Shown: positions 1 to 64,000 of the stretch, piece after piece
Position numbering within the stretch: the first letter of the stretch is position 1
Layout of the letters: every line of letters begins with the position of its first letter
From: Leeuwenhoekiella polynyae
GTDB lineage: Bacteria; Bacteroidota; Bacteroidia; Flavobacteriales; Flavobacteriaceae
Direction of reading: 5' to 3'
Length of the DNA: 64,000 nucleotides
Assembly: GCF_004104075.1 (NCBI RefSeq)
Contig: NZ_QOVK01000001.1
Span: forward strand, 372,001 to 436,000
Program-made: the position numbers and the translations under genes
The notes under the pieces: model-generated
Told to the model about the DNA's origin: nothing
Databases searched by the model: none
What the model saw: only the letters and a program-made list of their open reading frames with translations

Positions 1-3000
1 CGAGAATCCCATCCCCAGATCGTGACGGGTAAGGGCTTCTTCATCCCCTATCGTATTTGTTTTTGTATTGAAGGCATAAAATGCTTCAATACGGCAGTTA
101 TCACTAAATAAATATGAAAGTTTTGGACTTATTTCTGTAAGCGATAAGTCATAATTACGCTGTTCAAAATTTTCTGAAATACTGGTATTAGAGCCTAGAT
201 CTGCTTTTAAATTGATCAGGTAGCTAGCCTTTACTTTATGTAAAAAAACCAGTTGATGACTGCGCAATTCATTAGTTTGCAATCCTAACGATATTAGATT
301 TTTAGTTGAATTTGCTAAGTAGGTGTAACTCGTAGTATACTTTTGTTTTCCACGATTGAAGAAAAGAGAATTTCTAAAATTAAGGTTTAAACCCAGCGTG
401 CTTTCGCTATCATTAAACGGGTTCAAATCAAAACTTTCTCCAGATCTCAAAACTTTACGGTCGATTAAATAACTCGTCTGGTTGTAAAAATGGGAAGCTA
501 TTTTTTTAAAGCCTGTTTTACCGCTCCACTGCTGTAAATTGAGGGTTATGATTTGGCTTAGTTTGTTCTGATGTGTTTTTACAAAAACCTGATTGGGCAA
601 CAAAACCCGGATAAAATCTGCCTCATCGCTAAATTGAGCCACCTCAAATTCTTGCAACTGCTGCACGCCATCACCGTTATAATCATTCCACGTAAAAACA
701 CCCTGACCTTCATCAACTTTTACATAGGTAAATTCTTGCTGCGGAAGCGTCCCACTACTGGTTTCAAAAACCGTGTTGAGCCTGATTAGATTTTTAAACA
801 ATTTCTGATCGTATAACAATCTTGAGTTCAACGACTGCTCTGCCTCTATAGCTTGGTTTTCGTAATTCAGTTTGCGGTAATTGGTAAAAATACCCAGTGA
901 AGTGTTTTTGCTTTTTACAAGCTGCGACTTGAAATAATACGTATTGCTGTGGTTTACACGCGTTAAATTGTTACCGCGCAAACTATCATTTACCCGGTAG
1001 CGATATCCTACCTCAACAAAAACACCCGTACTGTCTCCCCTACCCACAAACGCTTCGTATGCCTGAAACCGTTGACTCAGCGGATCATAAATTTCGGTTA
1101 AAGGGTTTTTACTTTCATTGCTTTCTGCGCGTACTTTTGCACCTATCCAGTTCTTTTTTAATCCATATATAGCGGCGGTATTCAGTCTAAAGAAAGAAGT
1201 ATTTGCCGTGTCTGCTTCAGTTTTGAGATAACTTCCATTAAACAGGGTTCGCAAGTTTTTATGCCGAAATGCTCCGGAAACACTATTGCGTGATCCGGTA
1301 TAATTCTCGGCGAAGCTTAAATGCTCAAACTTATAATCAATAAATCCTAAAGCCGTATCTTGATACTGCAGTCCCGAAGTTACCAACGTCTGATTTCCTT
1401 GTGGAACAAGCGTCAAATTCCAATCTCTACTGAATTCAATAGCATAGGTACGTTCTATATTTCTAAAATCATCCTGAATGTAATCCAGATCTCCATAGGC
1501 ATCAAGCGTTTGCTTTTGAGAATTTCCTAAAAGTCGCTGCTTTACCTGAAGTCTTCCGGCGAAGCCATCGTTATTAGCATCGTTCAGATCAGAAAATAAA
1601 TTGAGATCCTGTTTGCTTCCTGCCCCTTCAAAAGAAATCGCTGTTTTTTCCGAAGGATTATAAGCCCCTTGCATGACTGCCATTTGCAATTTAGTGGGTG
1701 CAAAAAGTCGAATTACGGGCGCATAGTTTCCCTGAGGCACTCCGTTTACCGGAGCTACATACTCATAAATTCGACTAATAGCGTTCTGATTTGCCAATAT
1801 ATAATCACCCTGATTGACCCCTACTTGTGTAAAACGCACATTAAAAAGTTCGGCTTCAGGATCGTTAGAAAACACAAAAGCCTCCCGACCTTGAATATTC
1901 ACTTTTTGATACAATATCTTGTTTTCGTTATAGGCATCAGGATTGGCACTAGGTGCGATCATTTGAGTAGCATCATCACCGGCCTGCTGCAAAACAGCCA
2001 CCTGTTCCTGATTCAAATTTTGCAAAAGCGGCTGATTTTTAGCATCACTTTCAGAATAGACATGAGCACGTAACTCTAGCTTACTATTTTCAGTTGTATG
2101 ACCGCCTCCCGCATACGCAATAACACGGGTATAATTCTGCTCACTATATTGATATTCTACCGAAATACGCATCTCACTCGTGATGGGAAACGTGGGATTA
2201 AATCGCAATTCACCGGCATTGTAATCTATTACATAATCTGCGGTTTCGCCACGCTCCAGCAAAACGCCATTTACAAAAACCCGTTCGCTACCGCTCACAA
2301 TAAGCACGTATAACTCGCCGTTAGGTCCGCTTAACTTATACGGCCCTTGATTGCCTTCCTGCCCTGTAAATCTGCTTTGTGTAAACACGCCGCGCACCAA
2401 TGCGCCAGTCGCAAAAAGATCAGTCTCTGAGTTAGCATGATCCAGTCTTCCGCCCAGCGAAAGTCCCTGAACTTTTTTTGTAAAGCGCCCAAAATAGGAA
2501 GTTGAATTTTCAAGATTGATGTCTCCTGCCCGTATGCTCCAATCGTCACTGTAGAGCTCTATAAAAATCTGGTCAAACTCATCCAAACGTTGCGAATACC
2601 CGCCGTTTTGCTGCGGAATATTAGCATCTTGTAAAGAGGCACTCAAGGATACCTTTTCACTCAATTTACCGGTTATTTGCAGATCGAGTTCGCTGTTGAG
2701 TGTGCTGTTCTGGTTGTTTCCGCTGGTTATCCCGCGCACTAAACTTCCCGAAGTCGTCAAGCCATCAAAAGGCTTAAAAGCCGGTTTCTCGTCTTCTTCG
2801 GTTAATGCATAAACTCTGCTTAAGTTTCCTTCGCTGTTTACAACCCGTGCAGGATCATATTCAAAATAAATTTTGGTTAAAAACTCAGGATAAACGCGAT
2901 ACTTAAAAGTCAGAGAATCGGGTCTGGATTCCTTCCGCTTAAGCGAAAAAAGAGATCTACCATAATCTATCGTATAAGCCGAAGAATCAACCAAAACACC

Positions 3001-3165
3001 TGCTGTCGTATAGACCTCAAAATCAATCGGATTGATACTTACCGAATCTAAACGTATCGTGTCCTGTACCGCAAGAGTCCTGGTCTTATTTTCTTTAAAC
3101 CGAAGTTCCTGCGCAATACTTGTCGCAGAAAACACCAGTAGAACTATAATTACAAGACTTCGCAT
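1..3165 (-). CDS. Large outer-membrane beta-barrel-like protein, 3' end outside window
   Basis: An uninterrupted reading frame of 1055 codons runs from an ATG at 3165 (minus strand) to the window edge, so the C-terminus is missing. It starts with a signal peptide (MRSLVIIVLLVFSATSIAQE). The middle part is rich in alternating polar/hydrophobic strands and tyrosine/asparagine, and the visible end reads like barrel strands (TRHDLGMGFS). Short stretches such as SGSLVRGITSGNNQNSTLNS and FDQIFIELYSDDWSIRAGD recall the large SprA-like and related Bacteroidota outer-membrane proteins. No enzyme motif was recognised. It is divergent from xth. The outer-membrane location is inferred from composition; the function is unknown. 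Confidence 0.75.
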   Translation of the reverse strand, partial: MRSLVIIVLLVFSATSIAQELRFKENKTRTLAVQDTIRLDSVSINPIDFEVYTTAGVLVDSSAYTIDYGRSLFSLKRKESRPDSLTFKYRVYPEFLTKIYFEYDPARVVNSEGNLSRVYALTEEDEKPAFKPFDGLTTSGSLVRGITSGNNQNSTLNSELDLQITGKLSEKVSLSASLQDANIPQQNGGYSQRLDEFDQIFIELYSDDWSIRAGDINLENSTSYFGRFTKKVQGLSLGGRLDHANSETDLFATGALVRGVFTQSRFTGQEGNQGPYKLSGPNGELYVLIVSGSERVFVNGVLLERGETADYVIDYNAGELRFNPTFPITSEMRISVEYQYSEQNYTRVIAYAGGGHTTENSKLELRAHVYSESDAKNQPLLQNLNQEQVAVLQQAGDDATQMIAPSANPDAYNENKILYQKVNIQGREAFVFSNDPEAELFNVRFTQVGVNQGDYILANQNAISRIYEYVAPVNGVPQGNYAPVIRLFAPTKLQMAVMQGAYNPSEKTAISFEGAGSKQDLNLFSDLNDANNDGFAGRLQVKQRLLGNSQKQTLDAYGDLDYIQDDFRNIERTYAIEFSRDWNLTLVPQGNQTLVTSGLQYQDTALGFIDYKFEHLSFAENYTGSRNSVSGAFRHKNLRTLFNGSYLKTEADTANTSFFRLNTAAIYGLKKNWIGAKVRAESNESKNPLTEIYDPLSQRFQAYEAFVGRGDSTGVFVEVGYRYRVNDSLRGNNLTRVNHSNTYYFKSQLVKSKNTSLGIFTNYRKLNYENQAIEAEQSLNSRLLYDQKLFKNLIRLNTVFETSSGTLPQQEFTYVKVDEGQGVFTWNDYNGDGVQQLQEFEVAQFSDEADFIRVLLPNQVFVKTHQNKLSQIITLNLQQWSGKTGFKKIASHFYNQTSYLIDRKVLRSGESFDLNPFNDSESTLGLNLNFRNSLFFNRGKQKYTTSYTYLANSTKNLISLGLQTNELRSHQLVFLHKVKASYLINLKADLGSNTSISENFEQRNYDLSLTEISPKLSYLFSDNCRIEAFYAFNTKTNTIGDEEALTRHDLGMGFS

Positions 3166-3285
3166 CGGCTATAAATCTACGGGAAAAAGTATAAAGGTTA
3201 CGCAACTCACAGACATTTGCGCACGTGATACACGCTTCTGATTTCTGCTTAAATCGCTACCTTCGCCAAAACCCAAAATGTAAGC

Positions 3286-4053
3286 ATGAAAATTATCACC
3301 TATAACGTAAACGGTATCCGAGCAGCGGCACGGAAAGGCCTTTTTGAATGGCTCAAAGCTGCAGATCCTGATGTATTGTTATTGCAGGAAACTAAAGCGC
3401 ATCAAGAGCAATTAGACATGAATATTTTTGAAGAAACGGGCTATCACGATTACTGGTTTAGTGCTCAAAAAAAGGGATACAGTGGGGTCGCTGTTCTTAC
3501 TAAGAAAAAGCCAGATAATGTAGTTCACGGCACTGGGATTGAATATATGGATTTTGAAGGCCGAAACATCAGAGTAGATTTTGGGGACCTGAGCATTATG
3601 AGCATGTATTTACCCAGCGGAACCAATACAGACCGACTGGATCTCAAATTAAAATATATGGCAGATTTTCAGGCTTATGCTAATGACCTGCGCAAAACCA
3701 GACCTAATCTTGTGGTAGGTGGAGATTATAATATTTGCCACGAGCCTATTGATATTCACGATCCTGTGCGGCTTAAAAACGTAAGCGGCTTTTTACCGGT
3801 AGAGCGTGAGTGGCTAAGCGGATTTATAAATAGTGGTTTTACAGACAGTTTTAGACATTTAAATCCTGATGTAGAGCAATACAGTTGGTGGAGTTATCGC
3901 GCCAATGCCCGCGCTAACAACAAGGGCTGGAGATTAGATTATAATATGGTGAGCGAGCCTTTAAGGAATAAAATAAAACGTTCGGTTATTTTACCCGAAG
4001 CGAAACACAGCGATCATTGCCCGGCATTATTAGAGCTTGAACACGACTTTTAA
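3286..4053 (+). CDS. xth: Exodeoxyribonuclease III (xth family)
   Basis: A 255-residue endonuclease/exonuclease/phosphatase-fold enzyme for base-excision repair: AP-site incision and 3'-end cleaning in the cytoplasm. Catalytic residues are visible: N7 in TYNVNGIR, E35 in LLLQETK, D147/N149 in GGDYNI, and the D243-H244 pair in KHSDHCP. Length and start (MKIITYNVNG) match the family. It is preceded by about 120 bp shared with the divergent outer-membrane gene, where a weak TAnnTTTG-like box (3259-3266, last-but-one base mismatched) is seen. Confidence 0.95.
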   Translation: MKIITYNVNGIRAAARKGLFEWLKAADPDVLLLQETKAHQEQLDMNIFEETGYHDYWFSAQKKGYSGVAVLTKKKPDNVVHGTGIEYMDFEGRNIRVDFGDLSIMSMYLPSGTNTDRLDLKLKYMADFQAYANDLRKTRPNLVVGGDYNICHEPIDIHDPVRLKNVSGFLPVEREWLSGFINSGFTDSFRHLNPDVEQYSWWSYRANARANNKGWRLDYNMVSEPLRNKIKRSVILPEAKHSDHCPALLELEHDF

Positions 4054-4133
4054 AAATTGTTATTTTCATGGAGCCGGTAAGCCAATATAATAGCTATTGT
4101 AAACGTTACTCAACAAATTAACAAACAGATTAT

Positions 4134-5093
4134 ATGCTTAAAAAAGTTTGCCTTATCGCTTTTACCGCAGCCACATTGACTTCTTGTGTTTCGGCAAAAG
4201 TTTACAAAGATCTTGAAGCACGCTTCGCAGATCTAAAAGCCGAAAACCAAGACCTGGATCACGACTTGACAACTTCAGAACGTTTGCGCAAGCAGTTTGA
4301 AGAACAAGCTGCTCAATTAGAAAAAGAGCTTGCAACTACCACTGCAGAACGCGATGATTTACAACGTAAATATGCTGCTGCACAAGCAAATCTTAAAAAC
4401 CTGCAAGAATCGTATGATGCATTAGAAGCAAACAGCTCTAAAGCACTTGCCGAAAATTCTAAAAAAAATCGCGAGTTATTAGGTGAGTTGGATGAGAAAC
4501 AAGCTGCACTTGCTGCAGAACAAACCCGTCTTGAAAAAATGCAGCGCGATCTTACAGAGCGCTCTCGCAGGGTTGAAGAATTAGAATCTATGATTGCAGC
4601 AAAAGATGCTAAAATGCGTGCGCTTAAAGATGCCATCTCTAAAGCTTTGGTTGATTTTGAAGGTAACGGTCTTACCGTAGAGCAACGCGATGGTAAAGTG
4701 TATGTTTCTTTAGAAAATAAACTGCTTTTTGATAGCGGAAGCTGGACAGTAGGAACTAACGGTCGTCAGGCTGTAAACCAATTAGGAAGCGTCTTGGCTC
4801 AGAATCCTGAAATCGCTGTCCTTATTGAAGGTCATACAGATAATGTGCCCTATGGTGGCAACGGACCGCTGAAGAACAACTGGGATTTATCTACTAAACG
4901 TGCTACTGCTATTGTTGAAATCCTAAGTCAAAACGGTCAGATTGATCCTAAAAACCTTACAGCTGCTGGTCGCGGGGAATTTGCTCCTGTAGCACCTAAT
5001 ACTACTCCAGAAGGTAAAGCTAAAAACCGCAGAATTGAAGTGATTCTTACCCCTAAACTGGATGAAGTCACTAAACTTTTGAATGATATTTAA
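4134..5093 (+). CDS. OmpA-family lipoprotein with coiled coil
   Basis: A 319-residue envelope protein. The N-terminus has a lipoprotein signal with lipobox LTSC (C18). Residues ~25-165 form a long charged coiled coil (heptad-like Glu/Lys/Leu/Ala). The C-terminal ~130 residues are an OmpA-like peptidoglycan-binding domain (LLFDSGSWTV, IEGHTDNVPYGG, NWDLSTKRA, GRGEFAPVAPN, NRRIEVIL). It probably tethers the outer membrane to peptidoglycan, with the coil spanning the gap. The gene stands alone and is followed by a strong terminator. The partner is unknown. Confidence 0.9.
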   Translation: MLKKVCLIAFTAATLTSCVSAKVYKDLEARFADLKAENQDLDHDLTTSERLRKQFEEQAAQLEKELATTTAERDDLQRKYAAAQANLKNLQESYDALEANSSKALAENSKKNRELLGELDEKQAALAAEQTRLEKMQRDLTERSRRVEELESMIAAKDAKMRALKDAISKALVDFEGNGLTVEQRDGKVYVSLENKLLFDSGSWTVGTNGRQAVNQLGSVLAQNPEIAVLIEGHTDNVPYGGNGPLKNNWDLSTKRATAIVEILSQNGQIDPKNLTAAGRGEFAPVAPNTTPEGKAKNRRIEVILTPKLDEVTKLLNDI

Positions 5094-5117
5094 ATATATT
5101 TCAATAACCTCATAATC

Positions 5118-5147
5118 AAAAAACCTCTGCAAATGCAGAGGTTTTTT
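5118..5147 (+). terminator. Rho-independent terminator after OmpA-like lipoprotein gene
   Basis: A 7-bp stem CCTCTGC/GCAGAGG with a 4-nt loop, flanked by A6 on the left and T6 on the right, 25 nt after the stop codon. The A/T flanks allow function in both directions. Confidence 0.85.
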
Positions 5148-5167
5148 CTTTTATAAACGTCAGATAA

Positions 5168-5175
5168 TACCTTTG
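5168..5175 (+). promoter_or_regulatory. Candidate Bacteroidota -7 box (TACCTTTG)
   Basis: An exact match to the TAnnTTTG -7 consensus, about 128 nt upstream of the Rieske lipoprotein start. No TTG -33 element was seen at the usual spacing, so this is a weak call; it would give a long leader. Confidence 0.35.
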
Positions 5176-5302
5176 CGAAAACCTTATCGCTTAGAATACC
5201 GTATGTTTTTAACAGGATAGTGATTTCAATATCAACTCCTCACCCCGTTTCAACCTTAAAAACTAACAAGTGCTTATGTAGCAACTTTAAAAACTCAGTA
5301 TT

Positions 5303-5779
5303 ATGAATAGAAAGGACTTTATTTTTTCAGTAGGAAAAGGGGTATTAATCGCTTGTTCTGGTTCGTGTTTACTCGCTTCCTGTAGCAGCAGCGATGACGG
5401 TATGGGAGATATGGGCGGTAATACTGGCTCAGGAGGCAACGGCGGTAGTGGTGGTAGCGGCACAACAGTTAATCTGGCCATATCAGATATACCTAATGTA
5501 GGAGATCAAAAACGAGTAAACAGTGTTTTATTTATACGCATCGCCACCGGAAATACTGCAGATTCGTTCATTGCTACAGAGGCAGTTTGTCCGCATCAGG
5601 GCGGGCAATTGATTTTTAAAGGAGCGCAAAATATTATAGAATGTCAATTGCATTTTGCTACCTATGAGCTTGACGGAGATACTGTTCAGGGGCCTCAAAA
5701 CTCAGCCGGAAGCACCCGAGATCTAAAAATATATGCAACAACCTTGAACGATACTACTTTAACCGCTACGGTAAGCTGA
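5303..5779 (+). CDS. Rieske [2Fe-2S] lipoprotein
   Basis: A 158-residue exported protein. Lipobox LLASC gives lipidated C27, followed by a Gly/Ser-rich flexible linker (~37-56) and a Rieske domain. The cluster ligands are all present: C96-x-H98 in CPHQGG and C114-x2-H117 in CQLHFATY. The usual second SCPCHGS-type motif is replaced by CQLHFATYEL, as in many small ferredoxin-like Rieske proteins of Bacteroidota. The presumed role is periplasmic electron transfer, but no partner oxidoreductase is adjacent unless the downstream aldo-keto reductase is related; that link is speculative. Confidence 0.85.
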   Translation: MNRKDFIFSVGKGVLIACSGSCLLASCSSSDDGMGDMGGNTGSGGNGGSGGSGTTVNLAISDIPNVGDQKRVNSVLFIRIATGNTADSFIATEAVCPHQGGQLIFKGAQNIIECQLHFATYELDGDTVQGPQNSAGSTRDLKIYATTLNDTTLTATVS

Positions 5780-5841
5780 TTGCTATATTTATTGTAATAA
5801 CTTCGCATCTCGATTTATAAAACTAAAAGAATCTAGATCAC

Positions 5842-6876
5842 ATGCGATATACAAAACTTCCTGATACAGAGATCGAAGTAAGTAAAATATGCCTCGGGAC
5901 GATGACCTGGGGCGAGCAAAACACAGAAGCTGAAGGACACGCTCAGCTTGATTATGCTATTGAACAAGGTATTAATTTTATAGATACAGCAGAACTTTAC
6001 AGCGTTCCCGGAAGAGCAGAAACCTACGGAAGCACAGAGCGTATCATAGGCAGTTGGCTTAAAAACCGCGGTAAACGAGACGATCTTATTATCGCTTCAA
6101 AAATTGTGGGACCGGCAGAAATGTCTAAACACATCAGAACCGGCGGTTATACTAAAGCGGAGTTTAAAGACGCGATTCATAAAAGCTTAAAGCGCTTACA
6201 GACTGATTATATCGATCTGTATCAACTGCACTGGCCAGAGCGTAATACCAACTATTTTGGCAAATTGGGCTACAGCCATGATGCCAATGAAAGCTGGCAA
6301 GATAACTTTGCTGAGATTCTTGAAAATTTAAAGGATTTTGTAAAAGAAGGTCTCATCAGGCATGTGGGGCTAAGCAACGAGACACCTTATGGTCTTTCCC
6401 GTTATTTAGAAGAAAGCCGCAACGGACTTCCTAAAATGATCACGGTTCAAAACCCATACAGTCTTCTTAACAGAAAAGATGAAATAGGTCTTACCGAGAT
6501 TATGCATCGCGAAGATGTGGGTTACTTAGCCTATTCGCCTATGGCTTTTGGGGTACTCTCGGGTAAATATATAAATGGCACAGATAAACCAGATTCGCGA
6601 ATCAACAAATTTCCACAATACAACAGATATTCTAATGAGCAGGCGGTTGAAGCCACAAAACGTTATCAGGGAGTTGCTAAAAAGCACAACATTTCTTTAG
6701 CACAAATGGCACTGGCTTTTGTCACAGACCGGCCATTTATGACTGCTAACATCATTGGGGCATCTTCTTTAGAGCAACTTAAAGAAAACATAAGCAGCAT
6801 AGACCTTAAACTAACTCCTGAACTATTAGAGGATATCGAAGCAATACATACTTCAATCCCTAACCCTGCACCCTAA
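5842..6876 (+). CDS. tas: NADP(H)-dependent aldo-keto reductase, Tas-like
   Basis: A 344-residue cytoplasmic TIM-barrel reductase. Sequence and length follow E. coli Tas closely (LGTMTWGEQNTEAEGHAQLD, DLYQLHWPERNTNYFGKLGY, VQNPYSLLNRKDEIGL). The catalytic tetrad is visible as D48, Y53, K87 and H130. The C-terminal NADP-binding segment reads IIGASSLEQLKENI. The natural substrate of Tas-type enzymes is poorly defined. It ends at a strong convergent terminator shared with the next gene. A TAnnTTCG box (5798-5805, one mismatch) lies upstream. Confidence 0.9.
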   Translation: MRYTKLPDTEIEVSKICLGTMTWGEQNTEAEGHAQLDYAIEQGINFIDTAELYSVPGRAETYGSTERIIGSWLKNRGKRDDLIIASKIVGPAEMSKHIRTGGYTKAEFKDAIHKSLKRLQTDYIDLYQLHWPERNTNYFGKLGYSHDANESWQDNFAEILENLKDFVKEGLIRHVGLSNETPYGLSRYLEESRNGLPKMITVQNPYSLLNRKDEIGLTEIMHREDVGYLAYSPMAFGVLSGKYINGTDKPDSRINKFPQYNRYSNEQAVEATKRYQGVAKKHNISLAQMALAFVTDRPFMTANIIGASSLEQLKENISSIDLKLTPELLEDIEAIHTSIPNPAP

Positions 6877-6884
6877 TTTTAAAA

Positions 6885-6937
6885 ATATTGATAATAAGAA
6901 AGCCCGCTAGTTTAGCGGGCTTTCTTATTATCAATAT
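6885..6937. terminator. Long bidirectional terminator between tas and FKBP gene
   Basis: A perfect 23-bp inverted repeat (6885-6907 and 6915-6937) with a 7-nt spacer TAGTTTA that can itself close by two more pairs. The GC core is AAAGCCCGC/GCGGGCTTT, extended by A/T-rich arms. It sits between convergent genes, so it can end transcription from both sides. Confidence 0.9.
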
Positions 6938-6943
6938 ATGGTT

Positions 6944-7642
6944 TTACTTTACTTCAAGTAATTCTATATCAAAAATCAAAGTTGAAGACGGTGGAATTTC
7001 TCCCATATCACGATCTCCGTACGCCAAATCAGCCGGGATATAAGCACGGTATTTGGCTCCTTCTTTCATCAATTGTAAAACTTCGGTCCAGCCCTTTATA
7101 ACCTGGCCTACCCCAAAAGTTATGGGTTCTCCGCGCTCGTATGAACTGTCAAAAACGGTACCGTCAATTAATTTACCTTCATAATTTACCTCAACTTTAT
7201 CTGAAGCTTCGGGCGTAGCACCATTACCTGCACGTATGATTTCATACTGCAATCCGCTTTCGGTAGTGATTATTCCTTCTTTCTTTGCATTTTCGGCTAA
7301 GAATTCTTTTTGCGCTTCTATGCGCTTTTTTCGCTCTGCTTCTTTAAGGTCAGAAAGCTCTTGGTTGAACTTTATCATTACCGCTCTCCCCTCTTTCTCA
7401 GAAATCGCAGAACTGTCTTTAAGCGCTTCCTGAAAGCCTTCTAAAAAAACTTTTTTCTCAAAATAGTTGTCATAAGCAACCGGGTCTTTTTTAATACTTT
7501 CTGCAATGGTCACGCCCATGTAATAGGCCACAGAATCCTGAAAACTTTGAAGTAAAGGTTCCTCTTCAACAACAACTTCTTTTGTGCCACCACAATTTAA
7601 AAACAAGAATCCCAACGGGATAAAAAGCAATATTCTTTTCAT
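6944..7642 (-). CDS. FKBP-type peptidyl-prolyl isomerase lipoprotein (copy 1)
   Basis: A 232-residue periplasm-facing lipoprotein: signal with lipobox FLNC (C17), an alpha-helical FkpA-like N-terminal region (~30-125, 'SVAYYMGVTIAESIKKDP'), and a C-terminal FKBP domain (~130-232) with VEVNYEGKLIDGTVFDSSY, VIKGWTEVLQLMKEGAKYRA and YIPADLAYG. It catalyses proline isomerisation or acts as a folding chaperone for envelope proteins. It is closely similar to the second FKBP gene at 9726-10454. Confidence 0.92.
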   Translation of the reverse strand: MKRILLFIPLGFLFLNCGGTKEVVVEEEPLLQSFQDSVAYYMGVTIAESIKKDPVAYDNYFEKKVFLEGFQEALKDSSAISEKEGRAVMIKFNQELSDLKEAERKKRIEAQKEFLAENAKKEGIITTESGLQYEIIRAGNGATPEASDKVEVNYEGKLIDGTVFDSSYERGEPITFGVGQVIKGWTEVLQLMKEGAKYRAYIPADLAYGDRDMGEIPPSSTLIFDIELLEVK

Positions 7643-7675
7643 ATAACAAGTATCAAATACAATTAAGCTGCTAAA

Positions 7676-7966
7676 CTACTCATAAATACGCAGTCTGTTT
7701 TGAGTTTTTACAAGTTGTCTGTTTAATTTATCAATTTTATCAAGCAGATTGAGAATGACATCTATACCTTCAATATTGATATCTAGTTCATTGTGAATAC
7801 GCATAATTTTTTCAAAAACAGGAATGCTGTCGTGATGTAAACAGCGCATCTGAGATACGGTAACCACTTCAAGAACTCCCTTGTCGTGTAATTCGGTAAA
7901 AAACGTGTGCTCTATGTGGTATTGCTCACATAATTCTAATACTGGTATATAATCTGGAGTGCTCAT
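7676..7966 (-). CDS. cbpM: Chaperone modulator CbpM-like
   Basis: A 96-residue small protein with a MerR-like helical fold (YIPVLELCEQYHIEHTFFTEL...). In the CbpA/CbpM system the modulator binds the J domain of CbpA and limits its activity. Its ATG overlaps the stop codon of the upstream J-protein by one base (TGATG), indicating translational coupling. The identification rests mainly on this conserved pairing, size and central MRIHNELDINIEGID motif. Confidence 0.85.
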   Translation of the reverse strand: MSTPDYIPVLELCEQYHIEHTFFTELHDKGVLEVVTVSQMRCLHHDSIPVFEKIMRIHNELDINIEGIDVILNLLDKIDKLNRQLVKTQNRLRIYE

Positions 7967-8880
7967 CAGGACCTTAATTTTGCAAGTTCTTCAAATAATT
8001 CTTTTTCCTTATCCGAAAGGTTTTGAGGCATTTTAACCTCGTAAGTGATGTATAGATCACCAGCCTGACCTTCCTTCTTATAAACCGGAAAGCCTTTGCC
8101 TTTGAGTTTCACTTGTTTGCCGTTAGGAGTCTCTGGGGCAACTTTGAGCTTGACGCTGCTATCAAAGGTCTCTATGACAAGTTCGCCTCCTAAAATTGAA
8201 GTATACAGGTCTAGAGGAACGGTTTTATACAGGTTAGCACCATCTCTTCTAAAAGAGGTGTTGTTGTTTATGATAAATTGAAGGTATAAATCCCCGTTAG
8301 GACCCCCACTTACACCCGGACCACCGTAGCCTTTAATCTTTATGGTTTGCCCATTTTCTACTCCGGCAGGTATTGTAAGCCGTATATTTTTACCATTAAC
8401 GGTAAGTGTGCGTTTGTGTTTCTCAAAAACTTCGCGCAGCTCAAGTTCTAGTGTTGCATTAAAGTCCTGCCCTCTAAATTGTGCCTGGCGACCTCCACCG
8501 CGAAAACCACCACCGGCACCTCCGCCAAACATAGAACCGAAAAAATCTGAAAAATCTCCTTCATCAAAACCTCCACTGTATTGGGCGCGTCCACCACCAG
8601 AAGCAGATCTGGAATATTGATTGCGCTGTTGTTCTGCCTGCTCGTAAGCGTCAGCATGTTGCCAGTCTTTCCCGTATTTATCGTATTTCTTTCGGTTTTC
8701 AGGATTACTCAGAACTTCGTTTGCCTCATTAACCTGTTTGAATTTTTCTTCAGCTTCAGTATCGCCGGGATTCACATCAGGATGGTATTTTCGGGCCAGT
8801 TTGCGGTAAGCCTTTTTAATTTCAGCTTCAGTAGCCGATTTATCAAGACCCAAAACCTTATAATAATCTATGTAAGCCAT
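7966..8880 (-). CDS. cbpA: DnaJ-class J-domain protein, CbpA-like
   Basis: A 304-residue cytoplasmic co-chaperone for DnaK. The J domain (1-70) has the HPD signature at 33-35 ([10 protein letters not shown]). A Gly/Phe-rich segment follows (~95-135, [13 protein letters not shown]). There is no zinc-finger region, and two beta-barrel substrate-binding domains occupy the C-terminus ([17 protein letters not shown]..., [14 protein letters not shown]). The lack of CxxCxGxG repeats separates it from DnaJ proper. First gene of a two-gene unit with cbpM. Confidence 0.93.
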
Positions 8881-9029
8881 TTTGCTAAATGATTAAAGAA
8901 TTTAGAAACAGAAGACCTCTGCCTTTCTTCCTTTAAAATTACGCTGTTTGGCGCAAAAGCGATTGCATACTCTTTTAAAATTTAGTTAGAATATGGGTAG
9001 ATCTGAAGAGTTTCCGCGCAAGCGAACTA

Positions 9030-9722
9030 TTAGCTAAAGCTGTTTAAGTAAAAGGCGAGAACAAGACCTATAGCAGTAGCGATACCTGCCCAATAACTGT
9101 CATCTTTGTATGCTTTAGGAAAAACTTCTATAGCGAGAGAAGCAACTACGGCACCCCCTGCAAAGCAACGGATGTAAGCCAGCGTTTCATCTGGAACGTC
9201 AGCAAGCAGTTGATTGCCTAAAAGTGCTGCAAGCGATAAGATTAAAGCTGTTGCAGACCACAGCAAAAGCACTTTCTTTTTAGAAGAACCGTTTTTGGTC
9301 ATTTCTTTAGCTCCGCCTGCTGCTTCAGGAAGATTGGATAAGAAAATAGAACCGGACAGCGCAGCAACGGTAAGCGCATCGGCACCAATAAGTGCCACTC
9401 CCAGTGCAAGATTTTCAGGAATTCCGTCCAGAGTAATTGCAGCGAGTAACCCCCCACCACTATCTGAACCCCATTTTTTCTTCACCAGATAATCAAGTGC
9501 GGTAAAAACACCTGCACCTGCCATAACAATACCCAGCGCAATACCAATACTGGCTTTTTCTATCGCCGGGTTAATCAATTCTAATACAGTAGAAACAATA
9601 AGGGCTCCTCCTGCCAAAGCAACGAGAAAGCCCTCTGTTTTCTTAGATAAACTCCCGTAAATCCCCCAAAAAGCACCTAATATAAGCGCGCCGGATACTA
9701 CGGAAATTACTATAAATGTCAA
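9030..9722 (-). CDS. ZIP-family metal transporter-like membrane protein
   Basis: A 230-residue integral membrane protein with about eight hydrophobic segments. The motif LDGIPENLALGV (D99) corresponds to the ZIP TM4 motif H-N-x-P-E-G, and FLSNLPEAAGGA to TM5. The family moves Zn2+ or other divalent metals into the cytoplasm. Here the TM4 histidine is aspartate and the TM5 histidine is serine or absent, so metal choice may differ from classic ZIPs. It lies 3 nt downstream of the second FKBP gene on the same strand, so they may be cotranscribed. Confidence 0.85.
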   Translation of the reverse strand: MTFIVISVVSGALILGAFWGIYGSLSKKTEGFLVALAGGALIVSTVLELINPAIEKASIGIALGIVMAGAGVFTALDYLVKKKWGSDSGGGLLAAITLDGIPENLALGVALIGADALTVAALSGSIFLSNLPEAAGGAKEMTKNGSSKKKVLLLWSATALILSLAALLGNQLLADVPDETLAYIRCFAGGAVVASLAIEVFPKAYKDDSYWAGIATAIGLVLAFYLNSFS

Positions 9723-9725
9723 TTT

Positions 9726-10454
9726 TTATTCTGAATCTTTAACGTCGATCAATTCTACGGTAAATATAAGTGGCTCTCCCGGACCTATTTTAGCACCAGA
9801 ACCTCTTTGACCATACGCTAATTCTGAAGGGATATAGAACTCATATTTTGCTCCTTCTTTCATCAACTGAAGACCTTCTGTCCATCCTTTGATTACTTGA
9901 TTTACACCAAAAGTAGTTGATTCTTCACGCTCGTAAGAGCTGTCAAAAACGGTTCCGTCTAGTAATTTACCTTCATAATTCACTTCAACTTTATCGGTCT
10001 CAGATGGACTGTCACCGCTTCCTTCTTCGATTATTTTATACTGCAATCCGCTTTCGGTAGTTTGAACACCCTCTTTCGTAGCATTTTCTTTCAAAAATAC
10101 CTCTTCTTTTTTCTTATTCTCTTCTGCTTTAGCTTCTTGCTCTTTTTGCTGCTTTTCGCGCAATTGCATCTGGAACTTCTGCATCACTTGCTGCATCACT
10201 TGCTGTGGCATTTCTACACTATCAGTAAGCGCTTTGCGCACACCTTGTTCATATACATCAACATCAAAAAACTCATCAGGATTATCTCCTAAAGCTTGTT
10301 TAAATTGTGCTCCGGTATTCGCACCTATGATATAAGAAACAGAATCTTTAAAGGTTTTTAAGTCTGCGTCACCTCCTGAGTTCATTTTAGAATCATTACA
10401 ATTCACTAAGGTAAGTGCAACAGGTAAGGCTAGAAATAATCTATTGAATTTCAT
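9726..10454 (-). CDS. FKBP-type peptidyl-prolyl isomerase lipoprotein (copy 2)
   Basis: A 242-residue lipoprotein with lipobox LVNC (C19), a Gln/Glu/Lys-rich helical linker (~95-125, LREKQQKEQEAKAEENKKK) and a C-terminal FKBP domain (VEVNYEGKLLDGTVFDSSY, VIKGWTEGLQLMKEGAKYEF, YIPSELAYGQRG). Predicted envelope foldase, like FkpA/Mip proteins. The FKBP part is strongly similar to the copy at 6944-7642, pointing to a local duplication with the cbpA-cbpM and ZIP genes now in between. Confidence 0.93.
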   Translation of the reverse strand: MKFNRLFLALPVALTLVNCNDSKMNSGGDADLKTFKDSVSYIIGANTGAQFKQALGDNPDEFFDVDVYEQGVRKALTDSVEMPQQVMQQVMQKFQMQLREKQQKEQEAKAEENKKKEEVFLKENATKEGVQTTESGLQYKIIEEGSGDSPSETDKVEVNYEGKLLDGTVFDSSYEREESTTFGVNQVIKGWTEGLQLMKEGAKYEFYIPSELAYGQRGSGAKIGPGEPLIFTVELIDVKDSE

Positions 10455-10539
10455 TTTATAAATTTTAAAATTTTCAAGTGCAAATAACGGGATATTAAAA
10501 CACCTATAAAAATCTTTTGGAATCTATTATAAAATAGGT

Positions 10540-11904
10540 TTAGCTCACAAAAGCACTATAACCGGTGATCGCTCTACCTACAATAAGTGAATTGATCTCC
10601 TTAGTACCCTCATAACTGTAAATGGCTTCGGCATCTGCCACAAAACGTGCTACATCATACTCCAGTAGAATACCGTTACCGCCCATTACTTCACGGGCGC
10701 GACTTACGACATCGCGGGTGCGCATCGAACAGAAGACTTTTGCTAAAGAAGCGTGCTCATCAGTCAACTGGCCACCATCTTGCATCTCGCTTAAGCGGAA
10801 ACAAAGCGTTTGCATAGCGGTGAGATTTGAAACCATCTCGACCAAATGGTTTTGTATCAACTGAAAACTAGCAATTGGACGACCAAATTGCTCCCGTTTC
10901 TTGGTATATTTTAACGCTGCTTCATAAGCACCACGGGCACAACCTACTGCCTGCCAAGCCACGCTGGCGCGTGTCATTTGCAATACTTTTGCGGTATCTT
11001 TAAAGGAGTTGGCATTTTGCAAGCGATCACTTTCGGGAACACGACAATCTGAAAGTGTGATCAACGCATTTTGAACAGTACGCAACGCCATTTTATCTTT
11101 CATCTTCTCAGCTTTAAAACCGGGGTTTTCTTTGCGCACGATAAAGCCTTTTACCCGACCGCTTTCTTCATCACGTGCCCAAATGATTGTTATATCAGAG
11201 AATGTGGCGTTACCTATCCATTTCTTTTCTCCGTTTAATACCCACTCCTCACCTTCTTTTCTACATGTTGTTCCCAATCCGCCGGCAGCACCAGAACCTA
11301 CATCGGGCTCTGTAAGACCAAAAGCACCTATTTTTTCAAACTTCTGCATTTTAGGCAACCAGTATTGTTTTTGCTCTTCGCTTCCGCAGAGGTAGATAGA
11401 GCCCATTGCCAAACCACTATGTACACCGAAAAATGTCGAAATAGAAACATCAACTCTGGCAAGTTCCATCGCTAAGATTCCTTCCATCAAAAAGGATTCA
11501 CCGGGACAGCCGTACCCTTTATAAGCGATACCGGCTAAATTAAGTTCAGCAAACTTGGGGATAATCTCATGCGGAAACTCGGCTCGATTCCAAAAATCGT
11601 TAGCAATAGGTTTTACCTCGTCTTCCATAAAATTCCGCATCTTCATCTGAAGCGCACGCTCTTCAGGAGAAAGCTTTTGCGCAAGGTTGTAAAAATCCCC
11701 ATCAATGGGTGGTAATTTATGCTGACCTTTTTTTGCTTGAGAATTCAGCATTTTCATCAAACCTTTCAGTTGACGATCATCAAGATTTCCCACAGCACTC
11801 ATTACCTGAGACAGATCAACTTTTTGAGAGAGTTTTGCCAGAGCATCTAAATCTACCGATTTCAACAGGCCTATTGTATTTTTTACTTTTCCGAATAACG
11901 ACAT
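10540..11904 (-). CDS. Acyl-CoA dehydrogenase (glutaryl-CoA dehydrogenase-like)
   Basis: A 454-residue FAD flavoenzyme that introduces a double bond into an acyl-CoA. Family motifs are present: GAFGLTEPDVGSGAAG (FAD/substrate loop), EWVLNGEKKWIGNATF, RGAYEAALKYTKKREQFG, and SYEGTKEINSLIVGRAITG, where E432 aligns with the catalytic base of the glutaryl-CoA/isovaleryl subgroup. About 60 extra residues at the N-terminus (MSLFGKVKNTIGLLKSVDLD...) precede the usual start of the fold. The substrate cannot be fixed from sequence. Confidence 0.9.
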   Translation of the reverse strand: MSLFGKVKNTIGLLKSVDLDALAKLSQKVDLSQVMSAVGNLDDRQLKGLMKMLNSQAKKGQHKLPPIDGDFYNLAQKLSPEERALQMKMRNFMEDEVKPIANDFWNRAEFPHEIIPKFAELNLAGIAYKGYGCPGESFLMEGILAMELARVDVSISTFFGVHSGLAMGSIYLCGSEEQKQYWLPKMQKFEKIGAFGLTEPDVGSGAAGGLGTTCRKEGEEWVLNGEKKWIGNATFSDITIIWARDEESGRVKGFIVRKENPGFKAEKMKDKMALRTVQNALITLSDCRVPESDRLQNANSFKDTAKVLQMTRASVAWQAVGCARGAYEAALKYTKKREQFGRPIASFQLIQNHLVEMVSNLTAMQTLCFRLSEMQDGGQLTDEHASLAKVFCSMRTRDVVSRAREVMGGNGILLEYDVARFVADAEAIYSYEGTKEINSLIVGRAITGYSAFVS

Positions 11905-11980
11905 CGTTTGCGTTTTTATAATTCAGTTTAAAAATACCAAGGTTTTGGTGCTCTTGCAGCCAAAAAAACGTTAATTACAA

Positions 11981-13117
11981 CTAAAGCGGAGTCACTAAAC
12001 TTTTATGAACAAATGCTCGCTTTGCCGTTGAAGTTTCAACATGCAACCAATCTGCTGTTTCACCTAGAAGATTTACTGTATCTAACCGCGTGAGTGAACC
12101 TATTTGCTGAGATTTTGCCGAAGCGCTACTTCTCAAATTAGCACGGACTGACTTAACCAAATACCTGTTATAAATTTCTGAAGCTTTCTGATTGTCCGCC
12201 AGTTTAGCCTCTTCTTTTACAAACGGCAACGGATTAATCGCACCACTACCCCGACTGTAAACCCCAAAATGCAAATGCGGTGGTGTTGTACGCGCATTAC
12301 CCGTATTGCCTACCAGACCTAGAGTATCCCCAATTTTCACGCGCTGACCATTAGTTACAATAATACTGTCTAAATGCGCATAATATAAACTGTTACCCAA
12401 AAGTCCGTCTCGCAACCATACCTGCTTACCACCCAGACCGAGATTGCCGGTTCTACTCACCTTACCGGCTACACTAGCGAGCACAGGCGTACCCCGTGAT
12501 GCAAAGATATCTACACCCTCGTGACTGCGTTTACCACCATCCCTGGGCGCTCCCCAATAACTTTGTATGGCTTTACTTGAAATGCCCGCTACCGGAAAAC
12601 TATAGCCGGGTGTGCTCGATATAGTTAGTGTAAAATTTGACGCAGCGTTCAATTGAGGTTGAAAAACCACTTTAAAAATCGCTGACTTTTTAGGCGAAAA
12701 ATTCAACGTTGATTGTTCATAAGCCGCCTGCTCCTCAAGTTTAAAAGGAGATATACTATCTGAAGTTTTCTCATACAGATCTATAAAAACTAATGGATTT
12801 ATGGTATCTGTCAAAACACTGAAATCGTAGTTACGGCCCCGTTCGAGATAGAGTTCATAGGCATAAACCGGATTAATTTTAGGATTGAATATCCCCATTT
12901 CCTGATAGGGGGAATTTACGTGTAGACTGTCCTGAAGTGCTTCTTTAAATGCCATATTCCAAAAAATATAGGGCAAAGAATCCGATTCAAAGTTGCGTGC
13001 ATAAACTTCCCGCGCTGTGGGCTGTGTTATAAAATCGGTAGCCTTAGTCAGCTTGCTACATGAAGCGAATAAGAGCAACCCGATTAATCCAAAATATACC
13101 TTTTGATTATTTAGCAT
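11981..13117 (-). CDS. M23 (LytM) peptidoglycan endopeptidase lipoprotein with SH3 domain
   Basis: A 378-residue exported lipoprotein (lipobox FASC near residue 20). After a beta-rich N-terminal domain comes a LytM domain with an intact zinc site: H and D in RSHEGVDIF (~198) and HLHFGVYS (~282), plus YYAHLDS. A C-terminal bacterial SH3-like domain (~315-378, SVRANLRSSASAKSQQIGSL) likely binds cell wall. Predicted to cut peptide cross-links in the periplasm. This is the catalytically complete M23 protein of the window, unlike the one at 60471-61721. Confidence 0.9.
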   Translation of the reverse strand: MLNNQKVYFGLIGLLLFASCSKLTKATDFITQPTAREVYARNFESDSLPYIFWNMAFKEALQDSLHVNSPYQEMGIFNPKINPVYAYELYLERGRNYDFSVLTDTINPLVFIDLYEKTSDSISPFKLEEQAAYEQSTLNFSPKKSAIFKVVFQPQLNAASNFTLTISSTPGYSFPVAGISSKAIQSYWGAPRDGGKRSHEGVDIFASRGTPVLASVAGKVSRTGNLGLGGKQVWLRDGLLGNSLYYAHLDSIIVTNGQRVKIGDTLGLVGNTGNARTTPPHLHFGVYSRGSGAINPLPFVKEEAKLADNQKASEIYNRYLVKSVRANLRSSASAKSQQIGSLTRLDTVNLLGETADWLHVETSTAKRAFVHKSLVTPL

Positions 13118-13158
13118 AGTTTATAATAATACACAGAAACTATGCCACTTTAAAATAT

Positions 13159-14235
13159 TTAAAAGAGTGAAAGTTGCCCCGGCCTGTATTGCTCAAACAA
13201 ATCACAATTGAGCGGTGCAATGCTTCTTCCTTTGAGGAATTTGTTACGTCCCAATTCCATTTGCGCTTTTATCTGGTTAGCAAACTCACCACTTCCGCGC
13301 ATTCTGCGACCAAACTGGGAATCGTTTAAATTGCCCTCGTGACAAGCCGCAATCTGATTGAGCACTTTATCTGCGCGATCTGGCATCGCCGATTTAATCC
13401 ACTGTTCAAAAATTTTACCGATGGCACCATTGAGCCGCACTACCGTGTACCCTACTGAGCGCGCACCGTGATCAGCTGCTGCTTTGATGAGCGGTAACAC
13501 TTCGTGACTGTTGATTCCCGGGATTATGGGTGCGGTCATCACATTAACCGGAACGCCCAATTCTGATAACTTTTTTACCGTTTCTAAACGTTTTTTGATA
13601 CTTGCGGTACGCGGCTCAAGCAAGCGTCTGGTTTTTTCATCTAAAGTTGTAATAGACATATTTACCTGAATCAAGTTGTTTGCAGCCAATTCTTTAATGA
13701 CATCAAGATCTCGCTGAATCAATGCATTTTTAGTGATAATAGCTACCGGATGCCGGTATTTGTAAAAAGCCTCTAGTAAGTTACGCGTAATTTTAAAACG
13801 CTTTTCTGCAGGCTGGTAACAGTCGGTATTTCCTGAAAGAACGATGGGAGCAGCTTTCCAGCCTTTTTTGGTGAGGTGCTTTTCTAGCAAACGCACGGCA
13901 TTGCGTTTGACTAAAATGCGACTTTCAAAATCGAGACCGGCACCGTAGCCCCAATATTCATGAGAATTGCGCGCATAGCAATATACGCAGCCATGCTCGC
14001 AACCCTGATACGGGTTAAGGGAATATCCCATTCCCACATCTGGACTTTCTACTTTATTGACTATAGTTTTGGGAAATGTATCTATAAAGAGCGTCTTGAG
14101 ATTTTGCGGCTCATCGCCTTCCTGCGCACAGTAGTTTAAAAAATCATCCCGCAGCTCGTGCCTGTTTTGATCAAACCGATTGGCAATATGTTTTTGCGCT
14201 CCCCGCCCTTTTAAGTGTTCACCTTCTGCTTGCAT
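13159..14235 (-). CDS. PA0069-type radical SAM protein
   Basis: A 358-residue radical SAM enzyme. The cluster-binding C79-x3-C83-x2-C86 motif (CEHGCVYCYARNSHEYWG) follows SLNPYQG. The family (COG1533, spore-photoproduct-lyase-like) has no assigned reaction in most bacteria; the distinctive ending AQMELGRNKFLKGR and QYRPGQLSLF fits the PA0069 group. Predicted to use SAM and a [4Fe-4S] cluster for a radical reaction, possibly in nucleic-acid metabolism. A terminator separates it from the enoyl-CoA hydratase gene upstream. Confidence 0.9.
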   Translation of the reverse strand: MQAEGEHLKGRGAQKHIANRFDQNRHELRDDFLNYCAQEGDEPQNLKTLFIDTFPKTIVNKVESPDVGMGYSLNPYQGCEHGCVYCYARNSHEYWGYGAGLDFESRILVKRNAVRLLEKHLTKKGWKAAPIVLSGNTDCYQPAEKRFKITRNLLEAFYKYRHPVAIITKNALIQRDLDVIKELAANNLIQVNMSITTLDEKTRRLLEPRTASIKKRLETVKKLSELGVPVNVMTAPIIPGINSHEVLPLIKAAADHGARSVGYTVVRLNGAIGKIFEQWIKSAMPDRADKVLNQIAACHEGNLNDSQFGRRMRGSGEFANQIKAQMELGRNKFLKGRSIAPLNCDLFEQYRPGQLSLF

Positions 14236-14287
14236 AAAATAGGATTTATTACAAATATATGGAATATTTCCTGTTTTGTTAAGATCA

Positions 14288-14313
14288 AAAAAACCGCTCG
14301 TAAGCGGTTTTTT
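14288..14313. terminator. Bidirectional-type terminator after enoyl-CoA hydratase gene
   Basis: Perfect stem AAAAAACCGCT/AGCGGTTTTTT with loop CGTA, 22 nt beyond the stop of the minus-strand hydratase gene. Confidence 0.85.
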
Positions 14314-14334
14314 AATTACTCAAATGCAGTGCCT

Positions 14335-15117
14335 TTAGTTCCCCGGAAACTCCGGTTTGCGCTTTTCTAAAAACGCACTGGTACCTTCTTTAAAATCTTC
14401 GGTACCAAAAGAAGCTCCAAAACCTTCGATCTCGGTATCATAACCGTTGACTCCGGTTTTAAAACCGGCATTTACAGCGTGTATCGCTGTAGCAATTGCT
14501 ACCCCACTGTTGTTTAAGATTTTTGCTGCTATTTTTTCGGCGTGCGACATCAATTCTTCCTGCATCGTCACGTGATTCACCAGACCGTATTGTAAAGCCT
14601 GATCAGCATTGATCATACTCGCGGTCATGATCATCTCAAATGCACGACCTTTCCCCACGAGTTGGGGTAAACGCTGCGTCCCCCCATAGCCGGGAATCAG
14701 GCCCAGAGAAGTTTCCGGCAATCCCATACGGGCGTTGTCACTCGCAATGCGAATGTGTGCTGCCATCGCCAATTCTAGTCCGCCTCCTAAAGCAAAACCG
14801 TTAATGGCTGCGATCACCGGCGTGCTTAAATTTTCGATAAAATCAAATAACAATTTTTGTCCTTTTCGCGCCAGCAACGCTCCTTCTTCTTCTTCAAAAT
14901 CAGAAAATTCACTGATGTCTGCACCGGCAACAAATGCTTTCTCGCCGCTTCCGGTCAAGATGATAACCCCTATATCTTCATCAGCATCTGCTTCAGCAAA
15001 GGCATCATGCAGTTCTTGTATGGTATCGCGGTTGAGTGCGTTTAACTTTTTAGGTCGGTTGATGGTTATGACAGCCAATTGATCATCGACTTCATAAATA
15101 AGATTTTCAAAATTCAT
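14335..15117 (-). CDS. Enoyl-CoA hydratase/isomerase
   Basis: A crotonase-fold enzyme of 260 residues counted from MNFENLIYEV; an upstream in-frame ATG at 15138 would add seven residues (MWNKITT) not typical of the family. The oxyanion-hole segment reads FVAGADISEF and NGFALGGGLELAMA, and the paired catalytic glutamates are E115 and E135 (PETSLGLIPGYGGTQRL). It hydrates trans-2-enoyl-CoA in beta-oxidation or amino-acid breakdown and resembles short-chain enoyl-CoA hydratases. It may serve the same pathway as the acyl-CoA dehydrogenase nearby, though they are not in one operon. Confidence 0.92.
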   Translation of the reverse strand: MNFENLIYEVDDQLAVITINRPKKLNALNRDTIQELHDAFAEADADEDIGVIILTGSGEKAFVAGADISEFSDFEEEEGALLARKGQKLLFDFIENLSTPVIAAINGFALGGGLELAMAAHIRIASDNARMGLPETSLGLIPGYGGTQRLPQLVGKGRAFEMIMTASMINADQALQYGLVNHVTMQEELMSHAEKIAAKILNNSGVAIATAIHAVNAGFKTGVNGYDTEIEGFGASFGTEDFKEGTSAFLEKRKPEFPGN

Positions 15118-15181
15118 AGTCGTTATTTTATTCCACAAGGTGGAAGTTATTGCTAGATGTAAGGCTCAATTTCAGGTAGAT

Positions 15182-16645
15182 CTATACCTCAGCAATAGGA
15201 AAAGTTACTTTAAAAACGGTTCCTCTTTCAGCCTTAGAAGTAAAGGTAATGGTTCCGTTATAGGTTTCCACAATATTTTTTACCATCGCCAGCCCCAGCC
15301 CCATTCCGCTGGATTTTGTGGTAAACTTAGGCTCAAATATCATTTCGGCATTCTCTTCAGAAATACCGTGACCGTTATCACAAACCAGAATGCACACCGT
15401 GTCTGCATCGCCTTTAATCTCAACCCTAATTTTAGGATCTTCTACATCTTCGGTAGCCTGAATGGCATTTTTTACCAGATTGGTGATCACTCTAATGAGC
15501 TGGGTACGGTCTAACTTTACAATAATTTCTTCGGAATCTGTACCAAAAGTAAGGTAATGCTCTGTGAAAATATCCAGTGCTAATTTGGTCACAAAAACCA
15601 CATTAAGCGTTTCGTTTTGCTGTGCAGGCATTTTTGCAAAATTGGAAAAAGCCTCCGCAATCGAACTCATCGTATCTATCTGCTGAATGAGGGTTTTGCT
15701 GTATTCATCTAACTTTTTATGAATCTCTGGATCTTCAGGGTCAAAACGTCGCTGGAAACTCTGCACTGTCAAACGCATTGGCGTCAAGGGATTTTTGATC
15801 TCGTGTGCTACTTGCTTGGCCATCTCGCGCCACGCCGCTTCGCGCTCACTTTGTGCAAGTTTTGCCGCACTATTTTCGAGCTCGTCGATCATCCCATTAT
15901 AGGATTTTACCAGATTGCTGATTTCTTCACTGGCATCATCAATCTCAATGCGCTGGTTGCGTTTATCTAACCGCGTCTGGATCATCTTATCACTTATGGT
16001 TTTTAAACTACGCGTGATGTATCGCGATAAGAAATACGATAGCGCAGTTGCGATCAAGAGCATAAACAAATACCCTTCTGCCAGACGGCGTAAAAATTCG
16101 TCCAGTTCACGCGTGATGAAATCATCATCCTGAATGTACGGCAGATTCATAATCGCCAGCGGCTTAAACTGGTTGTCGTTGATGTACGTATATGAAGATT
16201 GATATTTAACGCCGTCAATCTCAGATTGTACCACCCAGCGTTTAGTAGGCATGTTTGCTAAACCTTCTAATACATTGGGGTTTAAGGAAGTTTCTAAGGT
16301 GTCTTCGGTAAAACTTTCCTTTGATTTGACTAGAAGCTTTCCGTTGAGATCATAAATATTGATGGGTAAATCGTGAACATCTGCAATGCGGTAGATGTCG
16401 TTATTAAACTTTAAAATAAACGGAATATTCTCAGAAATAACCTCATAAGTCGTCTGGTCTAAAACATAAGCGATCTCTGCCCTGATCTGATCTTCTTTAC
16501 GCAACAAACGATCTCTGTGATATTCTTTAGCCTCTTCTTTATATTGAACGACACTAATAATCCCAATGAGGATCGAAGCTCCCAAAATGAGAAATACCAT
16601 CCCAAAAAAGATGCGCAGGCGTAAAGAAAGCTTATTGAATTTCAT
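15182..16645 (-). CDS. Membrane sensor histidine kinase, NtrY-like
   Basis: An inner-membrane two-component sensor. Two membrane segments (MVFLILGASILIGIISVV and GYLFMLLIATALSYFLS) enclose a periplasmic sensing region, followed by a HAMP-like linker, a dimerisation domain with the phospho-accepting H at ~280 (VAHEIKNPLTPMRLTVQSF, the NtrY/PilS style), and an ATPase domain with N box (NLVKNAIQAT), G1 (CDNGHGI) and G2 (GMGLGLAMVKNI). No response regulator is adjacent. Start chosen at MKFNKLSLRL; an upstream ATG at 16681 would add 12 residues and overlap hemJ by 8 nt. Confidence 0.88.
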   Translation of the reverse strand: MKFNKLSLRLRIFFGMVFLILGASILIGIISVVQYKEEAKEYHRDRLLRKEDQIRAEIAYVLDQTTYEVISENIPFILKFNNDIYRIADVHDLPINIYDLNGKLLVKSKESFTEDTLETSLNPNVLEGLANMPTKRWVVQSEIDGVKYQSSYTYINDNQFKPLAIMNLPYIQDDDFITRELDEFLRRLAEGYLFMLLIATALSYFLSRYITRSLKTISDKMIQTRLDKRNQRIEIDDASEEISNLVKSYNGMIDELENSAAKLAQSEREAAWREMAKQVAHEIKNPLTPMRLTVQSFQRRFDPEDPEIHKKLDEYSKTLIQQIDTMSSIAEAFSNFAKMPAQQNETLNVVFVTKLALDIFTEHYLTFGTDSEEIIVKLDRTQLIRVITNLVKNAIQATEDVEDPKIRVEIKGDADTVCILVCDNGHGISEENAEMIFEPKFTTKSSGMGLGLAMVKNIVETYNGTITFTSKAERGTVFKVTFPIAEV

Positions 16646-16673
16646 TGGCAGATAGGTATCAAAAACCGCGCCG

Positions 16674-17222
16674 TTAGGCATTGGGATTTTTGTCGCGTAT
16701 GCTTTTATAGAGTTTTATGCCCAACATTAAAAGTATGGCCAAGGTAATTAAACCGGCCAATCCCCAAATCCAGTTGGTTGTACTTTTTGTAATTACCAGA
16801 AAAATAACTGCGAAAAGAATAAGCGTTGGTCCCTCATTCCAGATGCGCATAAACTTGGTGGTGTATTTAAAATTACCGGCCTGCAATTGCTTATAAATCT
16901 GATGATTTTTAAAATGGTAGGCATACAGTAAAACCACAAATCCCAGTTTGATCTGCATCCACGGAGCATATAAAATCCCCGAGTTTAAATGCAGCATCAT
17001 AAAGGCAAAAAGACTGGCTAAAATCATCGAAGGCCAGGTTATTATTTTCCAGAGACGTTTAGTCATCAAAGCCAGTTGATCTCCCAGAATCGTTCTGTCT
17101 GGTTCGGGTTTTTCAGAAGCTTCAATCTGATACATAAACAAGCGCGGCACATAGAATAAGCCTGCAAACCACGTCACAATAAATATAAGATGTAGGGATT
17201 TTAGATAGTTGTAATATTCCAT
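16674..17222 (-). CDS. hemJ: Protoporphyrinogen IX oxidase HemJ (CopD/UPF0093 family)
   Basis: A 182-residue membrane protein with about five hydrophobic helices. The N-terminal SLHLIFIVTWFAGLFYVPRL carries conserved H11, and MQIKLGFVVLL carries the conserved lysine of the HemJ family. HemJ oxidises protoporphyrinogen IX to protoporphyrin IX, the step before ferrochelatase. No HemG/HemY-type flavin oxidase is seen among the heme genes here, so this would fill the gap. It is just upstream of the histidine kinase (overlapping or coupled). Confidence 0.88.
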   Translation of the reverse strand: MEYYNYLKSLHLIFIVTWFAGLFYVPRLFMYQIEASEKPEPDRTILGDQLALMTKRLWKIITWPSMILASLFAFMMLHLNSGILYAPWMQIKLGFVVLLYAYHFKNHQIYKQLQAGNFKYTTKFMRIWNEGPTLILFAVIFLVITKSTTNWIWGLAGLITLAILLMLGIKLYKSIRDKNPNA

Positions 17223-17300
17223 ATCGCAAAGGTAAAGCTAATTGCGCGTTGTGTGAAGGGATAATATAGTGCTAAAACAACTGCAGTAGTATTAAAACCA

Positions 17301-17346
17301 CCCCTCAATTTCTGCGAAATTGTTTCCCCTCCTTTGAAAAGGAGGG
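17301..17346. repeat. Solo palindromic element (CT/GA-rich hairpin, REP-like)
   Basis: Within the 138-bp gap between hemJ and the sortilin-like gene lies CCCCTCA followed by two hairpins: CAATTTC-TGC-GAAATTG (17306-17322) and CCCTCCTTT-GA-AAAGGAGGG (17327-17346), then AAGC. The order 'CCCTCA, CT-rich spacer, CT-rich stem, GA-rich stem, AAGC' is like the left end of the DUF559 cassette at 27062-27101. It may be a non-autonomous relative; the relationship is inferred from design, not from a search. Confidence 0.55.
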
Positions 17347-17350
17347 AAGC

Positions 17351-17374
17351 TTCAAAAGGACTAGTCCTTTTGAA
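17351..17374. repeat. 24-bp perfect palindrome overlapping a stop codon
   Basis: TTCAAAAGGA-CTAG-TCCTTTTGAA is a perfect palindrome. The TAG stop codon of the minus-strand gene (17361-17363) lies at its centre, so the last codons (QKD) form its other half. It may act with the adjacent hairpin as a transcript end, or mark the insertion edge of the solo element. Confidence 0.6.
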
Positions 17375-20300
17375 TAAAAAGGTAGTTGAGCTGCATCGCG
17401 TTAAATTCTTTGTTGAATGCAGCAACCTCATCGCTAACCAACTTGTCAAACCTGTTTAATTCTGAATCTATTTTTGCTGTTAGCTCGTCTTTTACCGCTA
17501 CATCTTGATCTGTAGGAGCAAAATCTCCCATTCCCACCAGTGCATTTAAATGTGCTAATTTGTTAGTGAGTTTTATTGGGAAATTCAAGGGATCCTGACC
17601 GCTTCGGTTTTTAGTTTGATACAAGGCTTTTTCAACTTCTTCCAGATCTTCACGCAGCTTTTTTGACTTTTCGCGCAGTTCTTCGGTATCCGGATTGGTT
17701 TTGTATTGCTTTTCAAAAGCACTCAACTGTCCGGTAATATTTCTGATCTTTTTGATGCTTTTGTGCGCGTGATCTACCGTTGCATTTACATCGTCTATAA
17801 AATCGAATTGCGCCTGCATATCTGCTACAGAAGCTTCAGATCGCGGATCTGCCAAAACCGTATATGGCTGTGAATAATCCGTTCCGTTCACATTGAGTTT
17901 AACCGTATAATTTCCGGGAATTTGTTTAGGTCCTTGTGTGCTGGCCCACCATAAAATCATTCCGGGAAGGCGCTCTGCTCCTTCATAAGTCATATCCCAA
18001 TTGAACTGGTTAGCGCCTTCTTTTACTTCTAATTTATCTTCTTCACTTTTAGTGCTGTAGGATTTGATCGTATCATTTTTAGCATCAAAATAGGTTAGCG
18101 ATATACTGTCTTTTTCAGCATTGTATTTTGGCAAATAAAAATAAGTCATCACGCCACTGGGATGATTCGTTCCTACGGAATTAGAGTTGTGACTACCTCC
18201 ATCCATTCTATACGTGTCTTTGGGTTTATACAAATGCACGGCATCTGCATCATTCATCGCTGAAGCCTGATGCAACACACTCAAATCATCTATGATATAC
18301 AAACTACGCCCCTGAGTCGCGACGATAAGGTTGTTATTTTTCAATGCTAAATCGGTAATGGAAACGATAGGCAGGTTTAGCTGAAAAGGCCTCCAGTTGG
18401 CTCCTGCATCAAAGGAAATGTACATTCCGGTTTCGGTACCGGCATATAGCAAACCTTCCTGATCCGGATCTTCGCGAACCACGCGGGTAAAATGCTCGGG
18501 AGCGATCCCGTTGGTGATTTTTTTCCAGCTTTTTCCGTAGTCTGTAGTCTTGTATAAATACGGAGCAAAATCTCCTGTTTTATATTTTGTTCCGGCAATG
18601 TAGCAGGTTCCTTCATCAAAATAACTCGGTTCTATGCTGTTGATCATCATCCATTCGGGCATTCCTTTTGGAGTTACATTTTCCCAGTTTTTACCTCCGT
18701 CACGGCTTACATAAACCAATCCGTCGTCACTACCCGTCCACAGCAATCCTTCTTTCAACGGACTCTCATTTGCTGCGAAAATGGTGCAATAATATTCTAC
18801 GGAAGTATTGTCTTGTGTGATTGGCCCACCAGAAGAACCTTGTTTTGATTTATCGTCAGTCGTTAAATCGGGACTGATGACCTCCCAGCTTTGACCTTCA
18901 TTGGTGGTTTTGTGCACGTGATTACTGAAGGTGTACAACACATCAGGGTTGTGTCTGGAAAACATAATGGGAAAATTCCATTGAAAACGGTACTTCATAT
19001 CTTCGGCACCGTGCCCCATCGGATTATCGGGCCATACCGAAACCGAGCGCACGCTGTTGTTCTCGTGATTCACGCGGGTTAAAAAGCCGTCGTAGCTACC
19101 GCCGTAAACAATATCCGGATTTTCCGGATCTACCGCGATATGAGCACTCTCACCACCGGCGGTGCTTTCCCAGTCTTCTTCACTTATGCTATATCCATCG
19201 GTGCGATGCGGAATGCGAACAGTAGAATTATCCTGTTGCGCGGCATAAATACGATATGGAAACTGGTTGTCTGTTGTTACCCGATAAAATTGTGCGGTAG
19301 GCTGGTTGTGATAGGTGCTCCAGGTTTCGCCTCCATCATAGGTAATCTGCGCACCACCGTCATCGCCCATAATCATACGCATAGGATCCTCGGGAGCAAT
19401 CCATAAATCGTGGTGATCGCCGTGTGGGGCGTTGTTGCTTTCGAAAGTTTTACCGCCGTCTGTACTTTTATGATAGCTTACATTAAGCACATAAACCACA
19501 TCTTCATCTTCGGTATCTGCATAGACTTTGGTGTAATACCAGGCACGCTGGCGTAAGTTTCGGTCGTCGTTAATGAGTTTCCAGGTGGCACCGGCATCTT
19601 CACTGCGGTAGAGTCCGCCTTTGTCTTTATTTTCAACCATTGCGAAAACCCGCTCAGAATTTACAGGCGAAACGGCAACACCAATAATTCCTAAAGTATC
19701 ACTAGGAAAACCTTCATTTTTTGATATTTCTTTCCAGGTGTTACCGCTGTCTGTAGATTTCCATAAAGCTGAACCTTCACCTCCGCTTATAAAACTGTAT
19801 GGTGTTCTTCGGCTGTGCCAGGTTGAAGCATATAAAACGCGTGAATTATTGGGATCAAAAGTAAGGTCAACCGCACCCGAATCTTCATTAGAAAACAGCA
19901 CTTTATTCCAGCTTTTACCGCCGTCTGTAGTTTTGTAAACACCACGTTCTTCGGTGGGTTTGTAGATATCACCTAAAACTGCCGCATATACCACATCGGG
20001 ATTATCAGGGTGAATCACAATTTTTGAAATGTGCCTGCTTTTAGGCAAGCCTGCCTGTTCCCAGGTTTTACCGGCATCTGTGGTTTTCCACATGCCGTAG
20101 CCGGAAGAAACATTTCCGCGCAGCGTATTTTCTCCACCACCCACATACATAATATTATGATCGCTGGGTGCCACGGCTACCGAGCCGATACTTCCACCAA
20201 AAAAGCCGTCTGAAATATTTTCCCAGGAGCGCCCACCGTCTTTGGTACGCCAAACCCCGCCGCCGGTTGCGCCAAAGTAAAACAGATTGGGTTTACCGGG

Positions 20301-20456
20301 AACTCCGGTTACTGCTGCGCTACGACCGCCACGAAACGGACCCACCAAACGGTATTCTAATGCTTCATAAAGAGACTCGTCAACATCCTGACCAAAACCT
20401 GAATAAGTTGAAAAGACTAAAACTGAAAAAAATAAACGAAGTAAAAATTTTTGCAT
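17361..20456 (-). CDS. Sortilin/VPS10-like beta-propeller protein (BNR/YCF48 repeats), secreted
   Basis: A 1031-residue exported protein with a signal peptide (1-22, ending YSGFGQ). Residues ~30-700 contain many BNR/Asp-box repeats (GGVWRTKDGGRSWENI, MWKTTDAGKTWEQA, VYKTTDGGKSWNKV, LYKTTDYGKSWKKI), typical of multi-bladed propellers of the sortilin N-terminal type. The last ~300 residues hold beta-sandwich and coiled-coil segments (KKLREDLEEVEKALYQ). Such proteins are often called 'glycosyl hydrolase' automatically, but no catalytic residues are evident. The role is unknown, perhaps protein or glycan binding at the surface. Confidence 0.85.
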   Translation of the reverse strand: MQKFLLRLFFSVLVFSTYSGFGQDVDESLYEALEYRLVGPFRGGRSAAVTGVPGKPNLFYFGATGGGVWRTKDGGRSWENISDGFFGGSIGSVAVAPSDHNIMYVGGGENTLRGNVSSGYGMWKTTDAGKTWEQAGLPKSRHISKIVIHPDNPDVVYAAVLGDIYKPTEERGVYKTTDGGKSWNKVLFSNEDSGAVDLTFDPNNSRVLYASTWHSRRTPYSFISGGEGSALWKSTDSGNTWKEISKNEGFPSDTLGIIGVAVSPVNSERVFAMVENKDKGGLYRSEDAGATWKLINDDRNLRQRAWYYTKVYADTEDEDVVYVLNVSYHKSTDGGKTFESNNAPHGDHHDLWIAPEDPMRMIMGDDGGAQITYDGGETWSTYHNQPTAQFYRVTTDNQFPYRIYAAQQDNSTVRIPHRTDGYSISEEDWESTAGGESAHIAVDPENPDIVYGGSYDGFLTRVNHENNSVRSVSVWPDNPMGHGAEDMKYRFQWNFPIMFSRHNPDVLYTFSNHVHKTTNEGQSWEVISPDLTTDDKSKQGSSGGPITQDNTSVEYYCTIFAANESPLKEGLLWTGSDDGLVYVSRDGGKNWENVTPKGMPEWMMINSIEPSYFDEGTCYIAGTKYKTGDFAPYLYKTTDYGKSWKKITNGIAPEHFTRVVREDPDQEGLLYAGTETGMYISFDAGANWRPFQLNLPIVSITDLALKNNNLIVATQGRSLYIIDDLSVLHQASAMNDADAVHLYKPKDTYRMDGGSHNSNSVGTNHPSGVMTYFYLPKYNAEKDSISLTYFDAKNDTIKSYSTKSEEDKLEVKEGANQFNWDMTYEGAERLPGMILWWASTQGPKQIPGNYTVKLNVNGTDYSQPYTVLADPRSEASVADMQAQFDFIDDVNATVDHAHKSIKKIRNITGQLSAFEKQYKTNPDTEELREKSKKLREDLEEVEKALYQTKNRSGQDPLNFPIKLTNKLAHLNALVGMGDFAPTDQDVAVKDELTAKIDSELNRFDKLVSDEVAAFNKEFNAMQLNYLFIQKD

Positions 20457-20464
20457 ACTTAAAA

Positions 20465-20489
20465 AACTTAGTTAGTAGCTAACTAAGTT
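20465..20489. promoter_or_regulatory. 11-bp inverted repeat between MATE gene and sortilin-like gene
   Basis: AACTTAGTTAG-TAG-CTAACTAAGTT occupies most of the 39-bp gap. On the minus strand it is followed by TTTTTT, so it could be an A/T-rich terminator for the MATE gene. The TTAGTTAG/CTAACTAA core is also the shape of a TetR/MarR-type operator. Which one applies cannot be told from sequence. Confidence 0.45.
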
Positions 20490-20495
20490 AATCAA

Positions 20496-21860
20496 TCAAT
20501 TCTTTTCTATAGTACCCGTTTCTAGTTTTAGCCGGGTTTCTCGCCATAAAAAGTATCCTGTAACGAGTGTAGATAGCGTATCTGCCAGCGGAAAAGAGAT
20601 CCATACGCCTAATTCTCCAAAATAATTGGGAAGTATAAGCACCAGCGGAATGAAGAAAAAACCCTGTCTGGTCAAGGTTAATAATAAAGCCGGTGTCGCT
20701 TTACCTATCGCCTGATAATAAGCTGACCCTATCAACTGAATCCCGATAATCGGAATCGCGGCAAACACCCAGCGCATGGCCCAAGGCGTGTCACGTAAAA
20801 CCGCTTCGTCTTGCGTAAATACCGAAACTATACTTTCGGGAAAAATCATGATCAACGCAAAAATGACCAAAGCCACCCCACAAGCATAGGTAATGGCAAG
20901 TTTGATGCTTTCGCGAACGCGTGAATAATTTTGTGCTCCATAATTGTACCCGGCAATCGGTAAAAAACCTTGTGTTACACCCAGAACCGGAAACAGGGCA
21001 AACATCAACATTCGTCCAATTATCGCATAAACGGTTACCGAAGCTTCCCCACCCAATTCAAAAAGAATGTTATTCATCAATAAATAAGTAATGCTCACCA
21101 CCGCCTGACGCGCAAGAGTTACAAAACCCAAGGCAGACATTTCTTTGAGAATGGGAAGATCAAGACCAAAATGACTGATGTCAATTTTCAATTCTGAATT
21201 GTCACTCAAAAAATACCAAAGCACATAGAAAAAACAACAGATATACGAAGCCGTAGTTGCCCAGGCAGCTCCTGCCATCCCCATATCGAGAACGTTGATA
21301 AGCAAGTAGTCTAGAATTAAATTCCCCAGCGACGGAATGATCATCGCAATCATCGCAAACTTAGGTTTTCCTTCTGCTCGAATCACGTTATTGCCCATCA
21401 TACAAAATGCCAGTACCGGTACGCCATACAACACAATTCTATAATAAATTTTAGCCGGCTCAAAGATGTCTCCTTTTCCTCCAAAAGCAGGAATCAATTG
21501 ATTTATAAAAACCAACCCTAAAACCACCATACTCACCGTTAGCAATAACGTAATTGTGATTTGATTGCCAAAAGTTTTTAAAGCCTTTGCCTTATCATTT
21601 GCTCCCAAAGCCCTGGAAATAATAGAAGAACCACCAATGCCAATTGCCATACCCAAAGCCGCAATAAAAAATGAAACCGGAAGCACTACGTTTATTGCAG
21701 CAATGGCAATACTGCCAATCCAATTACCCACAAAGATGGTGTCTACCAAGATATTAAGTGACATTACCAGAATACCTATTGATGCCGGCAAAGCCTGCTT
21801 AATCAATAGAGAACTGATAGACTCATTACCTAAAGCTTCAGATTTATTTGGTTTGAGCAA
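20496..21860 (-). CDS. MATE-family efflux transporter
   Basis: A 454-residue integral membrane protein with twelve predicted helices in two related halves (ASIGILVMSLNILVDTIFVGNW and TLARQAVVSITYLLMNNILFELGG). The family exports drugs or cationic compounds using Na+ or H+ gradients. The N-terminal motif 'QALPASIGILVMSLNILVDTI' and central GYNYGAQNYSRVRESIK are typical. The substrate is unknown. It is on the same strand as the downstream sortilin-like gene, separated by a 39-bp gap with an inverted repeat. Confidence 0.93.
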   Translation of the reverse strand: MLKPNKSEALGNESISSLLIKQALPASIGILVMSLNILVDTIFVGNWIGSIAIAAINVVLPVSFFIAALGMAIGIGGSSIISRALGANDKAKALKTFGNQITITLLLTVSMVVLGLVFINQLIPAFGGKGDIFEPAKIYYRIVLYGVPVLAFCMMGNNVIRAEGKPKFAMIAMIIPSLGNLILDYLLINVLDMGMAGAAWATTASYICCFFYVLWYFLSDNSELKIDISHFGLDLPILKEMSALGFVTLARQAVVSITYLLMNNILFELGGEASVTVYAIIGRMLMFALFPVLGVTQGFLPIAGYNYGAQNYSRVRESIKLAITYACGVALVIFALIMIFPESIVSVFTQDEAVLRDTPWAMRWVFAAIPIIGIQLIGSAYYQAIGKATPALLLTLTRQGFFFIPLVLILPNYFGELGVWISFPLADTLSTLVTGYFLWRETRLKLETGTIEKN

Positions 21861-21899
21861 TTTGTATTCTATTTAGAAAGATTTCAGCCTAATCAAGAG

Positions 21900-21919
21900 A
21901 TTCCCGCCTCCGCGGGAAT
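21900..21919. repeat. Short perfect hairpin downstream of hemH
   Basis: ATTCCCGC-CTCC-GCGGGAAT, just beyond the hemH stop (21924). It lacks a T run on the minus strand, so it is a poor terminator by itself; it may be a dispersed palindromic repeat or an mRNA 3'-end stabiliser. Confidence 0.55.
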
Positions 21920-21923
21920 TAAA

Positions 21924-22964
21924 TTATGCTATAGCTTTTGAGGCTTCTACGAGCGCCCAATCGTTGATCCAGGTGGCAATTACGTGCGCCCAATCATCCC
22001 GGTCATTCAAACACGGGATTGTCGTGAATTCTTTACCGCCCATCTCGTGAAAGATCTCTTCCCCTTCCATCGCGATTTCTTCTAGCGTCTCGAGGCAATC
22101 ACTTACAAATGCCGGTGTAACGATCGCTATTTTTTTGATTCCTTCTTTACCAAAACGCTCTATGGTACGATCTGTATAAGGCTGCAACCAAGGGTCAAAA
22201 CCTAAACGCGATTGAAACGAAGTAAAATATTTATCTTTTTCTAAACCTAACTTTTCTGCAACCTGTCTGGTTGTATCATAACACTGATGCCGGTAACAAA
22301 ACTGGTGTGCTTGTGATGGTGTCTGGCAGCAGCTGCCATCTATTTTACAGTGGCTTTTTGTAACATCACTTTTTCTAATGTGACGCTCAGGAACCCCATG
22401 ATAACTAAAAACCAATTTTTCAAAATCGAGATCTTTAATCTTTTCCTGAATGCTTCGGGAAAGTACTTCTATATATTCAGGTTTGTTGTAAAATGCCGGG
22501 ATATCTGAAAAACGCATATGCGGAAAATGCTCTTTGCGCAACTCTTCAGCTAAAACCAAAATAGTTTCGGTAGTTGCCATCGCAAATTGCGGATATAACG
22601 GAAGAATCAAAACCTCATCTACTCCTTTTGCATTGAGTTCTTCAAGACCTTCTCTTAAAGATGGAGTTCCATAACGCATTGCCAAAGCAACAGGAACATC
22701 TACTTTATCGGAAACCTTTGCCTGAAGTCTTTCACTTAACACAATTAAAGGCGAACCTTCATCCCACCATATTTTTGAATAAGCTTCTGCAGATTTTTTT
22801 GGCCTTGTATTCAAGATGATGCCTTTTACAAGCAGCGTACGCGCCCAAAGTGGAACATCAATCACGCGCTCATCCATCAAGAATTCACCCAGATATTTTT
22901 TTACGTCTTTAGGGTCTGTGCTATTGGGAGAGCCCAGATTGACCATAAGTACTCCTTTTTTCAT
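21924..22964 (-). CDS. hemH: Ferrochelatase with internal cysteine cluster
   Basis: A 346-residue enzyme inserting Fe2+ into protoporphyrin IX, the last step to protoheme. Motifs: MVNLGSPNSTDPKDVKKYL at the N-terminus, catalytic H189 in FSYHGVPERH, and FVSDCLETLEEIAMEG. Between the histidine and FTSFQSRLG lies an insert with five cysteines (C206, C212, C213, C223, C228; CKIDGSCC...CYRHQC). An internal-cysteine class of [2Fe-2S] ferrochelatases is known in some bacteria; this insert fits that class by position. A well-spaced promoter lies upstream. Confidence 0.95.
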   Translation of the reverse strand: MKKGVLMVNLGSPNSTDPKDVKKYLGEFLMDERVIDVPLWARTLLVKGIILNTRPKKSAEAYSKIWWDEGSPLIVLSERLQAKVSDKVDVPVALAMRYGTPSLREGLEELNAKGVDEVLILPLYPQFAMATTETILVLAEELRKEHFPHMRFSDIPAFYNKPEYIEVLSRSIQEKIKDLDFEKLVFSYHGVPERHIRKSDVTKSHCKIDGSCCQTPSQAHQFCYRHQCYDTTRQVAEKLGLEKDKYFTSFQSRLGFDPWLQPYTDRTIERFGKEGIKKIAIVTPAFVSDCLETLEEIAMEGEEIFHEMGGKEFTTIPCLNDRDDWAHVIATWINDWALVEASKAIA

Positions 22965-22981
22965 GCTTATTTTTTGAATTT

Positions 22982-23013
22982 CAAAATTACAACTTATACC
23001 CCTGTTAAAACAA
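22982..23013 (-). promoter_or_regulatory. hemH promoter (TTG-N21-TAATTTTG)
   Basis: On the minus strand, TTG (23013-23011) is followed after 21 nt by TAATTTTG (22989-22982), matching the Bacteroidota -33/-7 pattern. The ATG of hemH begins 18 nt after the -7 box. This is the best-formed promoter seen in the window. Confidence 0.6.
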
Positions 23014-23064
23014 AAAAGCTATAAGGCTTGTCAGGGCAGGTATTGATGTTTTCTATTGATTTGA

Positions 23065-23790
23065 TTATTCAACCAACCACTTCATCACATCCTCAAGATG
23101 TTGCCTAAACTGCGGTTCTGAATACGACTCTTCTGTATGACCGCCGCCTGTATAATACATTTTACCATCGCCTACTTTATGATACCAGGCGTGGGGGTGG
23201 TACACCCCGTTTTTACCTCCTTCATAAGAAGACTCATCAAGTGTAAGCGTGACCTCAACATCAGGATTCAGGTTTTTGAAATTGTACCATTCATCGGTAC
23301 GTTCAAAACTATCGGGGAACGCTTCAACTGTTTTGTGTTTTTCTTTTTTAACGACCCGAGCTTTTTGAGTTTTTGGATGACTCACAAAATACCCCCCTAT
23401 AAATTCCCCATACCAAGGCCATTCATATTCTGTATCAGAAGCTGCGTGGACACCAAAGAATTTTCCGCCTGATTCCATATAGTTTTGAAAAGCTACCTGT
23501 TGCTCTTCGCCAAGAATATCACCGGTTGTATTTAGAAAAATCACTAAATCGAAGTCTTTTAGATTTTCAGAATTAAAGATTAAAGAGTCTTCAGAATGTT
23601 GAACTGCCCATTGGTTTTCAGAAGCTATTTCTTTTAAAGCCTTAACACCAGTTTCTATAGAACTGTGTCTAAAACCATTGGTTTTTGTAAAAACCAGGAC
23701 ATTTTTCTTTGTTAAAAAATCACTTTTTTTTGTTGAGTTACAGCTCAGAATTAAAATCGAGACAGAAAGTAAGAGAAATATTTTTTTCAT
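23065..23790 (-). CDS. ThuA-like domain lipoprotein
   Basis: A 241-residue protein with lipobox ILSC and a ThuA-like (class I glutamine amidotransferase-like fold) domain: NVLVFTKTNGFRHSSIETGV, FLNTTGDILGEEQQVAFQNY, GGKFFGVHAASDTEYEWPWY, ending MYYTGGGHTEESYSEPQFRQ. The family is tied to sugar or trehalose utilisation, but its reaction is not established. Its stop/start spacing to the upstream AraC gene is 2 nt, so they are probably cotranscribed. Confidence 0.88.
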   Translation of the reverse strand: MKKIFLLLSVSILILSCNSTKKSDFLTKKNVLVFTKTNGFRHSSIETGVKALKEIASENQWAVQHSEDSLIFNSENLKDFDLVIFLNTTGDILGEEQQVAFQNYMESGGKFFGVHAASDTEYEWPWYGEFIGGYFVSHPKTQKARVVKKEKHKTVEAFPDSFERTDEWYNFKNLNPDVEVTLTLDESSYEGGKNGVYHPHAWYHKVGDGKMYYTGGGHTEESYSEPQFRQHLEDVMKWLVE

Positions 23791-23792
23791 AA

Positions 23793-24680
23793 TTAGCTAA
23801 GAGATTGAATGTATTTTTTAGGTGTGGTACCGTATTGTTTTTTAAATGCTGCAATAAAATGACTTGCCGTGCTGTAGCCTATTTTTAGTCCTACTTCATT
23901 TACATTATGTGAACCGCTAGCAAGTAACTGCCTCGCGACTTCCATCTTATAATCAAAGAGAAAACTATATACCGAATCCCCATAAATCTGCTTAAAACCT
24001 TCTTTCAGTTTATTTAAACTCAGATTGATCTCGTCTGCAAGTTCTTGTAAAGAAGGAGGCTCTGCCATACGTGCAATGATGATATCTTTTGCTCTTTTGA
24101 TTTTTACTACATTATCTTCATCTACTAAAAACGGACACTGTTCCACATCAGCTTCAGAAGGGCGGTTAAAATACAAACTGAGCAATTCATAAGCCTTTCC
24201 CTTAAAATAAAGCGCTTTAACGGAAGCATGCAAATTATAGTTCATCAATTGGTTGAGCACAATTGCCATTGAAGGTGAAATCACACCATCTTTATAATAT
24301 TTACGATCGCGGTTTTCATCGCTTAAAAAAGTTATGAAATCGGCTTCACGAGAAAATAAAGAATGAAATTTTTTAATAGAAATGAATACTGAAATCACCC
24401 AGCTATCCGGAGCGATTTCAAGATTTATAGGTAAATCCCGTTGCGGGTTGTAAAGCAATAAGGAGTGTTCTTCACTTAACGGAAGCTTATAATTACCTTC
24501 ATTAAACTGAAATACAGAAGTACCTTTTGCACAAAAATGAAACTGAATATAGCTGCTGTCAACCTCACGTGTTACTAACTGTTTTTCAGCAGTTTCATTA
24601 TTAAATTTCAGTATAAAAAAACCTTCTTCAATATTGGTTTCGCTATACAAACCTGCAGCGATATTTTTTAATGTTTCCAT
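23793..24680 (-). CDS. AraC-family transcriptional regulator
   Basis: A 295-residue regulator with a cupin-like N-terminal sensing region and a C-terminal double helix-turn-helix (~195-295: PSLQELADEINLSLNKLKEGFKQIYG and VNEVGLKIGYSTASHFIAAFKKQYGTTPKKYI). It is divergent from hemA across about 190 bp, and followed by thuA-like and hemH on its own strand. This placement between two heme units suggests control of heme genes, perhaps by iron or heme supply; that role is inferred from position only. Confidence 0.9.
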   Translation of the reverse strand: METLKNIAAGLYSETNIEEGFFILKFNNETAEKQLVTREVDSSYIQFHFCAKGTSVFQFNEGNYKLPLSEEHSLLLYNPQRDLPINLEIAPDSWVISVFISIKKFHSLFSREADFITFLSDENRDRKYYKDGVISPSMAIVLNQLMNYNLHASVKALYFKGKAYELLSLYFNRPSEADVEQCPFLVDEDNVVKIKRAKDIIIARMAEPPSLQELADEINLSLNKLKEGFKQIYGDSVYSFLFDYKMEVARQLLASGSHNVNEVGLKIGYSTASHFIAAFKKQYGTTPKKYIQSLS

Positions 24681-24852
24681 ACTCAGAAAAAAGTATTTTA
24701 TTTAGATTTATTCTAAACAAATGTGAAGAATCACATTCAGAATTCCTCACTAAATTAGCCTATTTTCAGCTTTTTGAAGTCAAAAACGACATTTTATTCG
24801 GTCATCGTTAAAAATCATACCTCTAGCGTTACTTTTTAAAGTTTACTCGAAA

Positions 24853-24860
24853 TACATTTG
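24853..24860 (+). promoter_or_regulatory. hemA promoter -7 box (TACATTTG)
   Basis: An exact TAnnTTTG match ending 11 nt before the hemA ATG. No TTG at -33 spacing, so it may need an activator; the divergent AraC gene makes that plausible. Confidence 0.5.
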
Positions 24861-24871
24861 CAGCCGAACTT

Positions 24872-26137
24872 ATGAATACAAACGGCAAACGACATTTTTA
24901 TCCGGCTTATCCCGGTGATTTTTTCGCCATTGGCTTAAGCTATTTAAAAGCAGATGCTGAGACGCGCGGGCATTTTAGTGTTGACAGTACTATTCAAGAG
25001 CAAATTTTAAAACGCGCTCAAGAAGAAGGTATTGAAGGGCTGAGTATCATTTCTACTTGTAACCGTACCGAATTGTATGGTTTTGCTCAAGAACCTCTAG
25101 ATCTTATTAAATTATTATGTGAGCATACCCGCGGTACCATCGCAGAATTTGAAGCGGTATCGTACTCCTATAAAAATGAGAAAGCCGTTGAGCATTTATT
25201 TAAAGTAGGTACCGGGCTTGACAGCCAGATTTTAGGAGATTTTGAGATTATTAGTCAGTTAAAAAATGGGTTTAAGCGTGCTAAAAAACTCAAACTGGTC
25301 AACCCATTTATGGAGCGACTTGTAAATGCGGTGATCCAGGCGAGTAAGCGCATTAAAAATGAAACCAATATTTCTAGCGGAGCGACTTCTGTAAGTTTTG
25401 CTTCGGTTCAATATATTTTATCACGTGTTCCGTTTATTTCAGAAAAGAATATTTTGCTTTTCGGTACCGGAAAAATTGGGCGTAACACCTGTGAGAATTT
25501 GGTTAAACACACCAAAAATGATCACATCACGCTCATCAACCGTACTAAAGATAAAGCGGAAAAAATTGCCGGAAAGTTTAACCTCATCGTTAAAGATTAT
25601 GCAGACATCCAGTCTGAAATCGCACAAGCAGATGTGTTGATTGTAGCTACCGGCGCACAAAAACCTACCATTTCTAAAGAGCTTTTATATCTCAAAAAAC
25701 CACTTCTTATTTTAGACCTGAGTATCCCTAAGAATGTAAATGAGAATGTAGAAGAAGTTGAAGGTGTAAGTCTGGTTCATCTAGACCAACTTTCAAAAAT
25801 TACAAACGATACGCTTAACCGTCGCAAAAAGCAGTTACCACAAGCACAGGCAATAATCACTGAAATTCAAGACGAATTTTATGAGTGGTTGACCACGCGT
25901 CAATTTGCACCTACTATTAAGGCTTTAAAATTAAAACTGGTAGATCTTAAAGATGGTGAGATAGACAATCAACGTAGAAAAATAGCCGGTTTTAACGAAG
26001 AACAAGCTGAAATAATCAGCGAGCGTATCATTCAAAAAATCACTACACAGTTTGCAAAACACTTAAAGACGGAAGACATTTCACATACTGAAAGTCTTGA
26101 TCTTATTCAAAAAGTGTTCAAACTTCAAAATCACTAA
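24872..26137 (+). CDS. hemA: Glutamyl-tRNA reductase
   Basis: A 421-residue enzyme of the C5 pathway, reducing glutamyl-tRNA(Glu) to glutamate-1-semialdehyde with NADPH. The catalytic cysteine is C63 in ISTCNRTELYG. The NADPH domain reads NILLFGTGKIGRNTCENLVK, and the C-terminal dimerisation helix is rich in charged residues. The next enzyme, HemL, is not encoded in the window. First gene of the hemA-C-D-E cluster; hemC starts 3 nt after its stop. Confidence 0.96.
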   Translation: MNTNGKRHFYPAYPGDFFAIGLSYLKADAETRGHFSVDSTIQEQILKRAQEEGIEGLSIISTCNRTELYGFAQEPLDLIKLLCEHTRGTIAEFEAVSYSYKNEKAVEHLFKVGTGLDSQILGDFEIISQLKNGFKRAKKLKLVNPFMERLVNAVIQASKRIKNETNISSGATSVSFASVQYILSRVPFISEKNILLFGTGKIGRNTCENLVKHTKNDHITLINRTKDKAEKIAGKFNLIVKDYADIQSEIAQADVLIVATGAQKPTISKELLYLKKPLLILDLSIPKNVNENVEEVEGVSLVHLDQLSKITNDTLNRRKKQLPQAQAIITEIQDEFYEWLTTRQFAPTIKALKLKLVDLKDGEIDNQRRKIAGFNEEQAEIISERIIQKITTQFAKHLKTEDISHTESLDLIQKVFKLQNH

Positions 26138-26140
26138 GCT

Positions 26141-27058
26141 TTGGCAAAAACCATACGCATAGGTACCCGCGATAGCGAGTTAGCGCTTTGGCAGGCACAT
26201 ACTGTGCAAGATCAATTACAAGCTCTGGGGTATAAAACCGAATTGGTTTCGGTAAAATCTACCGGAGATCTTATTCTAGATAAGCCACTTTACGAATTGG
26301 GAATCACTGGTATTTTTACTAAAACACTAGATGTCGCAATGATCAACGGGACGGTTGATATTGCTGTACATTCTATGAAAGACGTTCCTACTCAGCTTCC
26401 AAAAGGTATTGTACAAGGCGCTGTTTTACCACGTGCTGCTCAAGAAGATATTTTTGTTTTTAAAGACAACAAAAGCACTGCAGCTTTTGATGAACCGGTA
26501 ACCATTGCAACCGGAAGTCTGCGGCGAAAAGCGCAATGGCTCAATAAATATCCGCACCATAACGTGGTAGATTTACGCGGAAATGTAAATACCCGTCTAC
26601 AAAAAGTGGCGGATAACGAATGGGCGGGAGCTATTTTTGCTAAGGCTGGTTTAGAACGCATCAATCTAAAGCCTGAAAATCACGATATTCTTGATTGGAT
26701 GATCCCCGCACCGGCGCAAGGTGCGATGGTTATCGCCGTTATGGAAAATGACACATTCTGTAAAGAAGCGTGTAACCAACTGAACGATGTGAATGCTGAA
26801 TTAGCAACACGGATAGAACGTGAATTTCTTAGAAAATTAGAAGGTGGCTGTACAGCTCCAATAGGTGCTTATGCTGAAATAAAAGAGGGACACATCTATT
26901 TTCATGGAGCGCTTTTTAGTCTTGACGGAACTCAAAAGTTAGAGATTGAAGAGACCATATCCGTTTCTGAAAGTGAAAATTTTGGAGCCTTGTGTGCGCT
27001 AAAAATCTTAGAGGATGGAGGTCGCGAATTGATGGAAGCGATTAAAAAAGAATTGTAA
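26141..27058 (+). CDS. hemC: Porphobilinogen deaminase (hydroxymethylbilane synthase)
   Basis: A 305-residue enzyme that links four porphobilinogens into hydroxymethylbilane. The dipyrromethane cofactor is attached at C237 (EGGCTAPIGA). Other motifs are IRIGTRDSELALWQA, HSMKDVPTQLP and ATGSLRRKAQW. The start is a TTG codon 3 nt after the hemA stop, since the family N-terminus (AKTIRIGTRDSELALWQA) begins right there and no ATG is nearby; this suggests translational coupling to hemA. Confidence 0.95.
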   Translation: MAKTIRIGTRDSELALWQAHTVQDQLQALGYKTELVSVKSTGDLILDKPLYELGITGIFTKTLDVAMINGTVDIAVHSMKDVPTQLPKGIVQGAVLPRAAQEDIFVFKDNKSTAAFDEPVTIATGSLRRKAQWLNKYPHHNVVDLRGNVNTRLQKVADNEWAGAIFAKAGLERINLKPENHDILDWMIPAPAQGAMVIAVMENDTFCKEACNQLNDVNAELATRIEREFLRKLEGGCTAPIGAYAEIKEGHIYFHGALFSLDGTQKLEIEETISVSESENFGALCALKILEDGGRELMEAIKKEL

Positions 27059-27061
27059 AAA

Positions 27062-27101
27062 ACCCTCATCCTCGATCCTTCTCCCCCAGGGAGAAGGAAG
27101 C
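27062..27101. repeat. Left end of DUF559 cassette: CT-rich tail plus 9-bp hairpin
   Basis: Starting 4 nt after the hemC stop: CCCTCATCCTCGAT, then CCTTCTCCC-CCA-GGGAGAAGG (27077-27097), then AAGC and the ATG of the endonuclease at 27105. Read 5'->3' it has the same design as the reverse complement of the right end (27471-27505): 17 of 23 bases match across tail and first stem arm, and all six differences are transitions. Confidence 0.75.
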
Positions 27102-27104
27102 AAT

Positions 27105-28157
27105 ATGGAAAGAAGTAATCACATAAAGTTAGCACGCTTGCTCAGGCAAGATCTTACCGAAGCAGAAAAAGAGCTTTGGGGGTTGCTTCGTGGTCGCAGA
27201 ATAGACGGATTAAAATTCAGAAGGCAGCATCCTTTAAAAAACTATATAGTTGATTTTTTTTGTTATGAATTAGAACTCGTTGTTGAACTTGATGGCGGGT
27301 ATCATAATTTCCCAGAACAAAAGGAAAAAGATGAACTACGTGATTTGCATTTGAAAGCATTGGGTTATAAAGTGCTTCGTTTTTCAAATGATACGGTATT
27401 CAAAAATCCTAAAGAAGTAATAGAGTCTATTTATGAATATAGCATAATTTACAAAAAGAAGAACAACGCCCCCCTCTCCGTCGGGAGAGGGGCTGGGGGT
27501 GAGGGAAAAACAGTCCTCTCCACAAAAAAACTAACACCTTCTCAAAAGAATTTAATTCTTGGAGCAGGATTTTCAGTTGTGGAATATGACGCCATAAAGA
27601 TTGAACCCTTAGATTTTAAACTTCCGGAGGAATTAAAAAATCTGATTTTCACGAGTAAAAATGGGGTTTATGCTTTTTTAGAGAGAAATCATATTTCTCC
27701 AGAAAAAACAAATTGTTTTTGCGTAGGTTCTAAAACTGAAGGTTTACTTAAAGAAAAAGGCTTCCATGTGATTAAAACCGCTCAAAATGCATCAGAATTG
27801 AGTGATTTTATTGTAAAAAACTATCAAAAAGAACATTTTACTTTTTTTTGCAGTGCTATACGCAGAAAAGAATTACCTGAGAAATTGACTGAAAATCTGG
27901 TGAGTTTTGAAGAGATTATAGCTTATAAGACTCAATTAAATACTAAAACATTCAACAGAGAATTTGATGCCGTTCTGTTTTTTAGTCCGTCTGGAGTAGA
28001 AAGTTTTACTTCAGTAAATACATTAAAAAATACGCTTGCTGTTTGCATTGGCCAAACTACCGCAAACGAAGTACAAAAACATACTGAGCATTTTACCGTT
28101 GCTAACGCTACCACTGTAGAAAGTGTGATCGCCAGGGCGGTAAAAGCATTAAACTAA
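27105..28157 (+). CDS. hemD: DUF559 endonuclease-like domain fused to uroporphyrinogen-III synthase
   Basis: A 350-residue two-part protein. Residues 1-~118 are a DUF559 domain (Vsr/PD-(D/E)XK-like): [20 protein letters not shown], then candidate active-site residues D50, E61/D63 and H67 in [19 protein letters not shown]. Residues ~121-134 ([14 protein letters not shown]) are the translated right-end repeat. Residues 135-350 are uroporphyrinogen-III synthase ([48 protein letters not shown]), which cyclises hydroxymethylbilane. HemD alone is usually ~215-250 residues and starts at 'TVLSTKKL'. No in-frame ATG, GTG or TTG lies at the junction, so hemD seems to depend on the upstream start. Confidence 0.85.
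27471..27505. repeat. Right end of DUF559 cassette, translated within the fusion
   Basis: CCCCTCTCC-GTCG-GGAGAGGGG hairpin (27471-27492) followed by CTGGGGGTGAGGG. Its reverse complement reads CCCTCACCCCCAG then CCCCTCTCCC, matching the left end in inverted orientation. The sequence is in frame and encodes the Pro/Gly/Arg-rich linker between DUF559 and HemD. Confidence 0.75.
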
Positions 28158-28161
28158 CATT

Positions 28162-29193
28162 ATGATCAAAAACGATTTATTTTTAAGAGCATTAAAAGGA
28201 GAAACGGTTGAGCGTCCTCCGGTTTGGATGATGCGTCAGGCGGGTCGCTACTTACCCGAATTTCAAGAGATAAAAGCTAAATACGATTTCTTCACACGCT
28301 GTCAAACTCCGGAACTTGCGAGTGAGATCACCGTACAGCCCATCCGTCGTTATGGTATGGATGCTGCGATTTTGTTTAGTGACATTTTGGTAATTCCACA
28401 GGCGATGAATATTGATGTGGAAATGAAACCCGGAGTTGGGCCGTGGTTACCAGATCCTATCCGCTCGATGAAGCAATTAGACCAAGTAATTGTTCCTGAT
28501 ATCCATGACACCTTGGGATATGTGATGGATGCGATCAAAATGACTAAAGAGAAACTCAACGACGAGATTCCTTTGATTGGTTTTGCTGGTAGCCCGTGGA
28601 CGATATTATGTTATTGTGTGCAAGGTCAAGGTTCTAAGAATTTTGATATCGCAAAAGAATTTTGCTTTACGCAGCCTGAAGCTGCTCACGCATTACTTCA
28701 GAAAATCACAGATACAACGATTCTTTATTTAAAGGAAAAAGTAAAAGCTGGTGTTAATGCGGTTCAGGTTTTTGACAGTTGGGGTGGCATGCTTTCTCCT
28801 GTTGATTATCAAGAGTTCAGCTGGAACTATATTCAGCAAATAATTGATGCTTTAAAAGACGAAATCCCGGTAATTGCTTTTGGTAAAGGTTGCTGGTTTG
28901 CCTTAGGCGATATGGCAAAAAGTGGTGCTTCGGCATTAGGTGTAGATTGGACGTGTAGCCCACGAAACGCTCGTTATTTAAGTGGTGGTAACATCACACT
29001 TCAGGGTAATTTTGACCCAACGCGCTTGTTTTCGCCTCCGGCGGAAATCAAACGCATGGTGACCGAAATGATCGATGCTTTTGGTAAAGACAAATACATT
29101 GTAAATCTGGGTCACGGTATTTTACCTAATATTCCGTTAGAAAATGCAGGAGCATTTATTGAAGCGGTAAAAGAATATAAAGCAGAACGATGA
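28162..29193 (+). CDS. hemE: Uroporphyrinogen decarboxylase
   Basis: A 343-residue enzyme that removes four acetate carboxyls from uroporphyrinogen III to give coproporphyrinogen III. Signature [20 protein letters not shown] at the N-terminus, with the catalytic aspartate in [13 protein letters not shown]; the C-terminal NLGHGILPN is also typical. It follows hemD by 4 nt, and its stop overlaps the start of the next gene by 4 nt (ATGA), so the cluster is one transcription unit. Confidence 0.96.
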
Positions 29194-29678
29194 GCATACG
29201 GGCGCGTTTAAAATCAATGAGCCTTGCTCAACTTTTTAAGCTTGCCTCTCTTTTTATTGCGCATCCCGGTTATGTATTTTTAACAGCTCGTGCGTCAAAA
29301 AAAGCGATGCACGTTGCAACTCAGGTTTATGGGGATACCCACCATAAAAGCAATCGTGCCAATGCATTTAGACACGCGTTTTGGACGGTTTTATTAGGAA
29401 AAGCAGTTTATCAGAAAACCCATAATCTAGAAAAAGCTAAAGGCTGGGCAAAACAATTTACCGATTTGCATGAAGAGTTATTTGTAAACAACGAGTTAGA
29501 TCGTGCAATGGATTTGCAGAATAACAACTTTGGAATTCAAAAGTTGAAAGAACTGGTTACAACAACCGAAGCAGATACGATTGCATTTTTGAAAACCGAA
29601 GCAGAGAAAGCTGTTCAAATAACACAAACTGGAGAAACTAAGCAACATCCGTTAAATTTGGTTTATATTTCAGAATAA
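29190..29678 (+). CDS. Conserved hypothetical protein in the hem operon (DUF6973-like)
   Basis: A 162-residue cytoplasmic protein that I do not recognise functionally; the [20 protein letters not shown] block recalls DUF6973-type proteins. Conserved-looking polar residues (H, N, R, H, W) and a later [21 protein letters not shown] segment could form a metal or catalytic site. It overlaps hemE by 4 nt and the next gene by 1 nt, so it is strictly coupled to heme genes. An accessory role in heme metabolism is a position-based guess. Confidence 0.7.
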
Positions 29679-30421
29679 TGATACAATCTATTTTTAGCGG
29701 ACTTTCGGCTTATAAAGATTCTATAAGCCTGATGCGCAAACTGCGTTTATGGAAGTTTTTTGCCGTGCCTATGGCTATTAGTTTTTTTACGGCTCTTGTG
29801 ATTGGTATTACCGCTTATGGGCTTTCAGGTAATATTGGCCATTTTATCGCACAACTTTGGGTATGGGAATGGGGTGCACAAACCGTAGAAACTATAAGTA
29901 CAGTAGTTGGCGCTCTAATCATTATCGCACTGGGTCTTATTGCTTACAAACACATTATCATGGCTTTTTCTGCGCCATTTATGAGTCCGGTTTCAGAGAA
30001 AATAGAAGCGCATTTTTATCCTGGAGTGCATCAACATCGTGATACGACAAATGCCGGTCAACTCGTTCGCGGGATAAAAATAAACTTACGAAACTTAGCC
30101 TGGGAACTCCTCATAAGTATTCCGCTTTTGTTGTTGAGTCTTATTCCCGTTGTAGGTATTATTGCCACAGCTTTACTGTTTCTCATTCAGGCATATTATG
30201 CCGGTTTTGGAAATATGGATTATACACTAGAACGCCATTTTCCGTACCGTGAAAGCGTTAACTTTGTAAAAGCTAATCGCGGATTTGCCATAGGAAACGG
30301 AATTGTTTTCATGCTGTTTTTATTGATTCCTGTTGTAGGAATTATTTTGGTTTTGCCCATTTCGGTTACTGCCGCAAGCAAAACAACGCTTGAACTTTTA
30401 GAACAACAAAACAATGAGTGA
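29678..30421 (+). CDS. EI24/CysZ-like membrane protein
   Basis: A 247-residue inner-membrane protein with about four strongly hydrophobic stretches (FFAVPMAISFFTALVIGITAYG, ISTVVGALIIIALGLIAY, LLISIPLLLLSLIPVVGIIATALLFLIQAYYAG, and FMLFLLIPVVGIILVLPISVTAA). The YAGFGNMDYTLERHFPYRESVNFVKANRG segment is typical of the EI24 domain (CysZ in E. coli is a sulfate permease). No sulfate genes are nearby, so the substrate is open. It overlaps both neighbours. Confidence 0.82.
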   Translation: MIQSIFSGLSAYKDSISLMRKLRLWKFFAVPMAISFFTALVIGITAYGLSGNIGHFIAQLWVWEWGAQTVETISTVVGALIIIALGLIAYKHIIMAFSAPFMSPVSEKIEAHFYPGVHQHRDTTNAGQLVRGIKINLRNLAWELLISIPLLLLSLIPVVGIIATALLFLIQAYYAGFGNMDYTLERHFPYRESVNFVKANRGFAIGNGIVFMLFLLIPVVGIILVLPISVTAASKTTLELLEQQNNE

Positions 30422-30944
30422 AGAACCACAATATGAACTGAGGCTTTTAGAAACCGATGATGCTAAAGCATTGAATTTTCTTTTTAAAGAAAATAAAGAC
30501 TCTTTTAAAGAATATTTTCCCGAAACCTATAAACAAACCAAAACCATTAAAGCTTCTAAAGCTTTGATTGAACAAATCATCAAGCTTGCTGAAGAAAAGA
30601 AGTCGTTTTACTTTGGCTTGTTTACCAGCATTCACCCTGAATTAGTCGGTTTGGTAATCTTAAAAGAAATAGATCTGGATAAAGGCGAAGGCGAAATCGC
30701 TTATTGTCTGGCAAAACGCTTTAGAGGTCGTGGCTGGATCTCAGAAGCCGTTGAACTCGTAGCAGATTATGGTTTTGTAAATCATAACATACACCACTAT
30801 AAAATCATTACACATAACAGTAATGAAAAAAGTATCGAAGTTGCTCAACGATCTGGTTTTATCTGGCACAGCACCTTAGAAAAAGAATTTAAACCCCTGC
30901 GAGGCAAAGCTCAGGATATGGAGCTTTATGTCTTAAAAAAGTAA
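30414..30944 (+). CDS. GNAT-family N-acetyltransferase (RimJ/RimL-like)
   Basis: A 176-residue acetyl-CoA-dependent acetyltransferase. The fold signature includes YELRLLETDDAKALNFLF, GEGEIAYCLAKRFRGRGWIS (acetyl-CoA loop R-G-R-G) and THNSNEKSIEVAQRSGFI. It resembles the RimJ/RimL/ribosomal-protein alanine acetyltransferase group, but the acceptor is unknown. It overlaps the EI24-type gene by 8 nt and ends 7 nt before hemF. Confidence 0.88.
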   Translation: MSEEPQYELRLLETDDAKALNFLFKENKDSFKEYFPETYKQTKTIKASKALIEQIIKLAEEKKSFYFGLFTSIHPELVGLVILKEIDLDKGEGEIAYCLAKRFRGRGWISEAVELVADYGFVNHNIHHYKIITHNSNEKSIEVAQRSGFIWHSTLEKEFKPLRGKAQDMELYVLKK

Positions 30945-30951
30945 CATACAA

Positions 30952-31854
30952 ATGAGAGATCAGTTTGTAAACTACATAAAAAAATTACAAAATACCATCA
31001 CCGCAAAGCTTGAAGCTATTGACGGTGAAGCAACTTTTAAAGAAGATTTGTGGCAACGCAAAGAAGGAGGGGGCGGTCGCACGCGAGTACTTGAAAACGG
31101 TGCGGTTATCGAGAAAGGTGGCGTAAACATTTCTGAAGTTTACGGTCCGCTTGCACCGGCGATGCAAAACTATTTTAACGTAGGCGATGTTGATTTTTTT
31201 GCCTGTGGATTGAGTTTGGTGATTCACCCTAAAAATCCATTTGCTCCTACGGTGCATGCTAACTGGCGGTATTTTGAAATGCTTGATAAAGAAGGAAACA
31301 TCGTAGATTCCTGGTTTGGTGGCGGGCAGGATTTGACCCCGTATTATTTATTTGAAGAAGATGCCGTGCATTTTCACCAAACTTGTAAAACAGCCTGTGA
31401 TGCGCACGACCCGGAATTCTACCCACAATACAAAATGCGCTGTGACGAGTATTTTCACAACAGTCACCGTGGTGAAGCGCGTGGATTAGGCGGTTTGTTT
31501 TTTGATTATCTCAAAGCAACAGACGAGCGCTCTATGCAAGACTGGTATAATTTTGTAACGCAAGTGGGCGATAGTTTCCTGGATGCCTATGCTCCTATTT
31601 TAGAAAAACGGAAAGATTTGCCTTACGGCGAAAAAGAGCGCGACTGGCAAGAAGTGCGTCGTGGCCGTTACGTAGAATTCAATTTAGTTCACGATAAAGG
31701 AACACTCTTTGGGCTCAAAACAAACGGAAGGATTGAGAGTATTTTGATGAGTTTACCACCCAATGTGCAGTGGCGTTACGACCATCACCCGGAGCCCGGG
31801 AGTGAAGAAGCTAAGCTGGTTGAAGTGTTAGAAAACCCTAGAGATTGGGTTTAA
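30952..31854 (+). CDS. hemF: Oxygen-dependent coproporphyrinogen III oxidase
   Basis: A 300-residue aerobic enzyme producing protoporphyrinogen IX from coproporphyrinogen III. Signatures: HPKNPFAPTVHANWRYFE, WFGGGQDLTPYYLFEEDA, HRGEARGLGGLFFDYL and GRYVEFNLVHDKGTLFGLKT. The use of O2 implies an aerobic lifestyle. Its stop codon directly abuts the stop of the antisense helicase gene, with no terminator between them. Confidence 0.96.
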   Translation: MRDQFVNYIKKLQNTITAKLEAIDGEATFKEDLWQRKEGGGGRTRVLENGAVIEKGGVNISEVYGPLAPAMQNYFNVGDVDFFACGLSLVIHPKNPFAPTVHANWRYFEMLDKEGNIVDSWFGGGQDLTPYYLFEEDAVHFHQTCKTACDAHDPEFYPQYKMRCDEYFHNSHRGEARGLGGLFFDYLKATDERSMQDWYNFVTQVGDSFLDAYAPILEKRKDLPYGEKERDWQEVRRGRYVEFNLVHDKGTLFGLKTNGRIESILMSLPPNVQWRYDHHPEPGSEEAKLVEVLENPRDWV

Positions 31855-34503
31855 TTATTTCCAGATAGTAGCTTGTTTAGTCTTAACGTGTGTATCTTTT
31901 TTGAGCTCGTTAAAGCGGGCTTTTAGAAGTAATTTTCGACCTTTGAGATTTCTGGTGAATATTAATTCTGAAGTTCCTAAATACTGTTTCCAAAACTCAT
32001 GAAAAACAGACGCTTCTTTCTTTCGCTGTGCAAAAATTTCAGGAATTGTAAAGCAGCTTGAAAAGCCTAATTTTTCTCTTAACCAGTCTGTTTGATTGAT
32101 GATATACCGTGGGTTATTTACAGGTGCCAGAACTTCTTGTAAATACTTCACAAAAAGCTTCTCTTCTTTTTCTGTAGCACCTTTTAAAAAACAGTTTAAT
32201 ATTCCCGCTTTGGGCTCTTCGATCACTAACTTGATCTGATCAGGAGCTGTATTTATATGTTTCAATCTTACCATAGTATCAAAAACCACCTTTGCAATAG
32301 CTTCGATTTCTTTATCTATTCTGCCATAATACAAATACAGTTTTGTCGCTCTGTAAAGCTTAGGTACTAATGTAACAGCCATTGCAGCTGCTAAAGCTAC
32401 AATAAAATGAATGATTCCTTTTGCAATTAATAAACGTAAATAGCTCAAAAATAATTCTGGAAGAACAACTGTAAGGATGAGTACAATTTCGGCTAAAGCA
32501 AATTTCAAAGTACTGTTATAGGCTACTTTTCGCTTTACTGCAAACGGCTTATTATCATCGAAATTCAACTTTAATTCATTGACCATAATAGAGCCAGATT
32601 CAATAGCTTCATCCCAGCGTTGTTTTACATTTTTTCGATTTTTAGCCACCTGTACCATATGCTCATTAAGCTCTGGCAATTGATCAGCATTTACATCAAG
32701 ATCCAATCGTTCGCTACCGTTTTCAATAACCGGTTTTCCGGTTAAGGTTACACCACAAAAGGCTTCAAACCTACGTTGGAGCAATTCATAATCTGCACCA
32801 CCATTTGTTGCCGTGGGATCTAAACACGCCAAATGCCAGATGGATGCGATCTTGTCTGGTGACTTTGGAGAAACACGTATCGCTCGCCCCCGCATTTGAT
32901 TAGACATCACAAAAGAGCCTACAAAAGAAGCCAGAATAAGTGTGTTTATCGCAGGACAGTCCCAACCTTCACCAAGCAATGATTTTGTCCCAATTAATAT
33001 TTTTATAAAACCATCTTCAAAAAGACTAGTGATAATGCCAATTAATTTTGTTTTTGATACAGAATTCGGTTTAATAATTAAATAGGGTGAATCAGGAAGT
33101 TGCTCCCAGGTAAGATCGCCGTCAGCCGTTCTTTGCCTTAATACTTCAATAACCGAACTGTGTAAAATAATTAGTGATCCCGTTAAAACAGCAAGGTCTT
33201 GTTCTGCAATCTCACTATATCGCAAATGCTGAAAAATTGGGATGACACCCAGTTTATTTAAATCTGAAAGTTGACTTTTTTTAAGTTCTAAAAATTCTTT
33301 TCTAATATAATCTGATAAGATTACCGCTCTTAGTGAAGAACCTAAAGATTCAGATTCTGTTTTTGTAATCTCGAGTATGCTATTGAGCTTGGTCGTACTT
33401 TGTGAAAGTGATTTGTAAAGACGCTGCTCCCCAATAAGGTTCACTCTTTTTTGATCTAAACCTCCTACTTGCCGAAGCTTCTTTTCTATAGCTATTAGTA
33501 CAGGCTCTTCTTCAAGATAGTGCTCCCGATGATCTATAAGATAATGCTGCAGTAAAATTTCAACCCACTCATATGAAAAATTAGGAATATGCACTTGCTC
33601 TTTTTCATCAAGGCCTAAAACTTCTAGTTTTTCTTTTGGAATCAGTATTCCTGAAGCATTTAGAAATATGAGAATCGCAGAATAACGCTCCGGGTTTTCA
33701 TAAATATCAGGCAAAACCTCATTGGTTTTTGCGTAAAATGAATGGTCCTTTACAATCTTAATAAATGCTTCATCAAGCGTAAGTGCAGTTACAAAATGAT
33801 GCAATTGTTCCCGGTATTCCTGAATGTATTTTATACGCTCCTTGCTGGGTTTTGAAAAATGAATATAGTCCTGATGTGGACAAAGATTATTTTCTTTTAC
33901 GAGTTCGGGTACTGTAATCTCTACATCTACCGGTCCGCACAAATCAAAATAATTGCGCAATTCACGCGGCGAACTATCATACGGAGGTGTAGCTGTTAAA
34001 CTCGTATAAATACCGTTTTCAAGTTTTTTAAGCTCAAAAAGCGGGACCCACCATTCATTTTTTAAATGATGCGCTTCATCCAGAACAATATGTGTAAGGT
34101 CTTGTTCCTTAAAAAAATTGATTAAAGCCTCTGAAGAAGCATTCATTTCATTTTTAAAGAAAGCATGCAACGATTGATACGTAGAAAAAGTTAGCGTTGC
34201 TGGTTCTTTTAAATTATAGGAGCACGAAACAGCATCTCGATCCTTAAGAAAACAATTTTGCAAGCGATCGTTCCACTGATTTCTAATCGTAAGCGTAGGG
34301 CATAAAACCAGTGTTCTTCGGTTTATTCTACGAATCATTTCGAGTCCTAAAACTGTTTTTCCTGAGCCTGGAGGAGCAATAACATGAAGATGACCATCAT
34401 TAATATGGGTGTCAAATTCTTTTAAAAATTTAGCTTGATACGATCTCCAAGGAAAAATAAAATTGAGGTGCCGGGTAATAGCAAAATCAGACTTTAAGCT
34501 CAA
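31855..34503 (-). CDS. SF2 (DEAH) helicase-like protein with C-terminal membrane segments
   Basis: An 882-residue protein. The N-terminal helicase core has motif I APPGSGKT (43-50), DEAHH (~140), TATPP, GTKSLLGEGWDCPAINT and QMRGRAIRVSP (motif VI), so it should be an ATP-dependent nucleic-acid translocase of the COG1061 type. Unusually, residues ~667-690 and ~695-717 (FALAEIVLILTVVLPELFLSY; IVALAAAMAVTLVPKLY) look like two membrane helices, followed by a ~165-residue C-terminal domain. It is antisense to the heme genes on both sides and splits hemF from hemB. The role is unknown; anti-phage defence is possible but unproven. Confidence 0.75.
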   Translation of the reverse strand: MSLKSDFAITRHLNFIFPWRSYQAKFLKEFDTHINDGHLHVIAPPGSGKTVLGLEMIRRINRRTLVLCPTLTIRNQWNDRLQNCFLKDRDAVSCSYNLKEPATLTFSTYQSLHAFFKNEMNASSEALINFFKEQDLTHIVLDEAHHLKNEWWVPLFELKKLENGIYTSLTATPPYDSSPRELRNYFDLCGPVDVEITVPELVKENNLCPHQDYIHFSKPSKERIKYIQEYREQLHHFVTALTLDEAFIKIVKDHSFYAKTNEVLPDIYENPERYSAILIFLNASGILIPKEKLEVLGLDEKEQVHIPNFSYEWVEILLQHYLIDHREHYLEEEPVLIAIEKKLRQVGGLDQKRVNLIGEQRLYKSLSQSTTKLNSILEITKTESESLGSSLRAVILSDYIRKEFLELKKSQLSDLNKLGVIPIFQHLRYSEIAEQDLAVLTGSLIILHSSVIEVLRQRTADGDLTWEQLPDSPYLIIKPNSVSKTKLIGIITSLFEDGFIKILIGTKSLLGEGWDCPAINTLILASFVGSFVMSNQMRGRAIRVSPKSPDKIASIWHLACLDPTATNGGADYELLQRRFEAFCGVTLTGKPVIENGSERLDLDVNADQLPELNEHMVQVAKNRKNVKQRWDEAIESGSIMVNELKLNFDDNKPFAVKRKVAYNSTLKFALAEIVLILTVVLPELFLSYLRLLIAKGIIHFIVALAAAMAVTLVPKLYRATKLYLYYGRIDKEIEAIAKVVFDTMVRLKHINTAPDQIKLVIEEPKAGILNCFLKGATEKEEKLFVKYLQEVLAPVNNPRYIINQTDWLREKLGFSSCFTIPEIFAQRKKEASVFHEFWKQYLGTSELIFTRNLKGRKLLLKARFNELKKDTHVKTKQATIWK

Positions 34504-34606
34504 AATATAATAGTAAATTTACCGTGTTATACACCAATACAGGCATTAAAGTAAAACTGTCTTAAATTCGATTCGAGCTCTGAAAGATTTAGTCTCGATT
34601 ATCGAG

Positions 34607-34614
34607 TAAATTTG
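34607..34614 (+). promoter_or_regulatory. hemB promoter -7 box (TAAATTTG)
   Basis: An exact TAnnTTTG match 20 nt upstream of the hemB ATG, in the 131-bp gap divergent from the helicase gene. No clear -33 TTG. Confidence 0.5.
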
Positions 34615-34634
34615 CCCGTAAAATACAGAATATT

Positions 34635-35624
34635 ATGTTCCCATTAAGAAGAAATCGCAGATTACGTACCTCTGAAGCTATGCGCTCGCTTGTGCGTGAG
34701 ACCAGTATATCACCCAATGATTTTATCGTACCTCTTTTTGTTGTTGAAGGAAAAGGGGTTAAAGATGAAATCGCATCGATGCCAGGCTATTACCGCCTGA
34801 GTTTAGACAATCTCGCAAAAGAGATAAAAGTACTCTGGAAAATGGGCTTAAAAAGCGTTTTGCTTTTTGTGAAAGTAGACGATAAACTTAAAGATAATGT
34901 GGGTACCGAAGCTTTAAATCCTGACGGATTGATGCAACGCGCGATTAAAACGGTTAAAGATGTCGAGCCTGAAATGGTGGTAATGACTGATGTAGCACTT
35001 GACCCGTTCTCTTCTTTTGGCCATGATGGTATTGTGGGCGGCGGAAAAATCATCAATGATGATTCTAGTGCAGTGCTTGCAGAAATGGGACTTTCGCACG
35101 CGAATGCAGGAGCAGACTTTATCGCTCCCAGTGATATGATGGACGGTCGCATTTTTGAAATGCGCACCCTGCTTGAAGACGAAGGTCACCACGATGTAGG
35201 TATAATGAGTTATTCTGCTAAATACGCCTCTGCATTTTACGGTCCGTTTCGGGATGCGTTAGACAGTGCTCCGGTAGATTTAAAAGACGTGCCTAAAGAC
35301 AAAAAAACCTACCAGATGGACTACGCAAACCGAAACGAAGCAATCAAAGAAACCTTGATGGATATCGAAGAAGGCGCTGATATTGTGATGGTAAAACCCG
35401 GATTATGCTATCTGGATATCGTACGCGATATTAAAAATGCGGTAAACATTCCGGTGTCTGTGTATCAGGTAAGTGGTGAATATGCGATGATCAAAGCTGC
35501 TGCAGCAAAAGGCTGGCTCGACCACGATGCAGTAGTTCTGGAACAGACCTATGCTATTAAACGTGCCGGCGCAGACCTGATCGCAAGCTATTTTGCAAAA
35601 GATGTGGTTAAATTGATTTCATAG
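34635..35624 (+). CDS. hemB: Delta-aminolevulinic acid dehydratase (porphobilinogen synthase), zinc-free type
   Basis: A 329-residue enzyme condensing two ALA molecules to porphobilinogen. Active-site lysines lie in SYSAKYASAFYGPFRDA and MVKPGLCYLDI. In the metal-site region the sequence is DVALDPFSSFGHDG: the three cysteines of zinc-dependent enzymes are replaced by A/D-type residues, as in the magnesium-stimulated group. Cut off from the main heme cluster by the helicase, with its own promoter. Confidence 0.96.
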   Translation: MFPLRRNRRLRTSEAMRSLVRETSISPNDFIVPLFVVEGKGVKDEIASMPGYYRLSLDNLAKEIKVLWKMGLKSVLLFVKVDDKLKDNVGTEALNPDGLMQRAIKTVKDVEPEMVVMTDVALDPFSSFGHDGIVGGGKIINDDSSAVLAEMGLSHANAGADFIAPSDMMDGRIFEMRTLLEDEGHHDVGIMSYSAKYASAFYGPFRDALDSAPVDLKDVPKDKKTYQMDYANRNEAIKETLMDIEEGADIVMVKPGLCYLDIVRDIKNAVNIPVSVYQVSGEYAMIKAAAAKGWLDHDAVVLEQTYAIKRAGADLIASYFAKDVVKLIS

Positions 35625-35626
35625 TT

Positions 35627-36136
35627 ATGCGTAATTTTTTCATCTTAATAATTGCCGTTTTGAGTTTCAGTCATATTTCAGCTCAGGAAAGTCTTTACAA
35701 AAAGGTCTGGCTTGAAAAATGGCAAAACTCAAAGAACTATTTGATCGCTATTGCCGAGCAAATGCCTGACTCGATGTATAATTACAAACCTACCGAGCGT
35801 GAAATGAGCTTCGCGGAGCAACTCGAGCACATAAACGGGAATATGGAATGGCTGGCCACTACTTATTTTGATAAAAAAGAAGCCGAAGTGAGTACTTCAG
35901 CGAACCCAAAAAAGCGCATCATTGCCAATCTTGAATCTTCATTTGATCAAATTCAGGAAACCATAAAAAGCTATCCCGAGAATAAACTGGAAGAATCTGT
36001 AGATTTCTTTGCAGGTGAAAAATCGCGTTTGCAGATTCTTAATTTGCTTCAGGATCATATCACCCATCATCGCGGGCAACTCATTGTTTATTTAAACCTA
36101 AATGATATTAAGCCACCTCGGTATACGGGGTGGTGA
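35627..36136 (+). CDS. DinB-family protein, exported
   Basis: A 169-residue protein with a signal peptide (1-~20, SFSHISAQ) and a DinB-like four-helix bundle. The three histidines expected for a metal site are visible: EQLEHINGN, and DHITHHRGQL near the C-terminus. DinB/YfiT proteins are metal-binding and thiol-transferase-related, but the reaction here is unknown. It starts 2 nt after the hemB stop, so it is likely cotranscribed. Confidence 0.87.
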   Translation: MRNFFILIIAVLSFSHISAQESLYKKVWLEKWQNSKNYLIAIAEQMPDSMYNYKPTEREMSFAEQLEHINGNMEWLATTYFDKKEAEVSTSANPKKRIIANLESSFDQIQETIKSYPENKLEESVDFFAGEKSRLQILNLLQDHITHHRGQLIVYLNLNDIKPPRYTGW

Positions 36137-36162
36137 TTAAAATGATTTCATAGTCCTAATTA

Positions 36163-36524
36163 ATGTTAAATAATGTTATTGACAAATACGGTTCGTTTTC
36201 AGATTCCTGGATCAACTCTGTTGAAGCAAGTAAAGAGCACAGTGAAATTAAAATTTCCATAACCTGTTCAAACCTTTTGAACGGTTATAAGTAAGAAACC
36301 ATTTATTTGATTTTAAGTAATATCGTTTTTTCAAATATTGATATGTTTTGGTTAAAAAAAATAATGGCATTAAAGATGGGCTTCTAGAAATGAAAGGAGA
36401 TTATATTTTGCTAGATTTTGACCCAATTGATCACTTTGATTATTTAAAAGAGAATTCAGATTCATCATTCCTTGTCATTTGTAAAAAAATAGAAGCCGTG
36501 TTTGTTAAGTATCATGATTGCTAA
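36163..36524 (+). pseudogene. Broken small gene (one stop, one frameshift)
   Basis: Three pieces read as one ~120-residue protein. The first frame gives MLNNVIDKYGSFSDSWINS to CSNLLNGYK, then TAA at 36292-36294, continuing in the same frame as ETIYLILSNIVFSNIDMFW. At the A8 run (36354-36361) the frame shifts by one, after which NNGIKDGLLEMKGDYILLDF and PIDHFDYLKENSDSSFLVIC follow to a stop at 36524. The pieces join into a sensible small cytosolic protein, resembling short immunity-like or uncharacterised Bacteroidota proteins. Decay seems recent. It fills most of the 495-bp gap after the DinB gene. Confidence 0.6.
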
Positions 36525-36631
36525 ACTACTTCCTGAAAAGGCTTTTTTATTTTAAAATAAACTAAGCTTTTCTTAACCCATTGGTCAGACCTTTTGATTT
36601 ATAGTATATTTATCGCAAATCAAACTAACCC

Positions 36632-37810
36632 ATGGCTCTACTCATCGCGTTTGCGTTTATATCGATATTTTTCTCCTTTCTCTGCTCGATCTTAGAGGCA
36701 GTTTTACTGAGTGTTACTCCAAGTTTTATCCGTATTAAAACCAAAGAAGGTCATGCCTACGCCAAAACTTTGGCCAACTTTAAAAAGGATATAGACAAAC
36801 CGCTTATCGCAATTTTAACGCTCAATACTATCGCACACACAGTAGGTGCGATTCTCGTGGGTGATCAAGCCGGTACAATGGCAACGGAGTCTGGATGGAA
36901 TTTCTCGATTTTAGGATTAAATTTTGTCGCGATTGTTTCTACTATAATGACCTTGCTCATTCTGGTTCTTTCAGAAATTATTCCAAAAACCATAGGCGCT
37001 ACCTACTGGAAATCTCTGGGGAATTTCACGGCTAAAACGCTCTCTTTAATACTGATTTTATTAAAATACACCGGTATTCTCTGGATCTTAATGCAAGTGA
37101 CTAAGCTTGTCGGAAAATCAGCGCACGTTAGCACCATGAGCCGCGAAGAATTTATGGCCCTTACCGATGCCGCTGAAAAAGAAGGGGTGTTTGAAGACAA
37201 CGAGACCACGGTGATTAAAAACCTACTCGTCTTTAAATCGGTTATGGCCAAAGATGTCATGACCCCATTTCCGGTTGTGGTTACCGAAGATCAGAGCATG
37301 ACCTTAAAGGAATTTCAAAAAGAACATCCGCATCTAAAATTTTCCAGAATCCCGGTTTATGAAAACAAATCGCATAACATCACGGGTTTCATTCTTAAAG
37401 ATGATGTACTTGAAGAGATCGTAGAAGAGCACGGCGAAAAAACACTTGCCGATATCAAGCGCGATATTCTTATTGTAAATTCAGACCAACCCATACCGTT
37501 ACTTTTTGACACCTTCGTAAAAAGCAGGGATCACTTAGCGCTGGTAACTGACGAATTTGGAAACACCATCGGTATCGTTACCATGGAAGACATTATTGAA
37601 ACCCTTCTGGGGCTTGAAATAATGGACGAGAGCGATACTATTGAAGATATGCAGGTACAAGCGCGTAAAAACTGGGAACGTCGCGCAAAACGTATGGGAA
37701 TTCCGTTAGAAAAAGTTAATACGCCACCTGTTAACGTAAAGCTCTCACCACAACATGATACCGACGTGAAGCGAGAAGATATGCCCGATTCTGATAAACC
37801 TTCAGCATGA
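36632..37810 (+). CDS. CNNM/CorC-type transporter (DUF21 plus CBS pair)
   Basis: A 392-residue inner-membrane protein. The N-terminal DUF21/CNNM domain has three to four hydrophobic helices (LLIAFAFISIFFSFLCSILEAVLL; FVAIVSTIMTLLILVLSEIIPKTIG). A cytoplasmic CBS pair follows (VMAKDVMTPFPVVVTEDQSM; HLALVTDEFGNTIGIVTMEDIIETLLG). The family is linked to Mg2+ (and Co2+) efflux. The C-terminal corC/HlyC domain is absent, replaced by ~55 polar residues. It overlaps the MGMT gene by 4 nt. Confidence 0.9.
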   Translation: MALLIAFAFISIFFSFLCSILEAVLLSVTPSFIRIKTKEGHAYAKTLANFKKDIDKPLIAILTLNTIAHTVGAILVGDQAGTMATESGWNFSILGLNFVAIVSTIMTLLILVLSEIIPKTIGATYWKSLGNFTAKTLSLILILLKYTGILWILMQVTKLVGKSAHVSTMSREEFMALTDAAEKEGVFEDNETTVIKNLLVFKSVMAKDVMTPFPVVVTEDQSMTLKEFQKEHPHLKFSRIPVYENKSHNITGFILKDDVLEEIVEEHGEKTLADIKRDILIVNSDQPIPLLFDTFVKSRDHLALVTDEFGNTIGIVTMEDIIETLLGLEIMDESDTIEDMQVQARKNWERRAKRMGIPLEKVNTPPVNVKLSPQHDTDVKREDMPDSDKPSA

Positions 37811-38280
37811 GTGAAGCATTTGTAGATTCGCCATTGGGAACACTCCTAATTCAGGGAGATGAATCGGGACTGCAACGTGTTGAATTTATAGATGAAAAAA
37901 TTCCGCAAAGTGAAAACATTCCGGTTGCTTTACAACAAGCAGTGTTTCAGTTAACCAATTATTTTGATGGAAAACGCAAAAGCTTCAACCTGAAACTGAA
38001 TCCACAGGGAACCGATTTTCAGAAACGTGTTTGGCTTCAACTTGCACAAATTCCTTTTGGCAAAACTATTTCCTATCTACAAATGGCTAAAGATCTGGGT
38101 GATCCTAAAGTCATCCGTGCAGCGGCCTCAGCAAACGGGAAAAACCCAATCGCCATTATTATTCCGTGCCATCGGGTAATAGGTAGCGACAGCTCTATGA
38201 CCGGCTATGCCGGCGGAATCTGGCGAAAAAAATGGTTGCTGGAACACGAAAGTCCGGTAATGCAACATTCTCTTTTTTAG
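37807..38280 (+). CDS. ogt: Methylated-DNA-[protein]-cysteine S-methyltransferase
   Basis: A 157-residue suicide DNA-repair protein removing methyl groups from O6-methylguanine. The acceptor cysteine is C121 in IIIPCHRVIGS. The helix-turn-helix region reads GTDFQKRVWLQLAQIPFGKT and SYLQMAKDLGDPKVIRAAAS. It lacks the Ada regulatory domain, so it is the Ogt/MGMT type. Coupled to the CNNM gene by a 4-nt overlap. Confidence 0.95.
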   Translation: MSEAFVDSPLGTLLIQGDESGLQRVEFIDEKIPQSENIPVALQQAVFQLTNYFDGKRKSFNLKLNPQGTDFQKRVWLQLAQIPFGKTISYLQMAKDLGDPKVIRAAASANGKNPIAIIIPCHRVIGSDSSMTGYAGGIWRKKWLLEHESPVMQHSLF

Positions 38281-38331
38281 AAGTACGGATTTCCTTAAAA
38301 AATCATAACCCTTTTTCGGTATCTTTAAGTT

Positions 38332-39471
38332 ATGAAATTTCTTAAACGCCTCTTTATTGGTTTAATAAGCTTTTTGGTCGTACTCATCATTGCATTGTAT
38401 GTTTTTGATTATGACTATCTGCTCAAGGCTGTACGCACCATCTATTTTACCGGTCACACTACGGCATACCTTGAAGATTACAAGAAGTTTAACAATACGC
38501 GTATTGAAGCCGGCAACCCACAGGCCTGGCCACAGGCAAAGAACTACAACACCTATGAACTCAGTGATACGCTACGAAACATTCATAAAACATACGGTTC
38601 TATTGCCTACGTGGTGATCAAAAATGACAGCCTAGTTTTTGAAGATTATTATGATGGCTTTGGACAGAATTCTAGAAGCAATTCGTTTTCGATGGCAAAA
38701 AGTTATGTTTCAGCAATGCTGGGCAAGGCCATAAAAGATGGGTACATCAAAAGTCTCAATCAGCCGGTTGGTGATTTTATTTCTGAATATTCCACAGGAA
38801 CAGCAGCTCAAATGACCGTTGGTGATCTGGCCTCTATGGCCAGCGGCCTCAATTGGGACGAGACGTATTACAGTCCGTTTTCAGTAACTACTCGAGCCTA
38901 TTTTGACGATGATTTAGAGCCAGTAATGCTCAATTTAGGAATGAAAGAAAAACCAGGTACCTGTTACAAATACCTCAGCGGCAACACACAACTTTTAGCA
39001 ATGGTGCTCGAAAAAGCCACCAGCAAAAAACTCGCAGACTACCTTTCTAAAAGTTTTTGGAAACCTCTGGGTTCCCCGGAAGATGCGCTTTGGCAGCTAG
39101 ATAGTGAAGAAGGTGGTCTCGTAAAGGCCTATTGTTGTATTGCCTCTAACGCACTTGATTTTGCCCGTCTCGCAAAACTTTACAAAGACTATGGCAACTG
39201 GAAAGGAACCCAAATTTTAGACTCTATGTTCGTCACCAAATCGATCACACCCCGATTCTCAGGGGAGCCCTACGGATACGGATTTTGGCTTAAAGATTTT
39301 AAAGGCAAAAAGGTCTTTATGATGCGCGGCCATCTGGGGCAATATGTGATGGTAATTCCTGAAGATGATTTAATCGTAGTAAGATTGGGTCACAGTCGCG
39401 GTAAGGTAAATGAAACTTTTTATCCCGATGAACTAGACAGCTATCTTGAAGAAGCCTATAAAATGAATTGA
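38332..39471 (+). CDS. Beta-lactamase-family serine hydrolase
   Basis: A 379-residue protein with one N-terminal membrane anchor (GLISFLVVLIIALYVFDYDYLL) and a class C beta-lactamase-like fold. The nucleophile motif S-x-x-K is SMAK (FSMAKSYVSAMLGKA), the second motif is Y-x-N-like YLSGNTQLLA, and the third is HLGQY-type. Such proteins include D,D-peptidases and esterases, so substrate is open. Its stop overlaps the next gene start by 4 nt. Confidence 0.88.
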   Translation: MKFLKRLFIGLISFLVVLIIALYVFDYDYLLKAVRTIYFTGHTTAYLEDYKKFNNTRIEAGNPQAWPQAKNYNTYELSDTLRNIHKTYGSIAYVVIKNDSLVFEDYYDGFGQNSRSNSFSMAKSYVSAMLGKAIKDGYIKSLNQPVGDFISEYSTGTAAQMTVGDLASMASGLNWDETYYSPFSVTTRAYFDDDLEPVMLNLGMKEKPGTCYKYLSGNTQLLAMVLEKATSKKLADYLSKSFWKPLGSPEDALWQLDSEEGGLVKAYCCIASNALDFARLAKLYKDYGNWKGTQILDSMFVTKSITPRFSGEPYGYGFWLKDFKGKKVFMMRGHLGQYVMVIPEDDLIVVRLGHSRGKVNETFYPDELDSYLEEAYKMN

Positions 39472-40187
39472 ATATGATCTCTCGAATCCAACTTGAAAAC
39501 ATCCTGTTTCTGGATATTGAAACCGTACCACAGCATGAGAATTTTAATGATTTGGATGCTGATTTACAACAGCTGTATGCAGACAAAACCGAATATCAAC
39601 GGAAAGATGAATTCACTGCTGAAGCGTTTTATGACCGCGCGGGTATTTGGGCAGAGTTTGGGAAGATCGTGTGTATTTCAGTAGGCTATTTTCACAATTC
39701 CGGGGAGCAACGTAATTTTAGAACCACTTCTTTTCACGGTTCTGAACACCAACAATTATTGGATTTTAAGAAGCTACTTAGCGAGCATTACAACAAACCA
39801 CAGCACGTGCTTTGTGCACATAATGGTAAAGAATTTGACTTTCCGTTTATTGCCAGGCGAATGATTGTAAATGGCATAAGGCTTCCGTTTAAGCTGGATC
39901 TCTTTGGTAAAAAACCATGGGAAGTTCCACATCTGGACACCTTAGAATTATGGAAATTTGGTGACTATAAACATTATACTTCCTTAAAATTACTTACTAA
40001 AATTCTGGATATTCCTTCTCCTAAAACAGATATAGACGGGAGTCAGGTACGTGATGTTTTTTATAAAGAAAAAGACATCGAGCGCATAATTGAATACTGC
40101 GAGCGCGATGTGGTTGCAGTTGCTCAGATCTTTTTACGGCTACGCAATGAAAAACTTCTGGAGGAATCTGAAGTCACTTCGGTATAG
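39468..40187 (+). CDS. Predicted 3'-5' exonuclease, PolB-like
   Basis: A 239-residue DEDD-type exonuclease of the predicted PolB-related family (PF10108). Catalytic acidic motifs: D-x-E in LFLDIETVPQHE, LCAHNGKEFDFPFIARRM and YCERDVVAVAQIFLRL. Presumed to act on DNA in repair or replication proofreading. It overlaps the serine hydrolase gene by 4 nt, so three short genes form one transcription unit here. Confidence 0.9.
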   Translation: MNMISRIQLENILFLDIETVPQHENFNDLDADLQQLYADKTEYQRKDEFTAEAFYDRAGIWAEFGKIVCISVGYFHNSGEQRNFRTTSFHGSEHQQLLDFKKLLSEHYNKPQHVLCAHNGKEFDFPFIARRMIVNGIRLPFKLDLFGKKPWEVPHLDTLELWKFGDYKHYTSLKLLTKILDIPSPKTDIDGSQVRDVFYKEKDIERIIEYCERDVVAVAQIFLRLRNEKLLEESEVTSV

Positions 40188-40215
40188 AACAAACAAGATA
40201 TTGTAATTTTAAAGT

Positions 40216-41907
40216 GTGAACAAAACAGCACTTCTTTCAGTAGAAAATCTAAGCATAGGTTTTAAGACCGGCAATAAACTCAATCAAGTTTTACACGACA
40301 TCAACTTTGACGTTTATAAAAATGAAATTGTAGGCGTTGTGGGTGAGTCTGGCTCGGGTAAATCTGTGACCAATCTGGCTGTTTTGGGTTTACTTCCTAA
40401 ACGTATTTCTGAAGTAATTTCCGGTAAGATTATTTTTGAAGGAAAAGATCTCTTGACGTATTCAGATAAACAGCTTCAGAAGATACGAGGGAACGCGATT
40501 TCTATGATTTTTCAAGAACCTATGAGTTCATTGAACCCTTCAATGCGTTGTGGTAAACAAGTCACCGAAATTTTAAAAAGACATCAGCAAATCAGTCACG
40601 AAGCAGCAAAAGCTGAGACTTTAAGATTGTTTGAGCAAGTAAAACTTCCCCGTCCCGAGAGTGTTTTTAAAGCGTATCCACACGAGATAAGCGGTGGTCA
40701 GAAACAGCGTGTCATGATTGCTATGGCAATTGCTTGTAAACCGCAACTACTCATCGCAGACGAGCCTACAACCGCGCTTGACGTTACTGTTCAAAAAGAG
40801 ATCATTCTGCTTTTAAAAGAGCTGCAACAGCAAACAGCAATGAGTATTCTCTTTATTTCGCACGATTTGTCTTTAGTTAGCGAAATAGCAGATCGGGTTC
40901 TGGTTATGTACCGGGGTAAAATTGTCGAAAGAGGCACTGCAACTTCAATTTTTAAAAATCCACAAGAAGATTACACGAAGGCTTTGATCTATGCCCGACC
41001 TTCGACTACCGAACGTCTGAGTAAGCTACCCACTGTTGCTGATTTTTTAAGCGGAAAACCCTTAGCTCAAGCATTGAGTTCCCAATCTCGGGAAAAACAA
41101 CATCAGGATATTTACAGCAAATCACCCTTATTAGAGATTAAAAACGCACAGAAAGAATATTACTCAAAAGTTTCCTTTTTTGGTAAAACCGAAACCGTAA
41201 AAGCAGTTAATAATGTGAGTTTTAAAATTTACGAAGGCGAAACGCTGGGGCTTGTAGGTGAGAGCGGCTGCGGAAAATCAACTTTAGGGAATTTAATTCT
41301 TCAGCTCGATAAAGCAACTTCCGGAAGCATTTTCTACAACGGAAAAGATTTGACAAAACTGAAGTCAAACGAACTGCGCAAACTTCGGAAAGATATTCAG
41401 ATCATCTTTCAGGATCCCTACTCGTCGCTGAATCCACGGTTGACAGTAGGTCAATCGATCACAGAAGCGATGCAGGTTCATAAACTGTATGGCTGTAAAA
41501 AAGAGCGCAAAGCAGAAGCATTAAAATTGCTGGAGCAAGTTGGCTTATTGCCTGAGCATTATGATCGCTATCCACATGAGTTTAGTGGGGGTCAACGTCA
41601 GCGCATTGGCATTGCACGTACAATCGCGGTAAAACCCAAGTTTATTGTTTGTGACGAATCGGTGTCTGCTCTGGATATTTCGGTGCAGGCTCAGGTTCTT
41701 AATCTTCTCAATGAGCTTAAGGAAACTTATCAGTTTACTTATTTATTTATCTCTCACGATCTGGCTGTAGTAAAATATATTTCAGACCGCTTACTAGTAA
41801 TGCGTAACGGGCAATTCGAAGAAACAGGTGAGGCCGATGCTGTGTATGCAAATCCTGAAAGTACATACACCAGAGAACTTATAGATGCCATTCCCAAAGG
41901 GATTTAA
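40216..41907 (+). CDS. Dipeptide-type ABC transporter ATPase, two fused domains
   Basis: A 563-residue protein with two ABC ATPase domains. Domain 1 (~1-270): Walker A GESGSGKS, signature SGGQKQR, then the oligopeptide-type tail ARPSTTERL. Domain 2 (~300-563): Walker A GESGCGKS, signature SGGQRQR, ending SHDLAVVKYISDRLLVM. The two domains correspond to OppD/DppD and OppF/DppF, so this ATPase would drive a peptide or related uptake system whose membrane and binding proteins are not here. The start is GTG at 40216. Confidence 0.92.
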   Translation: MNKTALLSVENLSIGFKTGNKLNQVLHDINFDVYKNEIVGVVGESGSGKSVTNLAVLGLLPKRISEVISGKIIFEGKDLLTYSDKQLQKIRGNAISMIFQEPMSSLNPSMRCGKQVTEILKRHQQISHEAAKAETLRLFEQVKLPRPESVFKAYPHEISGGQKQRVMIAMAIACKPQLLIADEPTTALDVTVQKEIILLLKELQQQTAMSILFISHDLSLVSEIADRVLVMYRGKIVERGTATSIFKNPQEDYTKALIYARPSTTERLSKLPTVADFLSGKPLAQALSSQSREKQHQDIYSKSPLLEIKNAQKEYYSKVSFFGKTETVKAVNNVSFKIYEGETLGLVGESGCGKSTLGNLILQLDKATSGSIFYNGKDLTKLKSNELRKLRKDIQIIFQDPYSSLNPRLTVGQSITEAMQVHKLYGCKKERKAEALKLLEQVGLLPEHYDRYPHEFSGGQRQRIGIARTIAVKPKFIVCDESVSALDISVQAQVLNLLNELKETYQFTYLFISHDLAVVKYISDRLLVMRNGQFEETGEADAVYANPESTYTRELIDAIPKGI

Positions 41908-41939
41908 AACATAAAAAAGAATACTTTTTTAGCTAAAAA

Positions 41940-42067
41940 AATAAAAGTATTTGCAGTCGCTAAAAGTTCTTTAAGGGTAATTTTTGTTTGTTGAAAAAAA
42001 GCATTCATATCGTATTTGTCAACTAGTTATCTGAAATTAAAAGCGCGGAGCTCCCCCCGCGCTTTTT
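41940..42067 (+). ncRNA. Candidate small transcript ending at a strong terminator (region 41908-42471)
   Basis: The 560-bp gap between the ABC ATPase and CoA-transferase genes holds no convincing protein gene. At 41938-41976 AAAAGTATTTGCAGTCGCTAAAAGTTCTTTAA looks like the leader of a stable-RNA promoter, and a strong terminator follows at 42039-42067, giving a possible ~100-nt RNA. No tRNA cloverleaf is seen. Further hairpins are at 42111-42130 (ATTAAGGA-CTCC-TCCTTAAT) and 42341-42377 (see separate entry). Very tentative. Confidence 0.25.
42039..42067 (+). terminator. Rho-independent terminator in the 41.9-42.5 kb gap
   Basis: AAAAGCGCGG, 8-nt loop, CCGCGCTTTTT. It lies 130 nt beyond the ABC ATPase stop codon. 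Confidence 0.75.
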
Positions 42068-42324
42068 AACAAATCATAACATCAAAATACTCCTATTCTG
42101 AAGTTAACACATTAAGGACTCCTCCTTAATTAAAGTTTCTTGTAAATCGTTGATTTGGGCTTTGCTAAAATAACTTATTTTATAATTATTACAAGTTCAA
42201 AGCAACAAAATCTTTAATAAAAGTTAAAAAAAAGTGTTTTTAATCCTTTTTTAGATGTTCCTAATCGGTGATTTGAATAACCTGTGTATGTTACCGTATT
42301 AAAAAATCACTTTATAGAATAAAC

Positions 42325-42400
42325 TACCTCGGGGCAAGCCAACGAAGCATTCGTTAGAAATAAATTTTTAATTTCTAGGCAAGACTTAGGGTATTAAACT
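42325..42400. repeat. Structured intergenic block with two adjacent hairpins
   Basis: CCTCGGGGCAAGCC is followed by hairpins AACGAA-GCA-TTCGTT (42341-42355) and TAGAAAT-AAATTTTTA-ATTTCTA (42355-42377), then GGCAAGACTTAGGGTATTAAA. The block has no reading frame. From memory, similar CTCGGGGCAAGC-containing segments recur in Flavobacteriaceae intergenic DNA, but this was not checked. Confidence 0.35.
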
Positions 42401-42416
42401 CTTTGACGACGCCAAT

Positions 42417-42452
42417 AAAAAAAGGGAGCCGTTAAAACGACTCCCTTTTTTT
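42417..42452. terminator. Bidirectional terminator beyond the CoA-transferase operon
   Basis: AAAAAAAGGGAG and CTCCCTTTTTTT separated by 12 nt. It sits 20 nt past the minus-strand scoB stop, and ends transcription of the scoA-prx-scoB unit. Confidence 0.85.
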
Positions 42453-42471
42453 TATTCTTTCTTTTAAACTA

Positions 42472-43128
42472 TCAAGCTAAAATCATTTCAGGGACTTCAT
42501 CTGGAATTTCTAGTTTCCCTTCTGTAGCGGCCTTGATCTCATCTACGGTAACTCCCGGAGCACGCTCCAGAAGTTTAAAACCGTTTTCAGTTACCTCAAG
42601 AACTGCGAGGTTAGTCACAATTTTGGTAACACAACCTACGCCTGTTAGCGGCAAGGTACAGCGTTTTAAAAGTTTAGATTGCCCTGCACGGTTGGTGTGC
42701 ATCATAGCGACAATAATATTTTCTGCACTGGCAACAAGATCCATTGCTCCGCCCATACCTTTTACCATTTTCCCCGGAATCTTCCAGTTTGCAATATCTC
42801 CATTCTCGGCAACTTCCATAGCGCCTAAAATAGTGAGGTCTACGTGCTGTCCCCGAATCATCCCAAAACTCAATGCAGAATCAAAAAACGAAGCTCCTTT
42901 AAGCGTGGTAATGGTTTGTTTTCCGGCATTAATAATATCAGCATCTTCTTCTCCTTCAAAAGGAAAAGGCCCCATACCTAAAACCCCATTTTCACTCTGA
43001 AATTCGACTTCTATATCGTCTCTTACATAATTGGCTACCAGCGTAGGTATACCAATACCAAGATTGACATAAAAACCATCTTTAACTTCCCGAGCGATCC
43101 GCTTAGCGATTCCGTTTTTGTCTAGCAT
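42472..43128 (-). CDS. scoB: 3-oxoacid CoA-transferase subunit B
   Basis: A 218-residue subunit of a succinyl-CoA:3-ketoacid CoA-transferase-type enzyme. The catalytic glutamate sits in EFQSENGVLGMGPFPF. Other features are NLGIGIPTLVANYV at the N-terminus and KMVKGMGGAMDLVASAENIIV. It works with subunit A (43806-44504) in ketone-body or acetoacetate use. In this window the two subunits are separated by a peroxiredoxin gene. Confidence 0.93.
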   Translation of the reverse strand: MLDKNGIAKRIAREVKDGFYVNLGIGIPTLVANYVRDDIEVEFQSENGVLGMGPFPFEGEEDADIINAGKQTITTLKGASFFDSALSFGMIRGQHVDLTILGAMEVAENGDIANWKIPGKMVKGMGGAMDLVASAENIIVAMMHTNRAGQSKLLKRCTLPLTGVGCVTKIVTNLAVLEVTENGFKLLERAPGVTVDEIKAATEGKLEIPDEVPEMILA

Positions 43129-43129
43129 C

Positions 43130-43768
43130 TTATTTATTGGGTTGTGGAGTCATTCTTAAATAAGGTTTGATCTCTTTATGCCCTTTAGGGAAAAACTCCG
43201 GAATTTGTTCGTTGCTTACACTAGGTGAAATCACACAATCCTCACCATCTTTCCAGTTCGCCGGTGTAGCTACTTTATGATACGCTGTAAGCTGAAGCGA
43301 ATCAATAACACGTAAAATTTCATCAAAATTACGACCTGTCGAAGGCGGATACGTCAATGTCAATTTAATTTTCTTATCCTGCCCGATTACAAATACCGAA
43401 CGTACCGTTGCTTTCTCACTCGCGTTTGGGTGAATCATATCGTAAAGCTCTGCGACTTTGTGATCTTCATCTCCGATGATTGGGTAATCTACCGTTGTAT
43501 TTTGAGTCTCATTAATATCTTTAATCCACTCTTTATGCGAAGCAACACCGTCAACGCTCAACGCGATAGGTTTTACATTACGCTTTTTGAATTCGCCATG
43601 GTAGTTTGCTACAGTACCCAACTCTGTTGTACAAACCGGTGTATAATCTGCCGGGTGCGAGAATAAAATCCCCCAGCTGTCGCCCAGCCATTCGTGAAAA
43701 TTGATTTCTCCTTCAGTAGTGTCTACTGTAAAATCTGGTGCTGTATCTCCTAATCTTAAATGTGCCAT
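43130..43768 (-). CDS. 1-Cys (Prx6-type) peroxiredoxin
   Basis: A 212-residue thiol peroxidase. The peroxidatic cysteine is C46 in HPADYTPVCTTELG. There is a long C-terminal extension (TPANWKDGEDCVISPSVSNEQI...) typical of the Prx6/1-Cys group; a second cysteine at DCVIS is not in the resolving position of typical 2-Cys enzymes. It reduces H2O2 and organic peroxides. It is placed between the two CoA-transferase subunits, with only 1 nt to subunit B, so all three are probably one operon. Confidence 0.93.
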   Translation of the reverse strand: MAHLRLGDTAPDFTVDTTEGEINFHEWLGDSWGILFSHPADYTPVCTTELGTVANYHGEFKKRNVKPIALSVDGVASHKEWIKDINETQNTTVDYPIIGDEDHKVAELYDMIHPNASEKATVRSVFVIGQDKKIKLTLTYPPSTGRNFDEILRVIDSLQLTAYHKVATPANWKDGEDCVISPSVSNEQIPEFFPKGHKEIKPYLRMTPQPNK

Positions 43769-43805
43769 TTGTTGTATTTAGTTTTAAATTATTTGGAAGT
43801 TAATT

Positions 43806-44504
43806 TTATCGTTTTCTTACTGTGCGTTGTTCAATACGCTTTTCGTAATTCTTTCCTTCAAAAATACGTTGAACAAAAACTCCCGGAATGTGTATCTGGT
43901 TAGGATCGAGTTCTCCCGCCGGAAGCAACTCTTCTACCTCAGCAACTGTTACAGTTGCCGCACCACACATTATAGGGTTAAAATTACGCGCAGTTCCTTT
44001 AAAAATGAGATTTCCGGCAGTGTCGCCTTTCCAAGCTTTAATGAACGCAAAATCAGCCTTAAAAGCGTGTTCTAAGACATACATTTTACCATCAAACTCA
44101 CGGGTTTCTTTACCTTCGGCTATTTCTGTACCGTAGCCTGCAGGCGTGTAGATAGCAGGAAAACCAGCTTGCGCAGCACGGCAACGCTCAGCGAGTGTAC
44201 CTTGCGGAATCAGCTCAACATCAAGTTCGCCACTCAACATTTGGCGTTCAAACTCGGCATTCTCCCCTACATAAGAAGAAATCATTTTTTTGATTTGCTT
44301 CTTTTGAAGCAACAAACCCAGTCCAAAATCATCAACTCCTGCATTGTTAGAAATACAGGTCAATCCTTTAACGTTGAGTTTAACTAAATGCGAGATTGCA
44401 TTTTCCGGAATACCGCTCAGTCCAAAACCGCCAAGCATCATCGTCATATTGTCTTTGACACCTTGCAATGCTTCTGAAACCGAGTCTACCGTTTTTGTTA
44501 TCAT
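43806..44504 (-). CDS. scoA: 3-oxoacid CoA-transferase subunit A
   Basis: A 232-residue subunit of the same enzyme as scoB. Motifs: [19 protein letters not shown] at the N-terminus, [16 protein letters not shown], and [20 protein letters not shown]. It binds the CoA part with subunit B. The two subunits usually lie side by side; here a peroxiredoxin gene separates them. Confidence 0.93.
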
Positions 44505-44622
44505 TTTCTCATTTTAGAATAAGAAAATTACAAAATACGTTTTCTAACAGCAATCTTTTAGCAGTATTTTATGCTATCTATAATCTCAGAAAAATTACAC
44601 TTTCACACTTAAATCTCAGCTC

Positions 44623-46959
44623 TTAAAAGTCTAACTCATCTGGTAAATCAACTCCTTGATTTCCTTCAGCAGGAACAGAACAATCTACACGAATAGAAAG
44701 GTTTTCGGGTCTCTCAAAATCTTCTTTAGAAATCTTAAGGTCTTCATCTGCATAGCATTTTTTCATAAAAACACCCCAGATTGGTAGAGCCATTGTCGCT
44801 CCCTGCCCGTAAGTTATAGAAGGGAAATGCACCGAACGGTCATCACCACCTACCCAAACGCCGCTTACCAGATTGGGAACCATCCCCATAAACCAACCGT
44901 CACTCTGATTTTGAGTCGTACCGGTTTTACCGGCAATAGGGTTTTTAAACATATAAGGATGACCGGTGATTACATTCTTATAAACACTATTGTTAATTGC
45001 TCCTGAGCGCAAACGTGCACCAGAACCATATTGAGTTACTCCTTCCATCAAGTTAACGGTTACGTAAGCAGATTCTTGGCTAATAACATCTTTTGCTTGT
45101 GGAATGCTTTGATATAGAATTGTTCCGTTTTTATCTACAATCGTTGATACGATTTGCGGCTCTACATGAACCCCTTTATTTGCAAAAGCAGAATAGGCCG
45201 AAACCATCTCAAATAAACTCAAGTCTGCCGTACCTAAAGCAATTGAAGGAACTGCAGGAATATTTTCAATATCTACACCTAACTTTTCAATAAGGTCTAT
45301 AACCGGCCTGGGACCTACACGATGCATTAAACGTGCAGAAACGGTATTGATTGATTGTGCTAACGCAGATTTCAACGTTACCATACCACCATAATCACCA
45401 CTTGAATTTTCTGGACACCAGTCTTTTTGTGCCCCCATCTCTCCTGCCGGAATACAATAGGGAATATTAGGTATGGTATCGCAAGGCGAAAGGTGTAATT
45501 GATCTATTGCTGTCGCGTACAAAAACGGTTTAAAGGTAGAGCCTACTTGTCTCTTTCCGGTTTTTACGTGATCGTACTGAAAGTGCTTGTAATTGATACC
45601 GCCAACCCATGCTTTTACTTCACCGGTTTGTGGCGTCATACTGAGTAAACCTGCTCGCAGAAAACGCTTATAATATAAGATACTGTCTCTGGGTGTCATC
45701 ACCGTATCAATCTCCTTTGCGCCATCTTTCCAAACAAAAACACGCATATCAGTCTCTTTATCAAAAGAAGCTTTGATTTGCTCAACAGGAATATCACGTG
45801 CAGTCATTTTTCTCCAGCGATCAGAATTACGCATTGCACGATTTAAAATACTTGTTTCTTCTTCTTCAGTAATATCCCTAAAGGGAGCTGTTTTGTTTCT
45901 TTCGTTTTGTCTGTCAAATTCACGCTGCAGGTTTTCCATATGGGCGGTTACTGCTTCTTCTGCATAACGTTGCATACGAGAATCTACTGTAGTTGTGATT
46001 ACGAGTCCGTCGCGGTAAATATTGTAATATTCCTCATTACCATCTGCATCAACACCCTTAGGGTTTTGTTCGATCCAATCTGACATAAATGCGCGCAGAT
46101 ATTCTCTAAAATATGTTGCGATACCATCTGCATGACCTTCTGGAGAAAAATTTATCTTCATAGGCATAGCGATAAGACTATCCCGTTCTATTTCGGTGAT
46201 CTTATCGGTTTCGGCCATTAACGCTAAAACGGTGTTTCTACGCTCTAGTGATTTGTCTTTTGAGATCTCTCTGTACGGATTATACTGACGCGGGTTTTTA
46301 AGCATTCCCGCAATGATCGCGGATTCCTCAGGACGTAATTCTATGGGCTCTTTGTCAAAATAAATTTTAGAAGCAGAACGTATTCCCACTGCCTGAAACA
46401 AGAAATCCTGCTTGTTCAGGTACATGGTTATTATCTCTTGCTTGGTGTACTGTCGTTCAAGGCGTGCTGCAATAATCCATTCTTTTACTTTTTGAAGAAC
46501 ACGCTCAAATTTACTACTAGGCGTATCAGAAAAAAGCAATTTTGCCAATTGTTGTGTTATGGTACTCGCTCCACCTTTTGAACCTAAAAATGCTACTGCA
46601 CGCGCAGTACCACGCATATCAATGCCCGAGTGCTCATAAAAACGTCTGTCTTCGGTAGCAACGACGGCATCGATAAGATTTTGAGGTAAATCTTCATATT
46701 TAACCGGAGTACGGTTCTCATTGTAAAATTTTCCCAGCGTTTTTCCGTCAGAAGAAAGTATTTCTGTTGCGAGATTACTCTCTGGATTTTCTAGCTCTTC
46801 AAATGTGGGTAGTTTACCAAAAACTCCCCAAGAAGCCAATAAAAATATTAAAACTATCGATGCTATTCCGCCTAAAAATAAAATCCAAAAACCCTTAATA
46901 TACGGGCGATAATTGGTTGATTTTGCCTGTTTTGCAGACTTTTTTTTATTCTGAGCCAT
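44623..46959 (-). CDS. Penicillin-binding protein 1A-type bifunctional peptidoglycan synthase
   Basis: A 778-residue class A PBP. One membrane anchor (~25-48: GFWILFLGGIASIVLIFLLASWGVFG). The glycosyltransferase domain has VATEDRRFYEHSGIDMRGT with the catalytic Glu and GASTITQQLAKLLF. The transpeptidase domain has STFKPF (SxxK), SINTVSARL (SxN) and KTGTTQNQSDGW (KTG). It polymerises and cross-links peptidoglycan at the inner membrane. It lies 4 nt downstream of gldH. Confidence 0.95.
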   Translation of the reverse strand: MAQNKKKSAKQAKSTNYRPYIKGFWILFLGGIASIVLIFLLASWGVFGKLPTFEELENPESNLATEILSSDGKTLGKFYNENRTPVKYEDLPQNLIDAVVATEDRRFYEHSGIDMRGTARAVAFLGSKGGASTITQQLAKLLFSDTPSSKFERVLQKVKEWIIAARLERQYTKQEIITMYLNKQDFLFQAVGIRSASKIYFDKEPIELRPEESAIIAGMLKNPRQYNPYREISKDKSLERRNTVLALMAETDKITEIERDSLIAMPMKINFSPEGHADGIATYFREYLRAFMSDWIEQNPKGVDADGNEEYYNIYRDGLVITTTVDSRMQRYAEEAVTAHMENLQREFDRQNERNKTAPFRDITEEEETSILNRAMRNSDRWRKMTARDIPVEQIKASFDKETDMRVFVWKDGAKEIDTVMTPRDSILYYKRFLRAGLLSMTPQTGEVKAWVGGINYKHFQYDHVKTGKRQVGSTFKPFLYATAIDQLHLSPCDTIPNIPYCIPAGEMGAQKDWCPENSSGDYGGMVTLKSALAQSINTVSARLMHRVGPRPVIDLIEKLGVDIENIPAVPSIALGTADLSLFEMVSAYSAFANKGVHVEPQIVSTIVDKNGTILYQSIPQAKDVISQESAYVTVNLMEGVTQYGSGARLRSGAINNSVYKNVITGHPYMFKNPIAGKTGTTQNQSDGWFMGMVPNLVSGVWVGGDDRSVHFPSITYGQGATMALPIWGVFMKKCYADEDLKISKEDFERPENLSIRVDCSVPAEGNQGVDLPDELDF

Positions 46960-46963
46960 TTAA

Positions 46964-47446
46964 TTATTCTTTTGTTTTTTCAATTCGTAGGCCCACATCT
47001 CTGATTCCTTCTAAATCTGCAATAGGGTTCACATCTCCATTGCCACGCATTGCCTGTTTTATAGAAAAGGTGTAGGTGCCTGCTTCGTTAAATTGTATAT
47101 TTTCTTTGTACCAAAGTTTGCTTTCTTTTAAGTCTCCAGAACCGCTGCCCAGCCAAGTGCCGTCTGGTCTGGCCATCTCATACTCTAAGGTATCTGTAAT
47201 GGTTTTACCATTAGGAAACTGCATATCTGTGATTAAAAACAAATTACTAAAAGCGTACGAGTTGTCATTTCGCAGGCTTATAAACGCATTATAATGTGCT
47301 AAAGTGTCTAAATCTTCAATTTTAAATACCACAACAGAATCACTTTGCCAATGATCTGGCAAAGATTTGAATTCATGAAAGACAGCTGTTTTATCACAAG
47401 AGGTGAAACAGATCAAACCCAGAATCGCACCAAAAACTCTATGCAT
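46964..47446 (-). CDS. gldH: Gliding motility lipoprotein GldH
   Basis: A 160-residue lipoprotein from the start MHRVFGAILGLICFTSC; an upstream ATG (47527) would add 27 basic residues that overlap ricT and spoil the signal sequence, so the later start is preferred. The family pattern is clear: CDKTAVFHEFKSLPDHWQ, LFLITDMQFPNGK, GTWLGSGSGDLKESKLWYKE and FSIKQAMRGN. GldH is needed for gliding in Flavobacterium johnsoniae and is likely in the outer membrane. It supports a gliding flavobacterium. The start overlaps ricT by 8 nt. Confidence 0.88.
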   Translation of the reverse strand: MHRVFGAILGLICFTSCDKTAVFHEFKSLPDHWQSDSVVVFKIEDLDTLAHYNAFISLRNDNSYAFSNLFLITDMQFPNGKTITDTLEYEMARPDGTWLGSGSGDLKESKLWYKENIQFNEAGTYTFSIKQAMRGNGDVNPIADLEGIRDVGLRIEKTKE

Positions 47447-48608
47447 CTTTTTTAGGCCCCTTTTTGCGATAATTACCTTTTTTTCTTCGGCTCTTTGAAT
47501 GCTTTTTTGAAGTCTTAGGCTTATCAAAACGCGTTAAACTGTCTTGACCAACTACGTTACCAAACTCTACTTTAGAATCTGTAAGAAGCTCTACTGCATA
47601 TTCTTCTAAGCTGGCAACCGGTTGATTTTTCTTGTTTGCTTCTAGAATCTCGTTAGCTTGTGTAGTAGTTAGTTTATGCCAGTTCATCCACTCACCTTCA
47701 TAAGCGTACCACAAATGCCCCTGAAAAATATCTATCTTCTGGCAAACTGCTGTCCCTTTTTCAGTTTTGAGCTTTTGTTCTGTTTTAGGAAAGTCTTTAA
47801 GCGCATCCAGATATGCGTCTAGCTCATAGTTTAAACAGCATTTAAGCTTACCGCACTGACCGGCTAACTTTTGAGGATTTAGAGAAAGTTGCTGGTAACG
47901 CGCTGCGCTTGTAGTTACCGATCTAAAATCTGTTAACCAGGTAGAACAACACAACTCGCGACCACAAGAACCTATGCCTCCCAGACGCGCGGCTTCTTGT
48001 CTGAAGCCTATTTGACGCATCTCAATACGTGTTCTAAATTCTTGTGCAAATTCTTTGATCAATTGTCTAAAATCTACACGTTCTTCTGCTGTGTAAAAGA
48101 ATGTTGCTTTAGAGCCATCTCCCTGAAATTCTATATCAGAGATTTTCATCTGCAAGCCTAAACGTATTGCAATCTGACGCGAGCGTACTTTAATCGCCTC
48201 TTCTCTGTCTTTTACGTTTTGCCAAACCTCAACATCCTTTTGGTTAGCTTTTCGGTATATTTTTAAAAATTCGTCTGTATTGTAGGGTACTTTTTTCTTT
48301 TTCATCTGTATGCGAACCAATTCACCAGTAAGCGATACAATACCTATATCGTGACCAGAAGCCGCCTGTACAGCAAGCACTTCTCCCACATTAATCTGAA
48401 GTTTATCTATGTTTTTCACATACTCTTTGCGACCATTTTTAAACCGAACTTCTACGAAGTCAAATTCTTCCTGGCCGTCTGGCAAACTCATATTTGAGAG
48501 CCAGTCAAAGACTGTTAGCTTATTACATCCGTCAGTACCACAAGTACCATTATTTTGACAACCACGTGGCTGACCATTTACGGTCGTACCACAATTTCCA
48601 CACGCCAT
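47439..48608 (-). CDS. ricT: RicT-like PSP1-domain protein
   Basis: A 389-residue protein with a cysteine-rich N-terminus (CGNCGTTVNGQPRGCQNNGTCG) and a PSP1 domain: VEVRFKNGRKEYVKN, GGIGSCGRELCCSTWL, KLAGQCGKLKCCLNYELDAY, which holds several paired cysteines. RicT (YaaT) in Bacillus acts with RicA/RicF in an Fe-S-binding complex for RNA processing. The Lys/Arg-rich tail (KTSKKHSKSRRKKGNYRKKG) fits RNA contact. The gene is upstream of gldH, as in other flavobacteria. Confidence 0.88.
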   Translation of the reverse strand: MACGNCGTTVNGQPRGCQNNGTCGTDGCNKLTVFDWLSNMSLPDGQEEFDFVEVRFKNGRKEYVKNIDKLQINVGEVLAVQAASGHDIGIVSLTGELVRIQMKKKKVPYNTDEFLKIYRKANQKDVEVWQNVKDREEAIKVRSRQIAIRLGLQMKISDIEFQGDGSKATFFYTAEERVDFRQLIKEFAQEFRTRIEMRQIGFRQEAARLGGIGSCGRELCCSTWLTDFRSVTTSAARYQQLSLNPQKLAGQCGKLKCCLNYELDAYLDALKDFPKTEQKLKTEKGTAVCQKIDIFQGHLWYAYEGEWMNWHKLTTTQANEILEANKKNQPVASLEEYAVELLTDSKVEFGNVVGQDSLTRFDKPKTSKKHSKSRRKKGNYRKKGPKKDA

Positions 48609-48796
48609 GAGATCCTATATGTTTGTAAATCTCTGATCTAAAATGATCAGGATTTAGTTATTGGTATATATTGAAAACGGAAGTCTTCCGTCTTAATTGC
48701 TGCTAAAGATAACATTTTAGACATGCAAAAATATAGTAAATCTAATTGGTGTTTTGCTTTATCAACACAGAATTTATACTTGAGACTAGATACTTA

Positions 48797-48828
48797 AAAA
48801 TGCAGCCGACAATTGCCGGCTGCATTTT
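48797..48828. terminator. Terminator downstream of trhO
   Basis: AAAATGCAGCCG/CGGCTGCATTTT stem with an 8-nt loop, just beyond the trhO stop (48840) on the minus strand. Confidence 0.85.
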
Positions 48829-48839
48829 ATTTATAAACT

Positions 48840-49877
48840 CTAAGCTTTCCGTTGAAACTTTAATTTCTCAGACCTACCCTTTTTAAAAATCTTATTGCTG
48901 TTGGGTATGCCCTTTCTCAATTCTTTTTGCACTTCATAAGGCAAAGCGATTATTTCTTTACACTCGTCTGAGCAGGTATGATTCATGGCCTCTGCACACT
49001 CTTCACATTGTATAAATAATAAGTGGCAGGCTTCGTTTTCACAATTTACATGCGTATCGCAAGGTTTACCGCATTGATGACAATTAGAGATAATATCTTC
49101 AGAAATACGCTCGCCGCGACGATGATCAAATACGAAATTTTTTCCTTTAAATTTATTCTCAAGTTTCAACTGCTCCACCTGACGGGCGTATTCAATTATT
49201 CCGCCCTCAAGCTGATATACTTGTTTAAACCCTTTGTGTTTATAATAAGCGCTCGCCTTTTCACAACGTATTCCACCGGTGCAATACATCACCAGCTTTT
49301 TATCTTCCTTATGATTACGCAGGTCTTCTTCAATAAGATCTAAGCTATCGCGAAATGTGTCAACATCTGGAGTTACCGCATTTTTAAAATGGCCTATCTC
49401 GCTCTCATAGTGATTGCGCATATCTACCAGCACCACATCATCACTCTCTATAAGTTCATTAAAGGTAGCTGCATCTACGTGAATCCCTTTATCAGTAACA
49501 TCAAAAGTCTCATCATTCAAACCATCTGCTACAATTTTATCACGCACTTTAACTTTCAGCTTTAAAAAAGACTTGGCATCCTGTTCTATTGCAATATTGA
49601 GGCGTACATTTTCAAGAAAGCAAATTCCGTCTAGAAAATTTTTAAAAGCCTCAAAGTTTTGAGCCGGCACAGAGAGCTGGGCGTTAATCCCTTCGTGTGC
49701 GACATAAATACGACCTAAAACGGCCATTTCATCCCAGGCGATAAAAAGGTGATTTCTAAAAAGATGTGGATTTCCAATTTTTGCATATTGGTAGAACGAA
49801 AGCGTAAGGCGATCTTCGCCGGCCTCATCAATGAGCGCTGCACGTTCTTTTGCACTTAATTTGTTGTACAGTTGCAT
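48840..49877 (-). CDS. trhO: tRNA uridine hydroxylase TrhO (rhodanese-like)
   Basis: A 345-residue enzyme of the YceA/TrhO family that hydroxylates U34 in some tRNAs (O2-dependent ho5U formation). The rhodanese active-site cysteine is ~C199 in MYCTGGIRCEKAS. The N-terminal acylphosphatase-like domain reads VAHEGINAQLSVPAQNF. The C-terminal cysteine cluster (CHQCGKPCDTHVNCENEAC) may bind zinc. Presumed cytoplasmic. Confidence 0.93.
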   Translation of the reverse strand: MQLYNKLSAKERAALIDEAGEDRLTLSFYQYAKIGNPHLFRNHLFIAWDEMAVLGRIYVAHEGINAQLSVPAQNFEAFKNFLDGICFLENVRLNIAIEQDAKSFLKLKVKVRDKIVADGLNDETFDVTDKGIHVDAATFNELIESDDVVLVDMRNHYESEIGHFKNAVTPDVDTFRDSLDLIEEDLRNHKEDKKLVMYCTGGIRCEKASAYYKHKGFKQVYQLEGGIIEYARQVEQLKLENKFKGKNFVFDHRRGERISEDIISNCHQCGKPCDTHVNCENEACHLLFIQCEECAEAMNHTCSDECKEIIALPYEVQKELRKGIPNSNKIFKKGRSEKLKFQRKA

Positions 49878-49980
49878 GCTATACTAGATTTTAAGGTTAA
49901 AAGTGGCGCAAAAGTACAGTTTTTAGACGGTTGCGACAACTATGTCTTATATGTAACAAAGCGAAAGCATAGAGTACAAA

Positions 49981-50014
49981 AAAAATGCCCGCGATAGTTT
50001 TCGAGGGCATTTTT
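49981..50014. terminator. Terminator in the trhO-recA gap
   Basis: AAAAATGCCC/GGGCATTTTT stem-loop between divergent genes. It serves neither neighbour directly; it would end minus-strand transcripts coming from the remnant at 50236-50439. Confidence 0.7.
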
Positions 50015-50235
50015 CTTGAACGGCTAATTCAGGTTATATATTATTTTGATTTTATCAAAACTTAAACAACCTAACCACCGTCCAATCTGGTATTGCAACT
50101 TACAGTGATGCTGATACATCCTAGAAATTTGCAATATCTAACTTGTGTTTTCTGCATCATAGCACTACACATTACTTTGATCTATAGATACACGCATACG
50201 CAAAAGGTTGCCTGACACTATGTTAAAATAGCTAT

Positions 50236-50439
50236 CTAGGAATTTTTCCAGATTAATAGTTGTGTATCTATAAAAAGCAATGTATTGTTGGAATTTTTCC
50301 AATAATTTAGCAAGCTATCGTTGTTTCCATAAAAAAGAAATGGTACTTTAGCACTTTGATTTATCTTTTCAATTTTTGAAGCATTTTTGCTCAAAAGCAC
50401 TTGTAAATCAACTTGTGCGGAGAAACATAAGATAATCAA
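50236..50439 (-). pseudogene. Possible remnant of an exported sensor protein
   Basis: A 67-codon frame with a TTG start (50439) reads LIILCFSAQVDLQVLLSKN, like the end of a signal peptide, and NNDSLLNYWKNSNNTLLFID, reminiscent of the N-terminal sensing region of Bacteroidota histidine kinases. An in-frame stop lies 9 nt upstream of the TTG and nothing continues downstream, so it is likely a fragment. The rest of the 630-bp gap (49878-50507) holds only the terminator at 49981. Confidence 0.25.
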
Positions 50440-50507
50440 GAGGTGTCATTTATTTTTAGACATCTACAGAATAAGACCTTAACAGGTTATAAAAGAAACT
50501 AAAAACT

Positions 50508-51518
50508 ATGAGTAAAGAACAAGAAGCCAAATTAAAAGCCTTAAAGCTTACCCTTGATAAAATGGATAAAACTTACGGTAAAGGTACCGTAATGAAAATG
50601 GGAGATAATGCTATTGTAGAGGTTGAAGCTATTTCTACAGGTTCATTAGGACTTGATATTGCATTGGGCGTTGGCGGTTTACCTAAGGGTAGAGTTATTG
50701 AAATATATGGTCCTGAATCTTCAGGTAAGACCACATTAACTTTACACGCTATTGCAGAAGCACAGAAAAAAGGAGGTATTGCAGCATTTATAGATGCGGA
50801 GCATGCTTTTGACCGTTTTTATGCTGAAAAATTAGGTGTAGATATTGAGAACTTAATCATCTCGCAACCAGATAACGGGGAGCAGGCTCTTGAGATTACA
50901 GATAACTTGATTCGCTCTGGCGCTATTGATATTATTGTAGTCGATTCTGTCGCTGCCTTAACTCCAAAAAGTGAGATAGAAGGTGAGATGGGAGATTCTA
51001 AAATGGGGCTTCACGCACGTTTGATGTCTCAAGCGCTACGTAAACTTACAGGCTCTATTAGTAAAACCAACTGTACTGTAATTTTCATCAACCAACTTCG
51101 TGAAAAAATCGGAGTGATGTTTGGTAATCCTGAAACTACAACGGGTGGTAATGCACTTAAATTTTATGCATCAGTACGATTAGACATACGTCGCTCTACT
51201 CAGATCAAAGATTCTAACGGTGCTGTACAGGGTAATAAAACCCGTGTAAAAGTGGTTAAGAATAAAGTAGCTCCTCCTTTCCGCCAGGCAGAATTTGATA
51301 TTATGTACGGTGAAGGTATTTCTAAAGTAGGTGAGATCATTGACATAGGTGTTGAATATGAAATCATCAAAAAAAGCGGTTCATGGTTTAGTTACCAAGA
51401 CACAAAATTGGGCCAAGGTCGTGATGCGGTAAAAGCCATCTTAAAAGACAACCCAGATTTATTTGAAGAACTAGAAGTTAAAATAAAAGAAGCTATTAAG
51501 CTTGCAATGCAAGCTTAA
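50508..51518 (+). CDS. recA: Recombinase RecA
   Basis: A 336-residue DNA-strand exchange protein and SOS coprotease. Walker [10 protein letters not shown] (68-76), Walker [11 protein letters not shown], and the L2 loop region ([22 protein letters not shown]) are intact. Length matches bacterial RecA. No clear LexA-type palindrome was recognised in its upstream region, which is common for Bacteroidota. Confidence 0.97.
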
Positions 51519-51590
51519 ACTTTTTTTTGCTCTAACGCGCAACCTTTTTCATCATTTTGTATCTACTCTAAAAAAGCAGATAAAAATAAA

Positions 51591-52004
51591 ATGATGAAAA
51601 AGGTTTTTTTATTAATTGGTTTATTAGGTTTAGTCGTTAGCTGTTCCCTAGATGATAACAACACTAATGTAAATTATGAATTTGTTCCGGTAGTAGATTA
51701 TGAGCTACCAGACACCCTGGTATATGGAAAACGTTATCAGTTTCCTGTTAGTTATGTATCACCCTCAAGCTGTAACCAGTTTTATGGTTTTGATTATGAC
51801 ATAGAAGACAGTACGCGTTTTGTATATGTGGTAAACAAAGTTTTTGAAAACGAAACGTGTACCGAAACCCCAACAGATACAATTGAGGCAACACTCAATT
51901 TTGAAGTTGTTTATAAATACAGTTATATTTTCAAATTCTTTAATGGCCTTGATGAGAATGATGAGCCTACCTTTCTTACAGACACTATACCTGTAAAGAG
52001 GTAA
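51591..52004 (+). CDS. Small lipoprotein of unknown function
   Basis: A 137-residue lipoprotein, lipobox VVSC at ~17-18 (start could also be the second Met, 51594). After the signal it is an acidic beta-rich domain (VNYEFVPVVDYELPDTLVYG, FYGFDYDIEDSTRFVYVVNK) with a C-x-x-... cysteine pair possibly forming a disulfide (PSSCNQF, NETCTET). No family recognised. It lies between recA and the ECF sigma gene and may be read with either. Confidence 0.75.
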   Translation: MMKKVFLLIGLLGLVVSCSLDDNNTNVNYEFVPVVDYELPDTLVYGKRYQFPVSYVSPSSCNQFYGFDYDIEDSTRFVYVVNKVFENETCTETPTDTIEATLNFEVVYKYSYIFKFFNGLDENDEPTFLTDTIPVKR

Positions 52005-52036
52005 AACCAACTGATTTTAATTAATAGTAGAACAAT

Positions 52037-52585
52037 GTGAGTCAAGAACAACTCATAAAAGACTGTAAAAAGAAAAAGCCAAAGGCTCAGGAAGAATTGT
52101 ATCGGCGCTACGCTCGAACTCTATTTTCTGTGGCTTTGAAATATGCTCGCAATTATAGTGAGGCAGAAGATATTTTGCAGGAAGGTTTCATAACTATTTT
52201 TAATAAAGTAGAGCAGTTTAAATTTAAAGGTTCTTTTGAAGGGTGGTTAAAGCGCATTGTGATCAACACTGCTTTACAACGGTATCGAAAACAAAGTGTT
52301 TTTGAACTCGTCAACGAAGAGAACATTGAACAGGTTGAAGTAGAAGTTGATGAAGACGAAATTTCCCTTCAGTTTCTACTTCAGATTGTTCAAGAATTAC
52401 CAGACCGGTACCGACTGGTTTTTAATCTATATGCATTAGACGGTTATTCTCATAAAGAGATCGCTCTAATGCTCAAAATAAGTGAAGGCACTTCAAAGTC
52501 AAATTTGTCACGTGCCCGAATAATATTAAAAGAGAAAGTAGAAAACTTTCAAAAAGATACAACCCTACAAGCATCAACGCCGTGA
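52037..52585 (+). CDS. ECF-type sigma-70 factor
   Basis: A 182-residue alternative sigma factor. Region 2 reads YRRYARTLFSVALKYARNYS and AEDILQEGFITIFNKVEQF; region 4 reads YALDGYSHKEIALMLKISEG with SKSNLSRARIILKEKV. It directs RNA polymerase to a small regulon, probably released by its downstream partner. Start is GTG at 52037. Its stop overlaps the next GTG start by 4 nt. Confidence 0.93.
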   Translation: MSQEQLIKDCKKKKPKAQEELYRRYARTLFSVALKYARNYSEAEDILQEGFITIFNKVEQFKFKGSFEGWLKRIVINTALQRYRKQSVFELVNEENIEQVEVEVDEDEISLQFLLQIVQELPDRYRLVFNLYALDGYSHKEIALMLKISEGTSKSNLSRARIILKEKVENFQKDTTLQASTP

Positions 52586-54045
52586 AAGAGCAAAAAAACA
52601 TAGACCGCTTGTTTCAGGAAAAGTTTAAAAACTTTGAAGCAGAACCCGGCGACCAAGTCTGGGCAAATATCGCTGCTCAACAGCAAAGTAAAAATAAGAC
52701 TATCATACCATTATGGCTTAAGATAAGCGGTGCTGCGGCAGCTCTATTACTATTATTTTTAGCAGGAAATGTCTGGTTTACAACTAATCTAAATCCAGAA
52801 GAAAACCCCGCTGTGGTTATAGAAGAAACAGCCACAGATAGAGAAAAAGAAAATACAATTGAAGTAACTAAAAAAGAAACTCCTGTTGTAACTTCTCAAG
52901 AAACTGAGAACAATACAGAAAGTTCAGAGCACTTAAAAAATACTCATAACGCTTCAAAAAATCTAGGTACAACCCCAAAAAACAACACGGTAGTTTCTAC
53001 TAAACAGAATAATTCGTCAAGCACTAAAAGTACTCAAAATTCTTCATCTGAGAAATCTAATATTCTTTCGCAAAGCGGAAATGACAATGACAACGCTGTT
53101 GCAAATATTCCATCTTCTGAGATTCCTAAAAAGGATGAAGTTTTAACTGAAAATACTTTCGTAGAAAAAGCAGAAAAAACTAACGAAGTAGCTGTTGCTG
53201 ACAATACTGAAGAAACTAATGTTGAGAGCGAAACCACAATAGACCCAGATGCTTTAGAAAAAATTGCAAATCAAAGTAAAGAACAAGCTATAGCTGAAAC
53301 TGAAGAAACCTCAGAAACTATAAGTCGCTGGGGAATTTCACCAATGGTTGCACCGGTTTACTATAACAGTTTCGGAGGCTCTGGTATAGATGCCGAATTT
53401 TCAAAAAATAAAAAAAGCGGAGATGTTAATCTGAGTTATGGTGTACAAGTAAGTTATGCTGTAAATAACCGTTTAACAGTAAGGTCTGGTATTAATAGAG
53501 TTGACCTCGGGTATAAAACAGAGCAGGTTAGCTTTTCGCCAAGTATACAACCAAGCACTATTAGCAGTATCAACTATAATGATAACGCAGGTTTGATCCA
53601 GCTATCTAGCTCTAATAAAAGCTCACTTGTTAATTCTCCAAGTTCAAACGCTGCAGAATTTGACACAAATACCATAAACTCTTCAAACGCTCTAAATCAA
53701 CAAATGGGTTACATAGAAATACCTGTTGAAGCAGAATACGCTTTAATCAATAATAAAATAGGTGTTCAGCTTATAGGAGGTTTAAGTACTTTATTTCTGA
53801 ATAATAATTCTATTACTCTTGAAGAAGGCAACAATATAGTTTCAGAATTGGGTGAGTCAAATAGTTTAAACGGAACTAGTTTTAGTACTAATGTGGGGCT
53901 GGGATTTGATTATAAATTTACAGATCGCATACAGTTCAATTTAGAACCTATGTTTAAATATCAAATTAATGCATATAACAAAAGCGTTAGTGACTTTAAG
54001 CCTTATTATTTAGGTCTTTACACCGGGTTTAGCATTAAGTTTTAA
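52582..54045 (+). CDS. Membrane-anchored protein with anti-sigma-like N-terminus and beta-barrel-like C-terminus
   Basis: A 487-residue protein coupled to the sigma factor by a GTGA overlap. Residues 1-45 resemble anti-sigma N-termini (IDRLFQEKFKNFEAEPGDQVW). A membrane helix follows (~50-68, LKISGAAAALLLLFLAGNVW). Residues ~75-250 form a Ser/Thr/Asn/Glu-rich linker. Residues ~255-487 look like a small outer-membrane barrel (WGISPMVAPVYYNSFGGSG, SYGVQVSYAVNNRLTVRSG, ending YYLGLYTGFSIKF). The design could link outer and inner membranes; function inferred only from position and layout. Confidence 0.8.
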   Translation: MKEQKNIDRLFQEKFKNFEAEPGDQVWANIAAQQQSKNKTIIPLWLKISGAAAALLLLFLAGNVWFTTNLNPEENPAVVIEETATDREKENTIEVTKKETPVVTSQETENNTESSEHLKNTHNASKNLGTTPKNNTVVSTKQNNSSSTKSTQNSSSEKSNILSQSGNDNDNAVANIPSSEIPKKDEVLTENTFVEKAEKTNEVAVADNTEETNVESETTIDPDALEKIANQSKEQAIAETEETSETISRWGISPMVAPVYYNSFGGSGIDAEFSKNKKSGDVNLSYGVQVSYAVNNRLTVRSGINRVDLGYKTEQVSFSPSIQPSTISSINYNDNAGLIQLSSSNKSSLVNSPSSNAAEFDTNTINSSNALNQQMGYIEIPVEAEYALINNKIGVQLIGGLSTLFLNNNSITLEEGNNIVSELGESNSLNGTSFSTNVGLGFDYKFTDRIQFNLEPMFKYQINAYNKSVSDFKPYYLGLYTGFSIKF

Positions 54046-54136
54046 CAATACATGAAAAAGAAGGGTACAAATCTAAAGTTAGGTTTAGGTTAGTTTTTTA
54101 GTTGGTTAGGTTAATTGTTGCGCAAGCAATGATGAT

Positions 54137-54168
54137 AAAAGGTCGCCTCTGGTTAGGGCGACCTTTTT
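54137..54168. terminator. Bidirectional terminator between the barrel-like gene and plsC
   Basis: AAAAGGTCGCC/GGCGACCTTTTT, 9-nt loop, between convergent genes. Confidence 0.88.
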
Positions 54169-54170
54169 GT

Positions 54171-54917
54171 TTATAGCGTTTGATCTTTTAAAAGTTCTGC
54201 GTGAATCGCTTTAAATGTTTGATCTCTCAAATCACGACGCTCATTAGCTACTTTACCTTTTGTTTCAATAAAGTTTAGAACTTTAACCCGCATTTTACCC
54301 GGTGATCCAGTAAAGAAGTCATAAGAAAAGCGCTTTTTATTATCATAAAAAACCATAGGTACAATAGGTATCTGATGGTCTATCGCTAGACGGAAAGCAC
54401 CATCTTTAAAAGTATCTAAGACTAAAGACAAATCATCGGGCACGCCACCTTCAGGGAAAATGCAAATACTCAATCCTTGACTTAAGCGTTGTTGTGCACT
54501 TTCAAAAACTGCTCTTCTGCTTTTAGGATCTCCACGATCTACCAAAATACATGTTTGCTTGTAAAAATATCCAAATAACGGAAAACGTGCCAGCTCTTGC
54601 TTACCAACAAAAACAAACGGATTACGAGCGGTATGCAACATGAGCATTATATCGGTCATTGAGGTATGATTAGCCACATACATATAACTTTTACCGGGTT
54701 TTGTTTTCTGAAGTCTTTTTACCTGAGGCCAAAACCCCATGCCAAATAATATAAAACGCGCCCAAAATTGTGCCATTCTAAAAAAGTAAACATACCATGA
54801 ATCTTTTGCCACCGAAATGATCAAAAACGGAAACAAAATCAGAATAGGAATAAGTAAAACAATGTAAAACCAAATGCGCCAAAGCAAAATAAAAAATTTA
54901 CGCAGCAGAATTATCAT
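54171..54917 (-). CDS. plsC: 1-acyl-sn-glycerol-3-phosphate acyltransferase
   Basis: A 248-residue inner-membrane enzyme making phosphatidate from lysophosphatidate. One or two N-terminal membrane helices (WRIWFYIVLLIPILILFPFLIIS). The acyltransferase motifs are NHTSMTDIMLML (H-x4-D) and FPEGGVPDD. No other lipid gene is adjacent. Confidence 0.93.
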   Translation of the reverse strand: MIILLRKFFILLWRIWFYIVLLIPILILFPFLIISVAKDSWYVYFFRMAQFWARFILFGMGFWPQVKRLQKTKPGKSYMYVANHTSMTDIMLMLHTARNPFVFVGKQELARFPLFGYFYKQTCILVDRGDPKSRRAVFESAQQRLSQGLSICIFPEGGVPDDLSLVLDTFKDGAFRLAIDHQIPIVPMVFYDNKKRFSYDFFTGSPGKMRVKVLNFIETKGKVANERRDLRDQTFKAIHAELLKDQTL

Positions 54918-55100
54918 AGGTTGTTTGAGTCAGTTAAGGTTTACTCGATAATCGAGATCAAAAATACTCTGAAGCTTGATAAGAAATTAAAAATTTCTTC
55001 ATTTCAATATCTTACAGGCTTGTCAAGGTGGTTTATTAATTAGGTTGTTTGAGCTATCCAAAAATAGGCATTTTAAAAGGAGTTAATTCGTCAAAAGGGG

Positions 55101-55108
55101 TAACTTTG
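55101..55108 (+). promoter_or_regulatory. trpS promoter -7 box (TAACTTTG)
   Basis: An exact TAnnTTTG match 19 nt upstream of the trpS ATG; no clear -33 TTG. Confidence 0.5.
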
Positions 55109-55127
55109 CCTAAAATATTAGTTAAGC

Positions 55128-56096
55128 ATGTCACGAATTTTGACTGGTGTTCAAAGTACAGGAACACCTCATTTAGGAAATTTATTAGGAGCTATCATCC
55201 CGGCTATTGAAATGGCAAACGACTCAAACAACGATTCGTTTTTATTTATCGCCAATCTGCATACACTTACTCAAATAAAAGACGCCAGCATTTTAAAAGA
55301 AAACACCTATTCTGTGGCAGCTACTTGGCTTGCTTTTGGGTTAGATATAGAGCAAACTGTATTCTACAGACAGAGTGATGTACCTCAAACTACAGAATTG
55401 ACTTGGTATTTAAGTTGCTTTTTTCCTTATCAGCGTCTTACTCTAGCCCATTCTTTCAAAGACAAAGCAGATCGATTAGCAGATGTAAATTCAGGATTAT
55501 TTAGTTATCCTATGTTGATGGCTGCAGATATTTTATTATACGATGCAGAGTTTGTTCCCGTTGGTAAAGATCAATTACAACATATAGAAATGACTCGTGA
55601 TGTAGCATCTCGTTTTCACGCGCAAATGGGAGATACTTTTGTATTACCGGAAGCTAAAATTGAAGAAAACACAAAATACATTCCGGGAACCGATGGTGAA
55701 AAAATGAGCAAATCCCGAGATAATTATATCAACTTATTTTTGCCTGATAAAAAATTGAGAAAACAAGTGATGGGCATTCAAACAGATAGTACTCCCCTTG
55801 AAGAACCTAAGGACCCTGACACCTGTAATGTTTTTAATTTATATAGAGTAATTGCCTCTGAAGAACAAGTGGTTCAAATGCGTCAAAATTATTTAGGTGG
55901 AAACTACGGCTATGGTCACGCCAAGCAGGCTTTATATGAGCTTTTAGTTGGTAAATACGAAAAGCAGCGTGAAGCTTATCACTACTATATGAACAATCTT
56001 GAAGAGATTGACGCAGCTTTAGAAAAAGGAGCCGAAAAAGCACGTAAGGTTGCTAATGAAGTTTTAAATAGAGTCCGTACAAAGCTCGGATACTAA
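55128..56096 (+). CDS. trpS: Tryptophanyl-tRNA synthetase
   Basis: A 322-residue class I aminoacyl-tRNA synthetase. The HIGH-like motif is in TGTPHLGNLLGA and KMSKS (~192-196) in GEKMSKSRDNYINL. Also TAVFYRQSDVP-type and MAADILLYDAEFVPVGKDQLQH. Its last base pairs overlap the stop of dprA, which is convergent. Confidence 0.97.
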   Translation: MSRILTGVQSTGTPHLGNLLGAIIPAIEMANDSNNDSFLFIANLHTLTQIKDASILKENTYSVAATWLAFGLDIEQTVFYRQSDVPQTTELTWYLSCFFPYQRLTLAHSFKDKADRLADVNSGLFSYPMLMAADILLYDAEFVPVGKDQLQHIEMTRDVASRFHAQMGDTFVLPEAKIEENTKYIPGTDGEKMSKSRDNYINLFLPDKKLRKQVMGIQTDSTPLEEPKDPDTCNVFNLYRVIASEEQVVQMRQNYLGGNYGYGHAKQALYELLVGKYEKQREAYHYYMNNLEEIDAALEKGAEKARKVANEVLNRVRTKLGY

Positions 56097-57193
56097 GTCA
56101 GTTCAAATTGCTTCCCGGGAAGTGGTCGTACCACACCTTTCAACTCCATATTAAGGAGTAAACTGGCAACTTTAAATGTGGGCATTTTACAATGGAGTGC
56201 AATTAAATCTAATTGTTCTTTGCCCGCATCTCTTAAAAATTTCCAGATTAGTTTTTCTTCCTCAGTAAGTTCTACAAAGAGTTGTTTTTGTACAGGTTTT
56301 AACACCTCATCTACTTGCCAATTGAGTAAATAGATCAGATCTGCAGCACTGGTAATGAGTTGCGCTTTTTGTGTTTTAATGAGATTGTTACATCCCAGAC
56401 TTTGCGAATCTCCAGGTCTTCCGGGTACCGCAAAAACATCTCTGTTATACGAATGGGCAATATCTGCCGTGACTAGAGAACCTCCTTTTTCGGCACTTTC
56501 AATAACGACTGTTGCTTCACTAATACCCGCAATGATGCGGTTACGTCTTAAAAAATTAGTGCGGTCAAAATTATCAGAACTCCAAAAATCGGTTACAAAA
56601 GCACCTTGGTTTTCTACCGCTTGCGCATATTTAACATGTACTTTAGGATAAATCTGGTTCAATCCGTGAGCGACAACTGCTAGGGTATCTAGCCCGTGAT
56701 CTAAAGCCGCCCGGTGTGCAGCTATGTCAACTCCGTATGCAAATCCGGAAACGATCAAAGGGTTTAACAGCGCTAAATCTTCAATAAATTTTTTAATGAA
56801 ATCAATCGCGTGAGTAGTGACTTTACGTGTACCTACTATAGAAAGTATTTTTGGATGGTTATAAGCAGCTTTTCCTCTTTTGAAGAGTAAAATGGGGCCG
56901 TCTATGCAATGTTTTAAGCGATCAGGATAATTTGCATCTTGATAACAGCTGTATTCAATTTTGTTTGCTTCAATAAACTCCACTTCATTTTCGGCTTCCA
57001 GAGCGTGCTCTTTATTGAAAAACTCTTTCAGTTTATACTCCCCTATTCCTTCTATATTGAGCAAAATTGCTTTAGATTGCCGTAAAACATTTTGAGGAGA
57101 TTCAAACCTATGCACCAGTCTTTTAATGGAAGTATCTCCCAGATTAGGAATGTGCTGTAATGTTAAATATGCGTGTAATTCTTCTTGACTCAC
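56093..57193 (-). CDS. dprA: DNA-processing protein DprA
   Basis: A 366-residue protein that loads RecA on incoming single-stranded DNA in natural transformation. The Rossmann-like core reads ILSIVGTRKVTTHAIDFI, SGFAYGVDIAAHRAALDHGL, and GSLVTADIAHSYNRDVFAVPGRPGD. A C-terminal winged-helix region (~300-366) follows. Its stop codon overlaps that of trpS by 4 nt, with no terminator between. Confidence 0.95.
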   Translation of the reverse strand: MSQEELHAYLTLQHIPNLGDTSIKRLVHRFESPQNVLRQSKAILLNIEGIGEYKLKEFFNKEHALEAENEVEFIEANKIEYSCYQDANYPDRLKHCIDGPILLFKRGKAAYNHPKILSIVGTRKVTTHAIDFIKKFIEDLALLNPLIVSGFAYGVDIAAHRAALDHGLDTLAVVAHGLNQIYPKVHVKYAQAVENQGAFVTDFWSSDNFDRTNFLRRNRIIAGISEATVVIESAEKGGSLVTADIAHSYNRDVFAVPGRPGDSQSLGCNNLIKTQKAQLITSAADLIYLLNWQVDEVLKPVQKQLFVELTEEEKLIWKFLRDAGKEQLDLIALHCKMPTFKVASLLLNMELKGVVRPLPGKQFELT

Positions 57194-57288
57194 CGTTATA
57201 GTATATTGAAAATAAATATATTACAAAATTGTTAACAATTACCGGTTAACAAGATTAGGTCAGAAGGATTTTTTTCTAATTTTACATT

Positions 57289-58218
57289 ATGCATTTTTCA
57301 ACTTACATCAGCGACCTATTATACAGATACGAGTGTGTGATCATTCCCGGCTTTGGGGCATTTTTAGCACATCGTGTTTCTGCATATCACGATTCTAAGA
57401 CACAAACTTTTTTTCCACCTCAAAAGCGTATTTCGTTTAATGCTCAATTAAAAGAAAACGACGGCCTTTTGGCTAATTACGCTGCATCTGCAGAAAATTT
57501 AAGCTATACAGAAGCCTTAAGGAATTTACAAGAGTTTGCATATGAGCTGGAGCAAAAACTTATAAAAAACGAAACTGTAGTTCTTGATAACATAGGAATG
57601 CTTTCTCAAAATGAAGCAGGTAAAGTGATTTTTGAACCGGCAAAGACTACTAATTACCTTACAGAAGCTTTTGGACTTTCTTCTTATGTTTCAAAACCTA
57701 TTACGCGTGAAGTGCTTAATGAAAAGGTCGAAACTCTTGAAGAAAAAGCACCAATTCATATTTCTGCTGGCCGCCGAAACAACTGGATGAAGTATGCTGC
57801 AGTAGGCTTGCTTGCAATCGGGTTATCGGGATCTTTGGGATTCTTCTATTTCAAAGATATTGCTGATCACAATTTTGCTGAAAAACAAAAAGCAGAAACT
57901 GCAGTAGAAAATACAATTCAACAAGCAACATTTACGATAGACAATCCGTTACCGGCAGTTACCTTGAACGCGTTTAAACCTAAAGGAAATTATCATATAG
58001 TAGCAGGAGCTTTTAGAGTACCTGAAAATGCTGAGACTCGCGTAGAACAACTGCGGGAAGCCGGTTATAAAGCGCGAAGCATTGGTGAAAACAAATACGG
58101 TTTACATCAGGTTGTTTACTGTAGCTATACAGACCGTTTAGAAGCAATAAAAGAATTGAGACAAATACGAAACAATGACAATCCTAATGCCTGGATGCTT
58201 GTTCAGGAATTGAAATAA
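57289..58218 (+). CDS. HU-CCDC81/SPOR-domain membrane protein
   Basis: A 309-residue protein. Residues 1-~130 are the HU-like CCDC81 domain (HFSTYISDLLYRYECVIIPGFGAF, ISFNAQLKENDGLLANYAAS, and LDNIGMLSQNEAGKVIFEP). One membrane helix (~163-186, YAAVGLLAIGLSGSLGFFYF). A C-terminal SPOR domain (~235-309, NYHIVAGAFRVPENAETRVE) binds septal glycan. Such proteins may link the nucleoid-like domain to cell division. Typical of Bacteroidota. Confidence 0.9.
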   Translation: MHFSTYISDLLYRYECVIIPGFGAFLAHRVSAYHDSKTQTFFPPQKRISFNAQLKENDGLLANYAASAENLSYTEALRNLQEFAYELEQKLIKNETVVLDNIGMLSQNEAGKVIFEPAKTTNYLTEAFGLSSYVSKPITREVLNEKVETLEEKAPIHISAGRRNNWMKYAAVGLLAIGLSGSLGFFYFKDIADHNFAEKQKAETAVENTIQQATFTIDNPLPAVTLNAFKPKGNYHIVAGAFRVPENAETRVEQLREAGYKARSIGENKYGLHQVVYCSYTDRLEAIKELRQIRNNDNPNAWMLVQELK

Positions 58219-58250
58219 GTCAGTGTTTTTAGAGAACATAGTATTTAAGA

Positions 58251-58273
58251 GCCTCCAACTTTGGAGGCTTTTT
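58251..58273 (+). terminator. Terminator after HU/SPOR gene
   Basis: GCCTCCAA-CT-TTGGAGGC followed by T5, about 32 nt past the stop. Confidence 0.88.
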
Positions 58274-58319
58274 AATTTTTAGAAGGTCTATTCTTACTAT
58301 TTTTACGCAAAATCATTTT

Positions 58320-58829
58320 ATGAAAGAAAAAACTCCTTCAGAATCGCGTACCATGCAGACTGATTTGGTGTTACCTAACGAGACCAACCCATTGAACAAT
58401 ATGTTTGGTGGTGAACTCTTGGCACGTATGGACCGTGTAGCGAGTATAACAGCAAGAAGACATTCGCGTAGAATTGTAGTTACCGCATCCGTAAATCACG
58501 TTGCTTTTAACAAAGCGATACCTTTAGGTAGTGTTGTTACTGTTGAAGCATCTATTTCACGCGCTTTTAAGACTTCGATGGAAGTTATCATAGATGTATG
58601 GGTGGAAGATCGTGAGAGCGGCTTAAAATCAAAAGCAAATGATGCTATTTATACCTTTGTTGCCGTAGATGAAACCGGTATGCCAGTACCTATTCCTCAA
58701 ATAAGACCAGAATCTGAACAGGAAGTTCAGCGTTATGAGGCAGCTTTACGCAGAAAACAGTTGAGCTTAGTGCTTGCTGGCAAAATGAAAGCTAAAGAAG
58801 CTACAGAACTCAAGGCTCTTTTTGAATGA
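58320..58829 (+). CDS. Acyl-CoA thioesterase (hotdog fold)
   Basis: A 169-residue thioesterase of the YciA/BFIT type. The active-site loop reads NETNPLNNMFGGELLARMDR, with VASITARRHSRRIVVTASVNHVAF after it. It hydrolyses acyl-CoAs to free acid and CoA. Stands alone, bracketed by terminators. Confidence 0.92.
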   Translation: MKEKTPSESRTMQTDLVLPNETNPLNNMFGGELLARMDRVASITARRHSRRIVVTASVNHVAFNKAIPLGSVVTVEASISRAFKTSMEVIIDVWVEDRESGLKSKANDAIYTFVAVDETGMPVPIPQIRPESEQEVQRYEAALRRKQLSLVLAGKMKAKEATELKALFE

Positions 58830-58847
58830 GTTTTGATAAAATTCAAT

Positions 58848-58880
58848 AAAAAAGGGAGGCAAACAATGCTTCCCTTTTTT
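58848..58880. terminator. Bidirectional terminator between thioesterase and amidohydrolase genes
   Basis: AAAAAAGGGAGGC / GCTTCCCTTTTTT with a 7-nt loop and one G-T pair. It lies between two convergent genes. Confidence 0.85.
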
Positions 58881-58899
58881 GGTTTGTTTAATTCTCACT

Positions 58900-60321
58900 C
58901 TAATTTCTATAATCTAATGCCGGTTCCCGATCTCCCAATAATGGAATGTATTCAAAGTCAGTACCGCGCTTTTCTATGAATTCTTTTTTTGCCGCTTTTA
59001 AAATAGAAGGATCATTCAGTAAATCCATTCCGGTCTTAGCAATAGTTTTAGCTGCGATCATCATTCCCTTTTCACCAATGCTCATGCCGCCGGCAGCGAC
59101 AGCTTGCCAACTGTGAGCCGGAGTTCCCGGGACCCAGGTAGCAGTATATAAACCAACTGTAGGCACTTTAAAACTCACATCACCCACATCTGTTGAACCG
59201 CCTGCTTCCGGATTAGGGTTGTAATCGCTAATACCTTCAACATTTTTGATATCTAGTTTATTTCCTAGTGTTTTTGAAATTTCTTCAGCAAACTCGCGTT
59301 CTTCAGCTGTATACGTGTAACCTCCCACTTCCTTCAGGTTAGAATACATCAGCTTTTGCAGCGTGAGATTAGGAAGCAATTCATGCGTTCCTCCTATCAT
59401 CTCATAGTCCATTGTGGTACCTGTTCCCATAGCAGCACCTTCTGCGGCTTTTACCATTCGATCAAAGATTTCAATCACAACATCTCTTGTAGTATGACGG
59501 GCATAATAATACACCTCAGCAAAATCAGGAACCACATTAGGAGCCTTACCCCCATCTGTAATTACATAATGAATACGCGCATCTTCGGGAACATGCTCGC
59601 GCATCATATTTACCATATAATTCATCGCCTCTACGCCATCTAACGCAGAACGACCTTTTTCAGGGGCTCCTGCTGCGTGGGCAGCGATACCGTGAAATCT
59701 AAATTTAGCTGATTTATTTGCCAAAGCGGCTCCGGGATTTGCTCCGTTAGAATTTCCGGGGTGCCAGTTTAATGCAGCATCCACATCATCAAATAAGCCC
59801 GCTCTGGTTAAATAAACTTTACCTGAACCGCCTTCTTCGGCAGGGCAGCCATAAAACCGAATGGTTCCTGACTTACCGCTTTCAATTAAATACTTTTTAA
59901 TACTTATTGCCGCAGCTGCAGAAGCAGTACCAAAGAGATGATGCCCGCAAGCGTGACCGGCTACACCACCAGCAGATTCTTTATGCGTGACCGCTTTTTG
60001 AGATAAGCCTGGCAGAGCGTCATATTCACCCAGAACTGCGATCACCGGTTTTCCAGAACCGTAACTGGCAATAAAAGCTGTAGGCATACCGGCAACACCA
60101 TCTTCAATTGTGAAACCTTCATCTTTTAAAGTTTCCTGAAGCAGTGCAACGCTTTGCTCTTCTTGATACCCCATTTCAGCAAAAGACCAAATTTTATGTG
60201 CTATAGCGCCATATTTATCTGCATCTTGCTCAAGTTCTGAAATTATTTTTTCTTGTTTCTTTTGGGCAGAAACTAAACCCGAAATCATTAAAATGGAAAA
60301 GAGAAGCGTAATTTTTTTCAT
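58900..60321 (-). CDS. M20-family amidohydrolase, exported
   Basis: A 473-residue zinc-dependent amidase/peptidase. Signal peptide 1-19 (LISGLVSAQ). Metal-binding motifs: GHACGHHLFGT, AEEGGSGKVYL, and ALNWHPGNSNGANPGA; also FHGIAAHAAGAPEKGRSALD in the dimer domain. It resembles AbgB/p-aminobenzoyl-glutamate hydrolases and similar amidohydrolases. Substrate uncertain; the signal peptide puts it in the periplasm. Confidence 0.92.
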   Translation of the reverse strand: MKKITLLFSILMISGLVSAQKKQEKIISELEQDADKYGAIAHKIWSFAEMGYQEEQSVALLQETLKDEGFTIEDGVAGMPTAFIASYGSGKPVIAVLGEYDALPGLSQKAVTHKESAGGVAGHACGHHLFGTASAAAAISIKKYLIESGKSGTIRFYGCPAEEGGSGKVYLTRAGLFDDVDAALNWHPGNSNGANPGAALANKSAKFRFHGIAAHAAGAPEKGRSALDGVEAMNYMVNMMREHVPEDARIHYVITDGGKAPNVVPDFAEVYYYARHTTRDVVIEIFDRMVKAAEGAAMGTGTTMDYEMIGGTHELLPNLTLQKLMYSNLKEVGGYTYTAEEREFAEEISKTLGNKLDIKNVEGISDYNPNPEAGGSTDVGDVSFKVPTVGLYTATWVPGTPAHSWQAVAAGGMSIGEKGMMIAAKTIAKTGMDLLNDPSILKAAKKEFIEKRGTDFEYIPLLGDREPALDYRN

Positions 60322-60470
60322 AAAACAGAATAGTTTAGAAGATAGAATAGAAGTCTTGTCTAGCTCTAAAATACAATAATCCTATTAATGAATAAATGAG
60401 CCGCATAGAAAACACGGAGCTATCGAAGGTTTTTTATCAAATTGAATTCACGATGGAACAAAAATCAGAT

Positions 60471-61721
60471 TTACATATTATAAATCCAATCTTCAGGATT
60501 TAAGCGCTCTGAATCTTTATAAACCAAAAACTTTAATATGGTTTTACCACTAAAGGAGTTTTCTGCGATTTCGCCAATGGCTTGCTTTGTGTCAACCTGA
60601 TCGTTCAATTTAACCTTCAGGTTTTTTAGATTTTGATAAACGGTTAGGTAATTTCCATGTCTGATAAAAACGGCATATCCCCCACCTTTAATTACCTGAA
60701 TCTGAAATACGGTACCCTTAAAGGAAGCCCGCGCAACGCCACCGGGAGCAGTTTCTATCTCAACTCCGCTATTATAGGTTGTAATATTTGGCAAGGTAGG
60801 GTGCTGTGAAGTCCCAAACTTCTTATAAACACGACCGCGTTCTACCGGCCAGTCTAACTTACCTCTATTAGAAACAAAGTCGTTAGCAAGAGCCTTTGCT
60901 GCAGGAGTAAGTGCAAATGTTGCGAGTTTACCAACCTCTGGCTTTGCCGTTGTTTTTGTGGCTGTATTTTTATTAGAAGCGGCAATTGCTTCTCTAATAA
61001 TTCGATCTATTTCTTTATCTATCCTGTTTGCTTCTGCCTGCTTTTTATTGATCTGAGCCACGTAGGTAGATTCTTTTTCACGGATGGTAGCAATGAGCGC
61101 ATCTTGCTGTTTTTTCTCTTCCTGAAGCTTCTGCTGCTCTAGTTTGTTCTGAGCGATCAATTGTTGTTTTTGCTCTTTCTGCTCAATAAGTTTGGTATTG
61201 GTTTCCTGCAAAAGTGCAGTACGCTCTTTAATCTGATCACCTTGTTTTTTACGGTAGTTGCTGTATTGTTTCATATACTGCACCCGCTTATATGCCTGTA
61301 AAAAACTCTCAGAAGAAAGCAAAAACATAATTCGACTTTGACTGCTTTTACTCTTGTATGACTTTTGAACCATCGCCGCATAATCATCTTTCAGCTTTTC
61401 TAACTCATCCCGCAAAGCGGAAATTCTATTGATATTCTGATTGATTTTTTGCGTAAGTAAATTGGCTTGTGAGTTGGTAACCTTGATCAGGTTTTCACGT
61501 GTTTTAATTTTTGAATCCAGATCTTCAACCTGATTCAAAACATTCATTTCCTTTTTCTTATTGCTTTGACGCAGTTTACTCAGTTCTTCAATCTGACTCA
61601 TCAATGCCCGGCGCTGACGCTCCAGCTCTGCCTGTTTATCATTTTGAGACCAAAGGTTGGCGCTTCCTCCTAAAAAAAGAAGAATCAGTAAACTGAATGT
61701 ATAAAACTGCTTCAACTGCAT
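60471..61721 (-). CDS. EnvC-like murein hydrolase activator with degenerate LytM domain
   Basis: A 416-residue exported protein: signal peptide, a long coiled coil (~28-235, rich in Gln/Lys/Glu), and a C-terminal LytM domain. The zinc ligands of M23 enzymes are lost: H-x-G-x-D is YNSGVEIET and HxH is ILKFLVYKD; the expected H in YQNLKNL is also N. This pattern matches EnvC-type activators of amidases rather than peptidases. It overlaps the DUF4292 gene by 1 nt. Confidence 0.88.
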   Translation of the reverse strand: MQLKQFYTFSLLILLFLGGSANLWSQNDKQAELERQRRALMSQIEELSKLRQSNKKKEMNVLNQVEDLDSKIKTRENLIKVTNSQANLLTQKINQNINRISALRDELEKLKDDYAAMVQKSYKSKSSQSRIMFLLSSESFLQAYKRVQYMKQYSNYRKKQGDQIKERTALLQETNTKLIEQKEQKQQLIAQNKLEQQKLQEEKKQQDALIATIREKESTYVAQINKKQAEANRIDKEIDRIIREAIAASNKNTATKTTAKPEVGKLATFALTPAAKALANDFVSNRGKLDWPVERGRVYKKFGTSQHPTLPNITTYNSGVEIETAPGGVARASFKGTVFQIQVIKGGGYAVFIRHGNYLTVYQNLKNLKVKLNDQVDTKQAIGEIAENSFSGKTILKFLVYKDSERLNPEDWIYNM

Positions 61722-62488
61722 TAAAGTTTAATTTCTTTTAACCCGCCGGGAATATTAAACGGAAAGCTTACATCTGCGTTAAAATCAATTCCGCGGTATT
61801 CAATATCTATAGTTGTTGTCTTTTCTGTTTCCTGAGCTCTTACGTGGATTTCTGACGGAAAGTAACCGTTTTCCTCCTGAATATAATCGTCATATTGGAT
61901 GGTAAGATCCCTATTTTCTTCCTGCTGTGTAAGGCGTTGCTCCTGAAGTGTAAATGCTCCAGAATTCAAGTAGAAAAATAGATTGAAAAGTTTAGATTGC
62001 TTTCTTGGCGCAATGAGATAACGAGATGAGGTTGATCCTGCACTAAAACCACCATTTCTTAGATCATAAATTGGCTGACCGGTCAATAAAGCTTCAACCT
62101 GATCATAGTCTAATTCTGTGCCTAACAAATCACTCAGCAACTCAAAATCACCGTCAAAATAGGTGCCCTCTATCTTCTCATAAAACTGAACGCGATCTCT
62201 GGTGATCATTGCTTTTGCAAGAGAAATTCCCAAAACAGAAGCACTCATCCAGATGGTTTCTCCTTTCTGCATACGCAAACTCACCGTCACACTTTGATTG
62301 GTTTCCGGATCAGAATATTTAATCTTTAAACGTGCCGCAAGTGTTTCAAATTGCGGGTGTGTCTCATAATGCGTTGCAATTATTTTTGCAGAAGCAAGAT
62401 CTTCTACTGAAGCGGTGTTTTTTGTAGACTTACAAGCTGCCAAACTTAAAAGAGTTGTAAGCACTAAAACTTTATGGAGTATTCGCAT
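61721..62488 (-). CDS. DUF4292 lipoprotein
   Basis: A 255-residue lipoprotein (lipobox LAAC, C19) of the DUF4292 family. It is beta-rich (LKIKYSDPETNQSVTVSLRM, WMSASVLGISLAKAMITRDR, DIEYRGIDFNADVSFPFNIP), with a fold like the outer-membrane lipoprotein carriers LolA/LolB. It is adjacent to TPR and EnvC-like genes, with 1-nt spacing or overlap, so one operon. A lipoprotein-targeting role is a guess. Confidence 0.85.
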   Translation of the reverse strand: MRILHKVLVLTTLLSLAACKSTKNTASVEDLASAKIIATHYETHPQFETLAARLKIKYSDPETNQSVTVSLRMQKGETIWMSASVLGISLAKAMITRDRVQFYEKIEGTYFDGDFELLSDLLGTELDYDQVEALLTGQPIYDLRNGGFSAGSTSSRYLIAPRKQSKLFNLFFYLNSGAFTLQEQRLTQQEENRDLTIQYDDYIQEENGYFPSEIHVRAQETEKTTTIDIEYRGIDFNADVSFPFNIPGGLKEIKL

Positions 62489-62489
62489 A

Positions 62490-63836
62490 TTATTGTGTCA
62501 AATTTGTAAGGCGTTTACGGTAATCTGCAGCTTTAGCCGCGTTACCTAATTTATCATAAGCGCGTGCCAGTTCACTATAAAAATCAGCTTGCATCTTTGG
62601 GTTGTCAATGATGTAATCCAAACCCATTTCCAAATAATCTGCAGCTTCTTTTGTATTGCCTAGTCCATTTTGAGCAACACCGTATACTAAATAAAATAAA
62701 GCCTGAGCCGGGTATAGCATAAGTGCCTCCTCGCTAAGTGCAGCAGCCTTATCAAACTGACTAGCCTGAAGTTGCAACATAATCAGATTACGCAAAACAT
62801 TAATATCTGAAACATCTTTTTTGTAAGCAGCTTCGTAGTACGATAACGCCTTTGTGCTATCTTTATTTTTTAAATAGTAAGCACCCAGTTCTTCATTTAC
62901 ATCGGTTTGTTCTTCCGAAGAAAATAAAGCGATCGCCTGTTCCAGTTCCGGTTCATACTCAGGGTTTCTATCCACATAGATCAGAAAATCGTTTAGAACG
63001 CTGTGTTTTGCTTTGGGTTCAATGCGGCTGCTTTTCATCACCTTCTCTAAAGAATTGAAGGCTTGCTGTACGTCACCATTCTCTAAATGGAATTTATAAA
63101 GCGCCAAATGCACAGCATCTGCTTTAGGATTTATCTTTAATAAACGCTGAGCGATTACATAAGCTTTATCAGTATTGCCTTGCTCGCTGTAAACATAAAT
63201 GAGATTGAGGTAATTTTGCTCATTCTCAGGGTCTGCATCAATCTCTTTTAGAAGCACACGCTCTTTAACATCACCTCCACTCAGTGCCAGCGCCTGCTCT
63301 CTTATCTGGCTGCGGTAGGCATCTTTACCCAAATTGTCATCCAACTCATCCAGAACAGTAAGTGCTTTTTCAAAAGCCCCTTTACGAACATAAATTCGTG
63401 CTAAATCTTCTTTATATCTGATATCAAATTTTACCAGATCCTGCACCAAATCTATCGCCTTATCAAAATCCTGACGTGCATAATAAACCTCATAAAGGCT
63501 TTCCATCATATCGCGTTGATTCGGTTTGAGCTGTAAGGCTTTTAGGTAATTATTTTCGGCTTCCTGAACATTACCCAGAGCTGCTTCGTTTTTTCCTTTT
63601 TCAAAATAGAGAATGGGTTCTTGCGGGCGTAAGGCTATGCATTTATCTAAAGCTGCAATCGCCCGGTCGTAATTCTCGATTCCTTTCTGCTTTAAAGCTT
63701 CAAAAAAAGACTCCTGAAAATCATCTGTAACATCTTCAAGATCATCCACATTTACATCTTGTAAAGGATTAGGCTCTTGCGCTTCCGCCAACGGCGAAAA
63801 CAACAAAGTGATCAACAAGATTATAAATGCTTTCAT
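62490..63836 (-). CDS. Tetratricopeptide-repeat protein, exported
   Basis: A 448-residue protein with a signal peptide (1-19) and about ten TPR-like helix pairs from ~60 on (YFEKGKNEAALGNVQEAENN, YLKALQLKPNQRDMMESLYE, ALSYYEAAYKKDVSDINVLR). TPR scaffolds mediate protein contacts; in this operon it may hold the DUF4292 and EnvC-like proteins together at the envelope. Its stop is 1 nt from the DUF4292 start. Confidence 0.9.
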   Translation of the reverse strand: MKAFIILLITLLFSPLAEAQEPNPLQDVNVDDLEDVTDDFQESFFEALKQKGIENYDRAIAALDKCIALRPQEPILYFEKGKNEAALGNVQEAENNYLKALQLKPNQRDMMESLYEVYYARQDFDKAIDLVQDLVKFDIRYKEDLARIYVRKGAFEKALTVLDELDDNLGKDAYRSQIREQALALSGGDVKERVLLKEIDADPENEQNYLNLIYVYSEQGNTDKAYVIAQRLLKINPKADAVHLALYKFHLENGDVQQAFNSLEKVMKSSRIEPKAKHSVLNDFLIYVDRNPEYEPELEQAIALFSSEEQTDVNEELGAYYLKNKDSTKALSYYEAAYKKDVSDINVLRNLIMLQLQASQFDKAAALSEEALMLYPAQALFYLVYGVAQNGLGNTKEAADYLEMGLDYIIDNPKMQADFYSELARAYDKLGNAAKAADYRKRLTNLTQ

Positions 63837-63845
63837 CTTTATAAA

Positions 63846-64000
63846 TTAAATCAGCTCTGAATAATCTCCGATGCTGATTGCTGTAAAGTTACCATCGAAT
63901 TTAGCATAATTACCTATCATCGCGTTTTTTAACTGCGCGTTAGTAATTTCACTAAAAGTCTGAATTAAACTTTCTGATATTGTACTGTTCTCTATTACTG
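63846..64000 (-). CDS. Sugar-phosphate nucleotidyltransferase, C-terminal end only
   Basis: The last 51 residues (ending GNFTAISIGDYSELI) of a minus-strand gene that begins outside the window. VIENSTISESLIQTFSEITN and NAMIGNYAKFDGNF match the left-handed beta-helix tail of glucose-1-phosphate thymidylyltransferase-like (RmlA-type) proteins. Its stop is 9 nt before the TPR ATG, so it leads this operon. Confidence 0.7.
   Translation of the reverse strand, partial: VIENSTISESLIQTFSEITNAQLKNAMIGNYAKFDGNFTAISIGDYSELI

Follow-up and report, generated by a model that had tools for sequence, protein, structure and literature searches.

Between hemC and hemD, the window (the whole 64,000-nucleotide stretch of DNA analysed here) carries a DUF559 endonuclease frame set between inverted ends, each consisting of a tail and a hairpin. 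The features of the locus are as follows.

26141–27058, + strand: hemC (porphobilinogen deaminase; PF01379/PF03900), the upstream host gene
27056–27058: hemC stop codon
27063–27075, + strand: left outward tail CCCTCATCC (27063–27071) and spacer TCGA, from the sequence
27076–27098, no strand: left hairpin TCCTTCTCCC-CCA-GGGAGAAGGA
27105–27455, + strand: DUF559 endonuclease domain (Vsr/I-Bth0305I fold; PF04480, structure model, PDB 3hrl, 3r3p and 1vsr), which opens the fused ORF
27471–27492, no strand: right hairpin CCCCTCTCC-GTCG-GGAGAGGGG, translated within a 12-residue linker
27493–27505, + strand: right tail, with GGGTGAGGG at 27497–27505, the inverted match of the left tail
27105–28157, + strand: DUF559–HemD fusion ORF, continuous, 350 aa
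27506–28157, + strand: HemD (uroporphyrinogen-III synthase) part of the fusion, without its own ATG (PF02602, residues 151–342)

A sequence-only reading of this DNA had described a DUF559 frame between inverted tail-plus-hairpin ends after hemC, and this is what the sequence holds. Recomputed, its count stays the same: with one arm read as its reverse complement, 27063–27085 and 27483–27505 agree at 17 of 23 positions (74%), and all six mismatches are, by eye, transitions. The cassette starts, as that reading had it, 4 nt after the hemC stop. It does not, however, form an ORF of its own ending before hemD; the frame runs to 28157 and includes hemD. Three GC-rich (≥60%) hairpins scoring ≥24 occur in the window, two of which are the cassette ends, and 20 dinucleotide-shuffled windows contained one such hairpin in total. 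On the + strand of the window, CCCTCA[CT]CC has a single match at 27063 and GG[GA]TGAGGG a single match at 27497. By eye, the ends carry neither a GTAG nor a CGTC tag.

In the 350-aa protein, PF04480 (DUF559) matches residues 7–111 (128 bits) and PF02602 (HemD) matches residues 151–342 (121 bits). No stop interrupts the DUF559 frame as it crosses the right palindrome and enters hemD, the palindrome itself being the linker. From the end of the DUF559 core to the start of HemD, no ATG, GTG or TTG codon is in frame in the window, and the first one after that comes 22 codons into HemD; a codon of this kind before HemD is present in 10 other hemD loci, and cassette-free close relatives have an ATG at the point where the window's HemD part begins. 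If starts are confined to ATG, GTG and TTG, the window's HemD would be obtainable solely as a DUF559–HemD fusion.

A model of the DUF559 domain (15 sequences, pLDDT 87.9) matched PDB 3hrl (NGO0050; E = 6e-8) and PDB 3r3p (the homing endonuclease I-Bth0305I; Foldseek E = 1e-4, TM 0.69), with weaker matches to some mitoribosomal proteins, PvuRTs1I, AbaSI and Vsr (1vsr, E = 0.03). As modelled, the window's DUF559 has the predicted Vsr/I-Bth0305I nuclease fold; a DUF559 gene has already been assigned to the EDxHD homing endonuclease family, according to PMC9403480. A model of the fusion (21 aligned sequences) has two domains with a break at residues 121–132 (pLDDT <50). The break is the translated right palindrome, and this palindrome-coded linker has the low model confidence of a disordered-like segment.

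The hemC–hemD site in related genomes

The sequence-only reading had proposed comparing this junction in relatives, and the arrangement proved not to be universal. Of 13 same-genus genomes, including the window's (G000), six have the cassette (G000, G002, G005, G007, G010 and G011) and seven lack it, six of these with a short spacer and one (G008) with a different ORF. The G008 ORF (L016), at the identical junction, is endonuclease-like (NUMOD4/HNH by eye). Other genera also have the DUF559 cassette joined in frame to hemD (L039, L044, L045, L129 from an uncultured Dokdonia and L131 from Aquimarina mytili), and the fusion is in frame in all 11 hemD loci examined.

Identities of DUF559 and HemD correlate across these loci (r = 0.78; 55 pairs, 11 loci), and the fourfold identities of cassette and hemD are similar. 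In a FastTree of 141 DUF559 proteins, its six hemD loci need one change, a count with no shuffle comparison. The empty sites of G004 (CCCTCATCCTCGATG) and G006 (CTCCTCATCCTCAAAATG) contain left-tail-like remnants in the spacer, so at least these empties read as losses, the remnants probably being scars of loss rather than the original target. Within the sister pairs G000/G003 and G005/G004 (support 99/99 and 100/100), occupancy differs at both hemD and leuS. Given the one-change tree, the DUF559/HemD correlation and the remnants, the window's copy is most likely an old resident of a hemD-linked lineage that was mostly inherited vertically and lost in some sister species. A recent insertion at hemC–hemD in the window's species was rejected on the correlated identities at the 11 loci, the similar fourfold identities and the remnants in G004 and G006.

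In five loci from other genera of the family (L021, L022, L025, L026 and L027), hemC and hemD seemingly form one open frame of 531–549 aa.

Palindromic ends of DUF559 genes

With one genome taken per genus, PF04480 was matched in 60 of the 120 genera of the window's family, many of these matches being weak and partial. The family set comprises 65 loci, 32 returned by searches and 33 fetched; weak or split matches (≤55 bits), a 94-bit partial match at a contig edge (G064:C310) and the second tandem copy at G100:C2 were left out. For a named set, the 80 best-scoring of 557 loci confirmed in named genomes were taken; it is biased towards the window's branch because the search patterns were taken from five proteins of the window's family. 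Hairpins scoring ≥20 within 150 nt were considered strong; 75 of the 80 named loci could be scored for them, the other five being too short.

The sequence-only reading had proposed a scan for such palindromes beside other DUF559 genes, and hairpins flank these genes far above controls in both samples. In the family set, strong hairpins were found upstream of 25, downstream of 19, on both sides of 16 and on either side of 28 of the 65 loci (background: shuffles 9/650, control pieces 7/192). In the named set (best 80 of 557), they were found upstream of 46, downstream of 47, on both sides of 38 and on either side of 55 of the 75 loci (shuffles 27/750, control pieces 9/279). At a score of 20, 37 of 75 named loci and 49 of 65 family loci have no strong hairpin on at least one side.

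The suggestion that end sequence covaries with DUF559 lineage stood in the window's family, where 62 of the 65 loci entered the test (three were dropped for stops or length). At non-orthologous loci, flank similarity rises with DUF559 identity (Mantel r = 0.47, 1,836 pairs, 0/2,000 permutations), as it does with GC controlled and same-genome pairs dropped (r = 0.487, 1,808 pairs, 0/2,000 permutations). In the named set (best 80 of 557) the link is weak (r = 0.156, 1/2,000 permutations; between phyla 0.091, 78/2,000); here L141, whose match lies near a contig start, had a wrong upstream context piece, the effect of which was to mask extra pairs.

A simple inverted pair was considered as the universal layout and rejected. 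In 35 of 65 family loci, the upstream flank matches the reverse complement of the downstream flank better than in any of 40 shuffles, but the direct match is the stronger one in 36 of the 65 and the inverted match in 28, because directly repeated palindromes surround many of the intergenic copies. By eye, in 62 family loci, most hemD and leuS copies have tails directed outward, and other clusters have them directed inward; the tails read as C-rich (CCCTCA, CCCCTAA, ACACCCC).

Ends also occur alone. With ≤3 mismatches, CCCCCTAACCCCCGAAGGGGGAA has 18 matches in the window's genome, 16 in G004 and 36 in G008, and none in G003, G009, G010 or G011; its reversed control has none in all 40 genomes. 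Three of the 18 matches in the window's genome lie in the leuS frame, two being the ends of the cassette there. Solo-end copy number does not follow the presence of the matching DUF559 type: G008 has 36 type-B ends yet no type-B DUF559. Ends without a DUF559 lie in frame in a second LeuS loop (G000, G004) and in HemD itself (G002, G004, G005; eroded in G006), and hemD-type solo ends are rare (1–3 matches in 5 of 40 genomes, cassette ends counted). Two solo ends of the window's genome lie in frames that we named by eye: L277 (C19:17766) in a 585-aa frame that looks like AspS, and L282 (C6:203505) near the N terminus of a 408-aa frame that looks like HisB.

Phages were rejected as a vehicle, with matches in 4 of 50,697 phage records, all below 41% identity; 50 of 72,556 plasmid records match. 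A role as a defence system was likewise rejected, since PADLOC gave weak matches only (DpdF, mREase_II; 17–24 bits; 3 of 4 proteins).

DUF559 units in frame within host genes

In the named set (best 80 of 557), 37 of the 80 DUF559 domains lie in open frames longer than 230 aa, and 35 of these 37 ORFs contain a second, non-nuclease Pfam family (L143 and L147 have none). Hosts include LeuS (7), IleS-like proteins (4, named from domain make-up), MetH (3), HsdR (3), AroC (2) and HemD (2), along with HsdM, HsdS, Lhr, PriA, RecG, SahH, DegT, methylmalonyl-CoA mutase and others. As we read the domain coordinates, host-protein parts stand on both sides of DUF559 in about 25 of the 37, others being N-terminal fusions or ORFs cut by the contig. 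Among the Pfam matches (E ≤ 1e-5) of the 37 ORFs there was no intein (Hint) domain. The open frame of intragenic copies is continuous through both ends, and intergenic copies are free-standing. The sequences show that the units occupy, in frame, loops of host proteins or their N terminus and are read through, with no splicing domain found. The sequence-only reading had likened the unit to REP/RAYT pairs; an extragenic, REP-like position does not fit much of the family, which is often in frame inside genes.

The 75 named loci with full flanks come from Bacteroidota (43), Pseudomonadota (15) and Chloroflexota (6), ten from eight more phyla including Methanobacteriota, and one without a phylum; many of these records, the archaeal one included, are metagenome bins, and single placements may be wrong. 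Gracilibacteria read UGA as Gly, and a RecG–DUF559–RecG frame of a Candidatus Gracilibacteria (L136) spans 829 aa with UGA as Gly and 109 aa in the standard code. In L172 and L187 (LeuS; MetH), two DUF559 stretches lie within one ORF. In L094 and L095, low-scoring DUF559 stretches in LeuS (61 and 49 bits) have no visible palindromes and are likely decayed or domesticated.

The loop of leuS before VFTTRPDT is filled by three DUF559 types in eight of the 13 same-genus genomes and is empty in five. Identity at fourfold sites was higher in the cassette than in the leuS flanks for G009–G001 (65/67 vs 119/180, p = 5e-8), G005–G001 (44/58 vs 73/170, p = 2e-5), G005–G009 (43/57 vs 70/173, p = 7e-6) and G000–G002 (51/55 vs 122/180, p = 1e-4). 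Three pairs with G006 showed no such excess (p = 0.28, 0.77 and 1.0), and neither did pairs with G012, by plain identity only. In 4 of 7 same-type pairs, which share genomes and are not independent, the higher cassette identity therefore indicates transfer between species later than the divergence of leuS. The mobile unit put forward by the sequence-only reading is thus retained for the wider family, in which leuS indicates spread, and not for the window's own copy, which is old and mostly vertical.

At the same leuS site, classical homing with co-conversion of flanks was rejected, as identity in 60-nt bins beside the site does not clearly rise. A clean target-site duplication was also rejected: edges differ between types in the same loop, and the loop itself varies.

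Proposed homing-like spread, its rivals and known systems

With a probability of about 0.62, we consider that the window's cassette is a resident copy of a nuclease-driven, homing-like DUF559 element that is widespread and bounded by inverted tail-plus-hairpin ends. Across the loci compared, ends and nuclease are associated and, within the window's family, covary. We infer both the nuclease's part as driver of mobility and what it cuts: a Vsr/EDxHD-like nuclease would recognize its own type of end or target and nick or cut DNA lacking the unit, and repair would copy the unit in, in a homing-like manner. In-frame insertions in tolerant loops would survive because the hairpin arms, once translated, give disordered linkers rich in Pro/Ser and Gly/Arg. 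The palindromes may accordingly be read as having a dual role, being both the DNA ends that the nuclease recognizes and the coding sequence of disordered linkers. A broader proposal, to which we give slightly less than an even chance, is a splicing-free homing class, bacterial but present also in at least one draft genome of an archaeon, with a Vsr/EDxHD-fold nuclease, lineage-specific tailed palindromes of dual role and a unit able to live inside essential proteins; many short GC-rich palindromes would then be its non-autonomous derivatives.

DUF559 could instead be a Vsr-type mismatch-repair nuclease with a host function, its palindromes being ordinary repeats or terminators and its spread ordinary gene transfer. 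Vsr is among the fold matches of the DUF559 model, and PMC12907096 has Caulobacter VsrA, a DUF559 protein, proposed for very-short-patch repair. The same source describes classical Vsr repair as serving cytosine-5 methylation; however, the window's genome (completeness 100) has no match to the cytosine-5 methylase family PF00145, which the same search finds in 10 of 14 control genomes, and repair of the Vsr type is therefore less likely. Nor would a repair gene be expected in frame inside LeuS, MetH, RecG and others, or end sequence to track DUF559 lineage, and we consider this explanation unlikely. Slightly lower still we place the possibility that DUF559 is a passenger and that the ends, as REP/REPIN-like repeats, are mobilized by a different enzyme such as a Y1 transposase/RAYT. 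Solo ends without a matching DUF559 in G008, and two Y1_Tnp matches in the window's genome, would suit it. Yet none of six scanned DUF559-type tail motifs was found around either Y1_Tnp gene, and one of the two (L287, C18 of G000, RAYT-like) has a different palindrome nearby in several copies (GCGCGAT-NCA-ATCGCGC), making the action of a RAYT on DUF559 ends less likely; the ends, moreover, covary with DUF559 itself at unrelated loci.

The least probable of the three is a domesticated domain, with DUF559–HemD and DUF559–LeuS kept for host benefit and horizontal exchange due to homologous recombination inside the cassette. The age of the hemD-linked copies, their in-frame fusion at every hemD locus examined and the degenerate leuS copies would agree with domestication, but the host genes are unrelated to one another, one leuS loop is occupied by different DUF559 types, and the cassette is dispensable because sister species lack it at both sites.

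The homing-like element that we favour has parts resembling known systems. It shares with EDxHD (Vsr-fold) homing endonucleases of the I-Bth0305I type the nuclease fold, the occupation of conserved genes and the horizontal spread that is indicated at a single site of an orthologous gene, and differs in being a compact single domain with palindromic ends whose intragenic copies show no intron or intein, the frame running straight through. As in REP/RAYT systems (REPtrons), a nuclease gene is framed by tailed palindromes, inverted on both sides of the window's gene and enriched in the family; solo palindromes lie elsewhere in the genome and ends covary with the enzyme within the family. The enzyme, however, belongs to PF04480 instead of the Y1 (HUH) transposases, the two Y1_Tnp genes of the genome being located elsewhere and lacking these tails; the tails are C-rich rather than GTAG/CGTC, and copies within genes are numerous. 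PMC3733652 describes Rickettsia palindromic elements (RPE) as palindromic repeats that have inserted in frame within protein genes. DUF559 units, compared with RPE by description, likewise have palindromes in frame, and in same-genus genomes their ends stand alone in HemD and LeuS, but their full-length form carries a nuclease gene and their hosts span phyla. With inteins bearing a homing endonuclease they share an endonuclease domain in frame inside essential enzymes and sporadic occupancy; unlike inteins, they have no intein domain in the 37 ORFs, and the insert would remain in the protein barring some other processing. In the literature searched, mostly without subscription papers, we found no description of palindrome-framed or in-frame mobile DUF559 units, and there is a real chance that the combination forms a class of its own.

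According to PMC3943268, self-splicing is held to free homing endonucleases to invade conserved genes. If our reading is true, a nuclease living translated inside LeuS, MetH or RecG would break this rule, a large family of unknown function (DUF559) would gain a role and many GC-rich palindromes an origin, and there would be a source from which essential enzymes acquire inserted domains and linkers. At the leuS loop, which is filled in some sister species and empty in others, the homing-like idea can be tested directly.

Other repeats are also seen in LeuS. In G007 (L110), G012 (L118) and G017 (L117), a different palindromic repeat lies in frame in the same LeuS loops (approximately MLNQVQHDE..RHSELDSES), and at leuS site 1 in L100, L103 and L107 short AGAATTC-type repeats lie in empty loops (approximately QNSEFKI).
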